DNA of 51,538 nt from NCBI GenBank assembly GCA_949288455.1, contig CASEKF010000053.1, positions 1 to 51,538 on the forward strand. The letters run 5' to 3'. Positions within the stretch are counted from its first letter, which is position 1, and every line of letters begins with the position of its first letter. The stretch comes from an uncultured bacterium (GTDB lineage: Bacteria; Vulcanimicrobiota; CADAWZ01). The position numbers and the translations under genes are program-made. Under the pieces are notes generated by a model. It searched no databases and was not told the DNA's origin. It was given only the letters and a program-made list of their open reading frames with translations. This document shows, piece after piece, positions 1 to 51,538 of this stretch.

Positions 1-72
1 TCAGCGTTATTCAATTGTCAATATGCGAGGTCCGATACCGAAACGTTAACGCTCGGAGCCGAAACCTCAAAC

Positions 73-101
73 ATAATAACACGAGATATTAACTTTGTCA
101 A
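73..101 (-). promoter_or_regulatory. Consensus sigma-70-type promoter firing out of the window
   Basis: Read on the minus strand this is TTGACA, a 17-base spacer, then TATTAT. Transcription would start near position 65 and run leftward past position 1, so it belongs to a gene or RNA outside the window. It lies just downstream of the last gene of the ABC operon, so that operon and the next unit are separately promoted. A second TTGACA lies further downstream near position 20, without a visible -10 inside the window. Confidence 0.6.
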
Positions 102-132
102 TACCAATTCTAAAAAAAATTTTAAACGAAAA

Positions 133-1026
133 TTAGCAAGATAAAGACGTCAAGTAAATAAAAACGTCTTCCAAAGAAGGTTGAATACTTTCGGAATCAA
201 TAAAATCTGAGCTCAGTTCTTTTCTAACGTCCAAATCAGAACAACCTTCCTTAAAAATAACATGCATTCTATATCCGTATAAATTAACGGACTTATACAT
301 AAACTTCGTACGATTTAAACTTTCATATAAATTTTTACATCTTACGGCGAAAATTTGATCGGGCAAAACCCGAAGAAGAGAATTCAAATCCCCGCTAATC
401 ATCGCCTTCCCTTTATTCAAAAGAATAATATCGTCAAAATATCCGGCCTCGTCCATATAAGAAGTCGAAACTAAAATCGTAGCCTCGTTGACAAAAGAAG
501 TCAGCAAACTCCAAAATTTTTTTCTTGAAACCGGATCCACTCCGTAACTGGGCTCGTCCAATATCAAATATTTAGGCCTATGAATTAAAGCGCAGGCAAG
601 CTGAAGCTTCTGCTTCATTCCTCCCGAAAGAAAACGCGATTGTCTGTCCGCAAATCTTTCTAAATCTAAGCAAAGTAAAAGTTCATGCTTTCTGTCTTTT
701 AGCAACTTGCCTCTAACTCCAAATAAATCAGCGTAAAAATTTATATTTTCATCAACGCTCAAATCTCCGTAAAGGCCGTAATCTCTGGGAACATAACCTA
801 TAATCTTTTTTATTTTATCTCTGTCCGAAGATACGTTCAAACCGCCTATCTCGACTCTGCCCGAGTTAAATTTCATCACGCAGGCAAGGATTCTTAAAAG
901 CGAAGTTTTACCGGAACCGTCCGGCCCGATAATACCCGTAATTTTATTAGTATCCGCAGTTAACGATACTCCGTTAAGAGCCGTTACGCTTCCAAAAGAT
1001 TTAGCTAAATTTTCAACAATTATCAT
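133..1026 (-). CDS. ABC transporter ATPase with altered Q-loop and H-loop
   Basis: This is a 297-residue nucleotide-binding subunit of an ABC-2 type exporter and the last gene of a five-gene operon (2 bp after the HlyD-type gene). Walker A is GPDGSGKT (34-41), the signature is LSGGM (about 133-137) and Walker B ends in LDEP (156-159), with the glutamate present. The Q-loop position, normally Gln, is Arg (VPRDYGLY, about 79-86), and the H-loop His is Ser (STSYMDEA, about 187-194). Residues 200-297 form the C-terminal extension usual in drug-exporter ATPases. The family powers export of drugs or lipophilic compounds. The two substitutions suggest a weak or non-hydrolysing site paired with the intact ATPase at the start of the operon; that is inference. 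The substrate cannot be read from the sequence. Confidence 0.85.
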   Translation of the reverse strand: MIIVENLAKSFGSVTALNGVSLTADTNKITGIIGPDGSGKTSLLRILACVMKFNSGRVEIGGLNVSSDRDKIKKIIGYVPRDYGLYGDLSVDENINFYADLFGVRGKLLKDRKHELLLCLDLERFADRQSRFLSGGMKQKLQLACALIHRPKYLILDEPSYGVDPVSRKKFWSLLTSFVNEATILVSTSYMDEAGYFDDIILLNKGKAMISGDLNSLLRVLPDQIFAVRCKNLYESLNRTKFMYKSVNLYGYRMHVIFKEGCSDLDVRKELSSDFIDSESIQPSLEDVFIYLTSLSC

Positions 1027-1027
1027 T

Positions 1028-2215
1028 TCAATTCATGTCCGGTTTTATAATCGCGTCCGCTATCATGCCCGGTTTCAAATCTCCCGAAGAATTATCCATA
1101 GAAATTTTAACTCTGTAAACAAGTTTAACCCTGTCGTCTTTAGTCGTTAAATTTTTAGGGGTAAACTCGGCTTGATCGGAAACGTATGAAATTATCCCGT
1201 TATAAACTTTATCCGGATATGTATCGGCTTTTACTTCCGCCTTCTGCCCCAGTCTGATTTTGCCCAAATCGGTTTCGGAGACATAACCGTTTAAATAAAT
1301 ATTCTTAATATTGCCTATGGTAGCTACTACGACTCCCGCGGAAATATTTTCTCCCTGCTCGGCCATTTTTTTCAATACTACGCCGTCGGCGGGAGAATAA
1401 AGTTTAATATCCTTTTTAATTATCTCAAGTTTTTTCATTTCTTCCCGAGAATTTTTTAATTGATTCTCTAAAATTTTTTTTTCTTCCATCAATTCGGCTA
1501 CGTCGAGTTTATTAATAAGAGCAAGTTCATAATTTGACTCGGCCTGCTTATAAGCTTTAAACGCAGCTTCGACGTCTTGCGATTTAGGTCCGGCCTTTAA
1601 AAGGTTTAAAGATTCTTCGGCCTGTTTTTTCTTTTCCAAAGCGGAAAGCCTCTCCGCTTCCGCCGCGTCCCGAGCTTGTAAAGGAACGGCCCCTTTATCG
1701 TATAGATTAGAGGTTCTGTTATAATTTTTCTCAGCGTAATCAAGCGCATGTTCGCTCTCTCTTAAAAGATATTCGGCTCGTTTAATTTCTTCGTCCCTCG
1801 CTCCGCTCTTCAAACTTTCATAAACGGAGTAAGCTTCTTCAGCTTTCTCTAAAGCTGATTCTATTTCTTTCGCTCGCGCTTGCGAAGCTTGCCGTATTTG
1901 TAATTCGAGCTTAGGGAACTGAGCCTTAATGACGTCTATGGAAGTTTTCGCGATATCTATGTCTTGGTTAACATTTTCATCGTCTAAAGCGCCGATCAGC
2001 TGCCCTTTATTCAGAGAATCTCCTTCTTCTATGAGTAATTCTCTTATATATCCTCCGATTTTAAACGAACAATCGATTTCTATTACTTCCATAGTTCCGG
2101 ACAGCTCTACTATATTTTCGTCTCGCTTGTCCATAGGATAAAGAATGTATGATATAACGGCGACAGCTAAAACAAGGAGGATAATAACGACAGGTTTTTT
2201 CATAAAATTTCTCAT
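1028..2215 (-). CDS. HlyD-family periplasmic adaptor (YbhG-like)
   Basis: A 395-residue membrane fusion protein that would link the ABC exporter to the outer membrane. One N-terminal membrane anchor (about 7-26) is followed by a biotinyl-lipoyl half-domain (the GGYIRELLIEEGD region), a long coiled-coil hairpin (about 85-265), the second lipoyl half (SPADGVVLKKMAEQGE) and a beta-barrel domain. The stretch FTPKNLTTKDDRVKLVY is characteristic of the YbhG/HlyD_D23 branch that works with two ABC-2 permeases. It begins 22 bp after the second permease. The start sits behind a GGAG-type ribosome binding site. An outer-membrane TolC-like partner is not encoded in the window. Confidence 0.88.
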   Translation of the reverse strand: MRNFMKKPVVIILLVLAVAVISYILYPMDKRDENIVELSGTMEVIEIDCSFKIGGYIRELLIEEGDSLNKGQLIGALDDENVNQDIDIAKTSIDVIKAQFPKLELQIRQASQARAKEIESALEKAEEAYSVYESLKSGARDEEIKRAEYLLRESEHALDYAEKNYNRTSNLYDKGAVPLQARDAAEAERLSALEKKKQAEESLNLLKAGPKSQDVEAAFKAYKQAESNYELALINKLDVAELMEEKKILENQLKNSREEMKKLEIIKKDIKLYSPADGVVLKKMAEQGENISAGVVVATIGNIKNIYLNGYVSETDLGKIRLGQKAEVKADTYPDKVYNGIISYVSDQAEFTPKNLTTKDDRVKLVYRVKISMDNSSGDLKPGMIADAIIKPDMN

Positions 2216-2237
2216 TCTCCTATTTCACTATAAACGG

Positions 2238-3323
2238 TTAACCGGTTCTTTTTGAAAACAGCTTTACGGAAGATAAAAACGTTATGGCGGAAATTACCAT
2301 CATTACCAGAAAATCTTCCGAAAGCTCGCCGAACCCGCTTCCTTTTAAAAAAGCGCTCCTGGTTATTCTTAAAAAATGCGTAAAAGGATTTATATAGGCT
2401 AAAACCCTAAAAATACCGCGCATATTTTCAACCGGAAATATAAAACCGGAAAAAAGCATCATAGGAAGAATAAAACAAAAACTTGTCAAAATAGCCTGCT
2501 GTTGAGTTTCAGATACGATAGAAACAAATATCCCCATGCCAAGAGAAACAAACAAATAAAAAAACGCGGCTAAGTACAAAACGCCGATATTCCCTCTGAA
2601 CGGAAGCTTAAACCAATAAACGCACACTAAAAGCATAAATGAAAAAGAGATTAAGATTAACGCCAAGTAAGAAATAATTTTCCCTAAGACTATTTCATAA
2701 GAAGACAAGGGAGTAACTTGAAGCTGCTCAAGGGCTCCCAGCTCCTTTTCTTTAACTATAGAAACCGCGGTAAGAGGCATGCCTAAAACGAGTATAATCA
2801 TTCCTAAAAGTCCGGGAAGGAAAAAATATTGATTATTTCCCGAAGCGTTGTATAAAGATCTAACTTCCAAAGAAGTTTTTATATTTGAATTTTCGGATAA
2901 AACTCCGCAGCAAGAGCCGATATAAGACATACACGCAGACGCGACTACAGAATTAGATCCGTCGATAAGAACCTGAATAGAACTTTGTTTTTCTTTCAAT
3001 AGTTTTTCTTCAAAATTTCTGGGAATAACGACGCAGCCGCAAATTTTTCCTTTTTTAAAAAAATAATCGATATCTCTTTCTCTAACTACTTCGTTATTTA
3101 TAGAAAAATATCCTGAATTTTGGACGGCCATAATAAACCTGCGCGAAGAATATGAGTTATCTCTATCTATTATAGCGAGATCTAAATTTTTTACGTCTAA
3201 AACGGCCGCGTAACCGAACACGATTAACTGCAGCAAAGGAGCCGCAAAAACAAGAACGATCAATTTTGTTCGCTTAATCTCTAAAAATTCTTTTGTTACC
3301 AAAGCTGCAATGCGTTTAATCAT
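2238..3323 (-). CDS. ABC-2 type permease (YbhR/YhhJ-like), second subunit
   Basis: A 361-residue inner-membrane subunit. It has one N-terminal membrane helix (about 20-42), a large extracytoplasmic domain (about 45-165), then five or so helices from about 170 to the end. The segment VKEKELGALEQLQVTP just before the second helix is the coupling-helix signature of ABC-2 permeases that contact the ATPase. It follows the first permease with a 1-base gap, and the two are paralogous in layout (same N-terminal helix plus large loop), so they probably form a heterodimer. Nothing suggests truncation. Confidence 0.88.
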   Translation of the reverse strand: MIKRIAALVTKEFLEIKRTKLIVLVFAAPLLQLIVFGYAAVLDVKNLDLAIIDRDNSYSSRRFIMAVQNSGYFSINNEVVRERDIDYFFKKGKICGCVVIPRNFEEKLLKEKQSSIQVLIDGSNSVVASACMSYIGSCCGVLSENSNIKTSLEVRSLYNASGNNQYFFLPGLLGMIILVLGMPLTAVSIVKEKELGALEQLQVTPLSSYEIVLGKIISYLALILISFSFMLLVCVYWFKLPFRGNIGVLYLAAFFYLFVSLGMGIFVSIVSETQQQAILTSFCFILPMMLFSGFIFPVENMRGIFRVLAYINPFTHFLRITRSAFLKGSGFGELSEDFLVMMVISAITFLSSVKLFSKRTG

Positions 3324-3324
3324 G

Positions 3325-4440
3325 CTAATCTAATGTCTTTTTAAATTTTGATAAACACACGCCGAATACGATTAAATTAAAAATTAAAAGAAACAGAATA
3401 TCTACAATTATTATTTCGATACCGGCGGCTTTTAAAAACAGGTTTCTTGAACATGAGATAAAATATTTACCCGGAACTAAATACGTAATATATTGAATCA
3501 CTTTAGGCATATCCGAAATACAGAAAACGAAACCCGATAAAATCATAGTCGGAAGAAAGGAAGAAAGAAGAGCGACTAAATTAGAAACGAGAGAATTCCT
3601 GGTAACGATGGAGATTGCAAGACCTTGAAGGAGAGTTGAAGAAAGAAAAATCATACATACGGCGATCAACAAAATAAAACTGCCTTTTATAGGAACGTCA
3701 TATATTACGTTTCCTATTAAAATCAAAATAAAACAATCTATCAAACCAATGATAAAATAAGGTATAAATTTACCCGCGATGATTTCCAATGCGGACACGG
3801 GAGCGGACAGCAACAGCTCCATAGACGAATTTTCCCATTCTCTGGAAATGGAGACCGAAGTAAGCAAAGCGGAGAGAATGGCCATTATAATGGCTATAAG
3901 CCCAGGTATGACCGCATTTTTGCTTTTCAAAGAAGGATTGTAGAAAAATCTTATCTCGGGAGTTATAACTTTTATATTCGCCGGGTCAGAATTTAACGAT
4001 ACGGACGATATATAATTTTGTATAATTGAAGATATATAATTAAGAGCGGTCCCGGAACGGCTGGGATCCGTGCCGTCAACAAGAATCTGTATGGAAGAGC
4101 CGCCTCGACTTATATCTCTGGAAAAACCGGAAGGTATCGCAACGCAAACGGCAATCCCGGCAGATTCAAAAAGCTTATTGACTTCAGCGTAATTCTCAGG
4201 ATATGCGATAACATTAAAATAACCTCCGGACGAAAATTTACAGGCCAGCTCTCTGCTTTGACGGGAATTGTCTTTATCCATCAAGGCTAGCGATATGTTT
4301 TCGACGTCGAGACTCAAGGAATCGCAAAACAAAAAAATTAAAAGAACGGGAATCGCAAACGCGGCGATCAAAGTTTTGCGTTCTCTTGTTATATGAAAAA
4401 TTTCTTTTTTTATTATAGCTCTGAGCCTATAAAAATTCAT
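3325..4440 (-). CDS. ABC-2 type permease (YbhS-like), first subunit
   Basis: A 371-residue membrane protein with the same architecture as its downstream neighbour: N-terminal helix (about 22-45), a long periplasmic domain with the TDPSRSGTALNYI region, then a C-terminal block of hydrophobic helices. The coupling segment SREWENSSMELLLSAPVS precedes the second helix. Its ATG overlaps the end of the upstream ATPase by 4 bases, indicating translational coupling. The gene order ATPase, permease, permease, adaptor, ATPase resembles ybhFSR-ybhG, except that the two ATPase halves that are fused in YbhF are separate here and lie at opposite ends of the operon. Confidence 0.88.
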   Translation of the reverse strand: MNFYRLRAIIKKEIFHITRERKTLIAAFAIPVLLIFLFCDSLSLDVENISLALMDKDNSRQSRELACKFSSGGYFNVIAYPENYAEVNKLFESAGIAVCVAIPSGFSRDISRGGSSIQILVDGTDPSRSGTALNYISSIIQNYISSVSLNSDPANIKVITPEIRFFYNPSLKSKNAVIPGLIAIIMAILSALLTSVSISREWENSSMELLLSAPVSALEIIAGKFIPYFIIGLIDCFILILIGNVIYDVPIKGSFILLIAVCMIFLSSTLLQGLAISIVTRNSLVSNLVALLSSFLPTMILSGFVFCISDMPKVIQYITYLVPGKYFISCSRNLFLKAAGIEIIIVDILFLLIFNLIVFGVCLSKFKKTLD

Positions 4441-5174
4441 TTGGTTTTAAGTATAAAAACGTCTTCCAAAGTAATGTTTTTTTTCTCAGGCACATAAGAA
4501 GCGCATTCTTTTTTTAAGTCGGTAGGACTTCCTTCGGCGACTTTTTTGCCTCCGGATATAAGCAATATCTGTCGGCAATATTCAGCCTCTTCCAAATAGT
4601 GAGTGGTAACCAGCACGGAGATTCCTTCTTCTGACAGCTTGCCGATGATTTTCCAAAAGTCGCGCCTTGCCAAAGGATCCGCTCCTGAAGTAGGCTCGTC
4701 GAGGAAAACGACGGAAGGATTATGAATTATCGCGCATGCCAAAGCGCATCTCTGTCTATTGCCTCCGGTCAAAACCCGAACCGCAACGTTTCTTAGCTTT
4801 TCTAACTTTAAAATTTCAAAAATTTCTTCTTTTTTACGTTTTAAATCAACGGACGACAAAGAATAACATTTTGCCCAAAAATCAATATTTTCTTCTACCG
4901 TTAAAAAAGGATAAAGAGAAAATTTTTGAGACATATATCCTATGCGTCTTTTAATTTCCTCATACTCAGTCATTATGTCAAATCCGCTTACGGAGCCTCT
5001 GCATTCCGTAGGCAAAAGAAGGCCGCACAGCATTCTGATAAAAGTCGTTTTACCCGCTCCGTTAGGCCCTAAAACTCCGCATATTCCTCCTTTAGGAACG
5101 TAAAGAGAAATATTGTCTACCGCGGCAAAACCGCCGAATTTTTTCGTTATGCTCTCTACTGCTATTTCGTTCAT
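4437..5174 (-). CDS. ABC transporter ATPase (intact)
   Basis: A 245-residue ATPase that opens the exporter operon. Walker A GPNGAGKT (36-43), Q-loop Gln83, signature LTGGN (135-139), Walker B ending LDEP with Glu160, and H-loop His192 (TTHYLEEA) are all present, so this is expected to be a hydrolysing subunit. It ends with the LEDVFI motif common in this ATPase family. The ribosome binding site in front of the ATG is weak, and a candidate promoter lies only about 15-40 bases upstream, so the leader would be very short. Confidence 0.88.
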   Translation of the reverse strand: MNEIAVESITKKFGGFAAVDNISLYVPKGGICGVLGPNGAGKTTFIRMLCGLLLPTECRGSVSGFDIMTEYEEIKRRIGYMSQKFSLYPFLTVEENIDFWAKCYSLSSVDLKRKKEEIFEILKLEKLRNVAVRVLTGGNRQRCALACAIIHNPSVVFLDEPTSGADPLARRDFWKIIGKLSEEGISVLVTTHYLEEAEYCRQILLISGGKKVAEGSPTDLKKECASYVPEKKNITLEDVFILKTK

Positions 5175-5187
5175 ATGTTCTCAAGAA

Positions 5188-5216
5188 ATAAAATAAAACG
5201 CCTGTCTGCTTGTCAA
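5188..5216 (-). promoter_or_regulatory. Candidate promoter of the ABC exporter operon
   Basis: On the minus strand TTGACA (5211-5216) is followed after 17 bases by TTTTAT (5188-5193). The -35 is perfect and the -10 is poor. The start of transcription would be within about 10 bases of the ATG at 5174, so either the mRNA is nearly leaderless or a different -10 is used. Confidence 0.4.
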
Positions 5217-5227
5217 TATCGTCAAAA

Positions 5228-5405
5228 TCAAATAAAAATTACGTCCAAAATCTTTATTCCGGGATATAACTCGGCGACGACGTCTATAACGAAGAAAAGA
5301 CGAACATCAGGGCTATGCGCGCTTTTCATAATCGCGCTTAAGGATTCCAGAAAAGTTTTGCGAATCCTTTTTATAGCGGATAATACCGATTTAAATTTTG
5401 TATAA
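5228..5405 (-). pseudogene. Decayed 3' end of an unidentified gene
   Basis: A minus-strand frame without stops, with normal codon use and no start codon, ends at a TGA at 5228-5230. It reads KRIRKTFLESLSAIMKSA then PDVRLFFVIDVVAELYPG, an amphipathic helical pattern that looks like real protein rather than noise. An in-frame TAA lies just upstream near 5410, so only about 58 residues remain. I do not recognise the family. It lies directly before the ABC operon promoter. Confidence 0.3.
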
Positions 5406-5853
5406 CCTAGTAATTAAATCCTGCCTTCGCGTATATAACCGTAAAACTTGAGATTGTCTTATAATATCGTCTTTTTGCTCTCCGCTCTTGATACTCTTGC
5501 ATAAACCGTAATTTTTAGGTTGTCAATATTAAAATATTTTTTTATAATCTCCGCCTTATATCTGCGCTATTCGGCCATGGTCATATAATCGAATTTTTAG
5601 AAGCCTTGCTTGTCCCGCGCGCTAATGGTTTGAACGACAACGCTAAGCAGATCCGCGGCATATACTATGAAAGGAACTGACTGTCTGACCGCAGGCCGCC
5701 GCTTACGGATCGAAAAAGATCTGTTCGCCTCATCAAGAAGCACATCATGAAGCTTATCGTCGGGAATATTTTCAGGTTCCATCTTAATTTTAAAACTTCG
5801 CTCATAATAACCTCATAACACATCGACAGCCATATGCAAAAACGTATTAAACT
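5406..5853. other. Gene-poor stretch with one doubtful short frame
   Basis: No convincing gene is seen in this stretch. A minus-strand frame at 5597-5782 could encode 61 residues beginning MEPENIPDDKLHDVLLDEAN. It has no good ribosome binding site at that ATG; a GAGG-preceded ATG about 20 bases upstream opens a different frame of 47 codons. A frameshifted remnant is the likeliest reading, but the family is not recognisable. Confidence 0.3.
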
Positions 5854-5887
5854 AAAAAAAGCGGCTTAGACTTCTGGTCTAAACCGC
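5854..5887 (-). terminator. Rho-independent terminator of the Ser-rich gene
   Basis: A 10-bp stem (GCGGTTTAGA with TCTAAGCCGC, one G-U pair on the minus strand) with a 7-base loop is followed by seven U on the minus strand. It starts 16 bp after the stop of the gene at 5903-6577. The opposite strand also has a T-run, so it can work in both directions. Confidence 0.85.
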
Positions 5888-5902
5888 TTTTTTTTTAAAA
5901 AC

Positions 5903-6577
5903 TTATCTTCTGCCGCCTAAAACATGACACCAAGCTCTAAAAATATTGTCTCTACTCTCAGCTTGAGTTTGCATCGAAGTTTGAATAATCTCTTGAATAG
6001 CAGTCTGAGTATCCATAATAATAGCCATCATCGCGGCGAAATGTTTCTGACGAGCCGCCATCATTTGCATCCAAATATTCTGCAGCTCTTCATGCTTCTG
6101 CTGAATTTCTTGAAGTTTTTTCAATTCTTCCGCAGGATCCATAGCCGGAGGAGGCTGAACAGAAGCGGAGCCGGAAGCTTGAGCAGAAGAGGAAGAGGAT
6201 GACGACGAAGAAGAAGAGCCAATTGACGCTCCGGGCATTCCCTGGTCAAAATCCGGTTCCTGAGTTCCCGACTCTGCCGATTCTCCGGCGTTCGGGCAAG
6301 TTTCCGCTTGCTGAGATTCTTTAGCTCCGTCCGCGGAAGAGGCTTCTTTCTTTTCTTTTGAGTCAGAGGCGGGAGCGGATTGACCGTCTGTCTTTTTAGC
6401 CTCTTCCGTTTTGCCGTCAAAAGAAATCTGCACGTTATCAGTCTGTTGAGATACGGAAGAATCCTCTGATGCCGTTTTTGAAACGGCGTCTTTCTGTAAA
6501 CCGACATGCTGGGCGTTTCTTACGAAATCTGAATGAGAAACTGAATTTATAGAATTCATATTAGGATTAATATTCAT
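5903..6577 (-). CDS. Ser-rich, signal-less protein of unknown function
   Basis: A 224-residue protein. I chose the ATG at 6577 because a CGGAGG ribosome binding site lies upstream of it, inside the longer frame. There is no signal peptide. Residues 1-130 are disordered, rich in Ser, Glu, Lys and Asp, with a run of 13 serines (about 131-143). Residues about 155-224 form a Gln/Met-rich helical segment (EELKKLQEIQQKHEELQN onward) with coiled-coil character. It stands alone with its own terminator. The N-terminal style (polar, Ser-rich, VQISFDGKTEE) resembles that of the lysozyme-domain protein at 26124-27395. Possible roles include a secreted effector or surface protein exported without a Sec signal, or a scaffold; there is no direct evidence for any. 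Confidence 0.6.
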   Translation of the reverse strand: MNINPNMNSINSVSHSDFVRNAQHVGLQKDAVSKTASEDSSVSQQTDNVQISFDGKTEEAKKTDGQSAPASDSKEKKEASSADGAKESQQAETCPNAGESAESGTQEPDFDQGMPGASIGSSSSSSSSSSSAQASGSASVQPPPAMDPAEELKKLQEIQQKHEELQNIWMQMMAARQKHFAAMMAIIMDTQTAIQEIIQTSMQTQAESRDNIFRAWCHVLGGRR

Positions 6578-6705
6578 AACAATAGAAAACCTCCGCATTG
6601 TTCTCAAAACAATTCATAGCTTAAGTATTTTCATAATAAATTATATATCTTGAAATAAAAAAAGTAAATCAATCTATTGTGAACATTTTGTTACAATAAA
6701 TAAAA

Positions 6706-7857
6706 TTATGCCAAGGACTTGATGAAATCGGCCATTTTTTTCGCTCCTCCCGGAGCTCCGAGACGTTCCTTCCCTATCGAAGCCATACGACTATATTTTT
6801 CTTTATTTCCTAAGATAGAGCTAACTTCTTCAAATATCGCCTCAGGATCTCTTTTCACCACGGATACGGCGTCTCCAAGCAATCCTTTTTGCCGTTTTCT
6901 GTACCAACCCATTTTATCGTCGGAAAAAGAATCGAATGCGACTACCGGTTTTCCAAGACCGGCTGCCTGCTCGTTAGCAGTGCCGGCCTGGCCTATTACA
7001 ATATCGCATCGGCGAAGCAAATCAGGCATGCCCTTATTATAAAAGTCTATCGAAACGCCTTCCTTCGACATACTCCCGATCTTTTCTCCGGTTCCGCTGG
7101 AAAAAGTCCAACCCAGTTCAACAGCTCCGGAGGCCAGAAGAGACGAATCCAAAGACGGAGGAATTACGGCGGCAAATTTTCCTTGAAATTTTAAAGCGGT
7201 AAGAAAAACAGATTCGGCAATAACGGGCATATCTAAAAACGCAGTTTTTCTGCTGCCCGGCAATACGGCGATCAATAATTCGTCCTTTCCCGCGTCAAAA
7301 TCAAGACCTGTCTCGTCAAGACAATCCATCATAGCGTTTCCGACGTAGGAAGCGTTAGAAACTCCGTCTTTACGCAAATGTTCGGCGGTAAGAGCGTCTC
7401 TTACGAAAACTTTTTCAAAAGCTCGGCGCATAATGATTTTTTCAAAAACGTTATGACATGAAACATAATCGGAACGCGCCGTGCTAATCATCACCCTGGG
7501 CCTTTTAGAAAAACAAGCCGCTAAAATAGCGGGATAAATATCTCCGACGGTAACTATTACGGAAATTCCGGACGAATAATTCCTTATAATATTAATCTGA
7601 GACATCGTAAGAGAAATAAGACCGCTTTGAAAATCCTTCGCTAAATTTCCAAAATTGCCGGGAATGACCCCTCCGGAAGGCATAGCCTTCCGGGTTCCAA
7701 GTATGGAACACTTCACGGTTTCATACATATCTCCGGATCCTACGAGCGGCAAAGCGTATACGGACAGAGAAGGATCAATGTCCAAAAGCGCTTTTATGAT
7801 GCTTAAAGCTATGGAATCTTCGCCTAAGCCGTTGCTTACAAATAAAATATTTTTCAT
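6706..7857 (-). CDS. Lipid-A-disaccharide-synthase-related glycosyltransferase
   Basis: A 383-residue GT-B type protein resembling the family annotated as lipid-A-disaccharide-synthase-related (TIGR03492-like) known from cyanobacteria and Deinococcus. The N-terminus ILFVSNGLGEDSIA and the donor-site segment GQAGTANEQAAGLGKPVVAF (about 287-306) match the LpxB/MurG-like fold. It is clearly distinct from the true LpxB in this window. Its ATG overlaps the upstream metallophosphoesterase gene by 4 bases, so the two are translationally coupled. No signal peptide is present, so it should act at the cytoplasmic membrane face. Substrate unknown; a lipid-linked sugar transfer is plausible from the context. 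Confidence 0.75.
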   Translation of the reverse strand: MKNILFVSNGLGEDSIALSIIKALLDIDPSLSVYALPLVGSGDMYETVKCSILGTRKAMPSGGVIPGNFGNLAKDFQSGLISLTMSQINIIRNYSSGISVIVTVGDIYPAILAACFSKRPRVMISTARSDYVSCHNVFEKIIMRRAFEKVFVRDALTAEHLRKDGVSNASYVGNAMMDCLDETGLDFDAGKDELLIAVLPGSRKTAFLDMPVIAESVFLTALKFQGKFAAVIPPSLDSSLLASGAVELGWTFSSGTGEKIGSMSKEGVSIDFYNKGMPDLLRRCDIVIGQAGTANEQAAGLGKPVVAFDSFSDDKMGWYRKRQKGLLGDAVSVVKRDPEAIFEEVSSILGNKEKYSRMASIGKERLGAPGGAKKMADFIKSLA

Positions 7858-8558
7858 ACTCTCTCCGGGAAAATATGTCTGTAATCCACGATACCGCCGT
7901 CTGAATCCACCGAAATTCTAGCGTAAGAAGTTCCGTAGCATCCGGTATGACAAATAGGTATCCCGTTAGACTCAAACGGCTCTTCAAATTTAAGATGAGA
8001 ATGGCCTGCAAGAATAATATCCAAAAAGCCGCAAGAACGAGTCAACTCAATATCTTCATTAAAGCCGCAATGAGACAGCAAAACGGTCAAATCGACTTCA
8101 GGCATTCTGTTCTTCGCCGCCAGCAAAGCTTCGACATAAGAAGCAAAAGAACATCCGGTAATCTTTGAAAGCAAAGATCCCGACTTGAATTGAACGGGAG
8201 ACAAGCCTATAACGGCTATTTTGCAGCCCAATCTGTCCAAAATCAGAAAAGGACTCAGATTTATATCCGAATCTGAAAATTGAACATTGGCAGAAAGGAT
8301 AGGAAATCCTGCGCAAGCCAATCTATTTTTAATCATAAAAGGGAAATACGAAAATTCCCTGTTTCCCATAGCCATAGCCGAATAACCGGCTTTCTTCATA
8401 TCTGAAAGAACAGGTTCGACCCTATTTAACGAAAAGGGACTGCCTGAAACGGCGTCGCCGCTATCAAGCAGAATTACCGAATCTGACGGAGCAGGAAGTT
8501 GGCGTATAATATCTCTTCTGCCATGAAGATCCGTCGTATGGATAAAATCAAAAATCAT
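7854..8558 (-). CDS. UshA-like cytoplasmic metallophosphoesterase, candidate LpxH replacement
   Basis: A 234-residue calcineurin-like phosphoesterase. Visible metal-site motifs are TTDLHG (Asp10, His12), DSGD (Asp35), GNREF (Asn66, Arg67), SHCG (His163) and AGHSH (His186, His188). The fold resembles the N-terminal catalytic domain of 5'-nucleotidase/UDP-sugar hydrolases such as UshA, but there is no signal peptide and no C-terminal 5'-nucleotidase domain. The GNH(D/E) motif of the superfamily is GNR here; Arg at that place is also typical of LpxH (GNRD). It overlaps both neighbours by 4 bases, inside the lipid A locus. I infer hydrolysis of a UDP-sugar, perhaps UDP-2,3-diacylglucosamine. A general nucleotidase remains possible. 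Confidence 0.75.
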   Translation of the reverse strand: MIFDFIHTTDLHGRRDIIRQLPAPSDSVILLDSGDAVSGSPFSLNRVEPVLSDMKKAGYSAMAMGNREFSYFPFMIKNRLACAGFPILSANVQFSDSDINLSPFLILDRLGCKIAVIGLSPVQFKSGSLLSKITGCSFASYVEALLAAKNRMPEVDLTVLLSHCGFNEDIELTRSCGFLDIILAGHSHLKFEEPFESNGIPICHTGCYGTSYARISVDSDGGIVDYRHIFPERV

Positions 8559-8944
8559 ATCCGGCTTTTAAACGAATAAGGCAGATATCCGGTTAAAGCT
8601 CCGGCTCCAAGCCCCCAAAAACCTGCGTTAAGAGCTTTAGCCATATCGAAAAATCCATAATTTGCGACAAAAGCTAATAAGAAACCTAAAAAAGCGAAAG
8701 ACGAAATAATAATCGCCTGCGATCTTTTAGCTTCTTCTTCAGCTTTGCTCCGAGCCTGTTCTTGCTTTTCAGAGTTATCCTTATTAGGCGAAGAAGATAC
8801 GGTCACGGCAGTTTCCGAATCGTTAGACGGCTTTAGCTCTTCCGACGAGACTCGTTTAGCCGTATTTTTTTCTAAAGAAGCCGCAACGCGCTTCAAATCG
8901 TCTTTTAACCGTTGATTTTTTCTTGTTTTTTTAGTCTTTGACAT
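8555..8944 (-). CDS. Small membrane protein with charged N-terminal tail
   Basis: A 129-residue protein of unknown function. Residues 1-75 are highly charged and probably disordered (KTKKTRKNQRLKDDLKR, then an Asn/Ser/Glu-rich stretch). Two hydrophobic segments follow (about 77-95 and 103-122), the second Gly/Ala-rich (GFWGLGAGALTGYLPY). It heads the sub-operon that contains the metallophosphoesterase and the LpxB-related gene, overlapping the former by 4 bases, and starts 91 bp after lpxB. Translational coupling suggests it may help to hold these enzymes at the membrane. I do not recognise a family. Confidence 0.6.
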   Translation of the reverse strand: MSKTKKTRKNQRLKDDLKRVAASLEKNTAKRVSSEELKPSNDSETAVTVSSSPNKDNSEKQEQARSKAEEEAKRSQAIIISSFAFLGFLLAFVANYGFFDMAKALNAGFWGLGAGALTGYLPYSFKSRI

Positions 8945-9035
8945 TTTTATGAAAACCTGCCTTCAAAGGTATTTCCATTTAGAATTTAATATTTAGATAA
9001 TTTCTAAAATCTCAGGGCGAAACTACCAAATATTT

Positions 9036-10172
9036 TTATATCTCGCCCAATAAAACGGAGTTCACAAACGACGCTATTTTTGCCATGCTTCCGGGTTCGC
9101 CCAGAGTTTTTCTTACTTCAAGCAAATAAGATAAAATTTCGGATCTCTTTGAAGAATCGTCTAAAATACTTAATACTTCCTTTAAAAGCCTCTCCGGAGT
9201 AACTTGAGTCTGCAGGAGCTCGCAAACGGCTCTTTTCTGAAGAATAAGATTAGGAAGCGCAAAATATGGGACTTTCACGAAAAGCTTGCCTATAATCCAA
9301 TCGGGCCATGCCAATTTATAGACTACGACCATAGGAACCCCAATAACGGAAGCCTCAAGCGTAGCAGTGCCGGAAGCCACTACCGCGGCCGAAGAATGCT
9401 TCAAGGCGCCGTAACCTCCTCCGTCTAATATCTTGTAAGGAATATCGCAGACAGATTTAAGATCCTTTTCTATAAGAAGGCGTATATCCTTAGAAGCCGC
9501 CGGAATCAGGAAAAACACGTCTTTTTTAACGAAAAAAATCTTACGCATCGCTTTTATAAACACTTTCATAAGAGATTTAATCTCCTGAAATCTGCTTCCG
9601 GGAAGAAAAGCTACGAAAATCTTATCTTCAGGCAAATCGATCGGGCCTTGTTCTTTCATTTTAGCCGCCACTACGTCGACGATCGGATGTCCGAAACAAT
9701 AGTAAGGAACTCCTGAAGATTCATACGTTTTAACGTTATAATCAAAAACGGGAATTATATAATCCGCTACCGAAGCTACTTTTCTTACTCTCTCTACGCT
9801 GGGATACCATGCCGAAGGAGGGAAAAAATACAAAGTTTTAAATCCATGAGCTTTAGCAAACTTGCCCATACGCATATTTAAAGCCGGAGAATCGATCATT
9901 AAAACAAGATCGGGTCTATAATCCAACAGATATTTTTTTATATCCGAGAAAATTTTCAGCATATAAGGGATTTTAGATATTGCGTTCCACGGACCTACGA
10001 CTCCAAGAGAAGTAGTATCGTAAAGTATGTCGGCTCCGGTCTCTTTTAAAAGCCTGCCTCCAATACCTGAAACTACAAAATTATCATTAAGCTTTTTCAA
10101 TTCTTTAATAAGAAAGGCCCCCTGAAGATCTCCTGAGGCCTCCCCTGCCAATATCAAAATTCTTTTTTGCAT
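9036..10172 (-). CDS. lpxB: Lipid-A-disaccharide synthase LpxB
   Basis: A 378-residue GT19 glycosyltransferase that joins UDP-2,3-diacylglucosamine to 2,3-diacylglucosamine-1-phosphate, giving the lipid A disaccharide. The N-terminal ILILAGEASGDLQGAFL motif, VDSP-like MIDSPALNMRMGK, FFPPSAWYPS, FLPGSRFQEIKSL and ASGTATLEASVIGVPMVVVY are all diagnostic, and the length is normal. It lies 6 bp after lpxA. Its substrate would come from the UDP-diacylglucosamine hydrolysis step, for which no classical enzyme is found here. A weak stem (GGGCGA with TCGCCC) spans the region just after the stop near 9010-9050. Confidence 0.95.
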   Translation of the reverse strand: MQKRILILAGEASGDLQGAFLIKELKKLNDNFVVSGIGGRLLKETGADILYDTTSLGVVGPWNAISKIPYMLKIFSDIKKYLLDYRPDLVLMIDSPALNMRMGKFAKAHGFKTLYFFPPSAWYPSVERVRKVASVADYIIPVFDYNVKTYESSGVPYYCFGHPIVDVVAAKMKEQGPIDLPEDKIFVAFLPGSRFQEIKSLMKVFIKAMRKIFFVKKDVFFLIPAASKDIRLLIEKDLKSVCDIPYKILDGGGYGALKHSSAAVVASGTATLEASVIGVPMVVVYKLAWPDWIIGKLFVKVPYFALPNLILQKRAVCELLQTQVTPERLLKEVLSILDDSSKRSEILSYLLEVRKTLGEPGSMAKIASFVNSVLLGEI

Positions 10173-10178
10173 AAAGCT

Positions 10179-10994
10179 TTATAGAACCGAATCTTTATCC
10201 GAATCCTTTCTTACCTTGTCTCTCCTAAAACATATGCCTCTCTTGGAATCGGCTTTAACGAACTCAATAAGATGAGCCATTTCAGGGCTGTCGTTTTTCA
10301 TAGACTCAATCTCAAGAATAGCCTGAGCGCGATTTTTTGAACATAATACGCCGTAGGCTTTCTTCAAGGCCGTTCTAGTCGCCAAATCTATGCCATGCCT
10401 CCTCAAGCCTACTACGTTTAAGCCGTAAAATCTTTCCGGGGATCCGGCTACGGTGCTGTACGGCGGAATATCCTTCGTTATTCTGGAGCACCCTCCGACC
10501 ATGGCGAATCTGCCGATTCTTACAAATTGATGAACGCCGGTCATACCGCCTATAACCGCGTTGTCTTCTATATAAACATGTCCGGCAAAAGAAGATACGT
10601 TGGACACTATTATATTCGAGCCTAAGACGCAATTATGACCGACATGAACATATGCCATCAGAAAATTATTATCGCCTATAACAGTTGCGTTGCCGGCTCC
10701 GGTAGCGCAGTGCAAAGTAACAAATTCCCTAATTATGTTATTTTTTCCTATTTTTAAATAAGTCGTTTCGGCAGACTTAAACTTAAGATCCTGAGGAGGC
10801 ATGCCAATAACGGCTCCCTGAAAAATTCTACAGCCCGGCCCGATTTCAGTATGTCCGGTTATCCTGACGTTAGCGTCTATTACGCAGCCTGAACCAATTT
10901 GAACGTCCGGACCAATTACGGAAAAAGGCCCTATTTCTACGTCTTCGGCTATCTTAGCCGAAGGATCTATTATACTTGATGGGTGAATAGACAT
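10179..10994 (-). CDS. lpxA: UDP-N-acetylglucosamine (or GlcNAc3N) acyltransferase LpxA
   Basis: A 271-residue left-handed beta-helix acyltransferase, first step of lipid A synthesis, cytoplasmic. Hexapeptide repeats run from about 5 to 180. The catalytic His is His120 (HVGHNC), matching His125 of the E. coli enzyme. The acyl-chain ruler position, Gly173 in E. coli, is Gly168 here (MVGGC), which by known structure-function work favours a long 3-hydroxyacyl chain rather than the short chain taken by Met-bearing enzymes. The C-terminal helical domain (GLNVVGLRRHG onward) is complete. It follows the Gfo/Idh gene by 102 bp, which raises the question of whether the acceptor is UDP-GlcNAc or its 3-amino analogue. 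Confidence 0.95.
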   Translation of the reverse strand: MSIHPSSIIDPSAKIAEDVEIGPFSVIGPDVQIGSGCVIDANVRITGHTEIGPGCRIFQGAVIGMPPQDLKFKSAETTYLKIGKNNIIREFVTLHCATGAGNATVIGDNNFLMAYVHVGHNCVLGSNIIVSNVSSFAGHVYIEDNAVIGGMTGVHQFVRIGRFAMVGGCSRITKDIPPYSTVAGSPERFYGLNVVGLRRHGIDLATRTALKKAYGVLCSKNRAQAILEIESMKNDSPEMAHLIEFVKADSKRGICFRRDKVRKDSDKDSVL

Positions 10995-11096
10995 TTTTGA
11001 TCTCCCTTAACTTCACTTCATTATACGCTTTATCAAAAGGACTCGCAAATATATCGTTCATCTAATATGAACGCGCATTAAACGCCAAGCTAAGCT

Positions 11097-12077
11097 TTAA
11101 TTTGATTCGTCGGACAGGAAAAAAAGAGCGGGATCCGAACAGCTTGGCATTTTGACCATCTTCATATTATCAACTGCCTTTATGGCAAGCTGCAAAGCAT
11201 TTTTACCGTCTTCTCCTGTAACCATAGGAATTTTATGACCTATAATACATTCTCTAAAATGCTCTAATTCAAGTCTCAAAGGCTCGCTTTTACGAATAGG
11301 AATAAATTCCGGAGGATTCGTATGTCCCTCTTTTGGAAGTCTGACTATTGAAAGAGTCTGATTAATAAAATCAAGATTAAAAGTTCTTTGAGGCTCTATA
11401 ACTTTCAAATGTCTGTATCGTTCGCCGCTTATTCTGCTTGCGAAAAGACTTGCGATAGAGCCGTTCTCAAAAAGAATCTGCACATGCGCCACGTCTTCTT
11501 TTTCCGAATAAAGAGAGACGCCGTAAGCTTGAACGTCGACTACCGGAGTTTTGACAAAACTGAGCAAAATATCAAAATCATGAATCATCAAATCCCAAAT
11601 TACGCCTACGTCCAAATTTCTCATACTAGGATATCCAATTCTGTGAGACTGTATATACACGGGTTCAGAAACCATTTTTTTAAATTGGCTTACCGCTGGA
11701 TTAAATCTCTCCAAATGGCCGACCTGAAGGACGAGATCATTCGCCTTGGCAAGATCGACTATTTCTTTAGCCTCGTAAAGCATATTGGAAATAGGCTTTT
11801 CAACCAATACATGAACTCCATGACTTAAAAAATCCATGGCCATTCGATGGTGCAAACTAGTCGGTACGGCCAAATTAACCGCCGTAACTTTGCCGAATAA
11901 ATCTCTATAATCCTTAAAATAATCGGTATGAAATTTTTTGGCGTAATACCTGCCGTTCTCTTCGTCAAGATCAGCTATTCCAACCAATTTAACGTTAGGC
12001 ATTTCGGAATATACTCGAGCATGATTCTTGCCCATACTGCCTACGCCGATCACAGCGACACATATTGGCGCATCCAT
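11097..12077 (-). CDS. Gfo/Idh/MocA oxidoreductase of the lpx locus (GnnA-like)
   Basis: A 326-residue NAD(P)-dependent sugar dehydrogenase. The Rossmann motif GVGSMGKNH (11-19), EKPIS (about 93-97) and the segment VGHLERFNPAV followed by WDLMIHDFDILL place it in the branch commonly found next to lpxA and lpxB. GnnA of this family oxidises C3 of UDP-GlcNAc so that the aminotransferase GnnB can make UDP-GlcNAc3N for LpxA. No GnnB-type aminotransferase is in the window, so either gnnB is elsewhere or this enzyme has another task. It stands between the 398-bp gap after fabZ and lpxA. Family confident, substrate inferred. Confidence 0.82.
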   Translation of the reverse strand: MDAPICVAVIGVGSMGKNHARVYSEMPNVKLVGIADLDEENGRYYAKKFHTDYFKDYRDLFGKVTAVNLAVPTSLHHRMAMDFLSHGVHVLVEKPISNMLYEAKEIVDLAKANDLVLQVGHLERFNPAVSQFKKMVSEPVYIQSHRIGYPSMRNLDVGVIWDLMIHDFDILLSFVKTPVVDVQAYGVSLYSEKEDVAHVQILFENGSIASLFASRISGERYRHLKVIEPQRTFNLDFINQTLSIVRLPKEGHTNPPEFIPIRKSEPLRLELEHFRECIIGHKIPMVTGEDGKNALQLAIKAVDNMKMVKMPSCSDPALFFLSDESN

Positions 12078-12475
12078 TTACAATCCGTCCTTTCCATAAT
12101 TACCACGCCATCAAATCCTAGAAATACAACAATAGAAAATAACGCTATCTCCGGTATCTCTACTTCCGCTTAACAGCCGTATAAAATATATGAGATATTA
12201 TAAAATTATATTTTTAAAACAATAAAAGTCTACATGGTTTTTAGCGGTTACGTTTAACGAAATATTTTAAACTTCGATTAAACAAATATTCGCTCGACAA
12301 AAACCTGCCGAATATGTTTAATTAAAAATAAAGAAACGATCCGCTTCATGTTTTGGAACGTCAAATTCGGCAATTTATTCAACAAAGAAAAAGTATAATC
12401 CTTTTAAAAACACAGAAGAACCAAAAGCTTTAGAGAAAGCAGGTATATAAGCGTATGCCGCTCATATCGTCCAAT
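12078..12475. other. 398-bp intergenic stretch dividing the lipid A locus
   Basis: Very AT-rich, with no supported gene on either strand. It probably holds the promoter of the Gfo/Idh-lpxA-lpxB part; the minus strand has TATAAT-like sequence near 12185-12215, but no convincing -35 at the right spacing. No terminator-like stem after fabZ was found. Confidence 0.4.
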
Positions 12476-12898
12476 CTACATTTTCACCATAGAGCACATC
12501 ATTTCCCCTTCCGCTGCCAGAACTCCGTCAACAAACGCGGCAGATTTCATTTTGCCGATATTTCTCTTTACATGCGTAATTTCAACTTCAATTCTTAACT
12601 GATCTCCCGGAACTACGGGACGTTTAAAACGGAACTTATCAAGAGCCGCAAGATAAGGGATACCGCCCTTAAATTCCTCCTGCGCAAGAATTAAACAAGC
12701 TCCGACCTGAGCCATCGCTTCGGTTATAAGAACTCCGGGCATCACCGGACGCCCGGGAAAATGCCCCTGAAAATAAGGCTCGTTAAGAGTTACGTTTTTT
12801 ATTCCAACCGCTTTTAAGCCGTTTATTTCAAGAATCTTATCCACAAGTAAAAAAGGATATCTGTGAGGTATCACTTCCTGAATTTTAAGAATGTCCAT
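12476..12898 (-). CDS. fabZ: 3-hydroxyacyl-ACP dehydratase FabZ
   Basis: A 140-residue hot-dog-fold dehydratase of fatty acid synthesis. The signatures [11 protein letters not shown], the catalytic His in [13 protein letters not shown] and the following Glu in [10 protein letters not shown] are all present; length is normal. It overlaps the end of lpxC by 14 bases, the coupling seen in many bacteria. The pairing makes sense because LpxA/LpxD and FabZ compete for the same 3-hydroxyacyl-ACP pool. Confidence 0.95.
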
Positions 12899-13736
12899 TT
12901 ATTATGCCTCCAATTTTTTCTATCTCTCCGGCCATTTTTACGTTTAGTTTATGACCTGATCTAATAGCTATTATATGCGCAGATAAGATTACGCCGGCAA
13001 GAAACATATCTCCAATCAAATCGAGACATTTATGCCGCGCCGGCTCCATAGAAAATTTTAAAGGCGAAGAATAGCCATTTTCCATTATGACAAGAGCGTT
13101 AGACAAATCGCAACCTTTAGCGAGATTACTTTCCGTTAAAGCTTTAATCTCGTCATAAAAACCAAATGTTCTTGCCGGAGCCACGTCCCTGATAAAATCC
13201 CCCTCGCCAGGCGCAAAAGAAAACGTTTGAGAACCGATAACGGTATTAGGATAATCCAGAACGAAAGTATACCTCAATTCGTCGGAAGGCAAGGCTATCA
13301 CGGCAGATAAGCCTTCATATACGACTTCGGGACGTTCAAGCGTCAACACACGCGCCGGAATTTCTAAGTCTTTAACGCCGGCTTTAATAAAAAATTCGCT
13401 CCAGGCCAAAGCGCTTCCGTCTAAAACAGGAGCTTCTCCCCCGTCGACCCAAACCTGCAAATTTCCAATGCCCAAAGCGGAAGCCGCCGCCAGAAAATGC
13501 TCTACCGTAGACACCGAAAACGATTCGTTGCCAATAAGAGTACGCCTTACGGTATTAAGAACGTTCGAAGCCAAAGCCCGTACAAACGGAGCTCCGGGAT
13601 TACGCTTATCAAAAAAACGAACTCCCTCTCCGGCCTTAGCGGGCTTAACCGTAAATTCTACTTTTCGGCCGGTATGCAAACCGACGCCAGATACGTTAAA
13701 TTCATTTTCTATAGTTCGCTGAGTTTTTAGTTTCAC
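12885..13736 (-). CDS. lpxC: UDP-3-O-acyl-GlcNAc deacetylase LpxC
   Basis: A 283-residue zinc deacetylase, the committed step of lipid A synthesis. The start [19 protein letters not shown], the zinc ligand His in STVEHFLAA, the HKCLDLIGD motif (second His and Asp ligands) and the catalytic His in RSGHKLN are in place. It is slightly shorter than the E. coli protein and lacks the C-terminal degradation tail known there, so control by FtsH through that tail would not apply. It begins 3 bp after the unknown exported protein and overlaps fabZ. Confidence 0.95.
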
Positions 13737-13739
13737 AAA

Positions 13740-15497
13740 TTATCGTCCCCTGCGTAAAGTAAATTTTATAGGATAACAAGAAGAAGCCTCGGGAATAGTC
13801 AAAAGATTAATCTTTTGAACTTCGTTGCCCTTAAGACGAATCGTATCCAAAACATATTCTTCGTCTTTTTGCAAAACAGGAGTCTCAATCAATTTTCCAT
13901 CAAAAACAATCGTACCCTGAGAAGTTCCGTTCAGCGGAGTAAAAGTTACGTCTATAGCTACCGGAGACTGGGCGTCGTTAACCAACTCCGCGTCAATGGA
14001 ATAAATCATCCCAAAATTGCCTGTATTAGGCTCTCCGGTCGCCGCGTCGATAACCCAAGGCCATTTTCCCACTTCTATTTCGAATATTTCGTCAGACGTT
14101 TTGAAAGAATGCTCAATGTCAATAAAAGAAGAAGGGAAAATGCCATGAGGATGAATTTTAAAAGGATCAAAAGGTTCGTTAATATCTTTAAGATCCAAAT
14201 TCGAAGCGAAAGAAGGAAAAGTTTCGACTCTAACCTCAACGCGTTCTCCGTCAATAAGATTAAAATCGCATATGCCGGAGAATAACAAATTTGAATTTAT
14301 GACTACGTCGGAAAGCAAAGCTTCGGAAAAAGGAGGAATCCGCAAAAGATATCCGCCTTTCGCCATAAAAAGAGAAATATATCGAACGGCCGCCGTATGC
14401 CCGGTATAAATTTCATATTTGCCCGGCCCGGCAGAAGCGTTTCTAAAAAGCAAATCAGCGGGTTTATCCGATAAATTTTTACAAATAATTCTTAATTTTC
14501 TGCCGTAATCGGAAATATTTTTATGAGAATACATGAACCTTGCCGCGTCTTCTTTATCCAGAGAAGCGCGAAAAAGAACGCCGTCGCAATCAACCAGCTC
14601 AGGGCGGTTGCTAACCCATAGCTCTCCTTCGTCCGGCCATTTAAGCGAAGAATTTACGACCGATACGATTACGACCCCTTCGACGGTTATATAATTCGAA
14701 CCTTCAAGAATGATCTTTACGGGAATCTTCATCTTATCGCCTTCAAAAAGAGAAGAATTTATCTGAAGTTCCTCGGCTAAATAAAGAGACGCTCCGGGTC
14801 TAAGCGTCACTGCGTCTGACAGCCTGTAGAGCAATCCGGACTTAATAACTTCAGGCGACGCCGGAGTCCCCGTAACGACAAGATCTATGTTAGAATTTAT
14901 TTCCCCCGCTCTATATTTGGAAACAATCAATACCGACGCTTTCTGACGCTTTCTTTTTATAACTACTTTAGAATTAACAGGCCTCAAAGGCGTAAAAATA
15001 AGAATATCGTCTTCTGTTGAAATTTCCAGATTTGAAGCGTCATAGTCCAGCTCTATGGGGCCTTCTCCGCCTACGGTTATAAAATCGCTGTCTCCCATGG
15101 CTATGGTAAGTTTGTTCAAAGAAACCGGAAGAGGCTTAATCTTTCCCGCTTCTTTTATGTTTTTCAACCATAAACCGGCCAAAGCCTCAGGTTCGGAATT
15201 ATGTTTCCGGGCCTGTTCTCTAGTAACTTCGACTATCATGTCGCTTCCCCAAAAAATAGCGTATCCAAAGTCCGTCTCTTTTATATTTAAATCGTTGACC
15301 GAGGCTTGCGCTTCAATTTGTTTTTCAATGATTTGCGAAGCTTCTTTCGCGAGTAGTTTAGCCGACGCGCCGTCCTGGTCAAACAAGCGCATAACTACGA
15401 TTTCATTAACTACTACAGGACAGCTCTCCTCGGCAAAAGCCGCGCAAATCACAAAAAAAGGAAGCATGGCCGCTAATAAATTCTTCAAACGCTTCAT
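13740..15497 (-). CDS. Large exported protein of unknown function inside the lpx operon
   Basis: A 585-residue protein with a Sec signal peptide (about 1-22, ending near AAFA). Residues about 27-125 form an alpha/beta-looking domain (VNEIVVMRLFDQDGASAK to LAGLWLKNIKEAG), and the rest is rich in beta strands, with an Ig-like or secretin-N-like segment at about 135-205. No membrane helix follows the signal peptide, and no catalytic motif is recognised. It overlaps lpxD by one base and precedes lpxC by 3 bp, so it is locked between two lipid A enzymes. A periplasmic or outer-membrane role linked to envelope assembly is inferred from position only. I do not recognise a named family. Confidence 0.7.
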   Translation of the reverse strand: MKRLKNLLAAMLPFFVICAAFAEESCPVVVNEIVVMRLFDQDGASAKLLAKEASQIIEKQIEAQASVNDLNIKETDFGYAIFWGSDMIVEVTREQARKHNSEPEALAGLWLKNIKEAGKIKPLPVSLNKLTIAMGDSDFITVGGEGPIELDYDASNLEISTEDDILIFTPLRPVNSKVVIKRKRQKASVLIVSKYRAGEINSNIDLVVTGTPASPEVIKSGLLYRLSDAVTLRPGASLYLAEELQINSSLFEGDKMKIPVKIILEGSNYITVEGVVIVSVVNSSLKWPDEGELWVSNRPELVDCDGVLFRASLDKEDAARFMYSHKNISDYGRKLRIICKNLSDKPADLLFRNASAGPGKYEIYTGHTAAVRYISLFMAKGGYLLRIPPFSEALLSDVVINSNLLFSGICDFNLIDGERVEVRVETFPSFASNLDLKDINEPFDPFKIHPHGIFPSSFIDIEHSFKTSDEIFEIEVGKWPWVIDAATGEPNTGNFGMIYSIDAELVNDAQSPVAIDVTFTPLNGTSQGTIVFDGKLIETPVLQKDEEYVLDTIRLKGNEVQKINLLTIPEASSCYPIKFTLRRGR

Positions 15498-16519
15498 TAG
15501 CTATCTCCTATAGAACATGAAGAATAATTAAAAAATTTCTCCGCCTTAGCCATGAATTCCGGAAGACGCGCTACTGCGGCTTCAATTTTCAATTCTTCCC
15601 GATGATCTCTTGCCGGATAACCGGATACCACGGCGCCGGTCTTTACCGGTTTAGTGACTCCGGCCCGTCCTCCCACTATAGCGTCCGCTCCTATAACGGT
15701 ATGATCTCTTATGCCTGCCTGCGCCGCTATTATTACTCTATCTCCTATTCTGGAGCTTCCGGCTATTCCGGATTGGGAAACTATAGTGCAATCTTTGCCT
15801 ACGAAGACGTTATGGCCTATCTGCACAAGATTATCAATTTTCGTGCCGGCTCCGATAGACGTTTCCCCCGTAGTCGCCCTGTCAATCGTGGTATTGGCTC
15901 CTATCTCAACGCAAGAAGCGACGTCGACTATTCCGACTTGAGGAATTTTCACCTGTTCGGCTCCGTTTCTTACAAAGCCAAACCCGTCCGCTCCTATAAC
16001 GGCCCCGGAATGGATCAGACAATTATCAGAAATTCTGCAGCCTTTCATAATCGTAACTCTGGGTTCCAGAATAGAATTTTTACCGATAAAAACTCCTTCT
16101 CCAACATATGAAAAAGGATAAATTTCAACTCCGCTTTCAATTACGGCTCCTTTTTCTATCACAACGTAAGGACCTACGTAAGCTTCGTCCGAAACTACGG
16201 CGTCCTCCGCTACGGAAGATAAAGCATGGATGCCGGGCTTACGTTTTTCAACGACGTTGAACATAGCCAAAACCTGAGCGAAAGCCAATCTGGGATTTTT
16301 AACGCGAATAACCGGAATCGTAAATTCTTTGGAATTTAAGGGGATTATAACGGCTGAAGCCGCGGATTCTTCAACGGCTCTGCGATGTCGGTCATTTTCC
16401 ATAAAAGTCAGATAATTTTCCGACGCTCCCTCGACTCCGGAAATACCGCTGACAAATATATCCTCGCCTTCTAACGCTCCTCCGATAAATTCGGCTATTT
16501 CACTTAATCTCTTCTGCAT
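15497..16519 (-). CDS. lpxD: UDP-3-O-acylglucosamine N-acyltransferase LpxD
   Basis: A 340-residue acyltransferase that adds the second acyl chain during lipid A synthesis. The N-terminal uridine-binding domain (about 1-100) with NPRLAFAQVL is followed by hexapeptide repeats. Catalytic His lies in VQIGHNVFVG; GADGFGF and GANTTIDRA are family signatures. The start at 16519 is preferred to a TTG twelve bases upstream, because a GGAG lies in front of the ATG. It follows the third Skp-like gene by 111 bp. Confidence 0.95.
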   Translation of the reverse strand: MQKRLSEIAEFIGGALEGEDIFVSGISGVEGASENYLTFMENDRHRRAVEESAASAVIIPLNSKEFTIPVIRVKNPRLAFAQVLAMFNVVEKRKPGIHALSSVAEDAVVSDEAYVGPYVVIEKGAVIESGVEIYPFSYVGEGVFIGKNSILEPRVTIMKGCRISDNCLIHSGAVIGADGFGFVRNGAEQVKIPQVGIVDVASCVEIGANTTIDRATTGETSIGAGTKIDNLVQIGHNVFVGKDCTIVSQSGIAGSSRIGDRVIIAAQAGIRDHTVIGADAIVGGRAGVTKPVKTGAVVSGYPARDHREELKIEAAVARLPEFMAKAEKFFNYSSCSIGDS

Positions 16520-16630
16520 TACTAACTCCAAATTATCTCAAAACTTTTCAAATCAAACGTCGTTTTTATAAAAACGCTAATCGCACGGCGCAAATCTGCA
16601 AATGCCAATAAGGAAACAAGATATAAACGA

Positions 16631-17137
16631 TTATTTTGCGGAGCCGGCTGCCATATCGCTTTTTTCTTTAAGCTTAGCGAGAACGTCCAGAGTAATATCT
16701 GTTCCTCCATATTCGATGACCGGCGAACTCTCGCAATTATCAAGCACGACGTCGATATTTTTAGCTTCTATCACTTCTGAAGCTACGCTTCGTATCTCTT
16801 CCACGATAGTTCGTTTTTTAGCGGCCCATTGAGATATCAGCTCGTTATATTGATTTCTAAGAATCATAAAAGACTTTTTATCTTCGTCTGAAATAGAAGT
16901 CTTCTCTGCCAAAGCCTTATTTTTATCTTTTAAATCCCGAGCCAGCTTATCCCTCTGTTTTATATATTCGTCTCCAAGATATCTATACTTTTCCCATTTG
17001 ATAAGCAGTTCGTCAGTATTTATATAAGCTACCACGAGCGTTTTTCTATCTAAATCGGCAGTTTTCTCTCCGGAACATGAAAAACAAAACAATAATGGCA
17101 TAACGATTAAAAATAAAACGGCGGCGGCCTTTTTCAA
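16631..17137 (-). CDS. Skp/OmpH-like envelope protein (third of three)
   Basis: A 168-residue protein. The N-terminal hydrophobic signal (1-18) ends in CFSC, a lipobox-like site with an additional Cys at -3. The mature part has a helical hairpin (about 45-115) and ends with the beta segment NIDVVLDNC and the closing motif GGTDITLDVLAKL, typical of Skp/OmpH. Skp-family proteins escort unfolded outer-membrane proteins to BamA; a lipid anchor would keep this one on a membrane. It overlaps the previous Skp-like gene by 4 bases. Confidence 0.8.
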   Translation of the reverse strand: MKKAAAVLFLIVMPLLFCFSCSGEKTADLDRKTLVVAYINTDELLIKWEKYRYLGDEYIKQRDKLARDLKDKNKALAEKTSISDEDKKSFMILRNQYNELISQWAAKKRTIVEEIRSVASEVIEAKNIDVVLDNCESSPVIEYGGTDITLDVLAKLKEKSDMAAGSAK

Positions 17138-18417
17138 TTTTCCTCCTTTTTCAACGCCTCGACAACTTTATCGGTTAAATCTACGGAAGATACGTTAACA
17201 ATAAAGCTCAGAAAAACGGCGTTGACGTTCTCTTTCTTTGATATATCAAGAATAATCTCTTCTAAATCGTCCAACATAGTTCTGTACAAATTAGCCCTTT
17301 CGGTTTGTACGGATTGATATTCGCTCTGAAGCTGCGCTATTCTTTCCATATCGGCCCGGATCAGACTATCTTTAGACTGGGCCATTTCTTCCGTTAAACT
17401 ATTATCTAATTCCTTCAAACGCTTTTCTATTTGTTCTCTTTTTTCGTTCAGCTGCCTATTCGCTCTATTGCCCGCTTCAGTCATCTGAAGTTCAAGATTT
17501 TTTTGTTTTTCAAGCAAAGCGGCTTCTATGCTCTTCGCTTTAGCTTCAACCTCAGAAGCGGAGCCGGAGCCTGAGGGATTATATCCTACCTGCTTTTTTA
17601 TATCCGAATCGAGCTGCTTTTTATAAGCTTCAACCTCTTCTTCGACCGCGGCAAATTCTTTCTTAGCCATCTCGTCTATTTTAGAGGCTATTTCAACTCT
17701 CTTTGCGTCTTTAAGACGATATTCCTCTTCGTTTATGGCGGCTAATTCGTCTTGCAAAGCCTTTTTATCTTCTTCTCCAACGTTAAGCTGAAGCTTAAGC
17801 TGTATGTTAAGTCTCTGAGCTTGATTTTCTTTTGAGATCTGGCTCTCATATGCCGCAAGTTCATCATCCAGTCTGTTTCTTTCTCTATCTATCTTTTCCT
17901 TGGTCTGTTTTTGAAGAGCCAGCCTTTTAGCCGAAACCTGCCTATCCCGCAAAATAATCATATCGTTGGTAAGAACGGCTGCGGACTTGGAAGCGGGAGC
18001 GGAACTCTGCCTCATTTTTTGAACTTCAGACTGAGCTTTCTTAAGATCCTGCTCAAAATTCAGCTGGATCTGACGTTTTTGAGCGTCTAAAGCCGACTCG
18101 ACTTTTTTGAGCTCAGCCTCAAGCTCGGCTTGGGCTTTTTTATGAGCTTCGCTCATCTTTTTAGCATGTTCTTCCCCAAGCTCGTTAAAAGATGCTCCCT
18201 GAGCTTCGCTAATGCGTTTCTCTATATCCAAAAGTTTCCGGTCAAGATTACTGAGAGTATCCCAATCCTTATGAAACTTAAGAGACTCGTTGACGTTAAC
18301 TATTCCCGGTCTTATAGGCTCTACCCGTATTGCAGGCTCGGAATCTACGCCGCAACCGGAGCAGATAAAAACGTACATTAAAGACGCTATCATAAAGCGC
18401 GCGGCTGTTTTTGACAT
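17134..18417 (-). CDS. Enlarged Skp/OmpH-like coiled-coil lipoprotein
   Basis: A 427-residue protein whose signal sequence ends in CSGC (about 19-22), again a lipobox-like Cys-x-x-Cys. Residues about 60-380 are almost entirely charged heptad coiled coil rich in Lys, Glu, Gln and Ala, broken by a Ser/Gly linker near 285 (NPSGSGSASE). The last 60 residues hold the Skp-like end (KENVNAVFLSF, then VDLTDKVVEALKK). Ordinary Skp is about 160 residues, so the helical arm is several times longer than usual. It may reach across the periplasm; that is inference. It sits between the two other Skp-like genes. Confidence 0.75.
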   Translation of the reverse strand: MSKTAARFMIASLMYVFICSGCGVDSEPAIRVEPIRPGIVNVNESLKFHKDWDTLSNLDRKLLDIEKRISEAQGASFNELGEEHAKKMSEAHKKAQAELEAELKKVESALDAQKRQIQLNFEQDLKKAQSEVQKMRQSSAPASKSAAVLTNDMIILRDRQVSAKRLALQKQTKEKIDRERNRLDDELAAYESQISKENQAQRLNIQLKLQLNVGEEDKKALQDELAAINEEEYRLKDAKRVEIASKIDEMAKKEFAAVEEEVEAYKKQLDSDIKKQVGYNPSGSGSASEVEAKAKSIEAALLEKQKNLELQMTEAGNRANRQLNEKREQIEKRLKELDNSLTEEMAQSKDSLIRADMERIAQLQSEYQSVQTERANLYRTMLDDLEEIILDISKKENVNAVFLSFIVNVSSVDLTDKVVEALKKEEN

Positions 18418-18470
18418 AACTTAAACCTTCAAATCATTCGTTTATTTAAATATAAAAAACCACAACCGCC

Positions 18471-19343
18471 CTATTTATCTCCGTTTTGCGCATCTGCGTC
18501 GTTATCGTCGCCAGAAACCTTCGGAGACGTTTTTCCCAACAGGCGATCCACCACTAAATCAGTAATATTTTTTCCGCCGTACATAACGTATTGCTTTCCT
18601 ACGACAAGAGCGACATTATTTTCCTTAGCTATATCCGAAACGGTATCCGTAACTTTTTTAAGCAAAGGAGTCGTCAGCGAAGCGTTCATATCGGAAAGTC
18701 TTTTCTCATGTTTTGCCGTTAGTTGCCTTATCTCTTCCGCAGAGGCAGTCTTGGCTTTGGAGGCTATCTCTTCTCTTGCCTTAATCCACTCCTCATGCAT
18801 TTTTTTATCTACGTCTCTAAACATAGAAAGAGTTCGAACGACATCCTGATCAAAATAGGCGACCGAACTATTTTCGCCTATATTCATGTTAGAATGCTCC
18901 AATTCGCCTTCTTCGCGGAATTTATCTTTAACCGCGTCGGTAATATCCTCGGCTCCGGTAACGACAACGGATTTATCAAGAACTACCGTGATATTTTTTT
19001 CGGCGGCTACTATGGCTATAGCGGCTTGAACTCTATCGTTAAGAGGATTCCTTTCCTTATTGGCAACAGCCAACATATCCTTTTCAAAAAGAGCTCTTAA
19101 ATCTCTCTCCTGCTCCGGAGAAGCGTTCTTCATTTTTTCGGAATAAGAAGCCTCCAGTTCCCGGCGAGCGGTTTCAATCTTCTCATTAGCGGTTATAAAA
19201 GCCTGAAGCTTATAAATGGAAGAAGCGTCCATAATTGCCAGTTCAGAAGTCTTTTTTACCTGTTTTTCAGTCGTGCATGAAGAACATAGTCCAAATAGAA
19301 TGCAAAATACGGACATTAAACAAATAGCGACAGTTTTCTTCAT
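18471..19343 (-). CDS. Tandem double Skp/OmpH-like protein
   Basis: A 290-residue protein with a signal sequence ending LCSSC (Cys23). It contains two Skp-like units in a row: about 34-138, ending NITVVLDKSVVVTGAEDITD, and about 155-270, ending NVALVVGKQYVMYGGKNITD. The repeated closing motif shows internal duplication. The C-terminal 20 residues are acidic and disordered. It is the first gene after bamA, 39 bp away. Skp works as a trimer of single units, so a double unit implies a different assembly. Confidence 0.78.
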   Translation of the reverse strand: MKKTVAICLMSVFCILFGLCSSCTTEKQVKKTSELAIMDASSIYKLQAFITANEKIETARRELEASYSEKMKNASPEQERDLRALFEKDMLAVANKERNPLNDRVQAAIAIVAAEKNITVVLDKSVVVTGAEDITDAVKDKFREEGELEHSNMNIGENSSVAYFDQDVVRTLSMFRDVDKKMHEEWIKAREEIASKAKTASAEEIRQLTAKHEKRLSDMNASLTTPLLKKVTDTVSDIAKENNVALVVGKQYVMYGGKNITDLVVDRLLGKTSPKVSGDDNDADAQNGDK

Positions 19344-19382
19344 TTATGATTCCTCCATTGGAATATTGAGTATTGTCAATTC

Positions 19383-21707
19383 TTAGAAACTCTGACCAAA
19401 TCCTATGGTAACTCTCGAGCCGTCTTCGCCCATTGCGTAATCGAGTCTTATGACTCCAAGGCCAAGAGTCGGAAGCGTAAGTCTTAAACCGACTCCCGCG
19501 TCGACATGAAGTTTACCCGATCCGGTAGATTCAAACCAGGCGTTTCCCGCGTCGACAAATACGGCTCCGCTCAAAGCTTTCAGTTTAGCTATCGGAAAAC
19601 GCAATTCAGCGTTCAGAAGTATCATCCTATCGCCCATAAAGACATTATCATGATAAGCTCTAAGAGAATCGGCTCCTCCAAGATAAAATACGTCGGAACT
19701 TGAGAAGCTGTTTCCGTCTACAATTCCTCCCCAAGCTCTTAAAGCTAGGGTAAAATGCTTGCCTACGGGAATATATTTTCTAATTTCAAGCTGAGTCTTG
19801 GTAAACTCCTCGTCGCCGCCCAAAAATCCGCCGGCTGTCTGGAAAGAAGCGTTTACGAAAGATCCTGACAAAGGATTAAAAATATCGTCTCTGGTGTCAT
19901 AAACTCCGGCAAGAGTTATACTGTTCGCTCTTCCGTCGAATAAACCTATAGGTTCGTAGTTGGAAATATCGCTCCTGGTCAATTTTATCTTTTCGGTTTT
20001 AAGAGTCATATACAGGGTAAAATATTCGCTTAAAGGACGACCGTAACTGAAGATAAAACCGGTTCTCTTATCATCGTAGTAGGAATACTCTATCGGATCT
20101 GAATCCTGAACTACCTGAGGAAGTTCGATATATCTCTGAGAATAGAAAGAGAATCCTATTGAATCTCTATTTGAGTTAATAGCGGGATTAGATATTGAAA
20201 CGTTAAAGAAATCAGTGTCAACGCCCAATTGTACTTGAGCCGATCCGGCCCATCCCGTACCTTTAAAGTTTCTCTCCATAAGGGCGACTCCTCCGGTAAC
20301 GCCGCTTCTGACGGCTGAAGAACCGCCGCCGGTGTAGCCTAATCCAAGAGTCACCTGGCCCGTTTTCTGTTCTTTCACTTTTATTACAAGAACGACTTTA
20401 CCCATTTCCGATCCTGATTCAGGCTCGATATTTACGCTGGAAAAATAACCTATATTATTAAGACGCTCAAGATCTTTCTGAATTCTCTTGCTTTTCAAGA
20501 TCTGTCCGACCTTGGTATTCATATTTCTGAAAATAACATAATCTTTAGTTCTGGTATTTCCCTCAATTTTTATATCTTCCACTACCGCTTCGACGATTTT
20601 TATCGTGACAAGACCCGTTTCCGGATCGGCGTTAGGCCTTATAGTATCAAGCATATAATCGTCTTTTTCATAAAGAGCCGCGATTTTATCGGTATCTTCC
20701 TTAGCCGTTATCTGATTAAAAAGGTCCCCTTGCTTAAGAGTTATGAAAGAACGCAAACGTTCCGTAGGATAAGCGGTATTGCCGACAATCTCTATATCTT
20801 TTATTTCCATTCCCTCTACTATGGATATATACAAATCGCCGCCGTCCGTCCAGTTAACGTCTTCTATATGAGTAGGTTTCAGCAAATATCCCAACTCGTC
20901 GTTATAATACTGATTGATAGTGGAGGTATCGCCGTAAAGCGTCTTTGTATTAAGCACATTTCCAACTTTAGTTTCCATCAAGGACAAAAGTTTCTCGGAA
21001 GAAATAATATTATTTCCTTTAAAAACAATATTTTTAACTACGGGATTTTCCAATACGGTAAATATAATTTTAACTCCCCCGACAAAATACCGCTGGTCAA
21101 GCCTTACGTCCGTAAACATACCCAAGTCAAATATAGACTGAATATCTCTCTGTACTTTTGAAGCGACAAGAGGATCTCCTATCTTAATTGAAAGGACTCT
21201 TATTATTTCGTCAGTAGGAACGGTCTCGTTTCCTTCTATAACGATAGCGGTAATCTTAGGAGCCGACTCGTCCAAGTTTTCTTCGCCGGAAGAAGGCCGC
21301 TCGGAAGAAGGAACGGAAGAATCGCCGGAAGAAGGCCGCTCGGAAGAAGGAACGGAGGAATCGCCGGAAGAAGGCCGCTCGGAAGAAGGAACGGAGGAAT
21401 CGCCGGAAGAAGGCCGCTCGGAAGAAGGAACGGAAGAATCGTCGGAAGAAGGCCGCTCGGAAGAAGGAACGGAAGAATCGCCGGAAGAAGCTTCTACGAC
21501 AGCTCCGCTTGCTACGACAAAATCATCCGACTCGACAAGGGCTTGTTTTTCTATTACTTCGTTATTATCGACTACCGATCCGCTAACTATTTCTTCAGGC
21601 TTACTATTTATTTCTCCGTTGCCGGCAAAAACCATGACTGAAAAAATAGAAAGAATACTTATAAAAATAACTGCGATAAGAGAAGAACAAAGCCAACGTC
21701 CCTTCAT
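19383..21707 (-). CDS. bamA: Outer-membrane protein assembly factor BamA (Omp85)
   Basis: A 774-residue Omp85 protein that inserts beta-barrel proteins into the outer membrane. Order: signal peptide (about 1-28), a disordered region with five 13-residue Ser/Pro/Glu repeats (about 76-140), several POTRA domains (about 148-455; ITAIVIEGNETVPTDEI opens the first), then a 16-strand barrel. The loop-6 motif is LRAYHDN in place of the usual VRGF, and the chain ends in Phe as barrels do. It leads the locus of Skp-like and lpx genes. The start has a GGAGG ribosome binding site (upstream of 21707). Confidence 0.94.
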   Translation of the reverse strand: MKGRWLCSSLIAVIFISILSIFSVMVFAGNGEINSKPEEIVSGSVVDNNEVIEKQALVESDDFVVASGAVVEASSGDSSVPSSERPSSDDSSVPSSERPSSGDSSVPSSERPSSGDSSVPSSERPSSGDSSVPSSERPSSGEENLDESAPKITAIVIEGNETVPTDEIIRVLSIKIGDPLVASKVQRDIQSIFDLGMFTDVRLDQRYFVGGVKIIFTVLENPVVKNIVFKGNNIISSEKLLSLMETKVGNVLNTKTLYGDTSTINQYYNDELGYLLKPTHIEDVNWTDGGDLYISIVEGMEIKDIEIVGNTAYPTERLRSFITLKQGDLFNQITAKEDTDKIAALYEKDDYMLDTIRPNADPETGLVTIKIVEAVVEDIKIEGNTRTKDYVIFRNMNTKVGQILKSKRIQKDLERLNNIGYFSSVNIEPESGSEMGKVVLVIKVKEQKTGQVTLGLGYTGGGSSAVRSGVTGGVALMERNFKGTGWAGSAQVQLGVDTDFFNVSISNPAINSNRDSIGFSFYSQRYIELPQVVQDSDPIEYSYYDDKRTGFIFSYGRPLSEYFTLYMTLKTEKIKLTRSDISNYEPIGLFDGRANSITLAGVYDTRDDIFNPLSGSFVNASFQTAGGFLGGDEEFTKTQLEIRKYIPVGKHFTLALRAWGGIVDGNSFSSSDVFYLGGADSLRAYHDNVFMGDRMILLNAELRFPIAKLKALSGAVFVDAGNAWFESTGSGKLHVDAGVGLRLTLPTLGLGVIRLDYAMGEDGSRVTIGFGQSF
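21287..21487 (-). repeat. 39-bp in-frame minisatellite within bamA
   Basis: Five near-identical copies of a 39-bp unit, spaced exactly 39 bp (same landmark at 21291, 21330, 21369, 21408 and 21447), encode SSGDSSVPSSERP or a D-for-G variant. The number of copies could change by slippage without breaking the frame. The repeat lies between the signal peptide and the first POTRA domain. Confidence 0.92.
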
Positions 21708-22116
21708 TATAGTCCTCCGGAAAACACATTATTTTGCTCAATTAAATCAATATGCGAAATTTTATGAAAGTAAGATTTAAAACTGTCTCAAGGTTCAAGA
21801 CAAACTCAATAAAAATCTATAGTTAAGTATATAAAGAGACTTCAGAGCCATTCCGTTAATAAAACGGGCAAAACCTTAAAGTTCTTCTTACATGCCGAAT
21901 AAATTATAAAGCATTAAAAATATTTCACAAATAAGCCTTAATTAGCTCAAAACTGCAAAAACTACGCAAAAACATAAAAAAACATCTAAAACTCATTGAT
22001 AATTCTACAATGAAATTAAATTCCCTTTTATGATCTACTAAATGAGAAATTTGTAAAATCACTATCTAAAGTAGAAAGAGAAAAGAATGATATAAAACCG
22101 TATCAAAATCTAAAAT
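21708..22116. other. 409-bp AT-rich gap upstream of bamA
   Basis: No gene, RNA or clear terminator is seen. It must contain the promoter of the bamA-lpx operon on the minus strand, but I cannot point to one -35/-10 pair with good spacing. A small stem (CCGTTAATAAAACGG, near 21853) has no T-run. Confidence 0.35.
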
Positions 22117-23136
22117 TTAAAAGTTTCTTTCATCGAAATAAGCTTTCGTTCTCTTAGTTACGTTCTCCGCAAGATTTCTAAAAAAGAATAAATAATCGTA
22201 AACGTGATAAACTCCTCTTTCAAATATGCTTATCGCAGGCGGATAATCGTCCGGAGATATGTCTTTTAATTTAAGAGTTCCGCGCGAAGGATCAAGATAA
22301 GCGCCCGTAAGATTTGGCTTCTCCGCAACTATCTTTCCGGAATAATCGGTAAAACAAGCCCCCTTATTAAGACTCTTATCGGCATAGGACGAATCCGTCC
22401 TCCAATTTAGCGGATTAATGCCGACGGCGACCGTTTTTGCCGGAACAATGAGCGAATTCGAAATAAACGGAGCCTCCGAATTAAAAGATATTATAACTCC
22501 GGTATCAAGCTCGGAAGAGGCAGGCTTAAGGTACGGGCAATTAGCATAATCTTCGGGAGTAACCCTCCAGCCGATGACGTAAGCGGCGATAAGTTTATCC
22601 GAATATCTGCCGTCTTTGTAAAATTCTTTCAAAAGCCTTAGAGCCATATCTCCGCCTTGAGAGAAACCGGCTAGCACAAGCGGCCTTTTTCCTTCGGTCT
22701 CGTTAATATAATATTTAAAAGCCGCTTTAACGTATTCGTAAGCTAAATCCAAACTTTTTTTCAGCGTCGCCGGATCTTTATCTTTATAAGCCGCGAATCC
22801 GGCTTGACTATAATAAGGGGCGAACATACGAAGTTCAGACGAATAAATGCCCTTCTCCATATTTAAAGCTCCTAAAAAAGAAGCTCTCGCTTCCTCGTCG
22901 TCTAAAGGCATATTCAACGAATCGGAATCTCCGGAATACACGGTGGGAGCTATAATAAAAAGATCGGCTTTTTTATCGTCTCCGCCTAATGCAAACCAGG
23001 CCCAATTATCCTTATCGGAATATAAATTTTCAAGCGCGCTCCTATCCCCTACTCCGGCGAAAAGCGCTCCGGGCGAAACGACGAAACAAACGAAATAAAT
23101 AAAAAAATAAAGAATAACTTTTTTCACGATAGTCAT
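22117..23136 (-). CDS. Exported DUF3089-like alpha/beta hydrolase
   Basis: A 339-residue protein with a signal peptide (about 1-27). The start of the mature domain, ADLFIIAPTVY, and the nucleophile elbow GFSQGG (Ser about 174) fit the DUF3089 group of alpha/beta hydrolases, probably esterases. Family members are poorly characterised. It is monocistronic: 409 bp separate it from bamA and 100 bp from pepT. No ribosome binding site stronger than AGGT is visible. Confidence 0.7.
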   Translation of the reverse strand: MTIVKKVILYFFIYFVCFVVSPGALFAGVGDRSALENLYSDKDNWAWFALGGDDKKADLFIIAPTVYSGDSDSLNMPLDDEEARASFLGALNMEKGIYSSELRMFAPYYSQAGFAAYKDKDPATLKKSLDLAYEYVKAAFKYYINETEGKRPLVLAGFSQGGDMALRLLKEFYKDGRYSDKLIAAYVIGWRVTPEDYANCPYLKPASSELDTGVIISFNSEAPFISNSLIVPAKTVAVGINPLNWRTDSSYADKSLNKGACFTDYSGKIVAEKPNLTGAYLDPSRGTLKLKDISPDDYPPAISIFERGVYHVYDYLFFFRNLAENVTKRTKAYFDERNF

Positions 23137-23236
23137 GTCAACCTGTCAAATCGTACATAATAAAAATAATGAATATAAGCGAAAAGCGGCAGATAAAGAT
23201 TAAAACTTTTCCGCCGCAATTTACGAATCACAAATA

Positions 23237-24466
23237 TTACTTCTTTTCAATTTTTGAATATATATCGACGATCTTCAATAGAATATCCGTAACTTTTTCA
23301 AGAGAAGCCGCCGGAATATATTCGAACCTTCCATGGAAATTATGACCGCCGGAACATAAATTGGGACAAGGCAATCCCATAAAGGATAATCGGGCTCCGT
23401 CCGTCCCTCCTCTTATAGGAATAACTTTAGGCTCTATCCCCAGCTCCAGCATAGCTTTTTCAGCGTTTTCCACAAGATGGAACTCTTCTTTTATTTTTTC
23501 TTTCATATTATAATAAGAATCTTTAAGAACGTATTCGAACGTTCCTTGTCCATATTTATCGTTCAAAAACGAACAAATTTTTTCGGCAAGTAATTTTTTA
23601 TCCTTAAATTTCTCCAAATCATGATCTCTGATTATATAAGTAAGTTCCGCTTGTTCCACGCCTCCTTTAAAAGAGTCGAGATGAAAAAAGCCCTCGTATT
23701 TTTCAGTAAAAGCGGGATTCTCGAAAACCGGAAGCATAGAGTTAAATTCAATTCCCATCAAAACGGCGTTTTTCATTTTCCCCTTAGCAGATCCGGGATG
23801 AATATTCTTTCCGTGAACGGTAAGTTTAAAAGAAGCGGCGTTAAAATTTTCATACTCTATTTCGCCCAGTTCGCCGCCGTCTACGGTATAGGCATAATCG
23901 GCTCCAAACTTCTTTACGTCGAAGAAATCGACTCCCCTTCCGACTTCTTCGTCCGGCGTAAAAGCCAACTTAATTTCTCCATGGCGTATGGACGAATTTG
24001 AAAGAAGAATTTTGGCCATAGACATAATCTCCGCTATACCGGCTTTATCGTCCGCTCCGAGAAGAGTTTTTCCGTCCGTAACTATTAAATCCTTGCCTTT
24101 ATATTTTCTAAGCTCGGGATAATCGTCCGCAGAAAGGAAAATGCCTTCCGAAAGCTCTACGCGCTCGCCGTTAAAATTCTTTTCAATCCTGGGATTTACG
24201 TCTTTACCGCTTACGCTCGGAGAAGTGTCCATATGAGCTATAAAACCGATAACCGGAACTTTTTCGGTTATATTGGCCGGAATAGAAGCGTAGACGTATC
24301 CATATTCGTCCATATGAGGCGAAGAAGCTCCCATCTCTTTTAATTCTTCCACAAGCAGTTTCGCTAAAACTTTTTGTTTTTCCGTACTGGGAAAAGCTTC
24401 GACGTCGTCTTGCGATTGCGTGTCAATCTTAACGTATTTAAAAAATCTTTCTGTAACTTCGGACAT
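23237..24466 (-). CDS. pepT: Peptidase T (tripeptide aminopeptidase)
   Basis: A 409-residue M20-family metallopeptidase that removes the N-terminal residue of tripeptides in the cytoplasm. Zinc-site motifs are visible: [18 protein letters not shown], the catalytic Glu pair in [15 protein letters not shown], and [10 protein letters not shown] near the end. The [18 protein letters not shown] segment is characteristic of PepT. I chose the ATG at 24466 over an upstream TTG because AAGGAGAGG lies just before it. It appears to be a single-gene unit. Confidence 0.94.
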
Positions 24467-24533
24467 AACTAACCTCTCCTTCAAAAAAATAAAGCGCTGA
24501 AATATTTCTATCAGAGAAAAAATATTCCCTTTC

Positions 24534-25163
24534 TCAAATATATCGGAAAAAATCGCCTCTCTTAACGGTATTTTTAAAAGCGTTCCAATCTTCCATAACG
24601 TCCAAATCCTTCAAAATCGAACGATGCTCAGTATCAAAAGCGATTACGCTTTCCGGGTATAAAGACAACAAATCTCTTCCCCCTTTATCGCCTGACAATC
24701 TCGATAGGACAGCGTAAAAAGTTTTTGGAAAAATAACGGGATTTCCTCTTTTCCCCTTGTGATAAGGCGCCAAAATCTTATCCGGATCTTTTCTCCAAGC
24801 CACAATAAACTCGTCTAAAAACCGAGAGTCAATATAAGGCATGTCGGCAAGGGCGAACATACAGGCGTCAGACTTGGAAGAAAGAGCCGCGACTCCGGCG
24901 GAAACGCTGGTTCCGACGCCTGAACGATAGTAAGGATTATAAACGACACTTATGAGCTTCTTTAAATTAGAGGATAACTTATTTTCAATTTCCTCTTTCT
25001 TATATCCGAGAACAAGCTTAATTTCGAAAAAATCAGAAGAAAGATATTTGGATAACGCATATTCTAAACAACATAAATTTTCGTTTACGGGAAGCAGCTG
25101 TTTTACGGTTCCCATTCTCGAGGACATTCCGGCGGCAATCATAACTAAAGAGAGATTCTTCAT
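24534..25163 (-). CDS. MocA-like molybdenum cofactor nucleotidyltransferase
   Basis: A 209-residue NTP-transferase. The nucleotide-binding start [19 protein letters not shown] and [10 protein letters not shown] are typical of MocA/MobA-like cytidylyl- or guanylyltransferases that complete molybdopterin for molybdenum hydroxylases. The ATG at 25163 overlaps the end of the yqeC-like gene by 4 bases (ATGA), so it is preferred to the longer frame that starts inside the upstream gene. The pairing with yqeC points to selenium-dependent molybdenum hydroxylase maturation. Confidence 0.8.
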
Positions 25164-25903
25164 TTGATAGTATCCCACCATTTCCCAGTTTGTCCGAACA
25201 GAGGACCTCTGAAAAAACATAAGAAATCATCGTATAAATTTTTATGAATCTTCGCAATGTTTAAAGACGCGCCGTATTTTTCCGCGGTATCTATTCCGGT
25301 AAAAACAAGTCTGCGTTTCCCTTTAAAAGGAATGTCGAAATATCCGTTGTCAGAATATAACACGCTTAAAATAAACTTTTCGTCGATCTTGCCGCACATA
25401 TGGTTATCAGAGGGCAGTTTAAGACGGTGAACGTTCTCCGAAGAAATTTTTTCTCCAAAACATGACATTCCAACTACTACTATAAAGACGTTCTCCATAC
25501 CGGTTAAAGGCCTGTCGTAAGGCGCGTAGTACTTTAACGGCTTCCGTTTGCTTCCGTCCGCTTCCATAATTACGGTATTCGCCCCGTCTCTAAACATATT
25601 GCGAGATATAATATCCAGACATGGCCCTTTTAACTTCATCCCGCCGTCTGTCTCTACCGAATAAAGAAAAGAAATTCTATCCGGGGGAATCAAAGGAATA
25701 GAATCCGGGCCGACACATCTAACTAAAGCCGAATTTTCCTTTTCAAAAGAAGCCGAAACTTTTACGGAGGACGTCAGCCAAACGTTAGAGCGAACAGATA
25801 GACTCTCGGCAAGCTCATGCATAATGGAAGTTTTTCCTCCGCTGCCAGTTATCGCTATAAAATCTCCCTTGTCAACGCCTAAAAGTTTGCCGATGTCTCC
25901 CAT
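25160..25903 (-). CDS. yqeC: YqeC-like selenium-dependent hydroxylase accessory protein
   Basis: A 247-residue protein. The P-loop-like ITGSGGKTSIMHELAE (about 18-33), MEADGSKRKPLKYYAP and the later HRLKLP segment match the YqeC family, which occurs in clusters for selenium-dependent molybdenum hydroxylases with MocA and YqeB. It is probably a nucleotide-binding maturation factor; its exact reaction is unknown. It is divergent from the lysozyme gene across a 220-bp shared upstream region. The hydroxylase itself, yqeB and selD are not in the window. Confidence 0.8.
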   Translation of the reverse strand: MGDIGKLLGVDKGDFIAITGSGGKTSIMHELAESLSVRSNVWLTSSVKVSASFEKENSALVRCVGPDSIPLIPPDRISFLYSVETDGGMKLKGPCLDIISRNMFRDGANTVIMEADGSKRKPLKYYAPYDRPLTGMENVFIVVVGMSCFGEKISSENVHRLKLPSDNHMCGKIDEKFILSVLYSDNGYFDIPFKGKRRLVFTGIDTAEKYGASLNIAKIHKNLYDDFLCFFRGPLFGQTGKWWDTIK

Positions 25904-26033
25904 AATGTCTTATATTTTTACGTTTGTTCCCGCAGATTCCTTTTATCAAACAAATATTAAAATATTGATAAACGTACGGTAATCTTTGTTACAATTTATT
26001 AACATCAGATATCATGATAAAACAATACAGGCG

Positions 26034-26042
26034 TGTTATAAT
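26034..26042 (+). promoter_or_regulatory. Extended -10 promoter of the lysozyme-domain gene
   Basis: TGTTATAAT matches the extended -10 form TGnTATAAT, with only a weak -35 (near 26014-26020). The leader would be about 75 bases, ending in AGGAGG (26111-26116) before the ATG at 26124. Confidence 0.5.
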
Positions 26043-26123
26043 TTGTTTATAGGAATTATTATATAAATTCATGCTATATTTATACTTTGAGATATTTTAA
26101 GAATTATCACAGGAGGCTAACAA

Positions 26124-27395
26124 ATGAGTGAAGTAACTTCAATCGGCAACGGATCTATTAACGCGACTAGTCAAACTGCCTACGTCGCTCCTACTAATAT
26201 TAGCTCATCCTCAACTGCTTCTTCGTCGGACTCGGCGACATCGACAATTCAAACGCAAGACACAACCGAACTGTCTGCCGACTCTCAAGAAACGGAAGAA
26301 CCTAACCCTGTCAATCTGGAAGAGCTTACCGGATCGGAAGAAACCGAGGAGAAACAAGATTCTTCCGTTAAGGAAAAACAGGAAGAACAAATAAGACAAC
26401 AAAAAGAACAACAACTTGAGCAACTGCAGGAAACGATGGAAAAAATGCGACAAGAAGCGGAGAAGCTGCAGCAAAAATTTGAAGAAGCCCGAAATTCAGG
26501 AGATATTGAAGCGGCAAGCGAAGCGGTCGAACAGCTAAGCGGCATCTACGATGAAATGGGAAAACTAATGTCGGATATTTCGAGTTTAAGAGAAGAGCTG
26601 TACGGAGATCAAGCTAATAATTCCTCTTCCGGTCAGGTTCCAAGCGAGAACTCGTCTTCCGCATCATATGACGGCGGCTCTTCCTCCCCGACGTCCGGAG
26701 GAGGCTACTCTCCCGTATCGTCTGACTCAGGATATTCTCCTTCTTATTCGGGAGGATCAGGCGGAGATTACTCTCCCGTATCGTCCGGAGTAGGCTACTC
26801 TCCCTCATCGTCCGGCGCGGGATATACGCCGACATCGTCCGGAAGTTCCTCGGCTCCCGCAGCTGCGGTTAACGCTCCAACCTCGGCAAACTTAAAAGGC
26901 GACACCGCTCAAGAACAAATATTCAATTATTTGAAAGATATGGGTCTGACGGACATAGCCGCGGCCGGAGTTATGGGAAATATGAAATGCGAATCCGGAT
27001 ACAGCGCGACTAACCTTCAAAACTCATATGAATCCAAGTTAGGTTTAAACGACGAACAGTATACTCAGGCAGTTGACAGCGGCTCTTATTCTCGCGACCA
27101 ATTCGTGAATGACAGCGCAGGATACGGGATAGTACAATACACTTACTCAGGATATAAAGCCGGATTATATGATATGGCAAAAGAACAGGGCAAATCAGTC
27201 GGAGATCTTGGAGTTCAATTAGAATATCTTTCGACGCAGATGAAACCCGAACTTATCCAAAAACTTAACTCTGCCAGCACTCCCGCGGAAGCGGCCACAA
27301 TTTTCTGCAACGATTTCGAAAAGCCCGGAACTCCTAATATGGATGCCAGAATAGCCGCAGCTAACGAAGCGTACAGTCAATATGCTCAAAGTTAA
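26124..27395 (+). CDS. Signal-less Ser-rich protein with C-terminal phage tail lysozyme domain
   Basis: A 423-residue protein. Residues 1-80 are Ser/Thr-rich without a Sec signal; 85-160 is a charged coiled coil (QEEQIRQQKEQQLEQLQE onward); 165-250 is a low-complexity linker with GYSPxSSG repeats; about 255-423 is a phage-tail-type lysozyme domain (EQIFNYLKDMGLTDIAAAGV, MGNMKCESGYSATN with the likely catalytic Glu, and DSAGYGIVQYTYSGYKAGLY). The domain cleaves peptidoglycan in phage tail tips. It is the only protein gene on the plus strand, has a strong AGGAGG site, and leads into tRNA-Trp. Cell-wall remodelling, phage-derived lysin or antibacterial effector are all possible. Confidence 0.8.
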   Translation: MSEVTSIGNGSINATSQTAYVAPTNISSSSTASSSDSATSTIQTQDTTELSADSQETEEPNPVNLEELTGSEETEEKQDSSVKEKQEEQIRQQKEQQLEQLQETMEKMRQEAEKLQQKFEEARNSGDIEAASEAVEQLSGIYDEMGKLMSDISSLREELYGDQANNSSSGQVPSENSSSASYDGGSSSPTSGGGYSPVSSDSGYSPSYSGGSGGDYSPVSSGVGYSPSSSGAGYTPTSSGSSSAPAAAVNAPTSANLKGDTAQEQIFNYLKDMGLTDIAAAGVMGNMKCESGYSATNLQNSYESKLGLNDEQYTQAVDSGSYSRDQFVNDSAGYGIVQYTYSGYKAGLYDMAKEQGKSVGDLGVQLEYLSTQMKPELIQKLNSASTPAEAATIFCNDFEKPGTPNMDARIAAANEAYSQYAQS

Positions 27396-27419
27396 AATAA
27401 ATTCCTAAATAATAATAAC

Positions 27420-27448
27420 TTGACACAAAAGAATAAAAGCGCTATATT
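27420..27448 (+). promoter_or_regulatory. Promoter of tRNA-Trp
   Basis: TTGACA (27420-27425), 17-base spacer, TATATT (27443-27448). The predicted start lies about 15 bases before the mature tRNA. Confidence 0.8.
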
Positions 27449-27469
27449 ATATCTGCTGAATTTCAGCAA

Positions 27470-27541
27470 GGGGCAGTAGTTCAGCGGTAGAACGTCGGTC
27501 TCCAAAACCGAATGCCATGGGTTCAAATCCTGTCTGCCCCG
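27470..27541 (+). tRNA. tRNA-Trp (CCA anticodon)
   Basis: A 72-base cloverleaf: acceptor GGGGCAG pairs with CTGCCCC, D-arm with AGTTCAGCGGTAGA, anticodon loop CTCCAAA, T-loop GGTTCAAATCC, discriminator G. The 3' CCA is not encoded. Confidence 0.96.
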
Positions 27542-27561
27542 TATAAAAAAGCGTAAAAAAA

Positions 27562-27587
27562 CCGAGGCTAAACGCCTCGGTTTTTTT
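27562..27587 (+). terminator. Rho-independent terminator after tRNA-Trp
   Basis: Perfect 7-bp stem CCGAGGC/GCCTCGG, 5-base loop, then seven T. An A-run on the left makes it usable from the other strand as well. Confidence 0.9.
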
Positions 27588-27793
27588 GTTTATCGGGGAA
27601 CTCCGTCCCGGCCTATTCACTCGTAAACTCTCTTTAGCGCTTTGCGAACAGTCGACGCAGATCAGAAAGTTCACAATGAGCTTAGCGTCGACCAGCCACC
27701 CCTGTGCGTCCGAGCGGATTTTACCGCAAAACCAAACGCAATTTATCCTTCTGCCTTAATAGCGGGGAGATAAATTGCCGCAAAAATCTAAAA
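27588..27793. other. Non-coding stretch with two inverted repeats after ahcY
   Basis: Contains GTCGACGC/GCGTCGAC (27651-27658 and 27685-27692) and CAATTTATC/GATAAATTG (27739-27747 and 27769-27777). The second lies just past the ahcY stop and may end its transcript, though no T-run follows. Part of the stretch (about 27625-27735) resembles sequence at about 29495-29605 on the other side of ahcY. Confidence 0.45.
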
Positions 27794-29050
27794 TTAAGTT
27801 CCCGCGGAATAATCAGACGCGTAGACAATCTGTTCAGGAGTCAACATATCTATACTTTTGGACATAGTTTGAAGTTTTAAAAGAGCGATTTCTTGATCCT
27901 GCTCCTCGGAAATATCGTATACTTTATTTTCCATTGAGGAGCCTTCCTCTTTCATTCTAATCATAGACATAAATTGATTTGCGAAACTCATATCCATAAC
28001 TTCGGAAGGATGTCCTTCGGCTCCGGCTAAATTGACCAGTCGTCCTCTGCACAATAAATAAATTTTATTGCCGTCGGGTTTCAGATATTCCTCGTTATTA
28101 GGTCTGATTTCGCGTTTAGAAACGCATATGGACTCTAAATCGGGAATATTCAGCTCTACGTCGTAATGTCCGGTATTGCAAACGACAGCTCCGTCCTTCA
28201 TAGACTCAAAATGACGCTTTACTATAACGTCTTTCATTCCGGTTGCGGTAATGAAAATGTCTCCGATTTTAGCGGCCTCATCCATAGTCATCACGTCGAA
28301 ACCGTCCATCACGGCCTTCAATGCGGCGGTAGGCTTAACTTCCGTCACTACCACCTTAGCTCCCAGCCCTCTGGCTCTCATGGCCAAACCTTTTCCGCAA
28401 TGGCCGTAGCCGGCTACGACAAATACTTTTCCGGCTATCAGAATATTGGAAGATCTTACGATACCGTCTATAGACGATTGACCTGTGCCGTAAACGTTAT
28501 CAAAATCCCATTTAGTTTCGGCGTCGTTAACCGCCAAAACCGGATAAAGAAGCTTTCCGTCGTTGCCCATTGCTCTCAATCTATGAACTCCGGTAGTCGT
28601 TTCCTCCGTTCCTCCTATTATATGTTCCGCCAAATGAGGGAATCTGTTATGAATTGTAAAAATAAGATCGGCTCCGTCGTCAAGAGTCAAAGTAGGCTTA
28701 AAATCAAGCGTTCTTTCAATACACCAATAAAATTCTTCCACTGAAAGACCATGCCAAGCGTAAATGGAAACTCCTTCGGCAGCCAAAGCCGCGGCTATAT
28801 CGTCTTGAGTAGAAAGAGGGTTGCACCCGCTCCAGGAAACTTCGGCTCCCGCAGCGATAAAAGTTTTGACAAGAACAGCCGTCTCCTTTGTCACATGAAT
28901 ACAGCCGGCAATTCTCATGCCTTTAAGAGGTTTCGTTTGAGAATATTTTTTGCGTAACGCCATCATAACAGGCATATGCGCCTCGGCCCATTCAGTTTTC
29001 TTTTTACCGGCTTCAGCGAGAGAAATATCTCTCACTTTAAACTTTTCCAT
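27794..29050 (-). CDS. ahcY: Adenosylhomocysteinase
   Basis: A 418-residue NAD-dependent enzyme that splits S-adenosylhomocysteine into adenosine and homocysteine, keeping methylation running. ETTTGVHRL, the Lys/Asp pair in TKWDFDN, GTGQSSIDGI and the NAD motif AGYGHCGKG are clear. The NAD motif differs from the common GYGDVGKG, and the chain is short (no 40-residue insert), as in archaeal and Thermotoga-type enzymes. A strong AAAGGAGG lies before the ATG. I looked for an SAH riboswitch in the leader and did not recognise one. Confidence 0.94.
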   Translation of the reverse strand: MEKFKVRDISLAEAGKKKTEWAEAHMPVMMALRKKYSQTKPLKGMRIAGCIHVTKETAVLVKTFIAAGAEVSWSGCNPLSTQDDIAAALAAEGVSIYAWHGLSVEEFYWCIERTLDFKPTLTLDDGADLIFTIHNRFPHLAEHIIGGTEETTTGVHRLRAMGNDGKLLYPVLAVNDAETKWDFDNVYGTGQSSIDGIVRSSNILIAGKVFVVAGYGHCGKGLAMRARGLGAKVVVTEVKPTAALKAVMDGFDVMTMDEAAKIGDIFITATGMKDVIVKRHFESMKDGAVVCNTGHYDVELNIPDLESICVSKREIRPNNEEYLKPDGNKIYLLCRGRLVNLAGAEGHPSEVMDMSFANQFMSMIRMKEEGSSMENKVYDISEEQDQEIALLKLQTMSKSIDMLTPEQIVYASDYSAGT

Positions 29051-29167
29051 GATAATTCATCCTCCTTTAACATATATCCCCATATCTGTCAGCTGACTGC
29101 CAAACGTTTATATCGGCAGTTTAATTCGTCGCCGTATTTAAAATACAAACTAATCCCATTCTAGCGC

Positions 29168-29211
29168 AAAAATAAAAGGGGGGTATGTCTAAATATAAGA
29201 GATATCCCCCC
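29168..29211 (-). terminator. Candidate terminator upstream of ahcY
   Basis: On the minus strand six G and six C flank an imperfect AT stem, followed by TTTTATTTTT. It would stop transcription coming from the right before ahcY, which would then need its own promoter between here and 29050. Confidence 0.55.
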
Positions 29212-29660
29212 GGAAACAAACGTATAACTCAAATGAAAGAGAATTCCCGGCCGCTAAGACTACCGGGTTTTCTTTGTTTCGACGATAGATAATAAATTTC
29301 AGGCATATTGCCATGCCTTAACATAAACCTATCTCCGCAACGCGCAAATTCAGATAACCGCCGCCCCGAATATAATTTTACTCTATATCTATAATCTGTC
29401 TTGCCGACTCGTAATTTCATATATTAAAACTTCGTTCAGGTATCCGGAATCATATTAATGGGGCGAGCGACACCCTCTTCCGCCTAAAAAACGAGAACTT
29501 CTTTTCGCGCTTGGCGAACATCCGTCTCTCGTTCAACGGTAGCAATGCGCTAAGTATAATCGAGCTATCCCCGTATGTCCCGCGGTTCCTATTGCAAAAC
29601 GGAAGAAATTTCATCCCCCTCCCCCGCCTTACCTAAGGACTTCTTGCCGAAATATTTCAG
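29212..29660. other. 449-bp gene-free stretch between nifU-like gene and ahcY
   Basis: No convincing gene. A 63-codon Arg-rich minus-strand frame at 29229-29420 has no family resemblance or good ribosome binding site. About 29495-29605 shares scattered identity with 27625-27735 across ahcY (GCGAACA, CAATG.GCT.AG, and GCGG...GCAAAAC blocks in the same order). Confidence 0.35.
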
Positions 29661-29885
29661 TTAAATAACGTTAACGACTTCTTTAACTCCGGCGACTTCC
29701 TGGATCAAAGTTTTCTCAACGAACATCTTCAAAGTCATTTGACTCATAGGACAACTTCCGCAAGCTCCTCTTAAACTAACTTTGACAACTCCGTCGTCGC
29801 TTACTTCAATAAGCTCTAAATCGCCGCCGTCCGCTTGAAGAGCCGGACGAATCTTATCTATAATAAGTTTTACTTTATCCTTCAT
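29661..29885 (-). CDS. NifU C-terminal-domain iron-sulfur scaffold
   Basis: A 74-residue protein equal to the NifU C-terminal/Nfu domain. It keeps the cluster-binding pair Cys42 and Cys45 (GACGSCPMS) and the IRPALQADGGDLEL start motif. Such proteins carry and deliver Fe-S clusters in the cytoplasm; clients in this window could include IspG. It is 21 bp downstream of the small conserved gene and likely co-transcribed. Confidence 0.92.
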   Translation of the reverse strand: MKDKVKLIIDKIRPALQADGGDLELIEVSDDGVVKVSLRGACGSCPMSQMTLKMFVEKTLIQEVAGVKEVVNVI

Positions 29886-29906
29886 AGCAATTAATATTAC
29901 GCCTTT

Positions 29907-30293
29907 CTAACTTTCTTTTAAGCGAAGATACAAAGGAAATTCGTCAACCATTTCGCCGTCCAGATAGACCTGAAAAAAATAAGGTCCGCCGTCTTGAAAC
30001 ACTATTTGATTTACGTCGGTTTTAAGATTAACGGTTTCCGTCTGATTGTTTAACGTAAAAAACATTTCGGAAGACTGAGAAATAATAGCCGTTCTGGCGG
30101 CGTTCATGATTTTTATCTGCTGTATATGGAATCCTTCGCCTTTAAACCATGTAGACATTATGGAAAACTGAGGATAAGACACAGGAAACTTAGAGACAAA
30201 AAGATCGGAAAAAATTCCATAACATATCATCTTTCCGTCTAAAGCGGGAACGACTGCGTCGCAAAAAATAAAACTCCGAAGTTTAGGTTCCAT
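29907..30293 (-). CDS. Small conserved protein (DUF6941-like)
   Basis: A 128-residue beta-rich protein starting MEPKLRSFIFCDAVVPALDG, with YGIFSDLFVSKFPVSYPQF and GPYFFQVYLDGEMVDEFPLYL. This layout resembles the DUF6941 group of small bacterial proteins of unknown function. The start at 30293 is preferred: GCGAGG, 11 bases before it, lies inside the longer frame. It shares an operon direction with the NifU-like gene. Confidence 0.55.
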   Translation of the reverse strand: MEPKLRSFIFCDAVVPALDGKMICYGIFSDLFVSKFPVSYPQFSIMSTWFKGEGFHIQQIKIMNAARTAIISQSSEMFFTLNNQTETVNLKTDVNQIVFQDGGPYFFQVYLDGEMVDEFPLYLRLKES

Positions 30294-30381
30294 AAGCCAG
30301 AAAAAACCTCGCATAAAAGTAATGTCGCGTTGTCTTTATCTATTCTCTAACGGTCTTTTATCTTCCTTTTAAAAGGAGTCC

Positions 30382-30420
30382 GTCTCTTCTCCGCAAAAAA
30401 TTTTTTTGCGGAGAAGAGAC
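30382..30420 (-). terminator. Perfect 19-bp inverted repeat after rpoC
   Basis: GTCTCTTCTCCGCAAAAAA and its exact complement flank one base. It begins about 60 bp past the rpoC stop. It lacks a T-run after the stem; A and T runs sit at the apex instead. It may act as a transcript 3' end or stabiliser. Confidence 0.6.
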
Positions 30421-30478
30421 CTCATAACAAAATTCTTAAAGCCTATAAGCAGAATTACGAATCTTCCGATAAGCTCTC

Positions 30479-33400
30479 TTAAAACTCTGAGCCGTCAAGA
30501 TCCGCATTGTCGCCGTCCGACAATAAATCCGACTCGACGTCTCTTACGTCCATACCTAAATCGAATAAGTCGGTTTTTTCTTCCATATCGGCGTCAGGAT
30601 CAAAATCGACGTCGCTTTGAGCTTCCTCGGCGTCCGAGGAAGGCTCAGGTTCCGGCATTTGATAAGTACCTCCCGAAATCTCTCTCAAAGCTTCGGTTAA
30701 ATCACGTTCTTCGTCAAACGAATCTTCTTCCTTAGCGGCCCAAGTTTGAACCGGAGGAGGAATCGCGCCGTCAAATTCAACTTGTCTGTATCTCGGCATA
30801 CCTGTTCCGGCGGGAATAAGTTTGCCTATGATAACGTTTTCCTTCAGCCCCAGCAAAGGATCGATCTTTCCGTTTATCGCGGCTTCAGTCAACACTCTGG
30901 TAGTTTCCTGGAAAGAAGCGGCGGATAAGAACGAATCCGTAGCGAGAGAAGCTTTAGTGACTCCAAGAATGACCGGTTTCGCCACCGCAAGATTTTCCGG
31001 AGCGTCGCCAAGCTCTTCCTTTATTTTCCTGTTAGCTTCTTCAAATTCGCTTGCGTCAATAAGGGTGCCGGGCATCAAGCTCGTCTCTCCGGCGTCTTCA
31101 ACCTTAACTTTTCTCAGCATTTGACGGACAATAACTTCAACGTGCTTATCGTTAATATCCACGCCCTGAGATCTGTAAACTATTTGAATCTCGTCTACGA
31201 TATACTTTTGAATTTCTACGACGCCTTGAATTCTCAATACGTCATGCGGATTTTTAGAACCTTCGGTCAGCTGAGTTCCGGCCTTGACATATTTAACCTC
31301 GGTTCCGTCGGCCAGACGGCGCCCGTCTATATGTCTCAATCTGGCCGTAGTAGGAACATTGTAAACGCATTCCTGACCGTTTTCGCCTCTTACTATGAGT
31401 TTGCGCATGATATTTTTATCGTCGTCAACGACGCTTAAAATACCGTCTATTTCAGAAATTACGGCGCAATGTTTCGGTTTACGGGCTTCAAAAAGCTCTT
31501 CTACCCTCGGAAGACCCTGAATAATATCTTCAGTCGCCACGCCTCCGGTATGGAATGTTCTCAAAGTCAGCTGAGTTCCCGGTTCTCCGATAGATTGAGC
31601 GGCTATGGTTCCGACGGCTTCGCCTATTTCTACAGTTTTACCCGTAGCTAAATTCCGGCCGTAACACTTGCGGCATACCCCATGTTTAGTCTTGCATGTC
31701 AATACGGAACGTACCTTCGCTCCTACTACCCCGGCTTTATTTATAAGAGCGGACTCTCTTTCGTCGACTTCCTTACCCGCCGGCACGATCACTTCTCCCG
31801 TTTCGGGATCGAGCACGTCTTCGGCCATTACTCTGCCTAAACAACGTTCGCCTATTGAAACTATTGAGTTGTAACCGTCGCTTATATCAGTCATATAAAC
31901 GGACTCGGTCGTGTGACAATCGTCTTCTCTAACTATAATATCCTGAGCCACGTCGACGAGGCGTCTTGTAAGATAACCGGAATCGGCCGTTCTTAAGGCC
32001 GTATCGGCAAGCCCTTTTCTGGCTCCGTGAGTCGAGATAAAATATTCCAGAACCGAAAGTCCTTCCTTAAAGTTAGCGCGAATAGGAAGAGGAATAATTC
32101 GGCCTGAAGGGTCGGCCATAAGTCCGCGCATACCGGCGATCTGCTTAACCTGAGCAGGGTTTCCTCTGGCTCCCGAATGAGCCATCATATAGATAGGATT
32201 CAAACGATCGAGATAACGCATCATAGCTTCTTCAACGTCGTTTGTCGTTCTATTCCATATAGAAATAATTTTACGATACTTTTCCTCGTCAGTCATAAAT
32301 CCCATATCGTACTGACGTTCGGCAACGGCTACTTCCGCGTCCGCATTGGCCAAGATTTCTTTCTTTTCGGGAGGGATCTGCACGTCTTCGATGCCGATCG
32401 TAGTCCCTGATTTAGTAGCGTATTTAAAGCCCAGGGCTTTTATATTGTCAAGCAGTATAGCCGTTTTGGAATTTCCATGATTTCTATGACATTCATAAAC
32501 GAGCTTTGCCAAAAGCTTTTTCCCGACGGTTTCGTTGACATAATCGATGCCGTAATCTTTGGGAATAGCTTGATTAAAAATTATTCTGCCCGCCGTAGTT
32601 TCCAAAAGCTCGTTCTTTACCACGGAGCCTTCTGGAGTCGCTACGGTTGCCTGACGCATAACTTTTATTAGCGCATGCAACTCTATATCTCCGGAATCAT
32701 ATGCCAGTATGGCTTCGTCTTCGGAAGAAAAATATCTGCCTTCTCCTTTAGCGTTCACTTTATCTATAGTAAGGTAATAGGAGCCGAGAACCATATCCTG
32801 AGTAGGAGTACATGCTGGAACTCCAAAAGCCGGAAGAAGTATATTATTCGCCGAAAGCATAAGAAGTCTCGCTTCAGCTTGAGCTCCCGCGGAAAGCGGA
32901 AGATGAACGGCCATTTGGTCTCCGTCGAAATCGGCGTTATAAGGAGTACATACCAAAGGATGGAGCTGTATGGCCTTTCCTTCGACTAAAACAGGCTCGA
33001 AAGCCTGTATTCCAAGCCTATGAAGAGTAGGAGCTCTATTCAGAAGAACCGGATGATCTTTAATGACTTCCACAAGCACGTCCCAAACTTCAGGTCTGAC
33101 TCTTTCAACCATCTTCTTAGAACTTTTAATATTATGAACTAAGCCTTTGTCTACAAGTTTTTTCATAACGAAAGGCTTAAAAAGTTCCAAAGCCATTTCT
33201 TTGGGAAGACCGCATTGGTGAAGTTTTAAATGAGGCCCTACGACGATAACGCTTCTGCCGGAATAGTCGACCCTCTTGCCAAGCAGATTCTGTCTGAAGC
33301 GTCCCTGTTTACCTTTAAGCATATCCGAAAGAGATTTTAAAGGACGGTTATTAGGTCCGGTTACCGGTCTCCCCCTTCTTCCGTTATCTATCAAAGCGTC

Positions 33401-34276
33401 TACGGCTTCCTGAAGCATACGCTTTTCATTTTTGACGATAATATCGGGAGCTCCAAGATTCAAAAGTCTTTTTAGTCTGTTGTTTCTGTTTATAACTCTT
33501 CTGTAAAGATCGTTTAAATCAGAAGTGGCGAAACGTCCGCCTTCAAGCTGAACCATCGGACGTATTTCCGGAGGAATAACCGGAAGAGCGTCCAGAATCA
33601 TCCATGTCGGCTTATTTCCCGATTTTCTGAAAGCTTCGACGACGTCAAGTCTTTTAATAGCTTTGCTTCTCTTTTGACCTTGAAGCGTTTTTACGTCTCG
33701 GCGCAATTTTTTATAAAGATCTTCGAGATCGACTCTGGATAAAAGTTCTTTCATAGCTTCGGCTCCCATCATAGCTACGAAGCCGTCTCCATACTGCTCG
33801 CGTTTTTCTCTGTATTCCGTCTCTGTAAGAAGCTGTTTAAAATTAAGATCGGTATTTCCGGGATCCGTAACGACATAAGAAGCAAAATAGATAATTTTTT
33901 CAAGGGTTCTGGGCGACATATCCAAAAGAAGTCCGGTGCGGGTAGGAACGCCCTTAAAATACCAAATATGAGAAACCGGACTGGCAAGTTCTATATGGCC
34001 CATGCGCTCTCTTCTGACTTTGGAACGAGTAACTTCAACGCCGCATTTATCGCATACGATACCTCTGAAACGGACTCTTTTATACTTGCCGCAATGACAT
34101 TCCCAATCTTTCGTCGGACCAAAAATCTTTTCGCAGAAAAGTCCGTCTCTTTCAGGTTTAAGAGTTCTGTAATTAATGGTTTCCGGTTTTTTTACTTCTC
34201 CGTAAGACCATTGTCTTATTCGCTCGGGAGATGCAAGCCCTATTTTCATAGCATCAAAATTGTTAACATCAATCAT
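30479..34276 (-). CDS. rpoC: RNA polymerase beta' subunit
   Basis: A 1265-residue catalytic subunit. The N-terminal zinc finger ([20 protein letters not shown]), clamp, the catalytic [12 protein letters not shown], bridge and trigger helices, the second zinc site ([17 protein letters not shown]) and [19 protein letters not shown] are intact. The C-terminal 60 residues are acidic and disordered. I set the start at 34276 ([13 protein letters not shown]) because GGGAGG lies upstream inside the longer frame opened by a TTG. It follows rpoB by 104 bp. No large lineage-specific insert is visible in the trigger loop. Confidence 0.97.
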
Positions 34277-34380
34277 GTCCTGTGTCCTCCCTGAATAGCG
34301 CAAAGCCGCCGAACAGATTTCACAAGAAAAACTCTGACGGCGCGCCGTTATTTTTATTAACTAAAATGAAACGAAAGCGT

Positions 34381-37300
34381 TTAATTTGATTCGATAGCAG
34401 GGATTCCAACTGCCTTGGCCTGAACGGGAAGGCGGCTGTCAAACTCCTCGGTTCCCTTAAGTTCAACCTCTGTAAGCTTCCCGTTTTCGTCTGCGGAAAG
34501 AATCTTTACGTCCAGACAGAGACTTTGAAGCTCTTTAATAAGAACTTTAAACGACTCGGGAATACCCGGTTCAAGAACGTTTTCTCCCTTGACGATAGCT
34601 TCATAAGTTTTAACTCGGCCTACAACGTCGTCAGATTTTACCGTCAAAAGCTCCTGAAGCGTATATGCGGCTCCATAAGCTTCCAACGCCCATACTTCCA
34701 TTTCTCCGAACCGCTGTCCGCCAAACTGAGCTTTTCCGCCCAAAGGCTGCTGAGTTATCAAAGAATACGGCCCCGTAGAACGAGCGTGTATCTTATCGTC
34801 GACTAAGTGGGCCAATTTCATGATATATATCTGTCCCACGGTTATCCTATTGTCTATAGGCTCTCCGGTTCTGCCGTCAAAAAGATTGGTTTTAGCGTCT
34901 TCGGGAGAATCCATGAAATCTTCTATATATTTGGCAATTTCTCGAAGCTTTTCCTCGGGAATTTCAATATGTTCCTCTGCGCAAACTCTTCTAAGACGTT
35001 CCAAAGTCGATAAATCTTCCAGAATTTCGTTAAGTTTTTCTCTGGAAATATCTATTTTGCGCTTTTTTGCCTGTCGAATAAGAGTGTCTCTTGCCTGCTG
35101 CGAAGAAATCAATTTTTTCAAATCTTCTTCGGTAAGATTAAGATAACGCTGGGAAAGGAAAACTCTCAATCTTACGACAGGGTCATGACTGGCCGCGAGT
35201 TTATCTAAAGATTCGGCGGAAAGATATATGCCTTTCTTTTTCAAATTATCGCGAAGATTCGCCTTTTTAAGCATATTAAGAATATTGTCGTCAGGCGCTC
35301 CTTCGAATACCGGGCAGGCGACTCTCATTCCCAGTCTCTCGGCCGCATATCCGAGATGAGTTTCAAGTATTTGACCGATATTCATACGAGAAGGAATGCC
35401 AAGAGGATTCAAAATAATCTGAATCGGACGACCGCTTGCCAAGAAAGGCATATCTTCTATAGGAAGGATCTTGGCTATAATACCTTTATTTCCATGTCTC
35501 CCGGCCATTTTATCGCCTTGAAGAATTTTTCTTTTCTGGGCTACGTAAACTCTAACAAGCCTGTTAACCCCGGGAGCCAATTCGTCGTTATTTTCTCTGC
35601 AGAAAACCTTAACGTCTATAACTTTGCCTTTTTCTCCATGAGGCACTTTTAAAGAGGTGTCTCTTACGTCTCTGGCTTTTTCTCCGAATATAGCTCTTAA
35701 AAGACGTTCTTCAGCGGTAAGTTCGGTCTCTCCTTTAGGAGTCACCTTTCCTACCAGTATATCTTCGGGACGAACGTCTGCTCCGACTCTGACTATGCCT
35801 CTTTCGTCCAAATCATGCAGAACGTCGTCTCCAACGTTCGGAATATCTCTGGTTATTTCCTCGGGGCCAAGCTTAGTATCTCGCGCTTCGCACTCATATT
35901 CTTCGATATGGATGGAAGTGAAAACGTCGTCTTGAACAAGTTCTTCGCTCAGCAAAATAGCGTCTTCATAATTGTAGCCTTCCCAAGGCATAAAAGCGAC
36001 CAAAACGTTTCTGCCCAAAGCCAATTCTCCGTTATCGCTTGAAGAACCGTCCGCGATCAGCTGATTAGCTTCGACATATTCTCCTTTAGATACGATAGGC
36101 CTTTGATTTATGCAAGTGCCTGCGTTAGAACGTTTAAACTTCATCAAATTATAAGGATGCTTCTTGCCGTTGGCGTCTTGAAGAACAATTCTGTCGGAAT
36201 TAACTTCTACCACGACTCCGGCCTCTACGGAATTAACCAACGCGCCGGAATCTTTAGCGGCTCTGAATTCCATACCCGTGCCTACTATTGGCGCCTGAGG
36301 TTTTACAAGCGGGACGCCCTGACGCTGCATGTTGGCTCCCATCAAAGCTCTGTTGGCGTCGTCGTGCTCAAGGAAAGGAATTAAAGCGGTAGCTACGCTG
36401 ACGACTTGTTTTGGCGACACGTCGAAATAATCGACTTTTTCTTTTTCGGTTACAATATTCGCGCTTCTGTATCTGGCTACCACCTTTGAAGGCATAATAT
36501 TGCCAGAGGCGTCCAAAGGAGTATTTGCCTGGGCTACTATATATTTATCTTCTTCATCCGCGCTTAAATAATCTATTTCGCGAGTTACGAAGCCATCCTT
36601 AACTCTTCTGTAGGGAGTCATAATAAAGCCAAAGTCGTCTACTTTCGCAAAACACGCCAAAGCGCCTATAAGTCCTATATTAGGACCTTCCGGAGTTTCG
36701 ATGGGACATATTCTTCCATAGTGAGAATAGTGGACGTCTCTAACTTCAAATCCCGCCCTTTCTCTGCTTAAGCCTCCTGGACCTAAAGCCGATATTCTCC
36801 TTTTATGAGTCAGCTCCGAAAGAGAGTTAGTCTGATCCATAAATTGCGAAAGCTGGCTGGAACCGAAAAATTCTTTTATGGCGGCTACTACCGGACGTAT
36901 ATTAATCAGAGCCTGAGGAGTAACCGTTTCGATATCCTGAACGGTCATTCTTTCCTTAACGACTCTTTCAAGTCTAAGCATACCTACTCTGAGCTGATTC
37001 TGCAGAAGTTCTCCGACGGCTCTGACTCTTCGGTTTCCAAGGTGATCTATATCGTCCGATTTAACGGCTACGGTATCTCTTATATCGTTATCGGATATAA
37101 GTTGGGACTCTCCTCCTACGAGAGCAAGCATATACTTAACGGCAAGAATTATATCCTGCGCCCCTATAACCTCGTCGTAGACCATCGAGCCGCCGCATTC
37201 GGGACATACCGTAATTCCCGACTTCGCGTAAGTCCCGCATTTGGCGCAGCTGACCTTAACGCCTAATTTTTTATTAAATTTATAGCGTCCGACCTTGCCG

Positions 37301-38145
37301 AGATTATATCTTTTAGGCTCATAAAAAAGACCTTTAAGAAGAGCTTTGCTGTTTTCTACGTTCGGAGGATCCCCCGGGCGCAGTTTCCTGTAAATTTCCA
37401 ACAAGGCTTCTTCTTTCGTTTTAAAGCTGTCTTTCTGTAAAGTTTCCTTAATAATAGGATTATAATCAAACAGCTCCAGAATATCCTCATCCGTGGAAAT
37501 ATCGACGTAATTAGGCTCGTCAGGCTCGCTCAAAGCTCCCAAGGCTCTTATTAAAACGGTAACGGGAATTTTTCTGTTACGATCAATCCTAACGCCTATT
37601 ATATCGGAAATATCGTTTTCAAATTCCAGCCAGGCGCCTCTGTTAGGAATAATCATGCCTAAATACAGAATTTTTCCGGAAGGATCCGGAACTGTCTGAA
37701 AATAAATGCCGGGAGAACGCACTAATTGACTTACTATAACTCTCTCGGCTCCGTTTATAACGAAAGTTCCTTTATGAGTCATACAAGGGAAATCGCCCAT
37801 AAAAATTTCCTGGGCTTTAACTTCTTTTACCTGACCGTCTTCCAAAGCGGTTAACTCGACTTTAACCTTTAAAGGCCGGGCATAAGTCATGTCTTTTTCC
37901 TGGCATTCTTCAATAGAATGTATAGGAGTCCCTAAGGTATAGGATTTAAACTCAAGCATTAAATTTCCAGTAAAATCTTTTATAGGCGAAATATCGGCAA
38001 AAACGTCTTTTATACCCTGATTTAAAAAAGCTTCGTAAGACGTTTTCTGCAGTTCAATAAGATTAGGGATATCTATTGCCTGCTCTATACGCTGAAAACT
38101 AATCTTTTTCGCTTTCCGGTTATGAAGAGCTTTTTCTATTCCCAT
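34381..38145 (-). CDS. rpoB: RNA polymerase beta subunit with inserted zinc ribbon
   Basis: A 1254-residue subunit. The rifampicin region [20 protein letters not shown] then RRISALG keeps the wild-type Asp, His and Ser positions, so sensitivity at this site is expected. Between [10 protein letters not shown] (286-295) and the DIDHLGNRR motif there is an unusual Cys-x-x-Cys, 10 residues, Cys-x-x-Cys ribbon at Cys300, 303, 314 and 317. The rest (the [11 protein letters not shown] and [12 protein letters not shown] motifs, C-terminal clamp) is normal. The gene has its own consensus promoter and is not preceded by rplJ-rplL as in many bacteria. A short upstream frame overlaps its start codon. Confidence 0.97.
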
Positions 38146-38189
38146 TAACGACAGCCTCCCTCTGAAAAATACAAAAAAGCCAGATTCAT
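38145..38189 (-). CDS. Possible 14-codon leader peptide overlapping the rpoB start
   Basis: A frame starting at 38189 encodes [14 protein letters not shown], and its TAA shares one base with the rpoB ATG (TAATG). It contains the rpoB ribosome binding site (GAGGGAGG) and has a GCGAGG about 10 bases before its own ATG. Translational coupling is possible; chance occurrence is not excluded. Confidence 0.35.
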
Positions 38190-38295
38190 TTTAACAGAAC
38201 CTCGCTTTCATATGTTATAAAATTAATTCAGAAAAATTTTATATCGAAAATAATTATATGTCACATCCTGCGAAATGCATTTTACACGTTTAACA

Positions 38296-38324
38296 ATGAT
38301 AACAAAGAAAAAAAATAATGTCAA
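38296..38324 (-). promoter_or_regulatory. Promoter of rpoBC
   Basis: TTGACA (38319-38324), 17-base spacer, TATCAT (38296-38301) on the minus strand. The leader to rpoB is about 145 bases. Confidence 0.8.
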
Positions 38325-38378
38325 GACCGCGGCGCAGAAATTAATAAATAAAACCGCAATAAAAAAACGATTCGAAAA

Positions 38379-38585
38379 CTACTTCATACATATATTCGGA
38401 AGAGACATTCCTCCTCTTGCCTTAACAAGATAATTCCTTCTGCACTTAGGGCAAATCCAAGCGCTTTTTCCGTCTTCGGAAAGATAGCAATCCAAAGTTC
38501 CGGTTCTTTGTCCGCAAACCTCGCAGACAAAAACGTCGATCGGAGAGAAGCAGGAATGTTCAAATCTTACGGCAACCTTATTCAT
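38379..38585 (-). CDS. Small zinc-ribbon-like protein
   Basis: A 68-residue protein with CEVCG and CPKCR pairs (about 21-24 and 45-48) that could form one zinc site, plus Cys11 and Cys33. The start at 38585 (MNKVAVRFEHSCF) is an ATG behind GGAAG; an upstream TTG is less likely. It stands alone upstream of the rpoB promoter and reads in the same direction. It resembles small zinc-finger proteins of unknown function. Confidence 0.55.
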   Translation of the reverse strand: MNKVAVRFEHSCFSPIDVFVCEVCGQRTGTLDCYLSEDGKSAWICPKCRRNYLVKARGGMSLPNICMK

Positions 38586-38740
38586 ACAAACTTCCAACCT
38601 TTTTATTTTTTGAGTTTTTTATTATATAATCTTTCATAAATAAAAACAATACTTTTTTTGTTAACATTCCACGCCAAAATGTTATCCGTTCCCAAACTTT
38701 GCGTTCGGAACTATTTGACAAAAAAAAATAAAGGAACCTA

Positions 38741-38769
38741 TTGACAAAACAAAAATAGATCGCTATAAT
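38741..38769 (+). promoter_or_regulatory. Full-consensus promoter of the tRNA cluster
   Basis: TTGACA (38741-38746), exactly 17 bases, TATAAT (38764-38769): a perfect match. It drives tRNA-Val, tRNA-Asp and tRNA-Phe. Confidence 0.92.
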
Positions 38770-38811
38770 AAGGTTCATTGAAGCGAGCGAATCCTTCAGT
38801 TAACGGAAGAA

Positions 38812-38883
38812 GGGCGAATGGCTCAGCGGTAGAGCACCTGCTTCACATGTAGGGGGTCACAGGTTCAAATCCTGTTTCGCCCA
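38812..38883 (+). tRNA. tRNA-Val (CAC anticodon)
   Basis: Acceptor GGGCGAA/TTCGCCC, anticodon loop TTCACAT, T-loop GGTTCAAATCC, discriminator A; no encoded CCA. It reads GUG, so a separate TAC isoacceptor should exist elsewhere. Confidence 0.94.
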
Positions 38884-38913
38884 TCTAAAATTCAATATAT
38901 CTTGTATAAATAC

Positions 38914-38990
38914 GAGGGCGTAGCGTAGCGGTTCAACGCGTCGGCCTGTCACGCCGAAGATCGCGGGTTCAAATCCCGTCGTCCTCGCCA
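38914..38990 (+). tRNA. tRNA-Asp (GTC anticodon), CCA encoded
   Basis: Acceptor GAGGGCG/CGTCCTC with one G-U pair, anticodon loop CTGTCAC, discriminator G at 38987 followed by an encoded CCA (38988-38990), unlike the other tRNAs here. Confidence 0.94.
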
Positions 38991-38997
38991 TTTTTAT

Positions 38998-39070
38998 GCC
39001 GGGGTAGCTCAGTTGGCAGAGCACATGACTGAAAATCATGGTGTCGACAGTTCGATTCTGTCCCCCGGCA
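38998..39070 (+). tRNA. tRNA-Phe (GAA anticodon)
   Basis: Acceptor GCCGGGG/CCCCGGC, anticodon loop CTGAAAA, T-loop AGTTCGATTCT, discriminator A. CCA is not encoded. It starts 7 bases after the tRNA-Asp CCA. Confidence 0.95.
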
Positions 39071-39116
39071 TATTTATATTTTCCGCCGAGGCTAAGCGCA
39101 AACTTTTAATATAATA

Positions 39117-39158
39117 AAAAATAAAGAAGGACGAAAAAAAATCGTCCTTCTTTATTTT
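39117..39158 (+). terminator. Bidirectional terminator after the tRNA cluster
   Basis: A 17-bp stem (AAAATAAAGAAGGACGA with its complement) around an A-rich loop ends in a T-run on both strands. It overlaps the end of the hsdS remnant and may have belonged to that gene. Confidence 0.85.
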
Positions 39159-39686
39159 TCCGAAATTTTAATTTCCTTAAAATCCAAAAGTTTGTCGCGA
39201 TAATATTCGTATTGTTTCTTTCTCGCTTCGATTTCGGCCGGCAAACCGGAAGTAAGATCTGAAGTAAGCTCGGAAAATTTATCCAAAATACGCACGATCT
39301 CACGCTGAACCGCAAGAGGAGGAAGAAGAATTGAAAATCTTCTGTTACTTTTAAAGGTATCTGAGGCAAAGAACCCATACCAGAGGCAAATTCTCTAAAC
39401 TTTTGAATATTTTTTTCAAAACATAGTAAAGATATTTAACAGAAATTTTTTCCTGATGTGTATATGCCCACATCTCATTTTTAAATGTAAATGACCTTTC
39501 AAAATATATAGCATCAATTAACCCGCGAGACTAAACTAACACTGCCGGAACTCTAATGATATTAGCATTTTGAATATCTTTTTCATATGTATCTATGACC
39601 GTTTAGTCTTTTATATTCCTCGTTTATAGTCTTGTATTCCACCACGTCGGGGCAGATTCCCGTAGCAATTCTTCAAGTCTGCTCAT
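39152..39686 (-). pseudogene. hsdS: Decayed type I restriction specificity subunit (hsdS)
   Basis: Three fragments in different frames fit HsdS. The N-terminus at 39686 reads MSRLEELLRE and then, after a shift, CPDVVEYKTINEEY. A middle piece reads FERSFTFKNEMWAYTHQEK then VKYLYYVL. The C-terminus reads LPPLAVQREIVRIL, DKFSELT and RKKQYEYYRDKLLDFKE, stopping at 39152. Normal HsdS is about 400 residues with two recognition domains; under 180 codons remain, with frameshifts and stops, so it cannot work. No hsdM or hsdR is nearby. It lies next to tRNA genes, a usual site for inserted DNA. Confidence 0.88.
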
Positions 39687-39719
39687 AATAAAATTATAAA
39701 CCGATTCCAAAATCAAAAA

Positions 39720-41216
39720 TTACTTCGGAGCTTTCTTATCTTTAACGGAAGAAGCAAGTCGCCAATAATCGGGATTAAACATAACAAGCATTGGAATCAG
39801 CTCCAGCCTGCCTATAATCATAGCGAAGGACAAAATAAATTTTGAGGCCGCAGACAAATGCGAAAAATTGCCCGAAGGGCCTAAAGAATCGAATCCCAAG
39901 CCGGTATTTCCGATAGAAGTAGCTGACGCGATCAGTCCCGTCAAAACGCTGTCTTCGATCATAGAAACAACCATGGCTATAACCGCAAAAATCAAAAAAT
40001 AAAAAAAGACAAAACTCAAAATCTGCTGCCCTACAAGCGGAGAAACCGGAGCTTTATCCAATTTTATCGGAATAACCGCCTTGGGGTGAAGCATTAAAAT
40101 AAATTCCCTCTTCAAAAATTTTAACACGTAAATTATTCGTATTACCTTAATACCGCCTCCGGCAGAACCGGCTGAAGGGCCTATAAATACAAGAAACATC
40201 AGAATAATTTTAGCCTTCGCGTCCCATTCGTCATGATTAGTCGCATAAAAGCCCGTAGAAGTCATTAGAGATACGGTATGAAACAAAGCGTCCCTAAAAT
40301 TATCTATCCAAATTACTCTTGAAGGGAGTCCTTCGTCCAAGGTAATGAATATACTGATGACGAGACTTGCAATAAGTATTATAAAAAAATACGCTCTAAA
40401 TTCCGAACTTTTAAAAAGAGATTTAAAATTCCGGTGAAATATGACTTTATACTGTAAAGCGAAATTAGTTCCGCCCAAAAACATAAACACTATGCAGATC
40501 CATACTATGGCGTTACTCTTATAACCGGCTATACTGTCTTGATTAGGAGATAAACCGCCGGCGGAAATCATTGAAAAAGAATTGCACACAGCGTCGAACA
40601 AGGGCATTCCGGCGACGTACAAAAAAAACACGGAAAGAATAGAAAGTAAAAAGTAGACGAGCAGCAAATTTAAAGCGTTATACTGCATCCTTGGAGCCAA
40701 TTTCTCCTTATTCGGATTCGCGGATTCGGCAAAAAACATCTGCCTGCCTGCTACGGCAAATTGAGGAAGAATAGCTATGAACAAAACTATTATTCCCAAA
40801 CCTCCGATCCAGTGGCAAAAACTTCTCCAAAAAAACACGGCTTTAGGATAAAGGGAAAAATCGGTTATCACGGACGCTCCGCATGTAGTAATTGCGGAAG
40901 AGGATTCAAACACCGCGTCGGCAAAAGAAAAGCCGAAAAATAAGAACGGAATCGCAGCCGAAAGAGATATTAAAATCCATGCAAAAGCCACTATGCAAAG
41001 AGCTTCTTTTTTCTTTAAAGAATCAAATTTTCTCCTGGCTCCCCACACGCTATGAAATACGGCCCCTACCGCATATGTAAAAGCCGCGGAAAGAATAAAG
41101 GGATAAATCGCATAGTAATCGCCGTAATAAACTGCGGTTAAAGACGGAAAAATAAAGGTTACGCTGAAATACATCAGCGCCAAACCTATAGCGCTGGTAA
41201 TATAATCAAGTCTCAT
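39720..41216 (-). CDS. trkH: Potassium uptake channel subunit TrkH
   Basis: A 498-residue membrane protein of the TrkH/KtrB superfamily. Four pore loops with filter glycines can be seen: TTCGASVITD, SAGGLSPNQDS, TSTGFYATNHDE and SIGNTGLGFD. About ten hydrophobic helices surround them. It imports K+ with the regulator TrkA, whose gene overlaps it by 11 bases. The C-terminal GRLELIPMLVMFNPDYW is the family's usual ending. Last gene of the rhomboid-trkA-trkH operon. Confidence 0.94.
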   Translation of the reverse strand: MRLDYITSAIGLALMYFSVTFIFPSLTAVYYGDYYAIYPFILSAAFTYAVGAVFHSVWGARRKFDSLKKKEALCIVAFAWILISLSAAIPFLFFGFSFADAVFESSSAITTCGASVITDFSLYPKAVFFWRSFCHWIGGLGIIVLFIAILPQFAVAGRQMFFAESANPNKEKLAPRMQYNALNLLLVYFLLSILSVFFLYVAGMPLFDAVCNSFSMISAGGLSPNQDSIAGYKSNAIVWICIVFMFLGGTNFALQYKVIFHRNFKSLFKSSEFRAYFFIILIASLVISIFITLDEGLPSRVIWIDNFRDALFHTVSLMTSTGFYATNHDEWDAKAKIILMFLVFIGPSAGSAGGGIKVIRIIYVLKFLKREFILMLHPKAVIPIKLDKAPVSPLVGQQILSFVFFYFLIFAVIAMVVSMIEDSVLTGLIASATSIGNTGLGFDSLGPSGNFSHLSAASKFILSFAMIIGRLELIPMLVMFNPDYWRLASSVKDKKAPK

Positions 41217-42552
41217 CTGCTCTTCGGAAAAACTCCTTTACAGCCTCCGAATCGGAAGCTTTAGTAAAAACGATCATCTTATTGCCTTTGTAAAGAAAAG
41301 AATTGCCTTTAGGTATGGTGATATGCCTTCCGCGGCGCACGACTCCGATTATAGCGCTACGCGGAATGTTAAGATCCTTGATTTGCCTCGAATCAAAAGA
41401 CTCCGGAACCTCTATCTCAAGAAGTTGTCCCTGACCTCTGGCGACTACGGCCAAAAGATTCTTGTCTTTATTAATAATCTTGTTCCTTAGCTCGTTTAAA
41501 ATAGCGCGTTCCGGAGACAAAACAACGTCTACTCCCGATTTTTCGAACATTGGGATCAAAGAATCGGAAGAAGCCTTTGCAAAAATTTTTCCGGCTCCCA
41601 TCTGTCCGGCCATTATTGAACAAAAAAGATTAGTTTGGTCATTGTCGGTAACGTTGACCACAGCGTCGGATTCGCCTATTTCTTCTTCTTCAAAAAACTC
41701 ATAATCTAAAGAATTTGAATGTAGAACTAAAGTTTTAGAAAGTTTTTCGGATAGAAATTCGCATCTATCCATGTTTGTTTCTAAAATTTTAGTCTTAATT
41801 CTTACGGCCTCCAATTTTTGAGCAAGCATAAAACCTATGTTGCCTCCGCCGATAATCGCAACCGAATCAATCCTGTCGTCTCTCGTAAAAAACAAATCCC
41901 TGGCGAGCAAACTCAAACCTTTAGGACTCCCTATAAAAATAGGACGATCCCCCGCTCTAAGTTTAGTGGAACCCTTAGGGATAAAAAGTTCCCCGTCTCT
42001 TGTAAGAGCAAGCATAATCGTATCGTCGGGAAAAGAACAAGATCTTAAGTCCTTATTTATAAGAGCAGAATCATCTTTTATTTTATATTCGAAAAGACGC
42101 GCTTTCCCGCCCTCAAAATAATCGACGTAAATAGCTTCGGGAACCGAAACAATCCTAAAAATTTCCTGAACTAACGCCTCCTCGGCCCAAAGAACATGAT
42201 CTATGCCAAAGTCGGAAAGATAAGAATCATTATTATAAATATTCCTGAAATATTCCAATTTGCTTACGAAACAAACGGTTTCCGCGTCCGAAAACCTGGT
42301 AACGGCCCAAATAGCTACTATATTAGACTCATCGTAAGGGCTGCAGGATATAAAAAGATCGCATTCCTTCGCGTTAGCGGCTGCCAAAACGGCGGAATCG
42401 GAAATGTTTCCCGATATAAAATTAATATCTAATTTTTCAAATCGTGGCGGAAGATCTTCCCGCTCGTCAACAACGGTAATATCATGTTCGGAACAAAGAT
42501 CTTTTATTATAAGAAAAGAAATGTCCGTCAATCCGTAGATAAGTATTCTCAT
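41206..42552 (-). CDS. trkA: Potassium uptake regulator TrkA
   Basis: A 448-residue cytoplasmic regulator of TrkH with two RCK/TrkA-N plus TrkA-C units. The second Rossmann motif is intact (AIIGGGNIGFML, Gly235-Gly240), but the first is degenerate: MRILIYGLTDISFL lacks the Gly-x-Gly-x-x-Gly pattern. NAD(H) control may thus act mainly through the second unit. It lies 3 bp after the rhomboid gene and overlaps trkH. Confidence 0.93.
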   Translation of the reverse strand: MRILIYGLTDISFLIIKDLCSEHDITVVDEREDLPPRFEKLDINFISGNISDSAVLAAANAKECDLFISCSPYDESNIVAIWAVTRFSDAETVCFVSKLEYFRNIYNNDSYLSDFGIDHVLWAEEALVQEIFRIVSVPEAIYVDYFEGGKARLFEYKIKDDSALINKDLRSCSFPDDTIMLALTRDGELFIPKGSTKLRAGDRPIFIGSPKGLSLLARDLFFTRDDRIDSVAIIGGGNIGFMLAQKLEAVRIKTKILETNMDRCEFLSEKLSKTLVLHSNSLDYEFFEEEEIGESDAVVNVTDNDQTNLFCSIMAGQMGAGKIFAKASSDSLIPMFEKSGVDVVLSPERAILNELRNKIINKDKNLLAVVARGQGQLLEIEVPESFDSRQIKDLNIPRSAIIGVVRRGRHITIPKGNSFLYKGNKMIVFTKASDSEAVKEFFRRADET

Positions 42553-42555
42553 CTG

Positions 42556-43377
42556 TTATCGCCTCAAAAGTCGAATAGTGTAAATATATAAAAATCCCGC
42601 TATACCGCCGCCAAGATGAGCCCACATATTAATATTCGGAACAAACAAACCAAACGCAAAATTTACGGCAACCCAAAACAGGAGCTGATTAATAATCACT
42701 CTGTCAAAAAGACGAAATCTTAAATAAAGAGCAAAATAAGCCGTCATAACGCCGAAAAGAGCTCCGGAAGCTCCTACCGAAAAAGCGTCTGGCATAAAAA
42801 TCATACTGACGACAAAACCTGTTACTCCCGATACGAAATAAAGGGATAAAAATTTTATTCTTCCCAAAATTTGCTCTAACGTAGGTCCCAAAATATACAG
42901 ACAATACATATTAAAAAGCAAATGAAGAGGAGAACCATGCAAAAACATAGCCGTTATAATTCTCCATAACTGACCTTCAAGGAACCAAGGAGAATAGAAA
43001 ACTCCAAACTCAAAAAATTTATTACCGGAGCCGAAAAGCATACCGCTCATCAAAGTTAATAAAAAACTTAAGGCGATAAGAGATAAAGAAACTACAGGCT
43101 TCTTGGGAATAAAAGCGACATAAACTTGACGATCTTCCTGTTTCTCGGAAGATTTAATAATACGAGGCTGAAATTCTAAAACACCTTTTCCGGAACAAAC
43201 TTCACAATCAGGAGAGCATTCTATCTTGCCTTTTCCGGAACACTCGGAACATTTAACGGATTTAACTTCGCCAGTTCCGCCGCAAGAAGCGCAAGTCGTA
43301 AAACCGGCTCCGCCGCATTCTATACATTTTCCGCTGCCGCCGCATCGGGGACATTCTGAAATATTGTTGTCTTCCAT
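42556..43377 (-). CDS. Rhomboid protease fused to a DnaJ-type zinc finger
   Basis: A 273-residue protein. Residues 9-65 hold repeated Cys-x-x-Cys-x-Gly-x-Gly motifs (CPRCGGSG, CIECGGAG, CASCGGTG, CSECSGKG, CEVCSGKG), as in the DnaJ zinc domain. Residues about 95-270 are a six-helix rhomboid: HGSPLHLLFNM (His147, Asn156), the catalytic Ser204 in GASGA and His254 in WAHLGGG. The protease core should be active. Zinc domains of this sort bind unfolded protein, so the fusion may present misfolded membrane substrates. First gene of the trk operon. Confidence 0.9.
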   Translation of the reverse strand: MEDNNISECPRCGGSGKCIECGGAGFTTCASCGGTGEVKSVKCSECSGKGKIECSPDCEVCSGKGVLEFQPRIIKSSEKQEDRQVYVAFIPKKPVVSLSLIALSFLLTLMSGMLFGSGNKFFEFGVFYSPWFLEGQLWRIITAMFLHGSPLHLLFNMYCLYILGPTLEQILGRIKFLSLYFVSGVTGFVVSMIFMPDAFSVGASGALFGVMTAYFALYLRFRLFDRVIINQLLFWVAVNFAFGLFVPNINMWAHLGGGIAGFLYIYTIRLLRR

Positions 43378-43439
43378 TAATTAAACCCTTGATCAATACT
43401 TTTTTACTCGAATATAATCAAAATATACGATAAAAACAT

Positions 43440-44393
43440 CTAAAATAAAGACGGATAAAACGCCTTGCAAAGACAAAACGTTCCAAACGATAAAAGGAAC
43501 GCAAAAACAGGAACTACTAACCAACCTAAAATAATACTTCGCAAATTTCTCGCCTTAATGGATTTTACGCCTCTGATTAAACCAATGCCAACTATCGCGC
43601 CTATTAAAGCCTGAGTAAGCGAAACCGGAATTCCTATAAAAGCGAAAAAATGAACGGTTAAAGCTTCGGCGAGAACGGCGGCAAAAGCGGAAAAAGAATC
43701 CAAACGCACAATACCATGGCCGACGGTATCGACGATTCTTTTGCTAAAAGTGGCTATTCCCGCAAGAATAAATACGCCGCCAAGAAAAGCCGCCTGAAAA
43801 GGAGTTAAAGCTCCCGAACTTACGAATACCGCGCCGACGTTAGCCACGGTATTGGCGCCCATGGCGTAAGAGGCGTAACAGCCGACAGCAATTAAACTTA
43901 TTCTGTAAAAAATATCTCTTTGAAATATATTAAAATTAAACCTATTTATGATTTGTCCCAAAATGAAATACAGAGGAACGGCTAAAATACAAGCGAGAAT
44001 CGGAGTGGCCAACCAACATAAAAAAACGCGCCCAAAAGCAGACAAACTAAAAGTTCCCGTAACAACCGCAATTCCGGCAATACTCCCGACTACGGCTTGA
44101 GAAGTAGGAATAGGCAATTTAAAAAAATTAAGAACGGTTATCGCAATCGCGGCGGCTATGGACGAAATAAAAGCCGTGGCAAGAGATTGGGAAGTTAAAG
44201 AACCTATAGTTTCAATACCTTGATAACCTTGAAAAAGACACCCGGCAAGACAAAATAAACAGGCCAAAATAACGCCATGCCAATATCGCACCATTTTAGC
44301 CGATACGGCAGCTCCAAATAAAGCCGCAAAATCCATTCCTCCGATAGACCAGCCAAGAAAAGCTCCGCCGAGAAAATGTAAAGGAGAAAACAA
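43440..44393 (-). CDS. PiT-family inorganic anion permease
   Basis: A 317-residue membrane protein with about 9 helices and the two-fold PiT repeat. The usual GANDVAN motifs are changed: the first is GGMDFAALFG (18-27) and the second GANTVANVGA (179-188), with Thr where Asp is common. LPIPTSQAVVGSIAG and IPVSLTQALIGAIVG mark each half. PiT proteins carry phosphate, some sulfate; the changed Asp makes the substrate uncertain. It is 3 bp after the PhoU-like gene, the normal PiT partner. Confidence 0.85.
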   Translation of the reverse strand: MFSPLHFLGGAFLGWSIGGMDFAALFGAAVSAKMVRYWHGVILACLFCLAGCLFQGYQGIETIGSLTSQSLATAFISSIAAAIAITVLNFFKLPIPTSQAVVGSIAGIAVVTGTFSLSAFGRVFLCWLATPILACILAVPLYFILGQIINRFNFNIFQRDIFYRISLIAVGCYASYAMGANTVANVGAVFVSSGALTPFQAAFLGGVFILAGIATFSKRIVDTVGHGIVRLDSFSAFAAVLAEALTVHFFAFIGIPVSLTQALIGAIVGIGLIRGVKSIKARNLRSIILGWLVVPVFAFLLSFGTFCLCKAFYPSLF

Positions 44394-44396
44394 AAC

Positions 44397-45038
44397 TTAA
44401 ATTTGCCCCTTTACGCTGACGATAACGGATAAATCAGACAGATGCTCGCAAGAATCGCTCACCGCTCCAAGACGCTCGACAAAATATTTAAGAAGGACCT
44501 TATTTCCGGAGTCAACGGAGAGTTTAAAAACAGACGAAATTATATTTCGTTCTAAAATATCGCAGCGGCTTTCTATTTGATCTATTTTTTCGGCTAATTC
44601 AAAAACTTTTTCTTTCTTTGAAAAAACGGATAAAAAACAATCTGCGGCATATTCGGCGGCATTGGAGGATTCGTCGGCCAAACGCGATAAGTCGCCTGAA
44701 ATTACTTTAGGAAAACGCAAATCGCAAGTCTGAATTTCAAATAAAACAGACTGCATAAAACCCGGAATTTTTTCAGCTAACTCAATTAATCGCAGTATAT
44801 CTCCTCTAGACTCAGGAAGAATTGTCTTTGAATACATCTCATAAGCGACTTCCCGCTTAATCGAGTCCATCTTGGATTCTATCTCATGCGTGCCGGCTAC
44901 TAAAGCGGAAAATTCATCGTTAAAGCCGTCTGCAAGAAAAACCGAAAAACCTAAACGAAATGAAGCCGCGGAAGTTTTTAAAAGTTTTATATATTCGTTA
45001 ATAAGAACTTCTATTTTTTTCTGACGGCTAAAAAACAC
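44397..45038 (-). CDS. PhoU-like DUF47 regulator of the PiT permease
   Basis: A 213-residue, all-helical protein of the DUF47/TIGR00153 family. Typical traits: an N-terminal FFSRQKKIEVLINEYIKLL, an E-x-x-D-style helix (THEIESKMDSIKREV) and later LPESRGDILRLIELAEKIP. These proteins are co-encoded with PiT permeases and probably control them. It begins 5 bp after the DUF4416-like gene. Confidence 0.88.
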   Translation of the reverse strand: MFFSRQKKIEVLINEYIKLLKTSAASFRLGFSVFLADGFNDEFSALVAGTHEIESKMDSIKREVAYEMYSKTILPESRGDILRLIELAEKIPGFMQSVLFEIQTCDLRFPKVISGDLSRLADESSNAAEYAADCFLSVFSKKEKVFELAEKIDQIESRCDILERNIISSVFKLSVDSGNKVLLKYFVERLGAVSDSCEHLSDLSVIVSVKGQI

Positions 45039-45043
45039 TGGTT

Positions 45044-45592
45044 TTACCTCGGTTCGTTTTTATTTAGCATATTGAGCTGATCGGCATATAAGCTCCTGAG
45101 ATAATTAAAATAAGAAATATATTCGGCGGAAGCATAATCCGAATAAGTCCACTCCCAAGGTCTAAACGTTTTTCTGCGATAATAAAGAGTTGTCTCCGCA
45201 AAAATTCCCTTTCCGATATGAATCCTATGAGGACGCTCTTTTACGGAAGCTAACGCTATTTTGGAAAGAGCCATGTAACCCGGATCAAGATTAATTCTTC
45301 TTCTGCCGCATTCGTCCGAAAAGAGCAATTCCAAATCGTTCGTACACAATTTGACTTCTGAAAGTTCTAAAGCGTCAATTAAAGAATCAAAGGAATAGAA
45401 TTTTCTGAAAATGCCGACTCCAAGTTCCTCATCGTAAAAATCAGTATATGAAAACGGGATCAAATCGCTTGCGGAATCAATCTTGCCAAACGAATTTTCA
45501 AGATAAGGCCTGACTTTTTCAAACTCCGAAATATCGGAGGCAAGCATGCCTACAAATAACTTAACTTTATCTACAGGCTTAACAAGGCCCAT
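45044..45592 (-). CDS. DUF4416 family protein
   Basis: A 182-residue protein. KVKLFVGMLASD, FSYTDFYDEELGVGIFRKF, RRINLDPGYMALSKI and HRIHIGKGIFAETTLYY with WEWTYSDYAS match DUF4416, a conserved family without known function. The start at 45592 is chosen because it sits 1 base after the stop of the upstream gene (TAAaATG), whereas the longer frame runs inside that gene. Part of the four-gene operon with the permease. Confidence 0.85.
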   Translation of the reverse strand: MGLVKPVDKVKLFVGMLASDISEFEKVRPYLENSFGKIDSASDLIPFSYTDFYDEELGVGIFRKFYSFDSLIDALELSEVKLCTNDLELLFSDECGRRRINLDPGYMALSKIALASVKERPHRIHIGKGIFAETTLYYRRKTFRPWEWTYSDYASAEYISYFNYLRSLYADQLNMLNKNEPR

Positions 45593-45593
45593 T

Positions 45594-46046
45594 TTATTCG
45601 GCTTTCTTTTTATTTTTGGCTTTCGCGCTTTTTTTAGCCGGTTCCTCTCCGGGCATAGTCGTAACAACAGAACTATCCGCTAAAGGCAATTTAATCTCCG
45701 CTTTTGAAATAGAACTCAAATCCGCTTTGGGAAGAGAACTTAAATCTATTTTGGGAAGAGACGCTAAAGCTTCTTTCTTAGTTTGAAGCAGCGATCCCAA
45801 CGGCAATTCAATCCTTTTCTGAACGCATGCGTCGCCGTCCTGATTCGACTCGCAAACGGGAATTTCATTGCCTTCAGACAAATCGACGATTCTTTTATAT
45901 GTCTCGGTAATAAAATTTAAAACTTCCTCGTTAGTCGGGGTAAAAAGAGGAACTACGCCCTTCTGCCTTCTTATCGAAAGATCGGTCTTGTATGCGTTGA
46001 GCCAGGCCACAGTTATATCTTTTGTTATTTCAAGTTCTTTTGACAT
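45594..46046 (-). CDS. Conserved protein with short Leu/Pro/Ser repeats
   Basis: A 150-residue protein. The N-terminal 55 residues (ITKDITVAWLNAYKTDLS, EEVLNFITETYKRIVDL) look like a small helical conserved domain; residues about 90-120 contain repeats of the type LPKIDLSS/LPKADLSS/ISKAEIKLP; the last 15 residues are Lys-rich. No signal or membrane segment. It heads the operon leading to the PiT permease, behind AAGGAG. Function unknown. Confidence 0.65.
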   Translation of the reverse strand: MSKELEITKDITVAWLNAYKTDLSIRRQKGVVPLFTPTNEEVLNFITETYKRIVDLSEGNEIPVCESNQDGDACVQKRIELPLGSLLQTKKEALASLPKIDLSSLPKADLSSISKAEIKLPLADSSVVTTMPGEEPAKKSAKAKNKKKAE

Positions 46047-46207
46047 AAAAAATCTCCTTAAAAGCTATTATAACGTATTTTAGAGAACCGCAATAAAACT
46101 CCAAAAATCTCCGTTCACTAACAGAAGCCGCGATATGTTCACAAGCCTAACTTATTGCCCGCTATCTTCGCTTTACAAACAGACAGCCTAAAATAAAATC
46201 TTAAGTC

Positions 46208-46236
46208 ATTATAACACAAAGTAAACTTCAAAGCAA
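46208..46236 (-). promoter_or_regulatory. Candidate promoter of the PiT operon
   Basis: TTGCTT (46231-46236), 17-base spacer, perfect TATAAT (46208-46213) on the minus strand. The leader would be about 155 bases. A second TATAAT at 46066-46071 has a -35-like TTGCGG only 15 bases away and is a weaker choice. Confidence 0.6.
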
Positions 46237-46347
46237 GAAAAACAAAATCAACGCTGACCTTTAAGGCGAAACCCTTTCTCCAAACGCGGCACGCTCGCCT
46301 CACGAGCAAAAAAATAAAAATAACTCCAAAAACGAAATATCAAAACG

Positions 46348-47373
46348 CTACTCAAAAGCCGAAGAATCCTGAATAACCTCGGAAGCAAACGAGCAAAGCC
46401 TATCCATAACGGCCCAGCCTCTTCCGCTCCTGTCAATACCTTCGACAAGAACCACTTCTGCGCCTGCTTTCTCGAACGCTTTTAAACAAGCGAAAAAACC
46501 GGAGGCGATCAAATCAGGTTCGTTTCTCGAACCCATAAACTTAGTATTAGGAAAAAAACCTATCTGTTCTTCGCTGCCTTCGGTCAAAATCAATCCTACT
46601 TTACCGTCATAAAGCGCGGAATAATGTTCGTAAAGACTTTTTAATCTCTTAAGAGTTTTTACTCGCTCTCCTTCTACTATTATAACGTTCAGCTTAGAAG
46701 CAAGCTTTATAATGCCGGATAAAGAGCCGTCATCCGATAGCAGCGGTCTCATTCCCAACGTTTCGGTTATTTCGTCTATGGAGACGAAACCGTTCCTTAA
46801 AACTCTAAAAGGTTTTGAAGAAAGATCCAAAACCGTGGATTCTATGCCGAAAATATCGTCTTCTCCCGAAAGAACTCCGTCGATAAGGCCAGCTAAAGAC
46901 GCCGTAGTTTGCTCTAACGATAAAGAAGACAACGCTCCGGACTTATTAGCGCTAGTGGCGGCTATAGGGCCTCCAAAAGCTTCGGACAAACTCTTAAAAA
47001 TATCGTTGGAAGGAACCCTTATACCGACTTTTCGCAAACCTCCGGTAACATAATCGGGAACCGAAGCCGTCTTTTCCAAAATAATCGTCAAAGGGCCCGG
47101 AAGAAACCTTTCCGCTAACGCGTAAACTTCCCCGGGAATATTTTTTACAAACGGCAAAGCCGCTTCAAAAGACGAAAGATGAAGCGTCAAAGGTTTTGAA
47201 AAACTTCTCTCTTTAACTTTATAAATCGCTTTTACGGCAGATTCGTTATTCATATCGGCGCCTAAACCGAAAACGGTTTCAGTCGGGAAAGCCAGTAAAC
47301 CGCCTCTTTTTAAAATCTCGGCGGCTTTAGCTATATCTTCGCTACCGGAAGCGTTAAATATTTCCGTATTCAT
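46348..47373 (-). CDS. Threonylcarbamoyl-AMP synthase Sua5 (two-domain)
   Basis: A 341-residue enzyme that makes threonylcarbamoyl-AMP for the t6A modification of ANN-decoding tRNAs. The YrdC domain (about 1-205) shows GGLLAFPTETVFGLGAD, KERSFSKPLTLHL, LPGPLTIIL and ATSANKSG; the C-terminal Sua5 domain (about 230-341) is also present, so it is Sua5 rather than TsaC. It is 2 bp downstream of ispG. Confidence 0.94.
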   Translation of the reverse strand: MNTEIFNASGSEDIAKAAEILKRGGLLAFPTETVFGLGADMNNESAVKAIYKVKERSFSKPLTLHLSSFEAALPFVKNIPGEVYALAERFLPGPLTIILEKTASVPDYVTGGLRKVGIRVPSNDIFKSLSEAFGGPIAATSANKSGALSSLSLEQTTASLAGLIDGVLSGEDDIFGIESTVLDLSSKPFRVLRNGFVSIDEITETLGMRPLLSDDGSLSGIIKLASKLNVIIVEGERVKTLKRLKSLYEHYSALYDGKVGLILTEGSEEQIGFFPNTKFMGSRNEPDLIASGFFACLKAFEKAGAEVVLVEGIDRSGRGWAVMDRLCSFASEVIQDSSAFE

Positions 47374-47375
47374 AA

Positions 47376-48434
47376 TTATAATGTCTCTATTTCATTCATA
47401 AGTTCTTTAAGCAATTGATTTTCAGGGACTTTCCTTATAATTTTGCCTTTTCTAAAAACTACTCCTTCTCCATGTCCTCCGGCTATGCCTACGTCTGCCT
47501 GCCTGGCCTCCCCCGGGCCGTTTACGGCGCAGCCCATAACGGCTACCGTTATAGGTTTGGAAAAAGTCTCTAAAGCTTTATCCACCCGATTTGCAAGAGT
47601 ATAAATATCGATCGCGGTTCTGCCGCACCCTGGACATGAAATTATGATCGGTCCTCTCTTTCTCGCCTCGGCGGCCTTTAAAATTTCCCAGGCGGCCTTC
47701 ACTTCCTCCAAAGGCGAACCTGTAAGGGAAACTCTAACCGTATCTCCTATTCCCAAAAGCAGTAAAGTCCCTATTCCGGCGGAAGATCTAACCAGACCCG
47801 AATAAGGAAGTCCCGCTTCGGTCACTCCTATATGAACCGGATAATCAAATCTTTCCGCAATCATGGAATGAACTTTAAGGGTCAAAGGAAGAGAAAATGT
47901 TTTAACGGAGAGAACCAAATCAAAAAATTCCAATTTTTCAAAAAGCTTCACTTCATTTTCAAGGCTTTCTAAAAGAGATTCGGGACATATAGAACCGTAT
48001 TTTTCAAGAATTTTTTTAGAAATAGAGCCCTCGTTAACTCCTATGCGTATAGGTACATGTAATTGAGAGGCAAGAGAGGCAATATCGGAAAGTCTCTCTT
48101 TATGCGAGAGATTTCCGGGATTTAAACGAAGCTTGGCTACTCCTTGATTTAAAGCTTCCAAAGCCAAATTTTCGTCAAAATGAATATCAGCCGCCACCGG
48201 AATCGGAGACTTATCCGTTATTTTAGATATTTTTTTAGCAAAAGCCATATTTGGAACGGCTATTCTTACAAGCTCTCCGCCTGCCTGAGCTATTTCGTAA
48301 ATCTGCTCTATCGTTCCCTCTATATCCTCGGCGGGACGGTTGGTCATCGTCTGTACGGACACCGGAGCTCCGCCGCCTATCGGAAGGTCTTTCGCCTTTA
48401 CTTGACGAGTTTTCTTTCTAAAAACGTTAAACAT
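47376..48434 (-). CDS. ispG: 4-hydroxy-3-methylbut-2-enyl diphosphate synthase IspG
   Basis: A 352-residue iron-sulfur enzyme of the MEP isoprenoid pathway. PIGGGAPVSVQTMTNRPAED opens the TIM barrel; LRLNPGN and RIGVNEGS are typical; Cys ligands lie in ISCPGCGRTAID and VMGCAVNGPGEA. It shares one base with the end of rseP (TGATG). Its presence means isoprenoids come from the MEP route. Confidence 0.96.
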   Translation of the reverse strand: MFNVFRKKTRQVKAKDLPIGGGAPVSVQTMTNRPAEDIEGTIEQIYEIAQAGGELVRIAVPNMAFAKKISKITDKSPIPVAADIHFDENLALEALNQGVAKLRLNPGNLSHKERLSDIASLASQLHVPIRIGVNEGSISKKILEKYGSICPESLLESLENEVKLFEKLEFFDLVLSVKTFSLPLTLKVHSMIAERFDYPVHIGVTEAGLPYSGLVRSSAGIGTLLLLGIGDTVRVSLTGSPLEEVKAAWEILKAAEARKRGPIIISCPGCGRTAIDIYTLANRVDKALETFSKPITVAVMGCAVNGPGEARQADVGIAGGHGEGVVFRKGKIIRKVPENQLLKELMNEIETL

Positions 48435-49597
48435 CAGAAAAATTTAATCCCTTTAATAAGCCTTATAATATCGTTATATGTAAAAAAGAGAACCAACAAC
48501 ATTAAAACCCAAAAGCCTATGGCATGAACAAGCCCTTCTTTTTCCGGAGCGAAATCTTTTCTTCTAATCCAAGCTATCGCGATAAAGGCAATTCTGGAAC
48601 CGTCCAACGCGGGGAAAGGAATAAGATTAAACACTCCTATCAAAACGTTGATAATAGCTAAAAAGAATATCAGGGCGGGGATTCCTTTATTATACATTTC
48701 AAAAAACATCTGTCCTATGCCAACCGGACCGGAAGATCCTTCCACTACTTCCTTAGATCCTATTTTCCCCTGAACCATCATAGCTACGGCCAAAAAAGGA
48801 GAAAGAGAAAATTTTACCGTTTTGTCTAACGTATCTAAAACAACAGTTCCGGGACCAACTCTATTAAATCGAATATCAAGCGACTTAGTATCCGGCTGAA
48901 AGCCTAACGCTCCGATAACGGCAAATTTTTTGGAATCTTTTTCTATTATTTTTACGGCCTTTCCAAAGCCCGCGTCTTCCGAATAAGGAATTTCTCTCTC
49001 CATTGGAATCGCAGTTTTCTCAAAAGTATGTCCGTTCCTATCGATAACTATTTTTATTTCCTTACCGGGACTTTCATGTATTAAAGAAATCATCTGCATA
49101 GCGTCTTCTATCGGCACGGCATTGATCCGTTTAATAATATCGCCGGCCTGAAGTCCAATTTTCTGAGCCGGGGTATCGGGCAAAACGTTGCCGACCTTAG
49201 GCTTAAGATACATTTCCCCGACGCCGAATACAAAACCGACGAACAAAAAAAGTACGACGGCCATTAAATAATTCATTAAAGGGCCTGCGGCGATAACCTT
49301 AATTTTTTGCCAATTAGTCTTATTTTGAAAATTCTGAAAATCATTAGGATCGGCAGGCTTAGTTTCGTCTTCTCCCTCCATAGATACGAATCCGCCGAAA
49401 GGGAAAAGGCGTAAAGCATACAAAATGCCGTCTTTTTCGGATTTCTTACTCCATATTTTCGGGCCGAAACCCAAAGCGAATTCATGAACTTTTATGCCGA
49501 CTCTTCTGGCCATAATAAAATGTCCCAGTTCATGTATAAAAATAATAAAACCAAAACTGATAAAAACGACGATTATGCCGACAATATTGCTCAACAT
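48434..49597 (-). CDS. rseP: Site-2 membrane metalloprotease RseP
   Basis: A 387-residue intramembrane zinc protease. The zinc motif HELGH is at 22-26, a single PDZ domain lies at about 120-200 (VLPDTPAQKIGLQAGDIIKR), and the third zinc ligand is in NLIPFPALDGSR. The family cleaves anti-sigma factors and leftover signal peptides. Only one PDZ is present, against two in E. coli. It is the first gene of rseP-ispG-sua5. A decayed copy of its 5' part lies directly upstream. Confidence 0.95.
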   Translation of the reverse strand: MLSNIVGIIVVFISFGFIIFIHELGHFIMARRVGIKVHEFALGFGPKIWSKKSEKDGILYALRLFPFGGFVSMEGEDETKPADPNDFQNFQNKTNWQKIKVIAAGPLMNYLMAVVLFLFVGFVFGVGEMYLKPKVGNVLPDTPAQKIGLQAGDIIKRINAVPIEDAMQMISLIHESPGKEIKIVIDRNGHTFEKTAIPMEREIPYSEDAGFGKAVKIIEKDSKKFAVIGALGFQPDTKSLDIRFNRVGPGTVVLDTLDKTVKFSLSPFLAVAMMVQGKIGSKEVVEGSSGPVGIGQMFFEMYNKGIPALIFFLAIINVLIGVFNLIPFPALDGSRIAFIAIAWIRRKDFAPEKEGLVHAIGFWVLMLLVLFFTYNDIIRLIKGIKFF

Positions 49598-49751
49598 AAA
49601 AAATAAAACTCCTCAAACGTATAAAGTCATTGCAGATTTAAAACGGTAATATATTAGTTATATAGTAGTATGAAAAATTATATCAAATGATTTTTTTTTT
49701 GTAAACATGAAAAACAGAAACCGAATAATACGCGGCGTAAAAAAAATCAGG

Positions 49752-50056
49752 TATTAAAATTCCGATAATCGTTAGGATCGGCAGGCTTGGTCGCGTCCTC
49801 TTCCTCCGCCAATAAAGCCGCCGAAAGGGAAAAGGCGTAAAGCGTACAAAATGCCGTCTTTTTAGGATTTCTTACTCAATATTTTCGAGTCGCAACTCAA
49901 AGCGAATTCATGAATTTGTATGCCGTTCTTCCTATAATAATAAGCCCGATTCGTTTATGAAAATAATAAAGCCAAAACCTCTAAACTCAACGATCATGCC
50001 CCCAAAAACAAATCAAACTCCTCAAACGTAATAAAATCATTATGGATTTAAAGCGG
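49752..50056 (-). pseudogene. Decayed partial duplicate of rseP 5' end and leader
   Basis: This segment matches 49321-49648 (first 90 or so codons of rseP plus its upstream region) in the same direction, with many substitutions and small indels. GGATCGGCAGGCTT, CCGAAAGGGAAAAGGCGTAAA, AGCGAATTCATGAA and ACTCCTCAAACGTA are shared landmarks. The zinc motif HELGH has become NESGL and in-frame stops appear, so no protease could be made. Confidence 0.88.
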
Positions 50057-50123
50057 CGCCTAAGATAATTATAGAAAATTTATACAACATGTTTTTTAAA
50101 CAGCGTAAAAGACGGCATATGAC

Positions 50124-50156
50124 AAAAAGATCCCCTATGAAAAGCCATAGGGGATC
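50124..50156 (-). terminator. Rho-independent terminator of the right-edge gene
   Basis: A perfect 11-bp stem GATCCCCTATG/CATAGGGGATC with a 6-base loop, followed on the minus strand by five T. It lies 22 bp past the stop of the gene at 50179. Confidence 0.92.
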
Positions 50157-50178
50157 CGAATGCTCAAATTAACAAAAA

Positions 50179-51538
50179 TCAATTAACTTTTATAATCTTT
50201 GAATAAACATACGGTTCTTTCGACTCAAGACCGGCTGAATTATCGAAATCTCCGGTATCAAAATTCAACGAATCGCCTGAGCAAACCCAGATAATTTCTT
50301 CATAGCCGGCGGGAAGATCGGTTCTCTTATCGTTTACAAAAACAACCGAAGGATAATCCTGAGGCTCTTCAGCCGTCCAAGTAACGGCTTTTTCAACTTG
50401 ATTTCCCTTTAAAATCCATATGCCCGCGTTGCTATTTTCGCTGCTTAGTCCATGAGCGGTAAAATAGAAACGGTTAGTATCAACTTTAGACTGAGCAAGC
50501 CTAAAAGCATAAGGTATGGACGTATCGGCATATATACGGCTATAAACGCCAACGTTAGTATGTCTCGCTACCGACTGAGAAAGATTTTCAGGTATCGTAG
50601 AATCTCTTGTCGGATCCGGCGACTCTAAAGTCTTAATCCCCTGATTATCTGTAGCTTTTTTATAGGCGGCCTTAACCGTATACGTATAATCAGTCTTGGC
50701 TGTCAAATCATTTTTTGCGACTTGGCCTATATACAAAGTGGGAACGTTGCTGCTCCCGGAGCCGGTAGTAATCCACGGCATGGAAACGACAACCTGCGAA
50801 TTTGCGGAATCATAGACGGGAGACATAATAGGAACCCCTTGGTAATCATAAAGACGGCCGGGGGTCGTAGAAGTAACAAGGCATTTGCAATCGGCGACAA
50901 ATCTCTGCTGCTGAGCGTCGGGAACCTGGCATACTATGCTGCTGGTAGTAAAAACCGTAGGAACATCATCCCAATTCATAGCAAGCAATTTCGATAGATT
51001 CAAATTAAGATCGTCTGACGTTTCGTTGTTAGGCAAAGCATAAACTGCCTCAGCATCGGAATTGTACAGAGGATTATCAAACGGCACCACTACGCCTTGA
51101 GAGGCCGCATCATAGGAAATTTTTCCCGCCTTAAGAGCGTTCATTGCAAAATCGACTACATTAGCGGCATATTCAGACCCAAAACTTCCGCTCAAATAAA
51201 TATTATTGTAAGTAATCCCATCCTGAATATAAGCGAACGAATCAAAACATCTCTGATGAGCAATATCATCAGCGGAATCTGAACTTCCCTGCGTAAGCAT
51301 GCTGTAAAAATTATTATTTTTAATATCGTAAATCCACAATCCGTCTCCTGTCTTATTGTCTCGTCCGAAAACAGGGACCAAAACCGTATTTACGCCCATG
51401 GATATATATCTCGGATTATCTATGTTATTAGCGAGCGAAAAGCTCGTACCGGGGTCTTTTTCTACTCCGTACCAATTAAGCTTGCCTTGTTGCGTAGTCG
51501 CATCTGTCGTATAAAATAGTTTTCCGTCATGATATTTT
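50179..51538 (-). CDS. C-terminal part of a large beta-rich protein (5' end outside window)
   Basis: The frame stays open to the right edge, so at least 452 residues are present and the start is missing. An internal ATG at 51399 is not the real start: in-frame protein continues upstream (GKLFYTTD, GKLNWYGVEKDPG). The content is strand-rich with repeated short blocks of Asp/Gly/Trp/Tyr (WIYDIKNNNFYSM, IWILKGNQVEKAVTW), suggesting a beta-propeller or Ig-like extracellular protein. Three Cys occur at about 200-220 (CQVP, CKCL). No family is recognised; a PilY1-like propeller is one option. It has its own terminator. Confidence 0.75.
   Translation of the reverse strand, partial: KYHDGKLFYTTDATTQQGKLNWYGVEKDPGTSFSLANNIDNPRYISMGVNTVLVPVFGRDNKTGDGLWIYDIKNNNFYSMLTQGSSDSADDIAHQRCFDSFAYIQDGITYNNIYLSGSFGSEYAANVVDFAMNALKAGKISYDAASQGVVVPFDNPLYNSDAEAVYALPNNETSDDLNLNLSKLLAMNWDDVPTVFTTSSIVCQVPDAQQQRFVADCKCLVTSTTPGRLYDYQGVPIMSPVYDSANSQVVVSMPWITTGSGSSNVPTLYIGQVAKNDLTAKTDYTYTVKAAYKKATDNQGIKTLESPDPTRDSTIPENLSQSVARHTNVGVYSRIYADTSIPYAFRLAQSKVDTNRFYFTAHGLSSENSNAGIWILKGNQVEKAVTWTAEEPQDYPSVVFVNDKRTDLPAGYEEIIWVCSGDSLNFDTGDFDNSAGLESKEPYVYSKIIKVN

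Follow-up and report, generated by a model that had tools for sequence, protein, structure and literature searches.

Assembly of lipid A by the Raetz pathway requires lipid X as the acceptor for LpxB. Its formation from UDP-2,3-diacylglucosamine is the only early lipid A reaction for which several natural enzymes exist, namely LpxH, LpxI and LpxG. LpxH (TIGR01854) is the enzyme of beta- and gammaproteobacteria. LpxI (PF06230), a member of an unrelated family, takes over in bacteria that lack LpxH, and its gene is often part of the lpx cluster, with lpxA and lpxB on either side. LpxG (NF033458), a metallophosphoesterase of Chlamydia, performs the LpxH reaction with a GNHD motif and carries an N-terminal membrane helix (PMC4807358). 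In P. aeruginosa LpxH, Arg80 holds the beta-phosphate via a bidentate salt bridge, and a helical insertion lies between His114 and His195, the fifth and sixth metal ligands; according to the authors, LpxH alone has arginine in place of this histidine (PMC5016852). All three enzymes are missing from some bacteria that make lipid A. Opiyo et al. noted lipid A makers without lpxH and suggested that its function can be replaced without difficulty, perhaps on several occasions (PMC3087551).

We analyzed a window of 51,538 nucleotides (the whole stretch of DNA under study) on contig 53 of a 2.13 Mb, 98.9% complete genome from the Eremiobacterota (WPS-2). On the reverse strand, an open reading frame with an ATG start (7854–8558) encodes a single-domain metallophosphoesterase (MPE) of 234 residues with a GNR-type motif, which we propose to be a UDP-2,3-diacylglucosamine diphosphatase. 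Its gene sits in an lpx operon and is coupled to its neighbors by ATGA overlaps. Upstream on the same strand are lpxD (15497–16531; PF04613, 56 bits, cut-off 30.8, with hexapeptide repeats), lpxC (12885–13736; TIGR00325, 217.7 bits, cut-off 187.25), fabZ (12476–12898; TIGR01750, 182.6 bits, cut-off 155.15), a gene for a GnnA-like UDP-GlcNAc 3-dehydrogenase (11097–12077; NF040723, 265.8 bits, below the cut-off of 450), lpxA (10179–10994; TIGR01852, 319.3 bits, cut-off 231.05) and lpxB, encoding the lipid A disaccharide synthase (9036–10172; TIGR00215, 219.6 bits, cut-off 190.25). LpxA, LpxC, LpxD and LpxB had all been named in the first-pass annotation; the NCBIfam cut-offs bear this out for LpxA, LpxB and LpxC, and Pfam does so for LpxD. 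The GnnA-like gene, which is found inside the lpx operon in several relatives too, hints at a lipid A based on GlcN3N with amide-linked chains.

The MPE gene is flanked on the reverse strand by a gene for a small putative membrane protein (8555–8944) and by one for an LpxB-related, glycosyltransferase-like protein of the TIGR03492 family (6706–7857; 281.7 bits, cut-off 219.2). The membrane protein matches no Pfam family; by eye, its N-terminal half is charged and its C-terminal half hydrophobic, and similar genes are present in relatives (loci L010, L011, L012 and L024). The MPE start codon overlaps the stop codon of the membrane protein gene in an ATGA at 8555–8558, and a second ATGA at 7854–7857 joins the MPE gene to the TIGR03492 gene. 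The four-base overlaps reported earlier are therefore present at both ends. Between lpxB and the membrane protein gene there is no overlap but a gap of 91 bp.

The Eremiobacterota are diderm. The outer membrane of their cultured member Vulcanimicrobium is covered with LPS, and its 3-hydroxy fatty acids are abundant, with iso-C14:0-3OH and iso-C13:0-3OH among the major fatty acids (PMC9758169). For this reason, a lipid A of this kind is probably made in the phylum, whose genomes had been noted earlier to carry LPS and BamA genes (PMC6664022). Our screen of the phylum covered 149 genomes, of which 85 counted as high quality (completeness of 90% or more, contamination of 5% or less), and found LpxC in 142 (83 of the high-quality set).

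The first-pass annotation saw no LpxH, LpxI or LpxG in the window, and regarded such a gene elsewhere in the genome as evidence against its proposal. Neither the whole source genome nor the 148 others supplied one. LpxI was absent from the 2.13 Mb genome and from all 149, no genome matched the LpxH model at E ≤ 0.001, and nothing exceeded the cut-off of NF033458, the curated model (as opposed to experimentally verified sequences) by which LpxG was judged. The gap at the LpxH step is thus real and phylum-wide. Since LpxB needs lipid X, some enzyme must perform this step in the Eremiobacterota. With the same models, Synechococcus elongatus also has LpxC and neither LpxH nor LpxI, so that other enzymes for the step may exist elsewhere. 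Searches of the open-access literature turned up neither an LpxH replacement in the Eremiobacterota nor any report on TIGR03492.

One could suppose that the step is carried out by another metallophosphoesterase or by an unrelated hydrolase, leaving the GNR protein with a different role. LpxI proves that unrelated folds can do it, and paralogues resembling YaeI and LpxG occur in 26 of the 149 genomes, including the source genome. These paralogues cannot supply the step generally, because only 12 of the 85 high-quality genomes have them, and no other metallophosphoesterase type was common to the source genome and ten further genomes surveyed, in which some loci stayed unclassified. We therefore give this explanation very little credence. 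The YaeI-like protein of the source genome (L001) was itself rejected as an LpxG, as it scores 99 bits where the cut-off is 350 and is absent from most of the phylum. Proteins of this type are scattered through about a sixth of the phylum (G009, G012, G030, G034 and others), and in the source genome the gene lies outside the lpx operon.

By sequence and fold, the MPE is closest to the UshA/5'-nucleotidase/SoxB branch, whose N-terminal MPE domain it shares. PF00149 is its only Pfam match (23.9 bits, cut-off 21.5). NCBIfam models of the SoxB/UshA/NadN branch match the window protein only with their N-terminal (MPE) domain, and every member of the family, or almost every one, is hit by the models for SoxB and UshA. 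The predicted structure (mean pLDDT 96) finds its best fold matches in the MPE domains of UshA and CD73 (E 1.5e-16 for UshA). In contrast to this branch, the protein has no C-terminal second domain (no match to the C-terminal domain families in its 234 residues) and no signal peptide, and it reads GNRE instead of GNHE. It begins with MIFDFIHTTDLHG, with DxH at residues 10–12 and neither a leader nor a membrane helix, and the earlier description of a cytoplasmic, single-domain protein of UshA/5'-nucleotidase type agrees with these results. The family appears to have come from the UshA/5'-nucleotidase branch by loss of the second domain, and not from LpxH.

The nearest solved structural relatives are nucleotidases, which counts against a role as LpxH. 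Such an ancestry would favor a nucleotidase or UDP-sugar hydrolase acting on small nucleotides, for example UMP or UDP-GlcNAc, and only tuning the precursor pools of the operon. We consider this highly unlikely. The C-terminal domain of 5'-nucleotidases such as UshA and CD73 binds the nucleoside, whereas the MPE lacks both this domain and the catalytic histidine. Moreover, pool tuning hardly explains the constant presence of the gene in the lpx operon, and a cytoplasmic enzyme hydrolyzing UDP-GlcNAc would waste an essential precursor.

The MPE resembles LpxH in belonging to the same superfamily, in its cytoplasmic location, in its length (about 240 residues in LpxH), in the two-metal ligands and in the lipid A context. 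It also shares the motif series DxH, GD, GNR, H and GHxH with arginine in the third block; in the window protein, these blocks are D10xH12, G34D35, G65N66R67E68 (8355–8366, reverse strand), H163 and G185H186xH188. However, it does not match the LpxH family model (TIGR01854, cut-off 190.35 bits), its third block reads GNRE rather than GNRD, and its gene, unlike that of LpxH, sits in the lpx operon. The distance from His163 to His186 is 23 residues, compared with about 80 in LpxH, and the predicted model has a single helix (166–175) between these ligands. The helical insertion domain that holds the acyl chains in LpxH is therefore missing. LpxH chains were not among the PDB matches of the family profile at E ≤ 1, and hhalign of the family against LpxH aligned only the GHxH stretch; the E. 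coli LpxH query used matched deposited LpxH chains nearly identically. At the level of sequence, the two proteins have no detectable relation beyond the MPE superfamily. From LpxG, which, if the proposed role is right, offers a parallel as a non-LpxH metallophosphoesterase put to use for this reaction, the protein differs in giving no match to the LpxG model, in reading GNRE, and in its DxH at residues 10–12, which leaves no room for a membrane helix. The LpxI_C domain is likewise absent.

All seven ligands of the two-metal site are present (Asp10, His12, Asp35, Asn66, His163, His186 and His188) and, together with Arg67 and Glu68, are invariant in 30 orthologues. Also invariant are Gly39-Ser40, Glu48-Pro49, Tyr71, Arg79 and Asn91. 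The replacement of GNH by GNR at Asn66-Arg67, first read from the window alone, thus extends to the whole set, with GNRE in 30 of 30 orthologues chosen by overall similarity. A separate pattern scan returned GNRE in 76 of 76 sequences; this count is circular, as the pattern contained GNRE, and was excluded from the evidence. The four UshA-branch paralogues of the source genome read GNHD or GNHE, and two SoxB sequences have GHWE or SHWE at this position. In the tree, the GNR clade stands apart from the four paralogues with support of 98/99. The exchange of His for Arg, for which the first-pass annotation drew the comparison with LpxH, is documented in that enzyme (PMC5016852). Since LpxG works with histidine (GNHD; PMC4807358), arginine is not required for the reaction and is no proof of the role. 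The change looks convergent in the Eremiobacterota protein and LpxH, because the former family would derive from the UshA/5'-nucleotidase branch.

We consider it probable that the MPE is the UDP-2,3-diacylglucosamine diphosphatase of the Eremiobacterota and performs the LpxH step. The sequences show which residues are present, how well they are conserved and where the gene lies; the substrate and the chemistry are inferred. In the proposed mechanism, the two bound metal ions would activate a hydroxide or water, which would attack the alpha-phosphorus of UDP-2,3-diacylglucosamine, while Arg67 would neutralize the leaving group at its beta-phosphate, a task that falls to Arg80 in LpxH. The products would be UMP and lipid X, and LpxB would couple the latter with a second UDP-2,3-diacylglucosamine. 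The loss of the histidine proton donor fits a phosphoanhydride substrate, because its leaving group needs no proton. As the helical insertion is missing, the acyl chains would have to be held at a different place than they are in LpxH. Any lipid pocket is likely to lie between Asn66 and His163, probably around residues 92–162, in a segment of UshA type that includes a conserved Q-Y/F...W-E...F stretch at 123–138.

The MPE was found in 142 of the 149 genomes and in 84 of the 85 high-quality ones (GNR-protein profile, E ≤ 1e-25). When the single window protein was used as a query against the genome contigs, no match was obtained, and the relatives were found by an alignment-based scan. Most of the named relatives found with the family belong to Candidatus Eremiobacterota (WPS-2) or UBP9, and the closest are two rumen MAGs, RUG13580 and RUG13696, with 46% identity. 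The co-occurrence with lpx genes in genomes lacking LpxH, LpxI and LpxG, suggested earlier as a check, is nearly without exception across the phylum. Three genomes in which LpxC was present but the MPE was missing were inspected and dismissed as real exceptions; the contigs end before the place of the MPE gene, two inside lpxB and one inside lpxC. Of 80 named loci, 50 have the full order lpxC-fabZ-lpxA-lpxB-MPE-TIGR03492, and nearly all the remaining ones have a shortened or somewhat altered version of it; phylum-wide, the arrangement is lpxA-lpxB-(0–3 genes)-MPE-TIGR03492. Because orthologues with a conserved motif and gene order occur throughout the phylum, the observation is far beyond chance.

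In loci with both genes, the median distance from the lpxB stop to the MPE start is −4 bp, and in some lineages 2–4 kb separate them. Direct adjacency to lpxB is limited to part of the phylum. TIGR03492, which matches in all 85 high-quality genomes, is the strictest neighbor in every lineage, and that the strictest link is to this gene and not to lpxB counts against the LpxH role. TIGR03492 proteins, which unlike the MPE are glycosyltransferase-like and not hydrolases, are common to cyanobacteria and Deinococcota. We found them in S. elongatus and in Deinobacterium, and LpxC was not found in the latter, which again speaks against the assignment. The main rival explanation takes up this link. 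The MPE could be a phosphatase that tailors lipid A (for example, at the 1-phosphate of the disaccharide) together with the TIGR03492 protein, lipid X being made by another enzyme. No feature of the locus is as constant as the pairing of the MPE gene with its TIGR03492 neighbor, the MPE gene follows lpxB, and cyanobacteria, which also have TIGR03492, make phosphate-free lipid A (PMC3087551). Nevertheless, we judge this reading unlikely. From MPE chemistry, arginine in place of the general-acid histidine should be unfavorable for a phosphomonoester with its alkoxide leaving group, and the LpxH step would be left without a known enzyme in a whole phylum.

An LpxH equivalent of new and independent origin is thus a well-supported functional prediction from the sequence data. 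It is also likely, though slightly less so than the activity itself, that the family is a fourth, phylum-wide class of UDP-2,3-diacylglucosamine hydrolase, derived from a UshA-type nucleotidase that lost its nucleoside-binding domain and export signal and made its own His-to-Arg change. If so, this fourth solution would close the lipid A pathway for the whole phylum, would offer a clean case of active-site convergence, GNH having become GNR in two distinct branches of the superfamily, and would bear on which bacteria are spared by LpxH-directed antibiotics.

Eight candidate fusions of the MPE to LpxB or TIGR03492 were flagged by a rule that picks up overlapping genes as well; of those examined, L015 is an overlap in different frames and L108 a frame extended upstream, so we make no claim of a fusion. 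Among the best matches listed for plasmid records, which were scanned for homologues from Deinococcota or cyanobacteria, most were UshA and SoxB type proteins, and none was TIGR03492. Between lpxB and the MPE gene, some loci have a small membrane protein, as in the window, and some lineages have an additional LpxB-like glycosyltransferase together with a membrane protein of ICMT/PEMT type (L041, 1669–3974; L043, 1847–3654; L053, 2151–3974; L098, 1753–3982), the two parts being fused in one protein of 607 residues in L053. Their presence suggests further lipid A modification. Finally, Ser/Asn-rich N-termini without a classical signal peptide were seen in proteins encoded in the window at 5903–6607 (reverse strand) and 26124–27395 (forward strand), and in L002, L005 and L006. 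These proteins include three UshA-branch nucleotidases, and such N-termini may be an unusual kind of export signal.

Follow-up and report, generated by a model that had tools for sequence, protein, structure and literature searches.

In most bacteria the function of rhomboid proteases is poorly understood, and what their extramembrane domains do is largely guesswork. One described case is YqgP (GluP) of B. subtilis, whose N-terminal domain has a restriction-endonuclease-like fold with weak metal binding; without this domain MgtE is neither cleaved in a metal-dependent way nor presented to FtsH (PMC7231995). The YqgP/FtsH system has been likened by its discoverers to eukaryotic ERAD. Zinc-finger rhomboids, mycobacterial and streptomycete, are known in actinobacteria (PMC2989971; PMC4467639). 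A DnaJ-type zinc domain without a J domain is found in ORANGE, which has predicted transmembrane segments and is described as having holdase activity and stabilizing its clients (PMC12063368).

We analyzed a stretch of DNA of 51,538 nucleotides (hereafter, the window) that encodes a protein joining an N-terminal cysteine-rich domain, related to the zinc domain of DnaJ, to a rhomboid. The relevant features are:

42556..43377, reverse strand: zinc-domain/rhomboid fusion gene, 273 aa (ORF list, ATG start, Pfam Rhomboid)
43174..43359, reverse strand: 11-cysteine zinc-type domain, residues 7-68 (alignment, cysteine spacing, hhalign to the DnaJ central domain)
42574..42975, reverse strand: rhomboid domain core, residues 135-268, with H147, H152, N156, S204 and H254 (Pfam, structural model, alignment)

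The fusion resembles YqgP in consisting of a rhomboid and an N-terminal domain that is predicted to be cytosolic. The two N-terminal domains are, however, unrelated in sequence and in the fold described for YqgP; where a YqgP-type domain was looked for in the fusion, the N-terminus proved to be the 11-cysteine domain. A transporter, MgtE, is the known client of YqgP, whereas transporter genes are only neighbors of the fusion. Rhomboid loci of Bacilli, among the matches listed, have long N-termini that lack motifs of this kind. The actinobacterial rhomboids are similar to the fusion in that an N-terminal zinc-finger-like domain is followed by a rhomboid of the active type, but their cysteine/histidine pattern is B-box-like, the fusion has the five-motif 11-cysteine domain (by inspection), and the two are separate in the tree. 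At least two CxxC motifs precede the rhomboid in 18 of the best 80 loci listed, most of them actinomycete by title. ORANGE and BSD2 share with the fusion a DnaJ-type zinc domain without a J domain; they differ in having four CxxCxGxG motifs, in belonging to plant plastids and in carrying no protease, where the fusion has five motifs and a rhomboid. GlpG has the same fold and catalytic pair but another cytosolic domain. Zinc-finger rhomboids as such are thus already known, and what appears to be new is the 11-cysteine, DnaJ-related variety. A rhomboid fused to a DnaJ, zinc or CXXCXGXG domain was not found described in the literature searched, in which subscription papers were thinly covered, and a term search of the main text of a recent rhomboid review (PMC12615303) found neither zinc nor DnaJ.

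The C-terminal part of the protein is classed as a rhomboid on the grounds of its Pfam score, its catalytic residues and its modeled GlpG-like six-helix fold. Pfam Rhomboid (PF01694) matches residues 135-268 at 135.5 bits (1.9e-39), against a curated cut-off of 22.6, and this is the sole PF01694 match in the window's genome, which is 98.86% complete. The HxxxxHxxxN motif of helix 2 (H147, H152, N156), the GxS motif (S204) and the HxGG motif (H254) are kept in 26/26 fusion rows of the alignment. The AF2 model places six transmembrane helices in residues 95-267, with pLDDT at 84-96 in ten-residue blocks from 91 to 270 except for loop 1 (66-68), and it superimposes on E. coli GlpG (5f5j) with Z 21.7 and rmsd 2.4 over 174 residues. 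iRhoms and Derlins also align to the model, as membership of the superfamily would predict. By these predictions the protein is a rhomboid protease of the active type with its catalytic Ser/His pair intact, which agrees with the original prediction of an open reading frame here with five CxxC motifs ahead of a rhomboid and with Ser204 and His254 in place (ORF list, Pfam, alignment). More specific memberships were rejected, since the scores were 45.3 bits for rhombosortase (TIGR03902; NCBIfam cut-off 84) and 50.3 bits for the GlpG equivalog (cut-off 250). Lysines and arginines number 7, 2, 3, and 3 in the loops of the cytosolic side and 2, 0, and 0 in those outside. Under the positive-inside rule this distribution puts the N-terminus inside, so the zinc domain should face the cytosol.

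The five CxxC motifs (C9-C12, C18-C21, C29-C32, C43-C46, and C58-C61) are CxxCxGxG-like and are accompanied by an eleventh cysteine, C54, which had previously gone uncounted. All 11 cysteines are invariant among the 19 aligned relatives of the fusion profile (A3), as are many glycines of the domain, at an overall identity of 30-54%. The spacing C-x2-C-x5-C-x2-C-x7-C-x2-C-x(7-19)-C-x2-C-x7-C-x3-C-x2-C is held in 21/21 of the fusion genes checked against this pattern. It is also found in 26 tree-labeled fusion rows, a count that is not independent because the labels came from a near-identical pattern. The invariance of the cysteines in the 19 rows and the constancy of their spacing in the 21 genes argue that the array is not a product of chance.

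The relationship of this domain to DnaJ is visible at the level of profiles. hhalign of the domain against four DnaJ domains gives a probability of 96.3%; the four DnaJ motifs find their counterparts, in order, in motifs 1, 3, 4, and 5 of the domain, and motif 2 has none. Among solved structures, the domain profile matches yeast MAS5 (2.2e-5), the E. coli DnaJ zinc domain (2.6e-5), RtpA (0.003) and BSD2 (0.0053). The Pfam DnaJ central domain (PF00684) matches all 20 domain members at E up to 0.1, and BSD2_CRD matches 15/20; for the window's protein PF00684 scores 15.9 bits over the whole length (0.016) and 18.4 for the domain alone, short of the cut-off of 32.7. The four CxxCxGxG motifs with DnaJ spacing that would mark a standard domain were looked for, and five motifs and an eleventh cysteine were found instead. 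In two DnaJs of the same phylum the gaps between motifs are 9, 18, and 6, unlike those of the fusion. The description of the domain as DnaJ-type, as originally proposed, therefore holds as profile-level homology, but not in the Pfam score, the motif number or the spacing. By sequence comparison the domain is a non-standard relative of the DnaJ zinc domain and comprises eight DnaJ-type cysteines and three extra ones (C18, C21, C54). We read it as DnaJ-derived, with one CxxC inserted and one further cysteine added, and infer that it binds two or three metals. Two attempts to model the zinc domain with AF2 gave no usable model (pLDDT 36). Pfam finds no J domain in the fusion protein; a separate DnaJ is encoded in the same genome.

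The fusion is conserved within a limited part of the phylum. The A3 profile (19 rows; L022 of G015, L008 and L014 left out) matches from the zinc domain through the rhomboid in 23 of the phylum's 149 genomes. These include every genome sampled of six families, namely f1, to which the window belongs (4 genomes), f2 (1), f11 (3), f12 (6), f13 (8), and f15 (1). In the 126 genomes of the remaining ten families (f3-f10, f14, f16) no fusion was found, and plain rhomboids are present in most. The zinc domain used as a profile by itself (A6; 20 rows, without L022 and without L021, which is identical to L020) finds 25 places at E 1e-8 or better, all in the same 23 genomes. Of these, 24 are fusion rhomboids and one is a second copy in G015 with a truncated rhomboid; at this threshold no zinc domain apart from a rhomboid was found in the 149 genomes. 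At one further locus (G046:C409) the full-length A3 model matches from position 7, and the zinc-domain model has no match at 1e-8. Of the condition originally named as counting against the idea, a fusion both widespread and characterized, half applies: it is conserved across six families, but literature searches found no description of it.

Beyond the phylum, A3 was run at 1e-46 against two others, that of a Gemmataceae locus (294 genomes) and that of a Chloracidobacterium locus (396 genomes), and matched nothing in either, the A3 search of the 149 genomes serving as the positive control for this threshold. Patterns from the closest five proteins found at least 80 loci in 84,980 species genomes, and among the matches listed only G003 aligned from residue 1. 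Rhomboid-type matches occurred in 27 plasmid records, the best-covering among the best 10 of the 27 beginning at residue 41, and none of 19 relatives on viral contigs aligned before residue 58.

In a tree of the rhomboid domain with 56 rows, from which the two G015 rows and two duplicates had been removed, the 22 fusion rows form one side of a branch with 99/98 support that recurs in 98% of bootstrap trees, and the fusion label needs one change. When G015 is kept, it stands apart on a branch of length 2.21 and the label needs two. The simplest reading of these trees is a single origin of the fusion followed by vertical descent.

The second copy in G015 (L159:2764-4587) is one open frame in which the zinc domain is followed by only part of a rhomboid (profile positions 2-63) and which also encodes a flavin amine oxidase. 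It is the one observation that might favor regarding the fusion as degenerate or as an artefact of annotation, either two genes run together in one frame or a pseudoprotease; the window gene shows no sign of either. The fusion is read in a single frame in all 23 genomes, which represent 14 genera, with one stop in G022 at the edge of the matched stretch, and its catalytic residues are present in all 26 rows. The artefact reading, to which we give practically no credence, is refuted for the fusion itself.

The genes around the fusion include those of putative transporters:

41206..42552, reverse strand: trkA-like gene, 448 aa (NCBIfam NF007039, 337 bits against 293; synteny)
39720..41216, reverse strand: trkH-like gene, 498 aa (Pfam TrkH, 5.1e-56; synteny, distribution)
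43440..44393, reverse strand: divergent PHO4-family transporter gene, 317 aa (Pfam PHO4, 6.4e-47; synteny, tree)
44397..45038, reverse strand: PhoU-like gene (DUF47, PhoU_div), 213 aa (Pfam PhoU_div, 1.7e-21; synteny)
45044..45667, reverse strand: DUF4416 gene, ORF as listed, whose true start may be internal (Pfam DUF4416, 1.3e-53; synteny)

The trkA gene lies 3 bp downstream of the fusion and overlaps trkH by 11 bp, and, judging by gene spacing, the three may be co-transcribed. Promoter-like and terminator-like sites show no excess in the window (13 against a shuffle mean of 15.6, and 8 against 11.3, respectively). The PHO4-family gene is 62 bp upstream of the fusion on the same strand, with the PhoU-like and DUF4416 genes beyond it; none of these three had been mentioned before. 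The best NCBIfam match of the PHO4-family protein, a sulfate permease, reaches 103.4 bits against a cut-off of 400, so the ion it carries is uncertain. This protein (43440-44393) belongs to a strongly diverged clade (5 rows, 100/100, branch 6.8), apart from the other PHO4 of the genome, and its substrate may be other than phosphate.

We surveyed 20 flanks of the fusion besides the window, some of them on short contigs, and found no neighbor common to all. The DUF4416 and PHO4 genes precede the fusion in G001-G004, and the PhoU-like gene in G002-G004. In the PHO4 tree, the linked proteins from f1 and f2 group in a separate clade (100/100) with a very long stem. PHO4 was considered as an ancestral partner and rejected: G046 (f11) also has a PHO4 gene close to the fusion, but by the same tree it belongs to another type, so the PHO4/PhoU-like link is claimed for f1 and f2 only. 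The order fusion-trkA-trkH occurs in the window, G002 and G003, and fusion-trkA in G001, where the contig ends after trkA. In the f2 genome, G004, a periplasmic-binding-protein gene is found downstream of the fusion, where f1 has trk. Trk genes of the window's type are lacking near the fusion in 17/20 other flanks, some on short contigs; the trk link is confined to f1, the window's own family. In a Pfam search, TrkH-family proteins are present in 15/23 fusion genomes, and five of the 8 genomes without them are at least 93% complete. This search was used as a fairer measure than an earlier query with the window's TrkH alone, which had found 3/22 genomes. The PHO4 family is present in 22/23 fusion genomes and an FtsH-type M41 peptidase in all 23.

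These distributions bear on a proposal hinted at in the original prediction, in which the fusion would serve specifically to control K+ uptake by cutting TrkH or a partner protein. The tight gene order in the window, G002 and G003, with its shorter form in G001, is what such a role might produce. The absence of the order from most of the flanks surveyed, some on short contigs, and the presence of the TrkH family in only 15 of 23 genomes mean, however, that TrkH cannot be the general substrate. The link to trk, whose absence in relatives had been named as grounds for abandoning it, is indeed missing outside f1, and we regard a dedicated K+ regulator as very unlikely. The other part of the proposal, a role in quality control, is plausible and is preferred here by analogy with YqgP/FtsH and ORANGE.

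We tentatively favor, with somewhat less than even confidence, a rhomboid for the quality control of membrane proteins, with a chaperone-like zinc arm in the cytosol that recruits its substrates and with products that pass to an FtsH-like protease. In this model the 11-cysteine domain would bind two or three zinc ions, recognize cytosolic segments of membrane proteins that are unfolded or unassembled, in the manner of DnaJ-type zinc domains, and keep the bound clients close to the intramembrane active site. The rhomboid would then cleave their exposed transmembrane helices, and the fragments would be handed to a processive protease such as FtsH, in analogy to YqgP of B. subtilis. The PHO4-like and Trk transporters of the window's family would be at most favored clients rather than defining substrates. 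A joint function of the two domains is argued by the finding of the zinc domain only beside a rhomboid, in its 25 places, and by the occurrence of the fusion throughout six families. Neighbors that differ between families are expected of a general role rather than one with a single client, although the transporter operon of f1 and f2 might point to one specific client and so count against generality. FtsH is near-universal in bacteria, so its presence in the 23 fusion genomes is weak support for the hand-over.

A less probable, though still appreciable, alternative gives the N-terminal domain the role of sensing metal or redox state. Its DnaJ-type core would hold two zinc sites, and C18, C21, and C54 would make an extra, more labile site through whose metal loading or oxidation the rhomboid is turned on or off, for instance to remove ion transporters under metal or oxidative stress. 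The 11 invariant and rigidly spaced cysteines, three beyond those of DnaJ, would suit such a role, as would the motif 2 that hhalign leaves unpaired, the transporter genes adjoining the fusion in f1 and f2, and the precedent of YqgP, in which N-terminal metal binding activates transporter cleavage (PMC7231995). Against it, AF2 gave no confident structure by which the cysteines of the domain could be assigned to metal sites, and a comparable transporter operon was not seen in the four remaining families that have the fusion. The two ideas can be merged into a proteostasis receptor on one polypeptide, in which the domain would both bind misfolded clients and sense metal or redox state and would thereby gate the rhomboid, having arisen once in the clade and been kept as an indivisible unit. 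Such a domain would probably have three metals, a DnaJ-type two-zinc core and the added three-cysteine site; we consider this combined form rather unlikely. Somewhat more doubtful still is a purely structural or oligomerization module without client binding or sensing. The zinc fingers of Streptomyces rhomboid families A and B, for which an effect on oligomeric state has been proposed (PMC4467639), point in this direction, together with a weak score to Anti-TRAP, a small zinc protein with a similar motif (21.9 bits against a cut-off of 65). The invariance of 11 cysteines and many glycines at 30-54% identity is tighter than a dimerization module seems to need, a soft argument against it.

A conserved chaperone-type zinc module joined to an intact rhomboid offers a direct and testable link from unfolded-protein binding or metal sensing to intramembrane proteolysis. 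The fusion also provides an independent case to compare with YqgP/FtsH.

Some further observations concern the neighborhoods. Genes for a squalene/phytoene synthase and an EamA protein lie upstream of the fusion in G048 and also upstream of the second copy in G015, both f11 genomes, in both cases directly (L036:1735-4522 and L159:2764-6033). Plant ORANGE, which likewise carries a DnaJ-type zinc domain, acts on phytoene synthase, a parallel that is possibly a coincidence. In the f12 loci surveyed, a gene without a Pfam match adjoins the fusion, and a divergently oriented lytic transglycosylase gene is often found there too; the former gene (L042:8289-9380) has counterparts in G018, G032 and G038, also adjoining the fusion, with products of 330-500 aa (no Pfam match in the one scanned). 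In f1 the DUF4416 gene (45044-45667) is accompanied by a gene of 150 aa (45594-46046) without a Pfam match, and the order of the two is conserved within the family.
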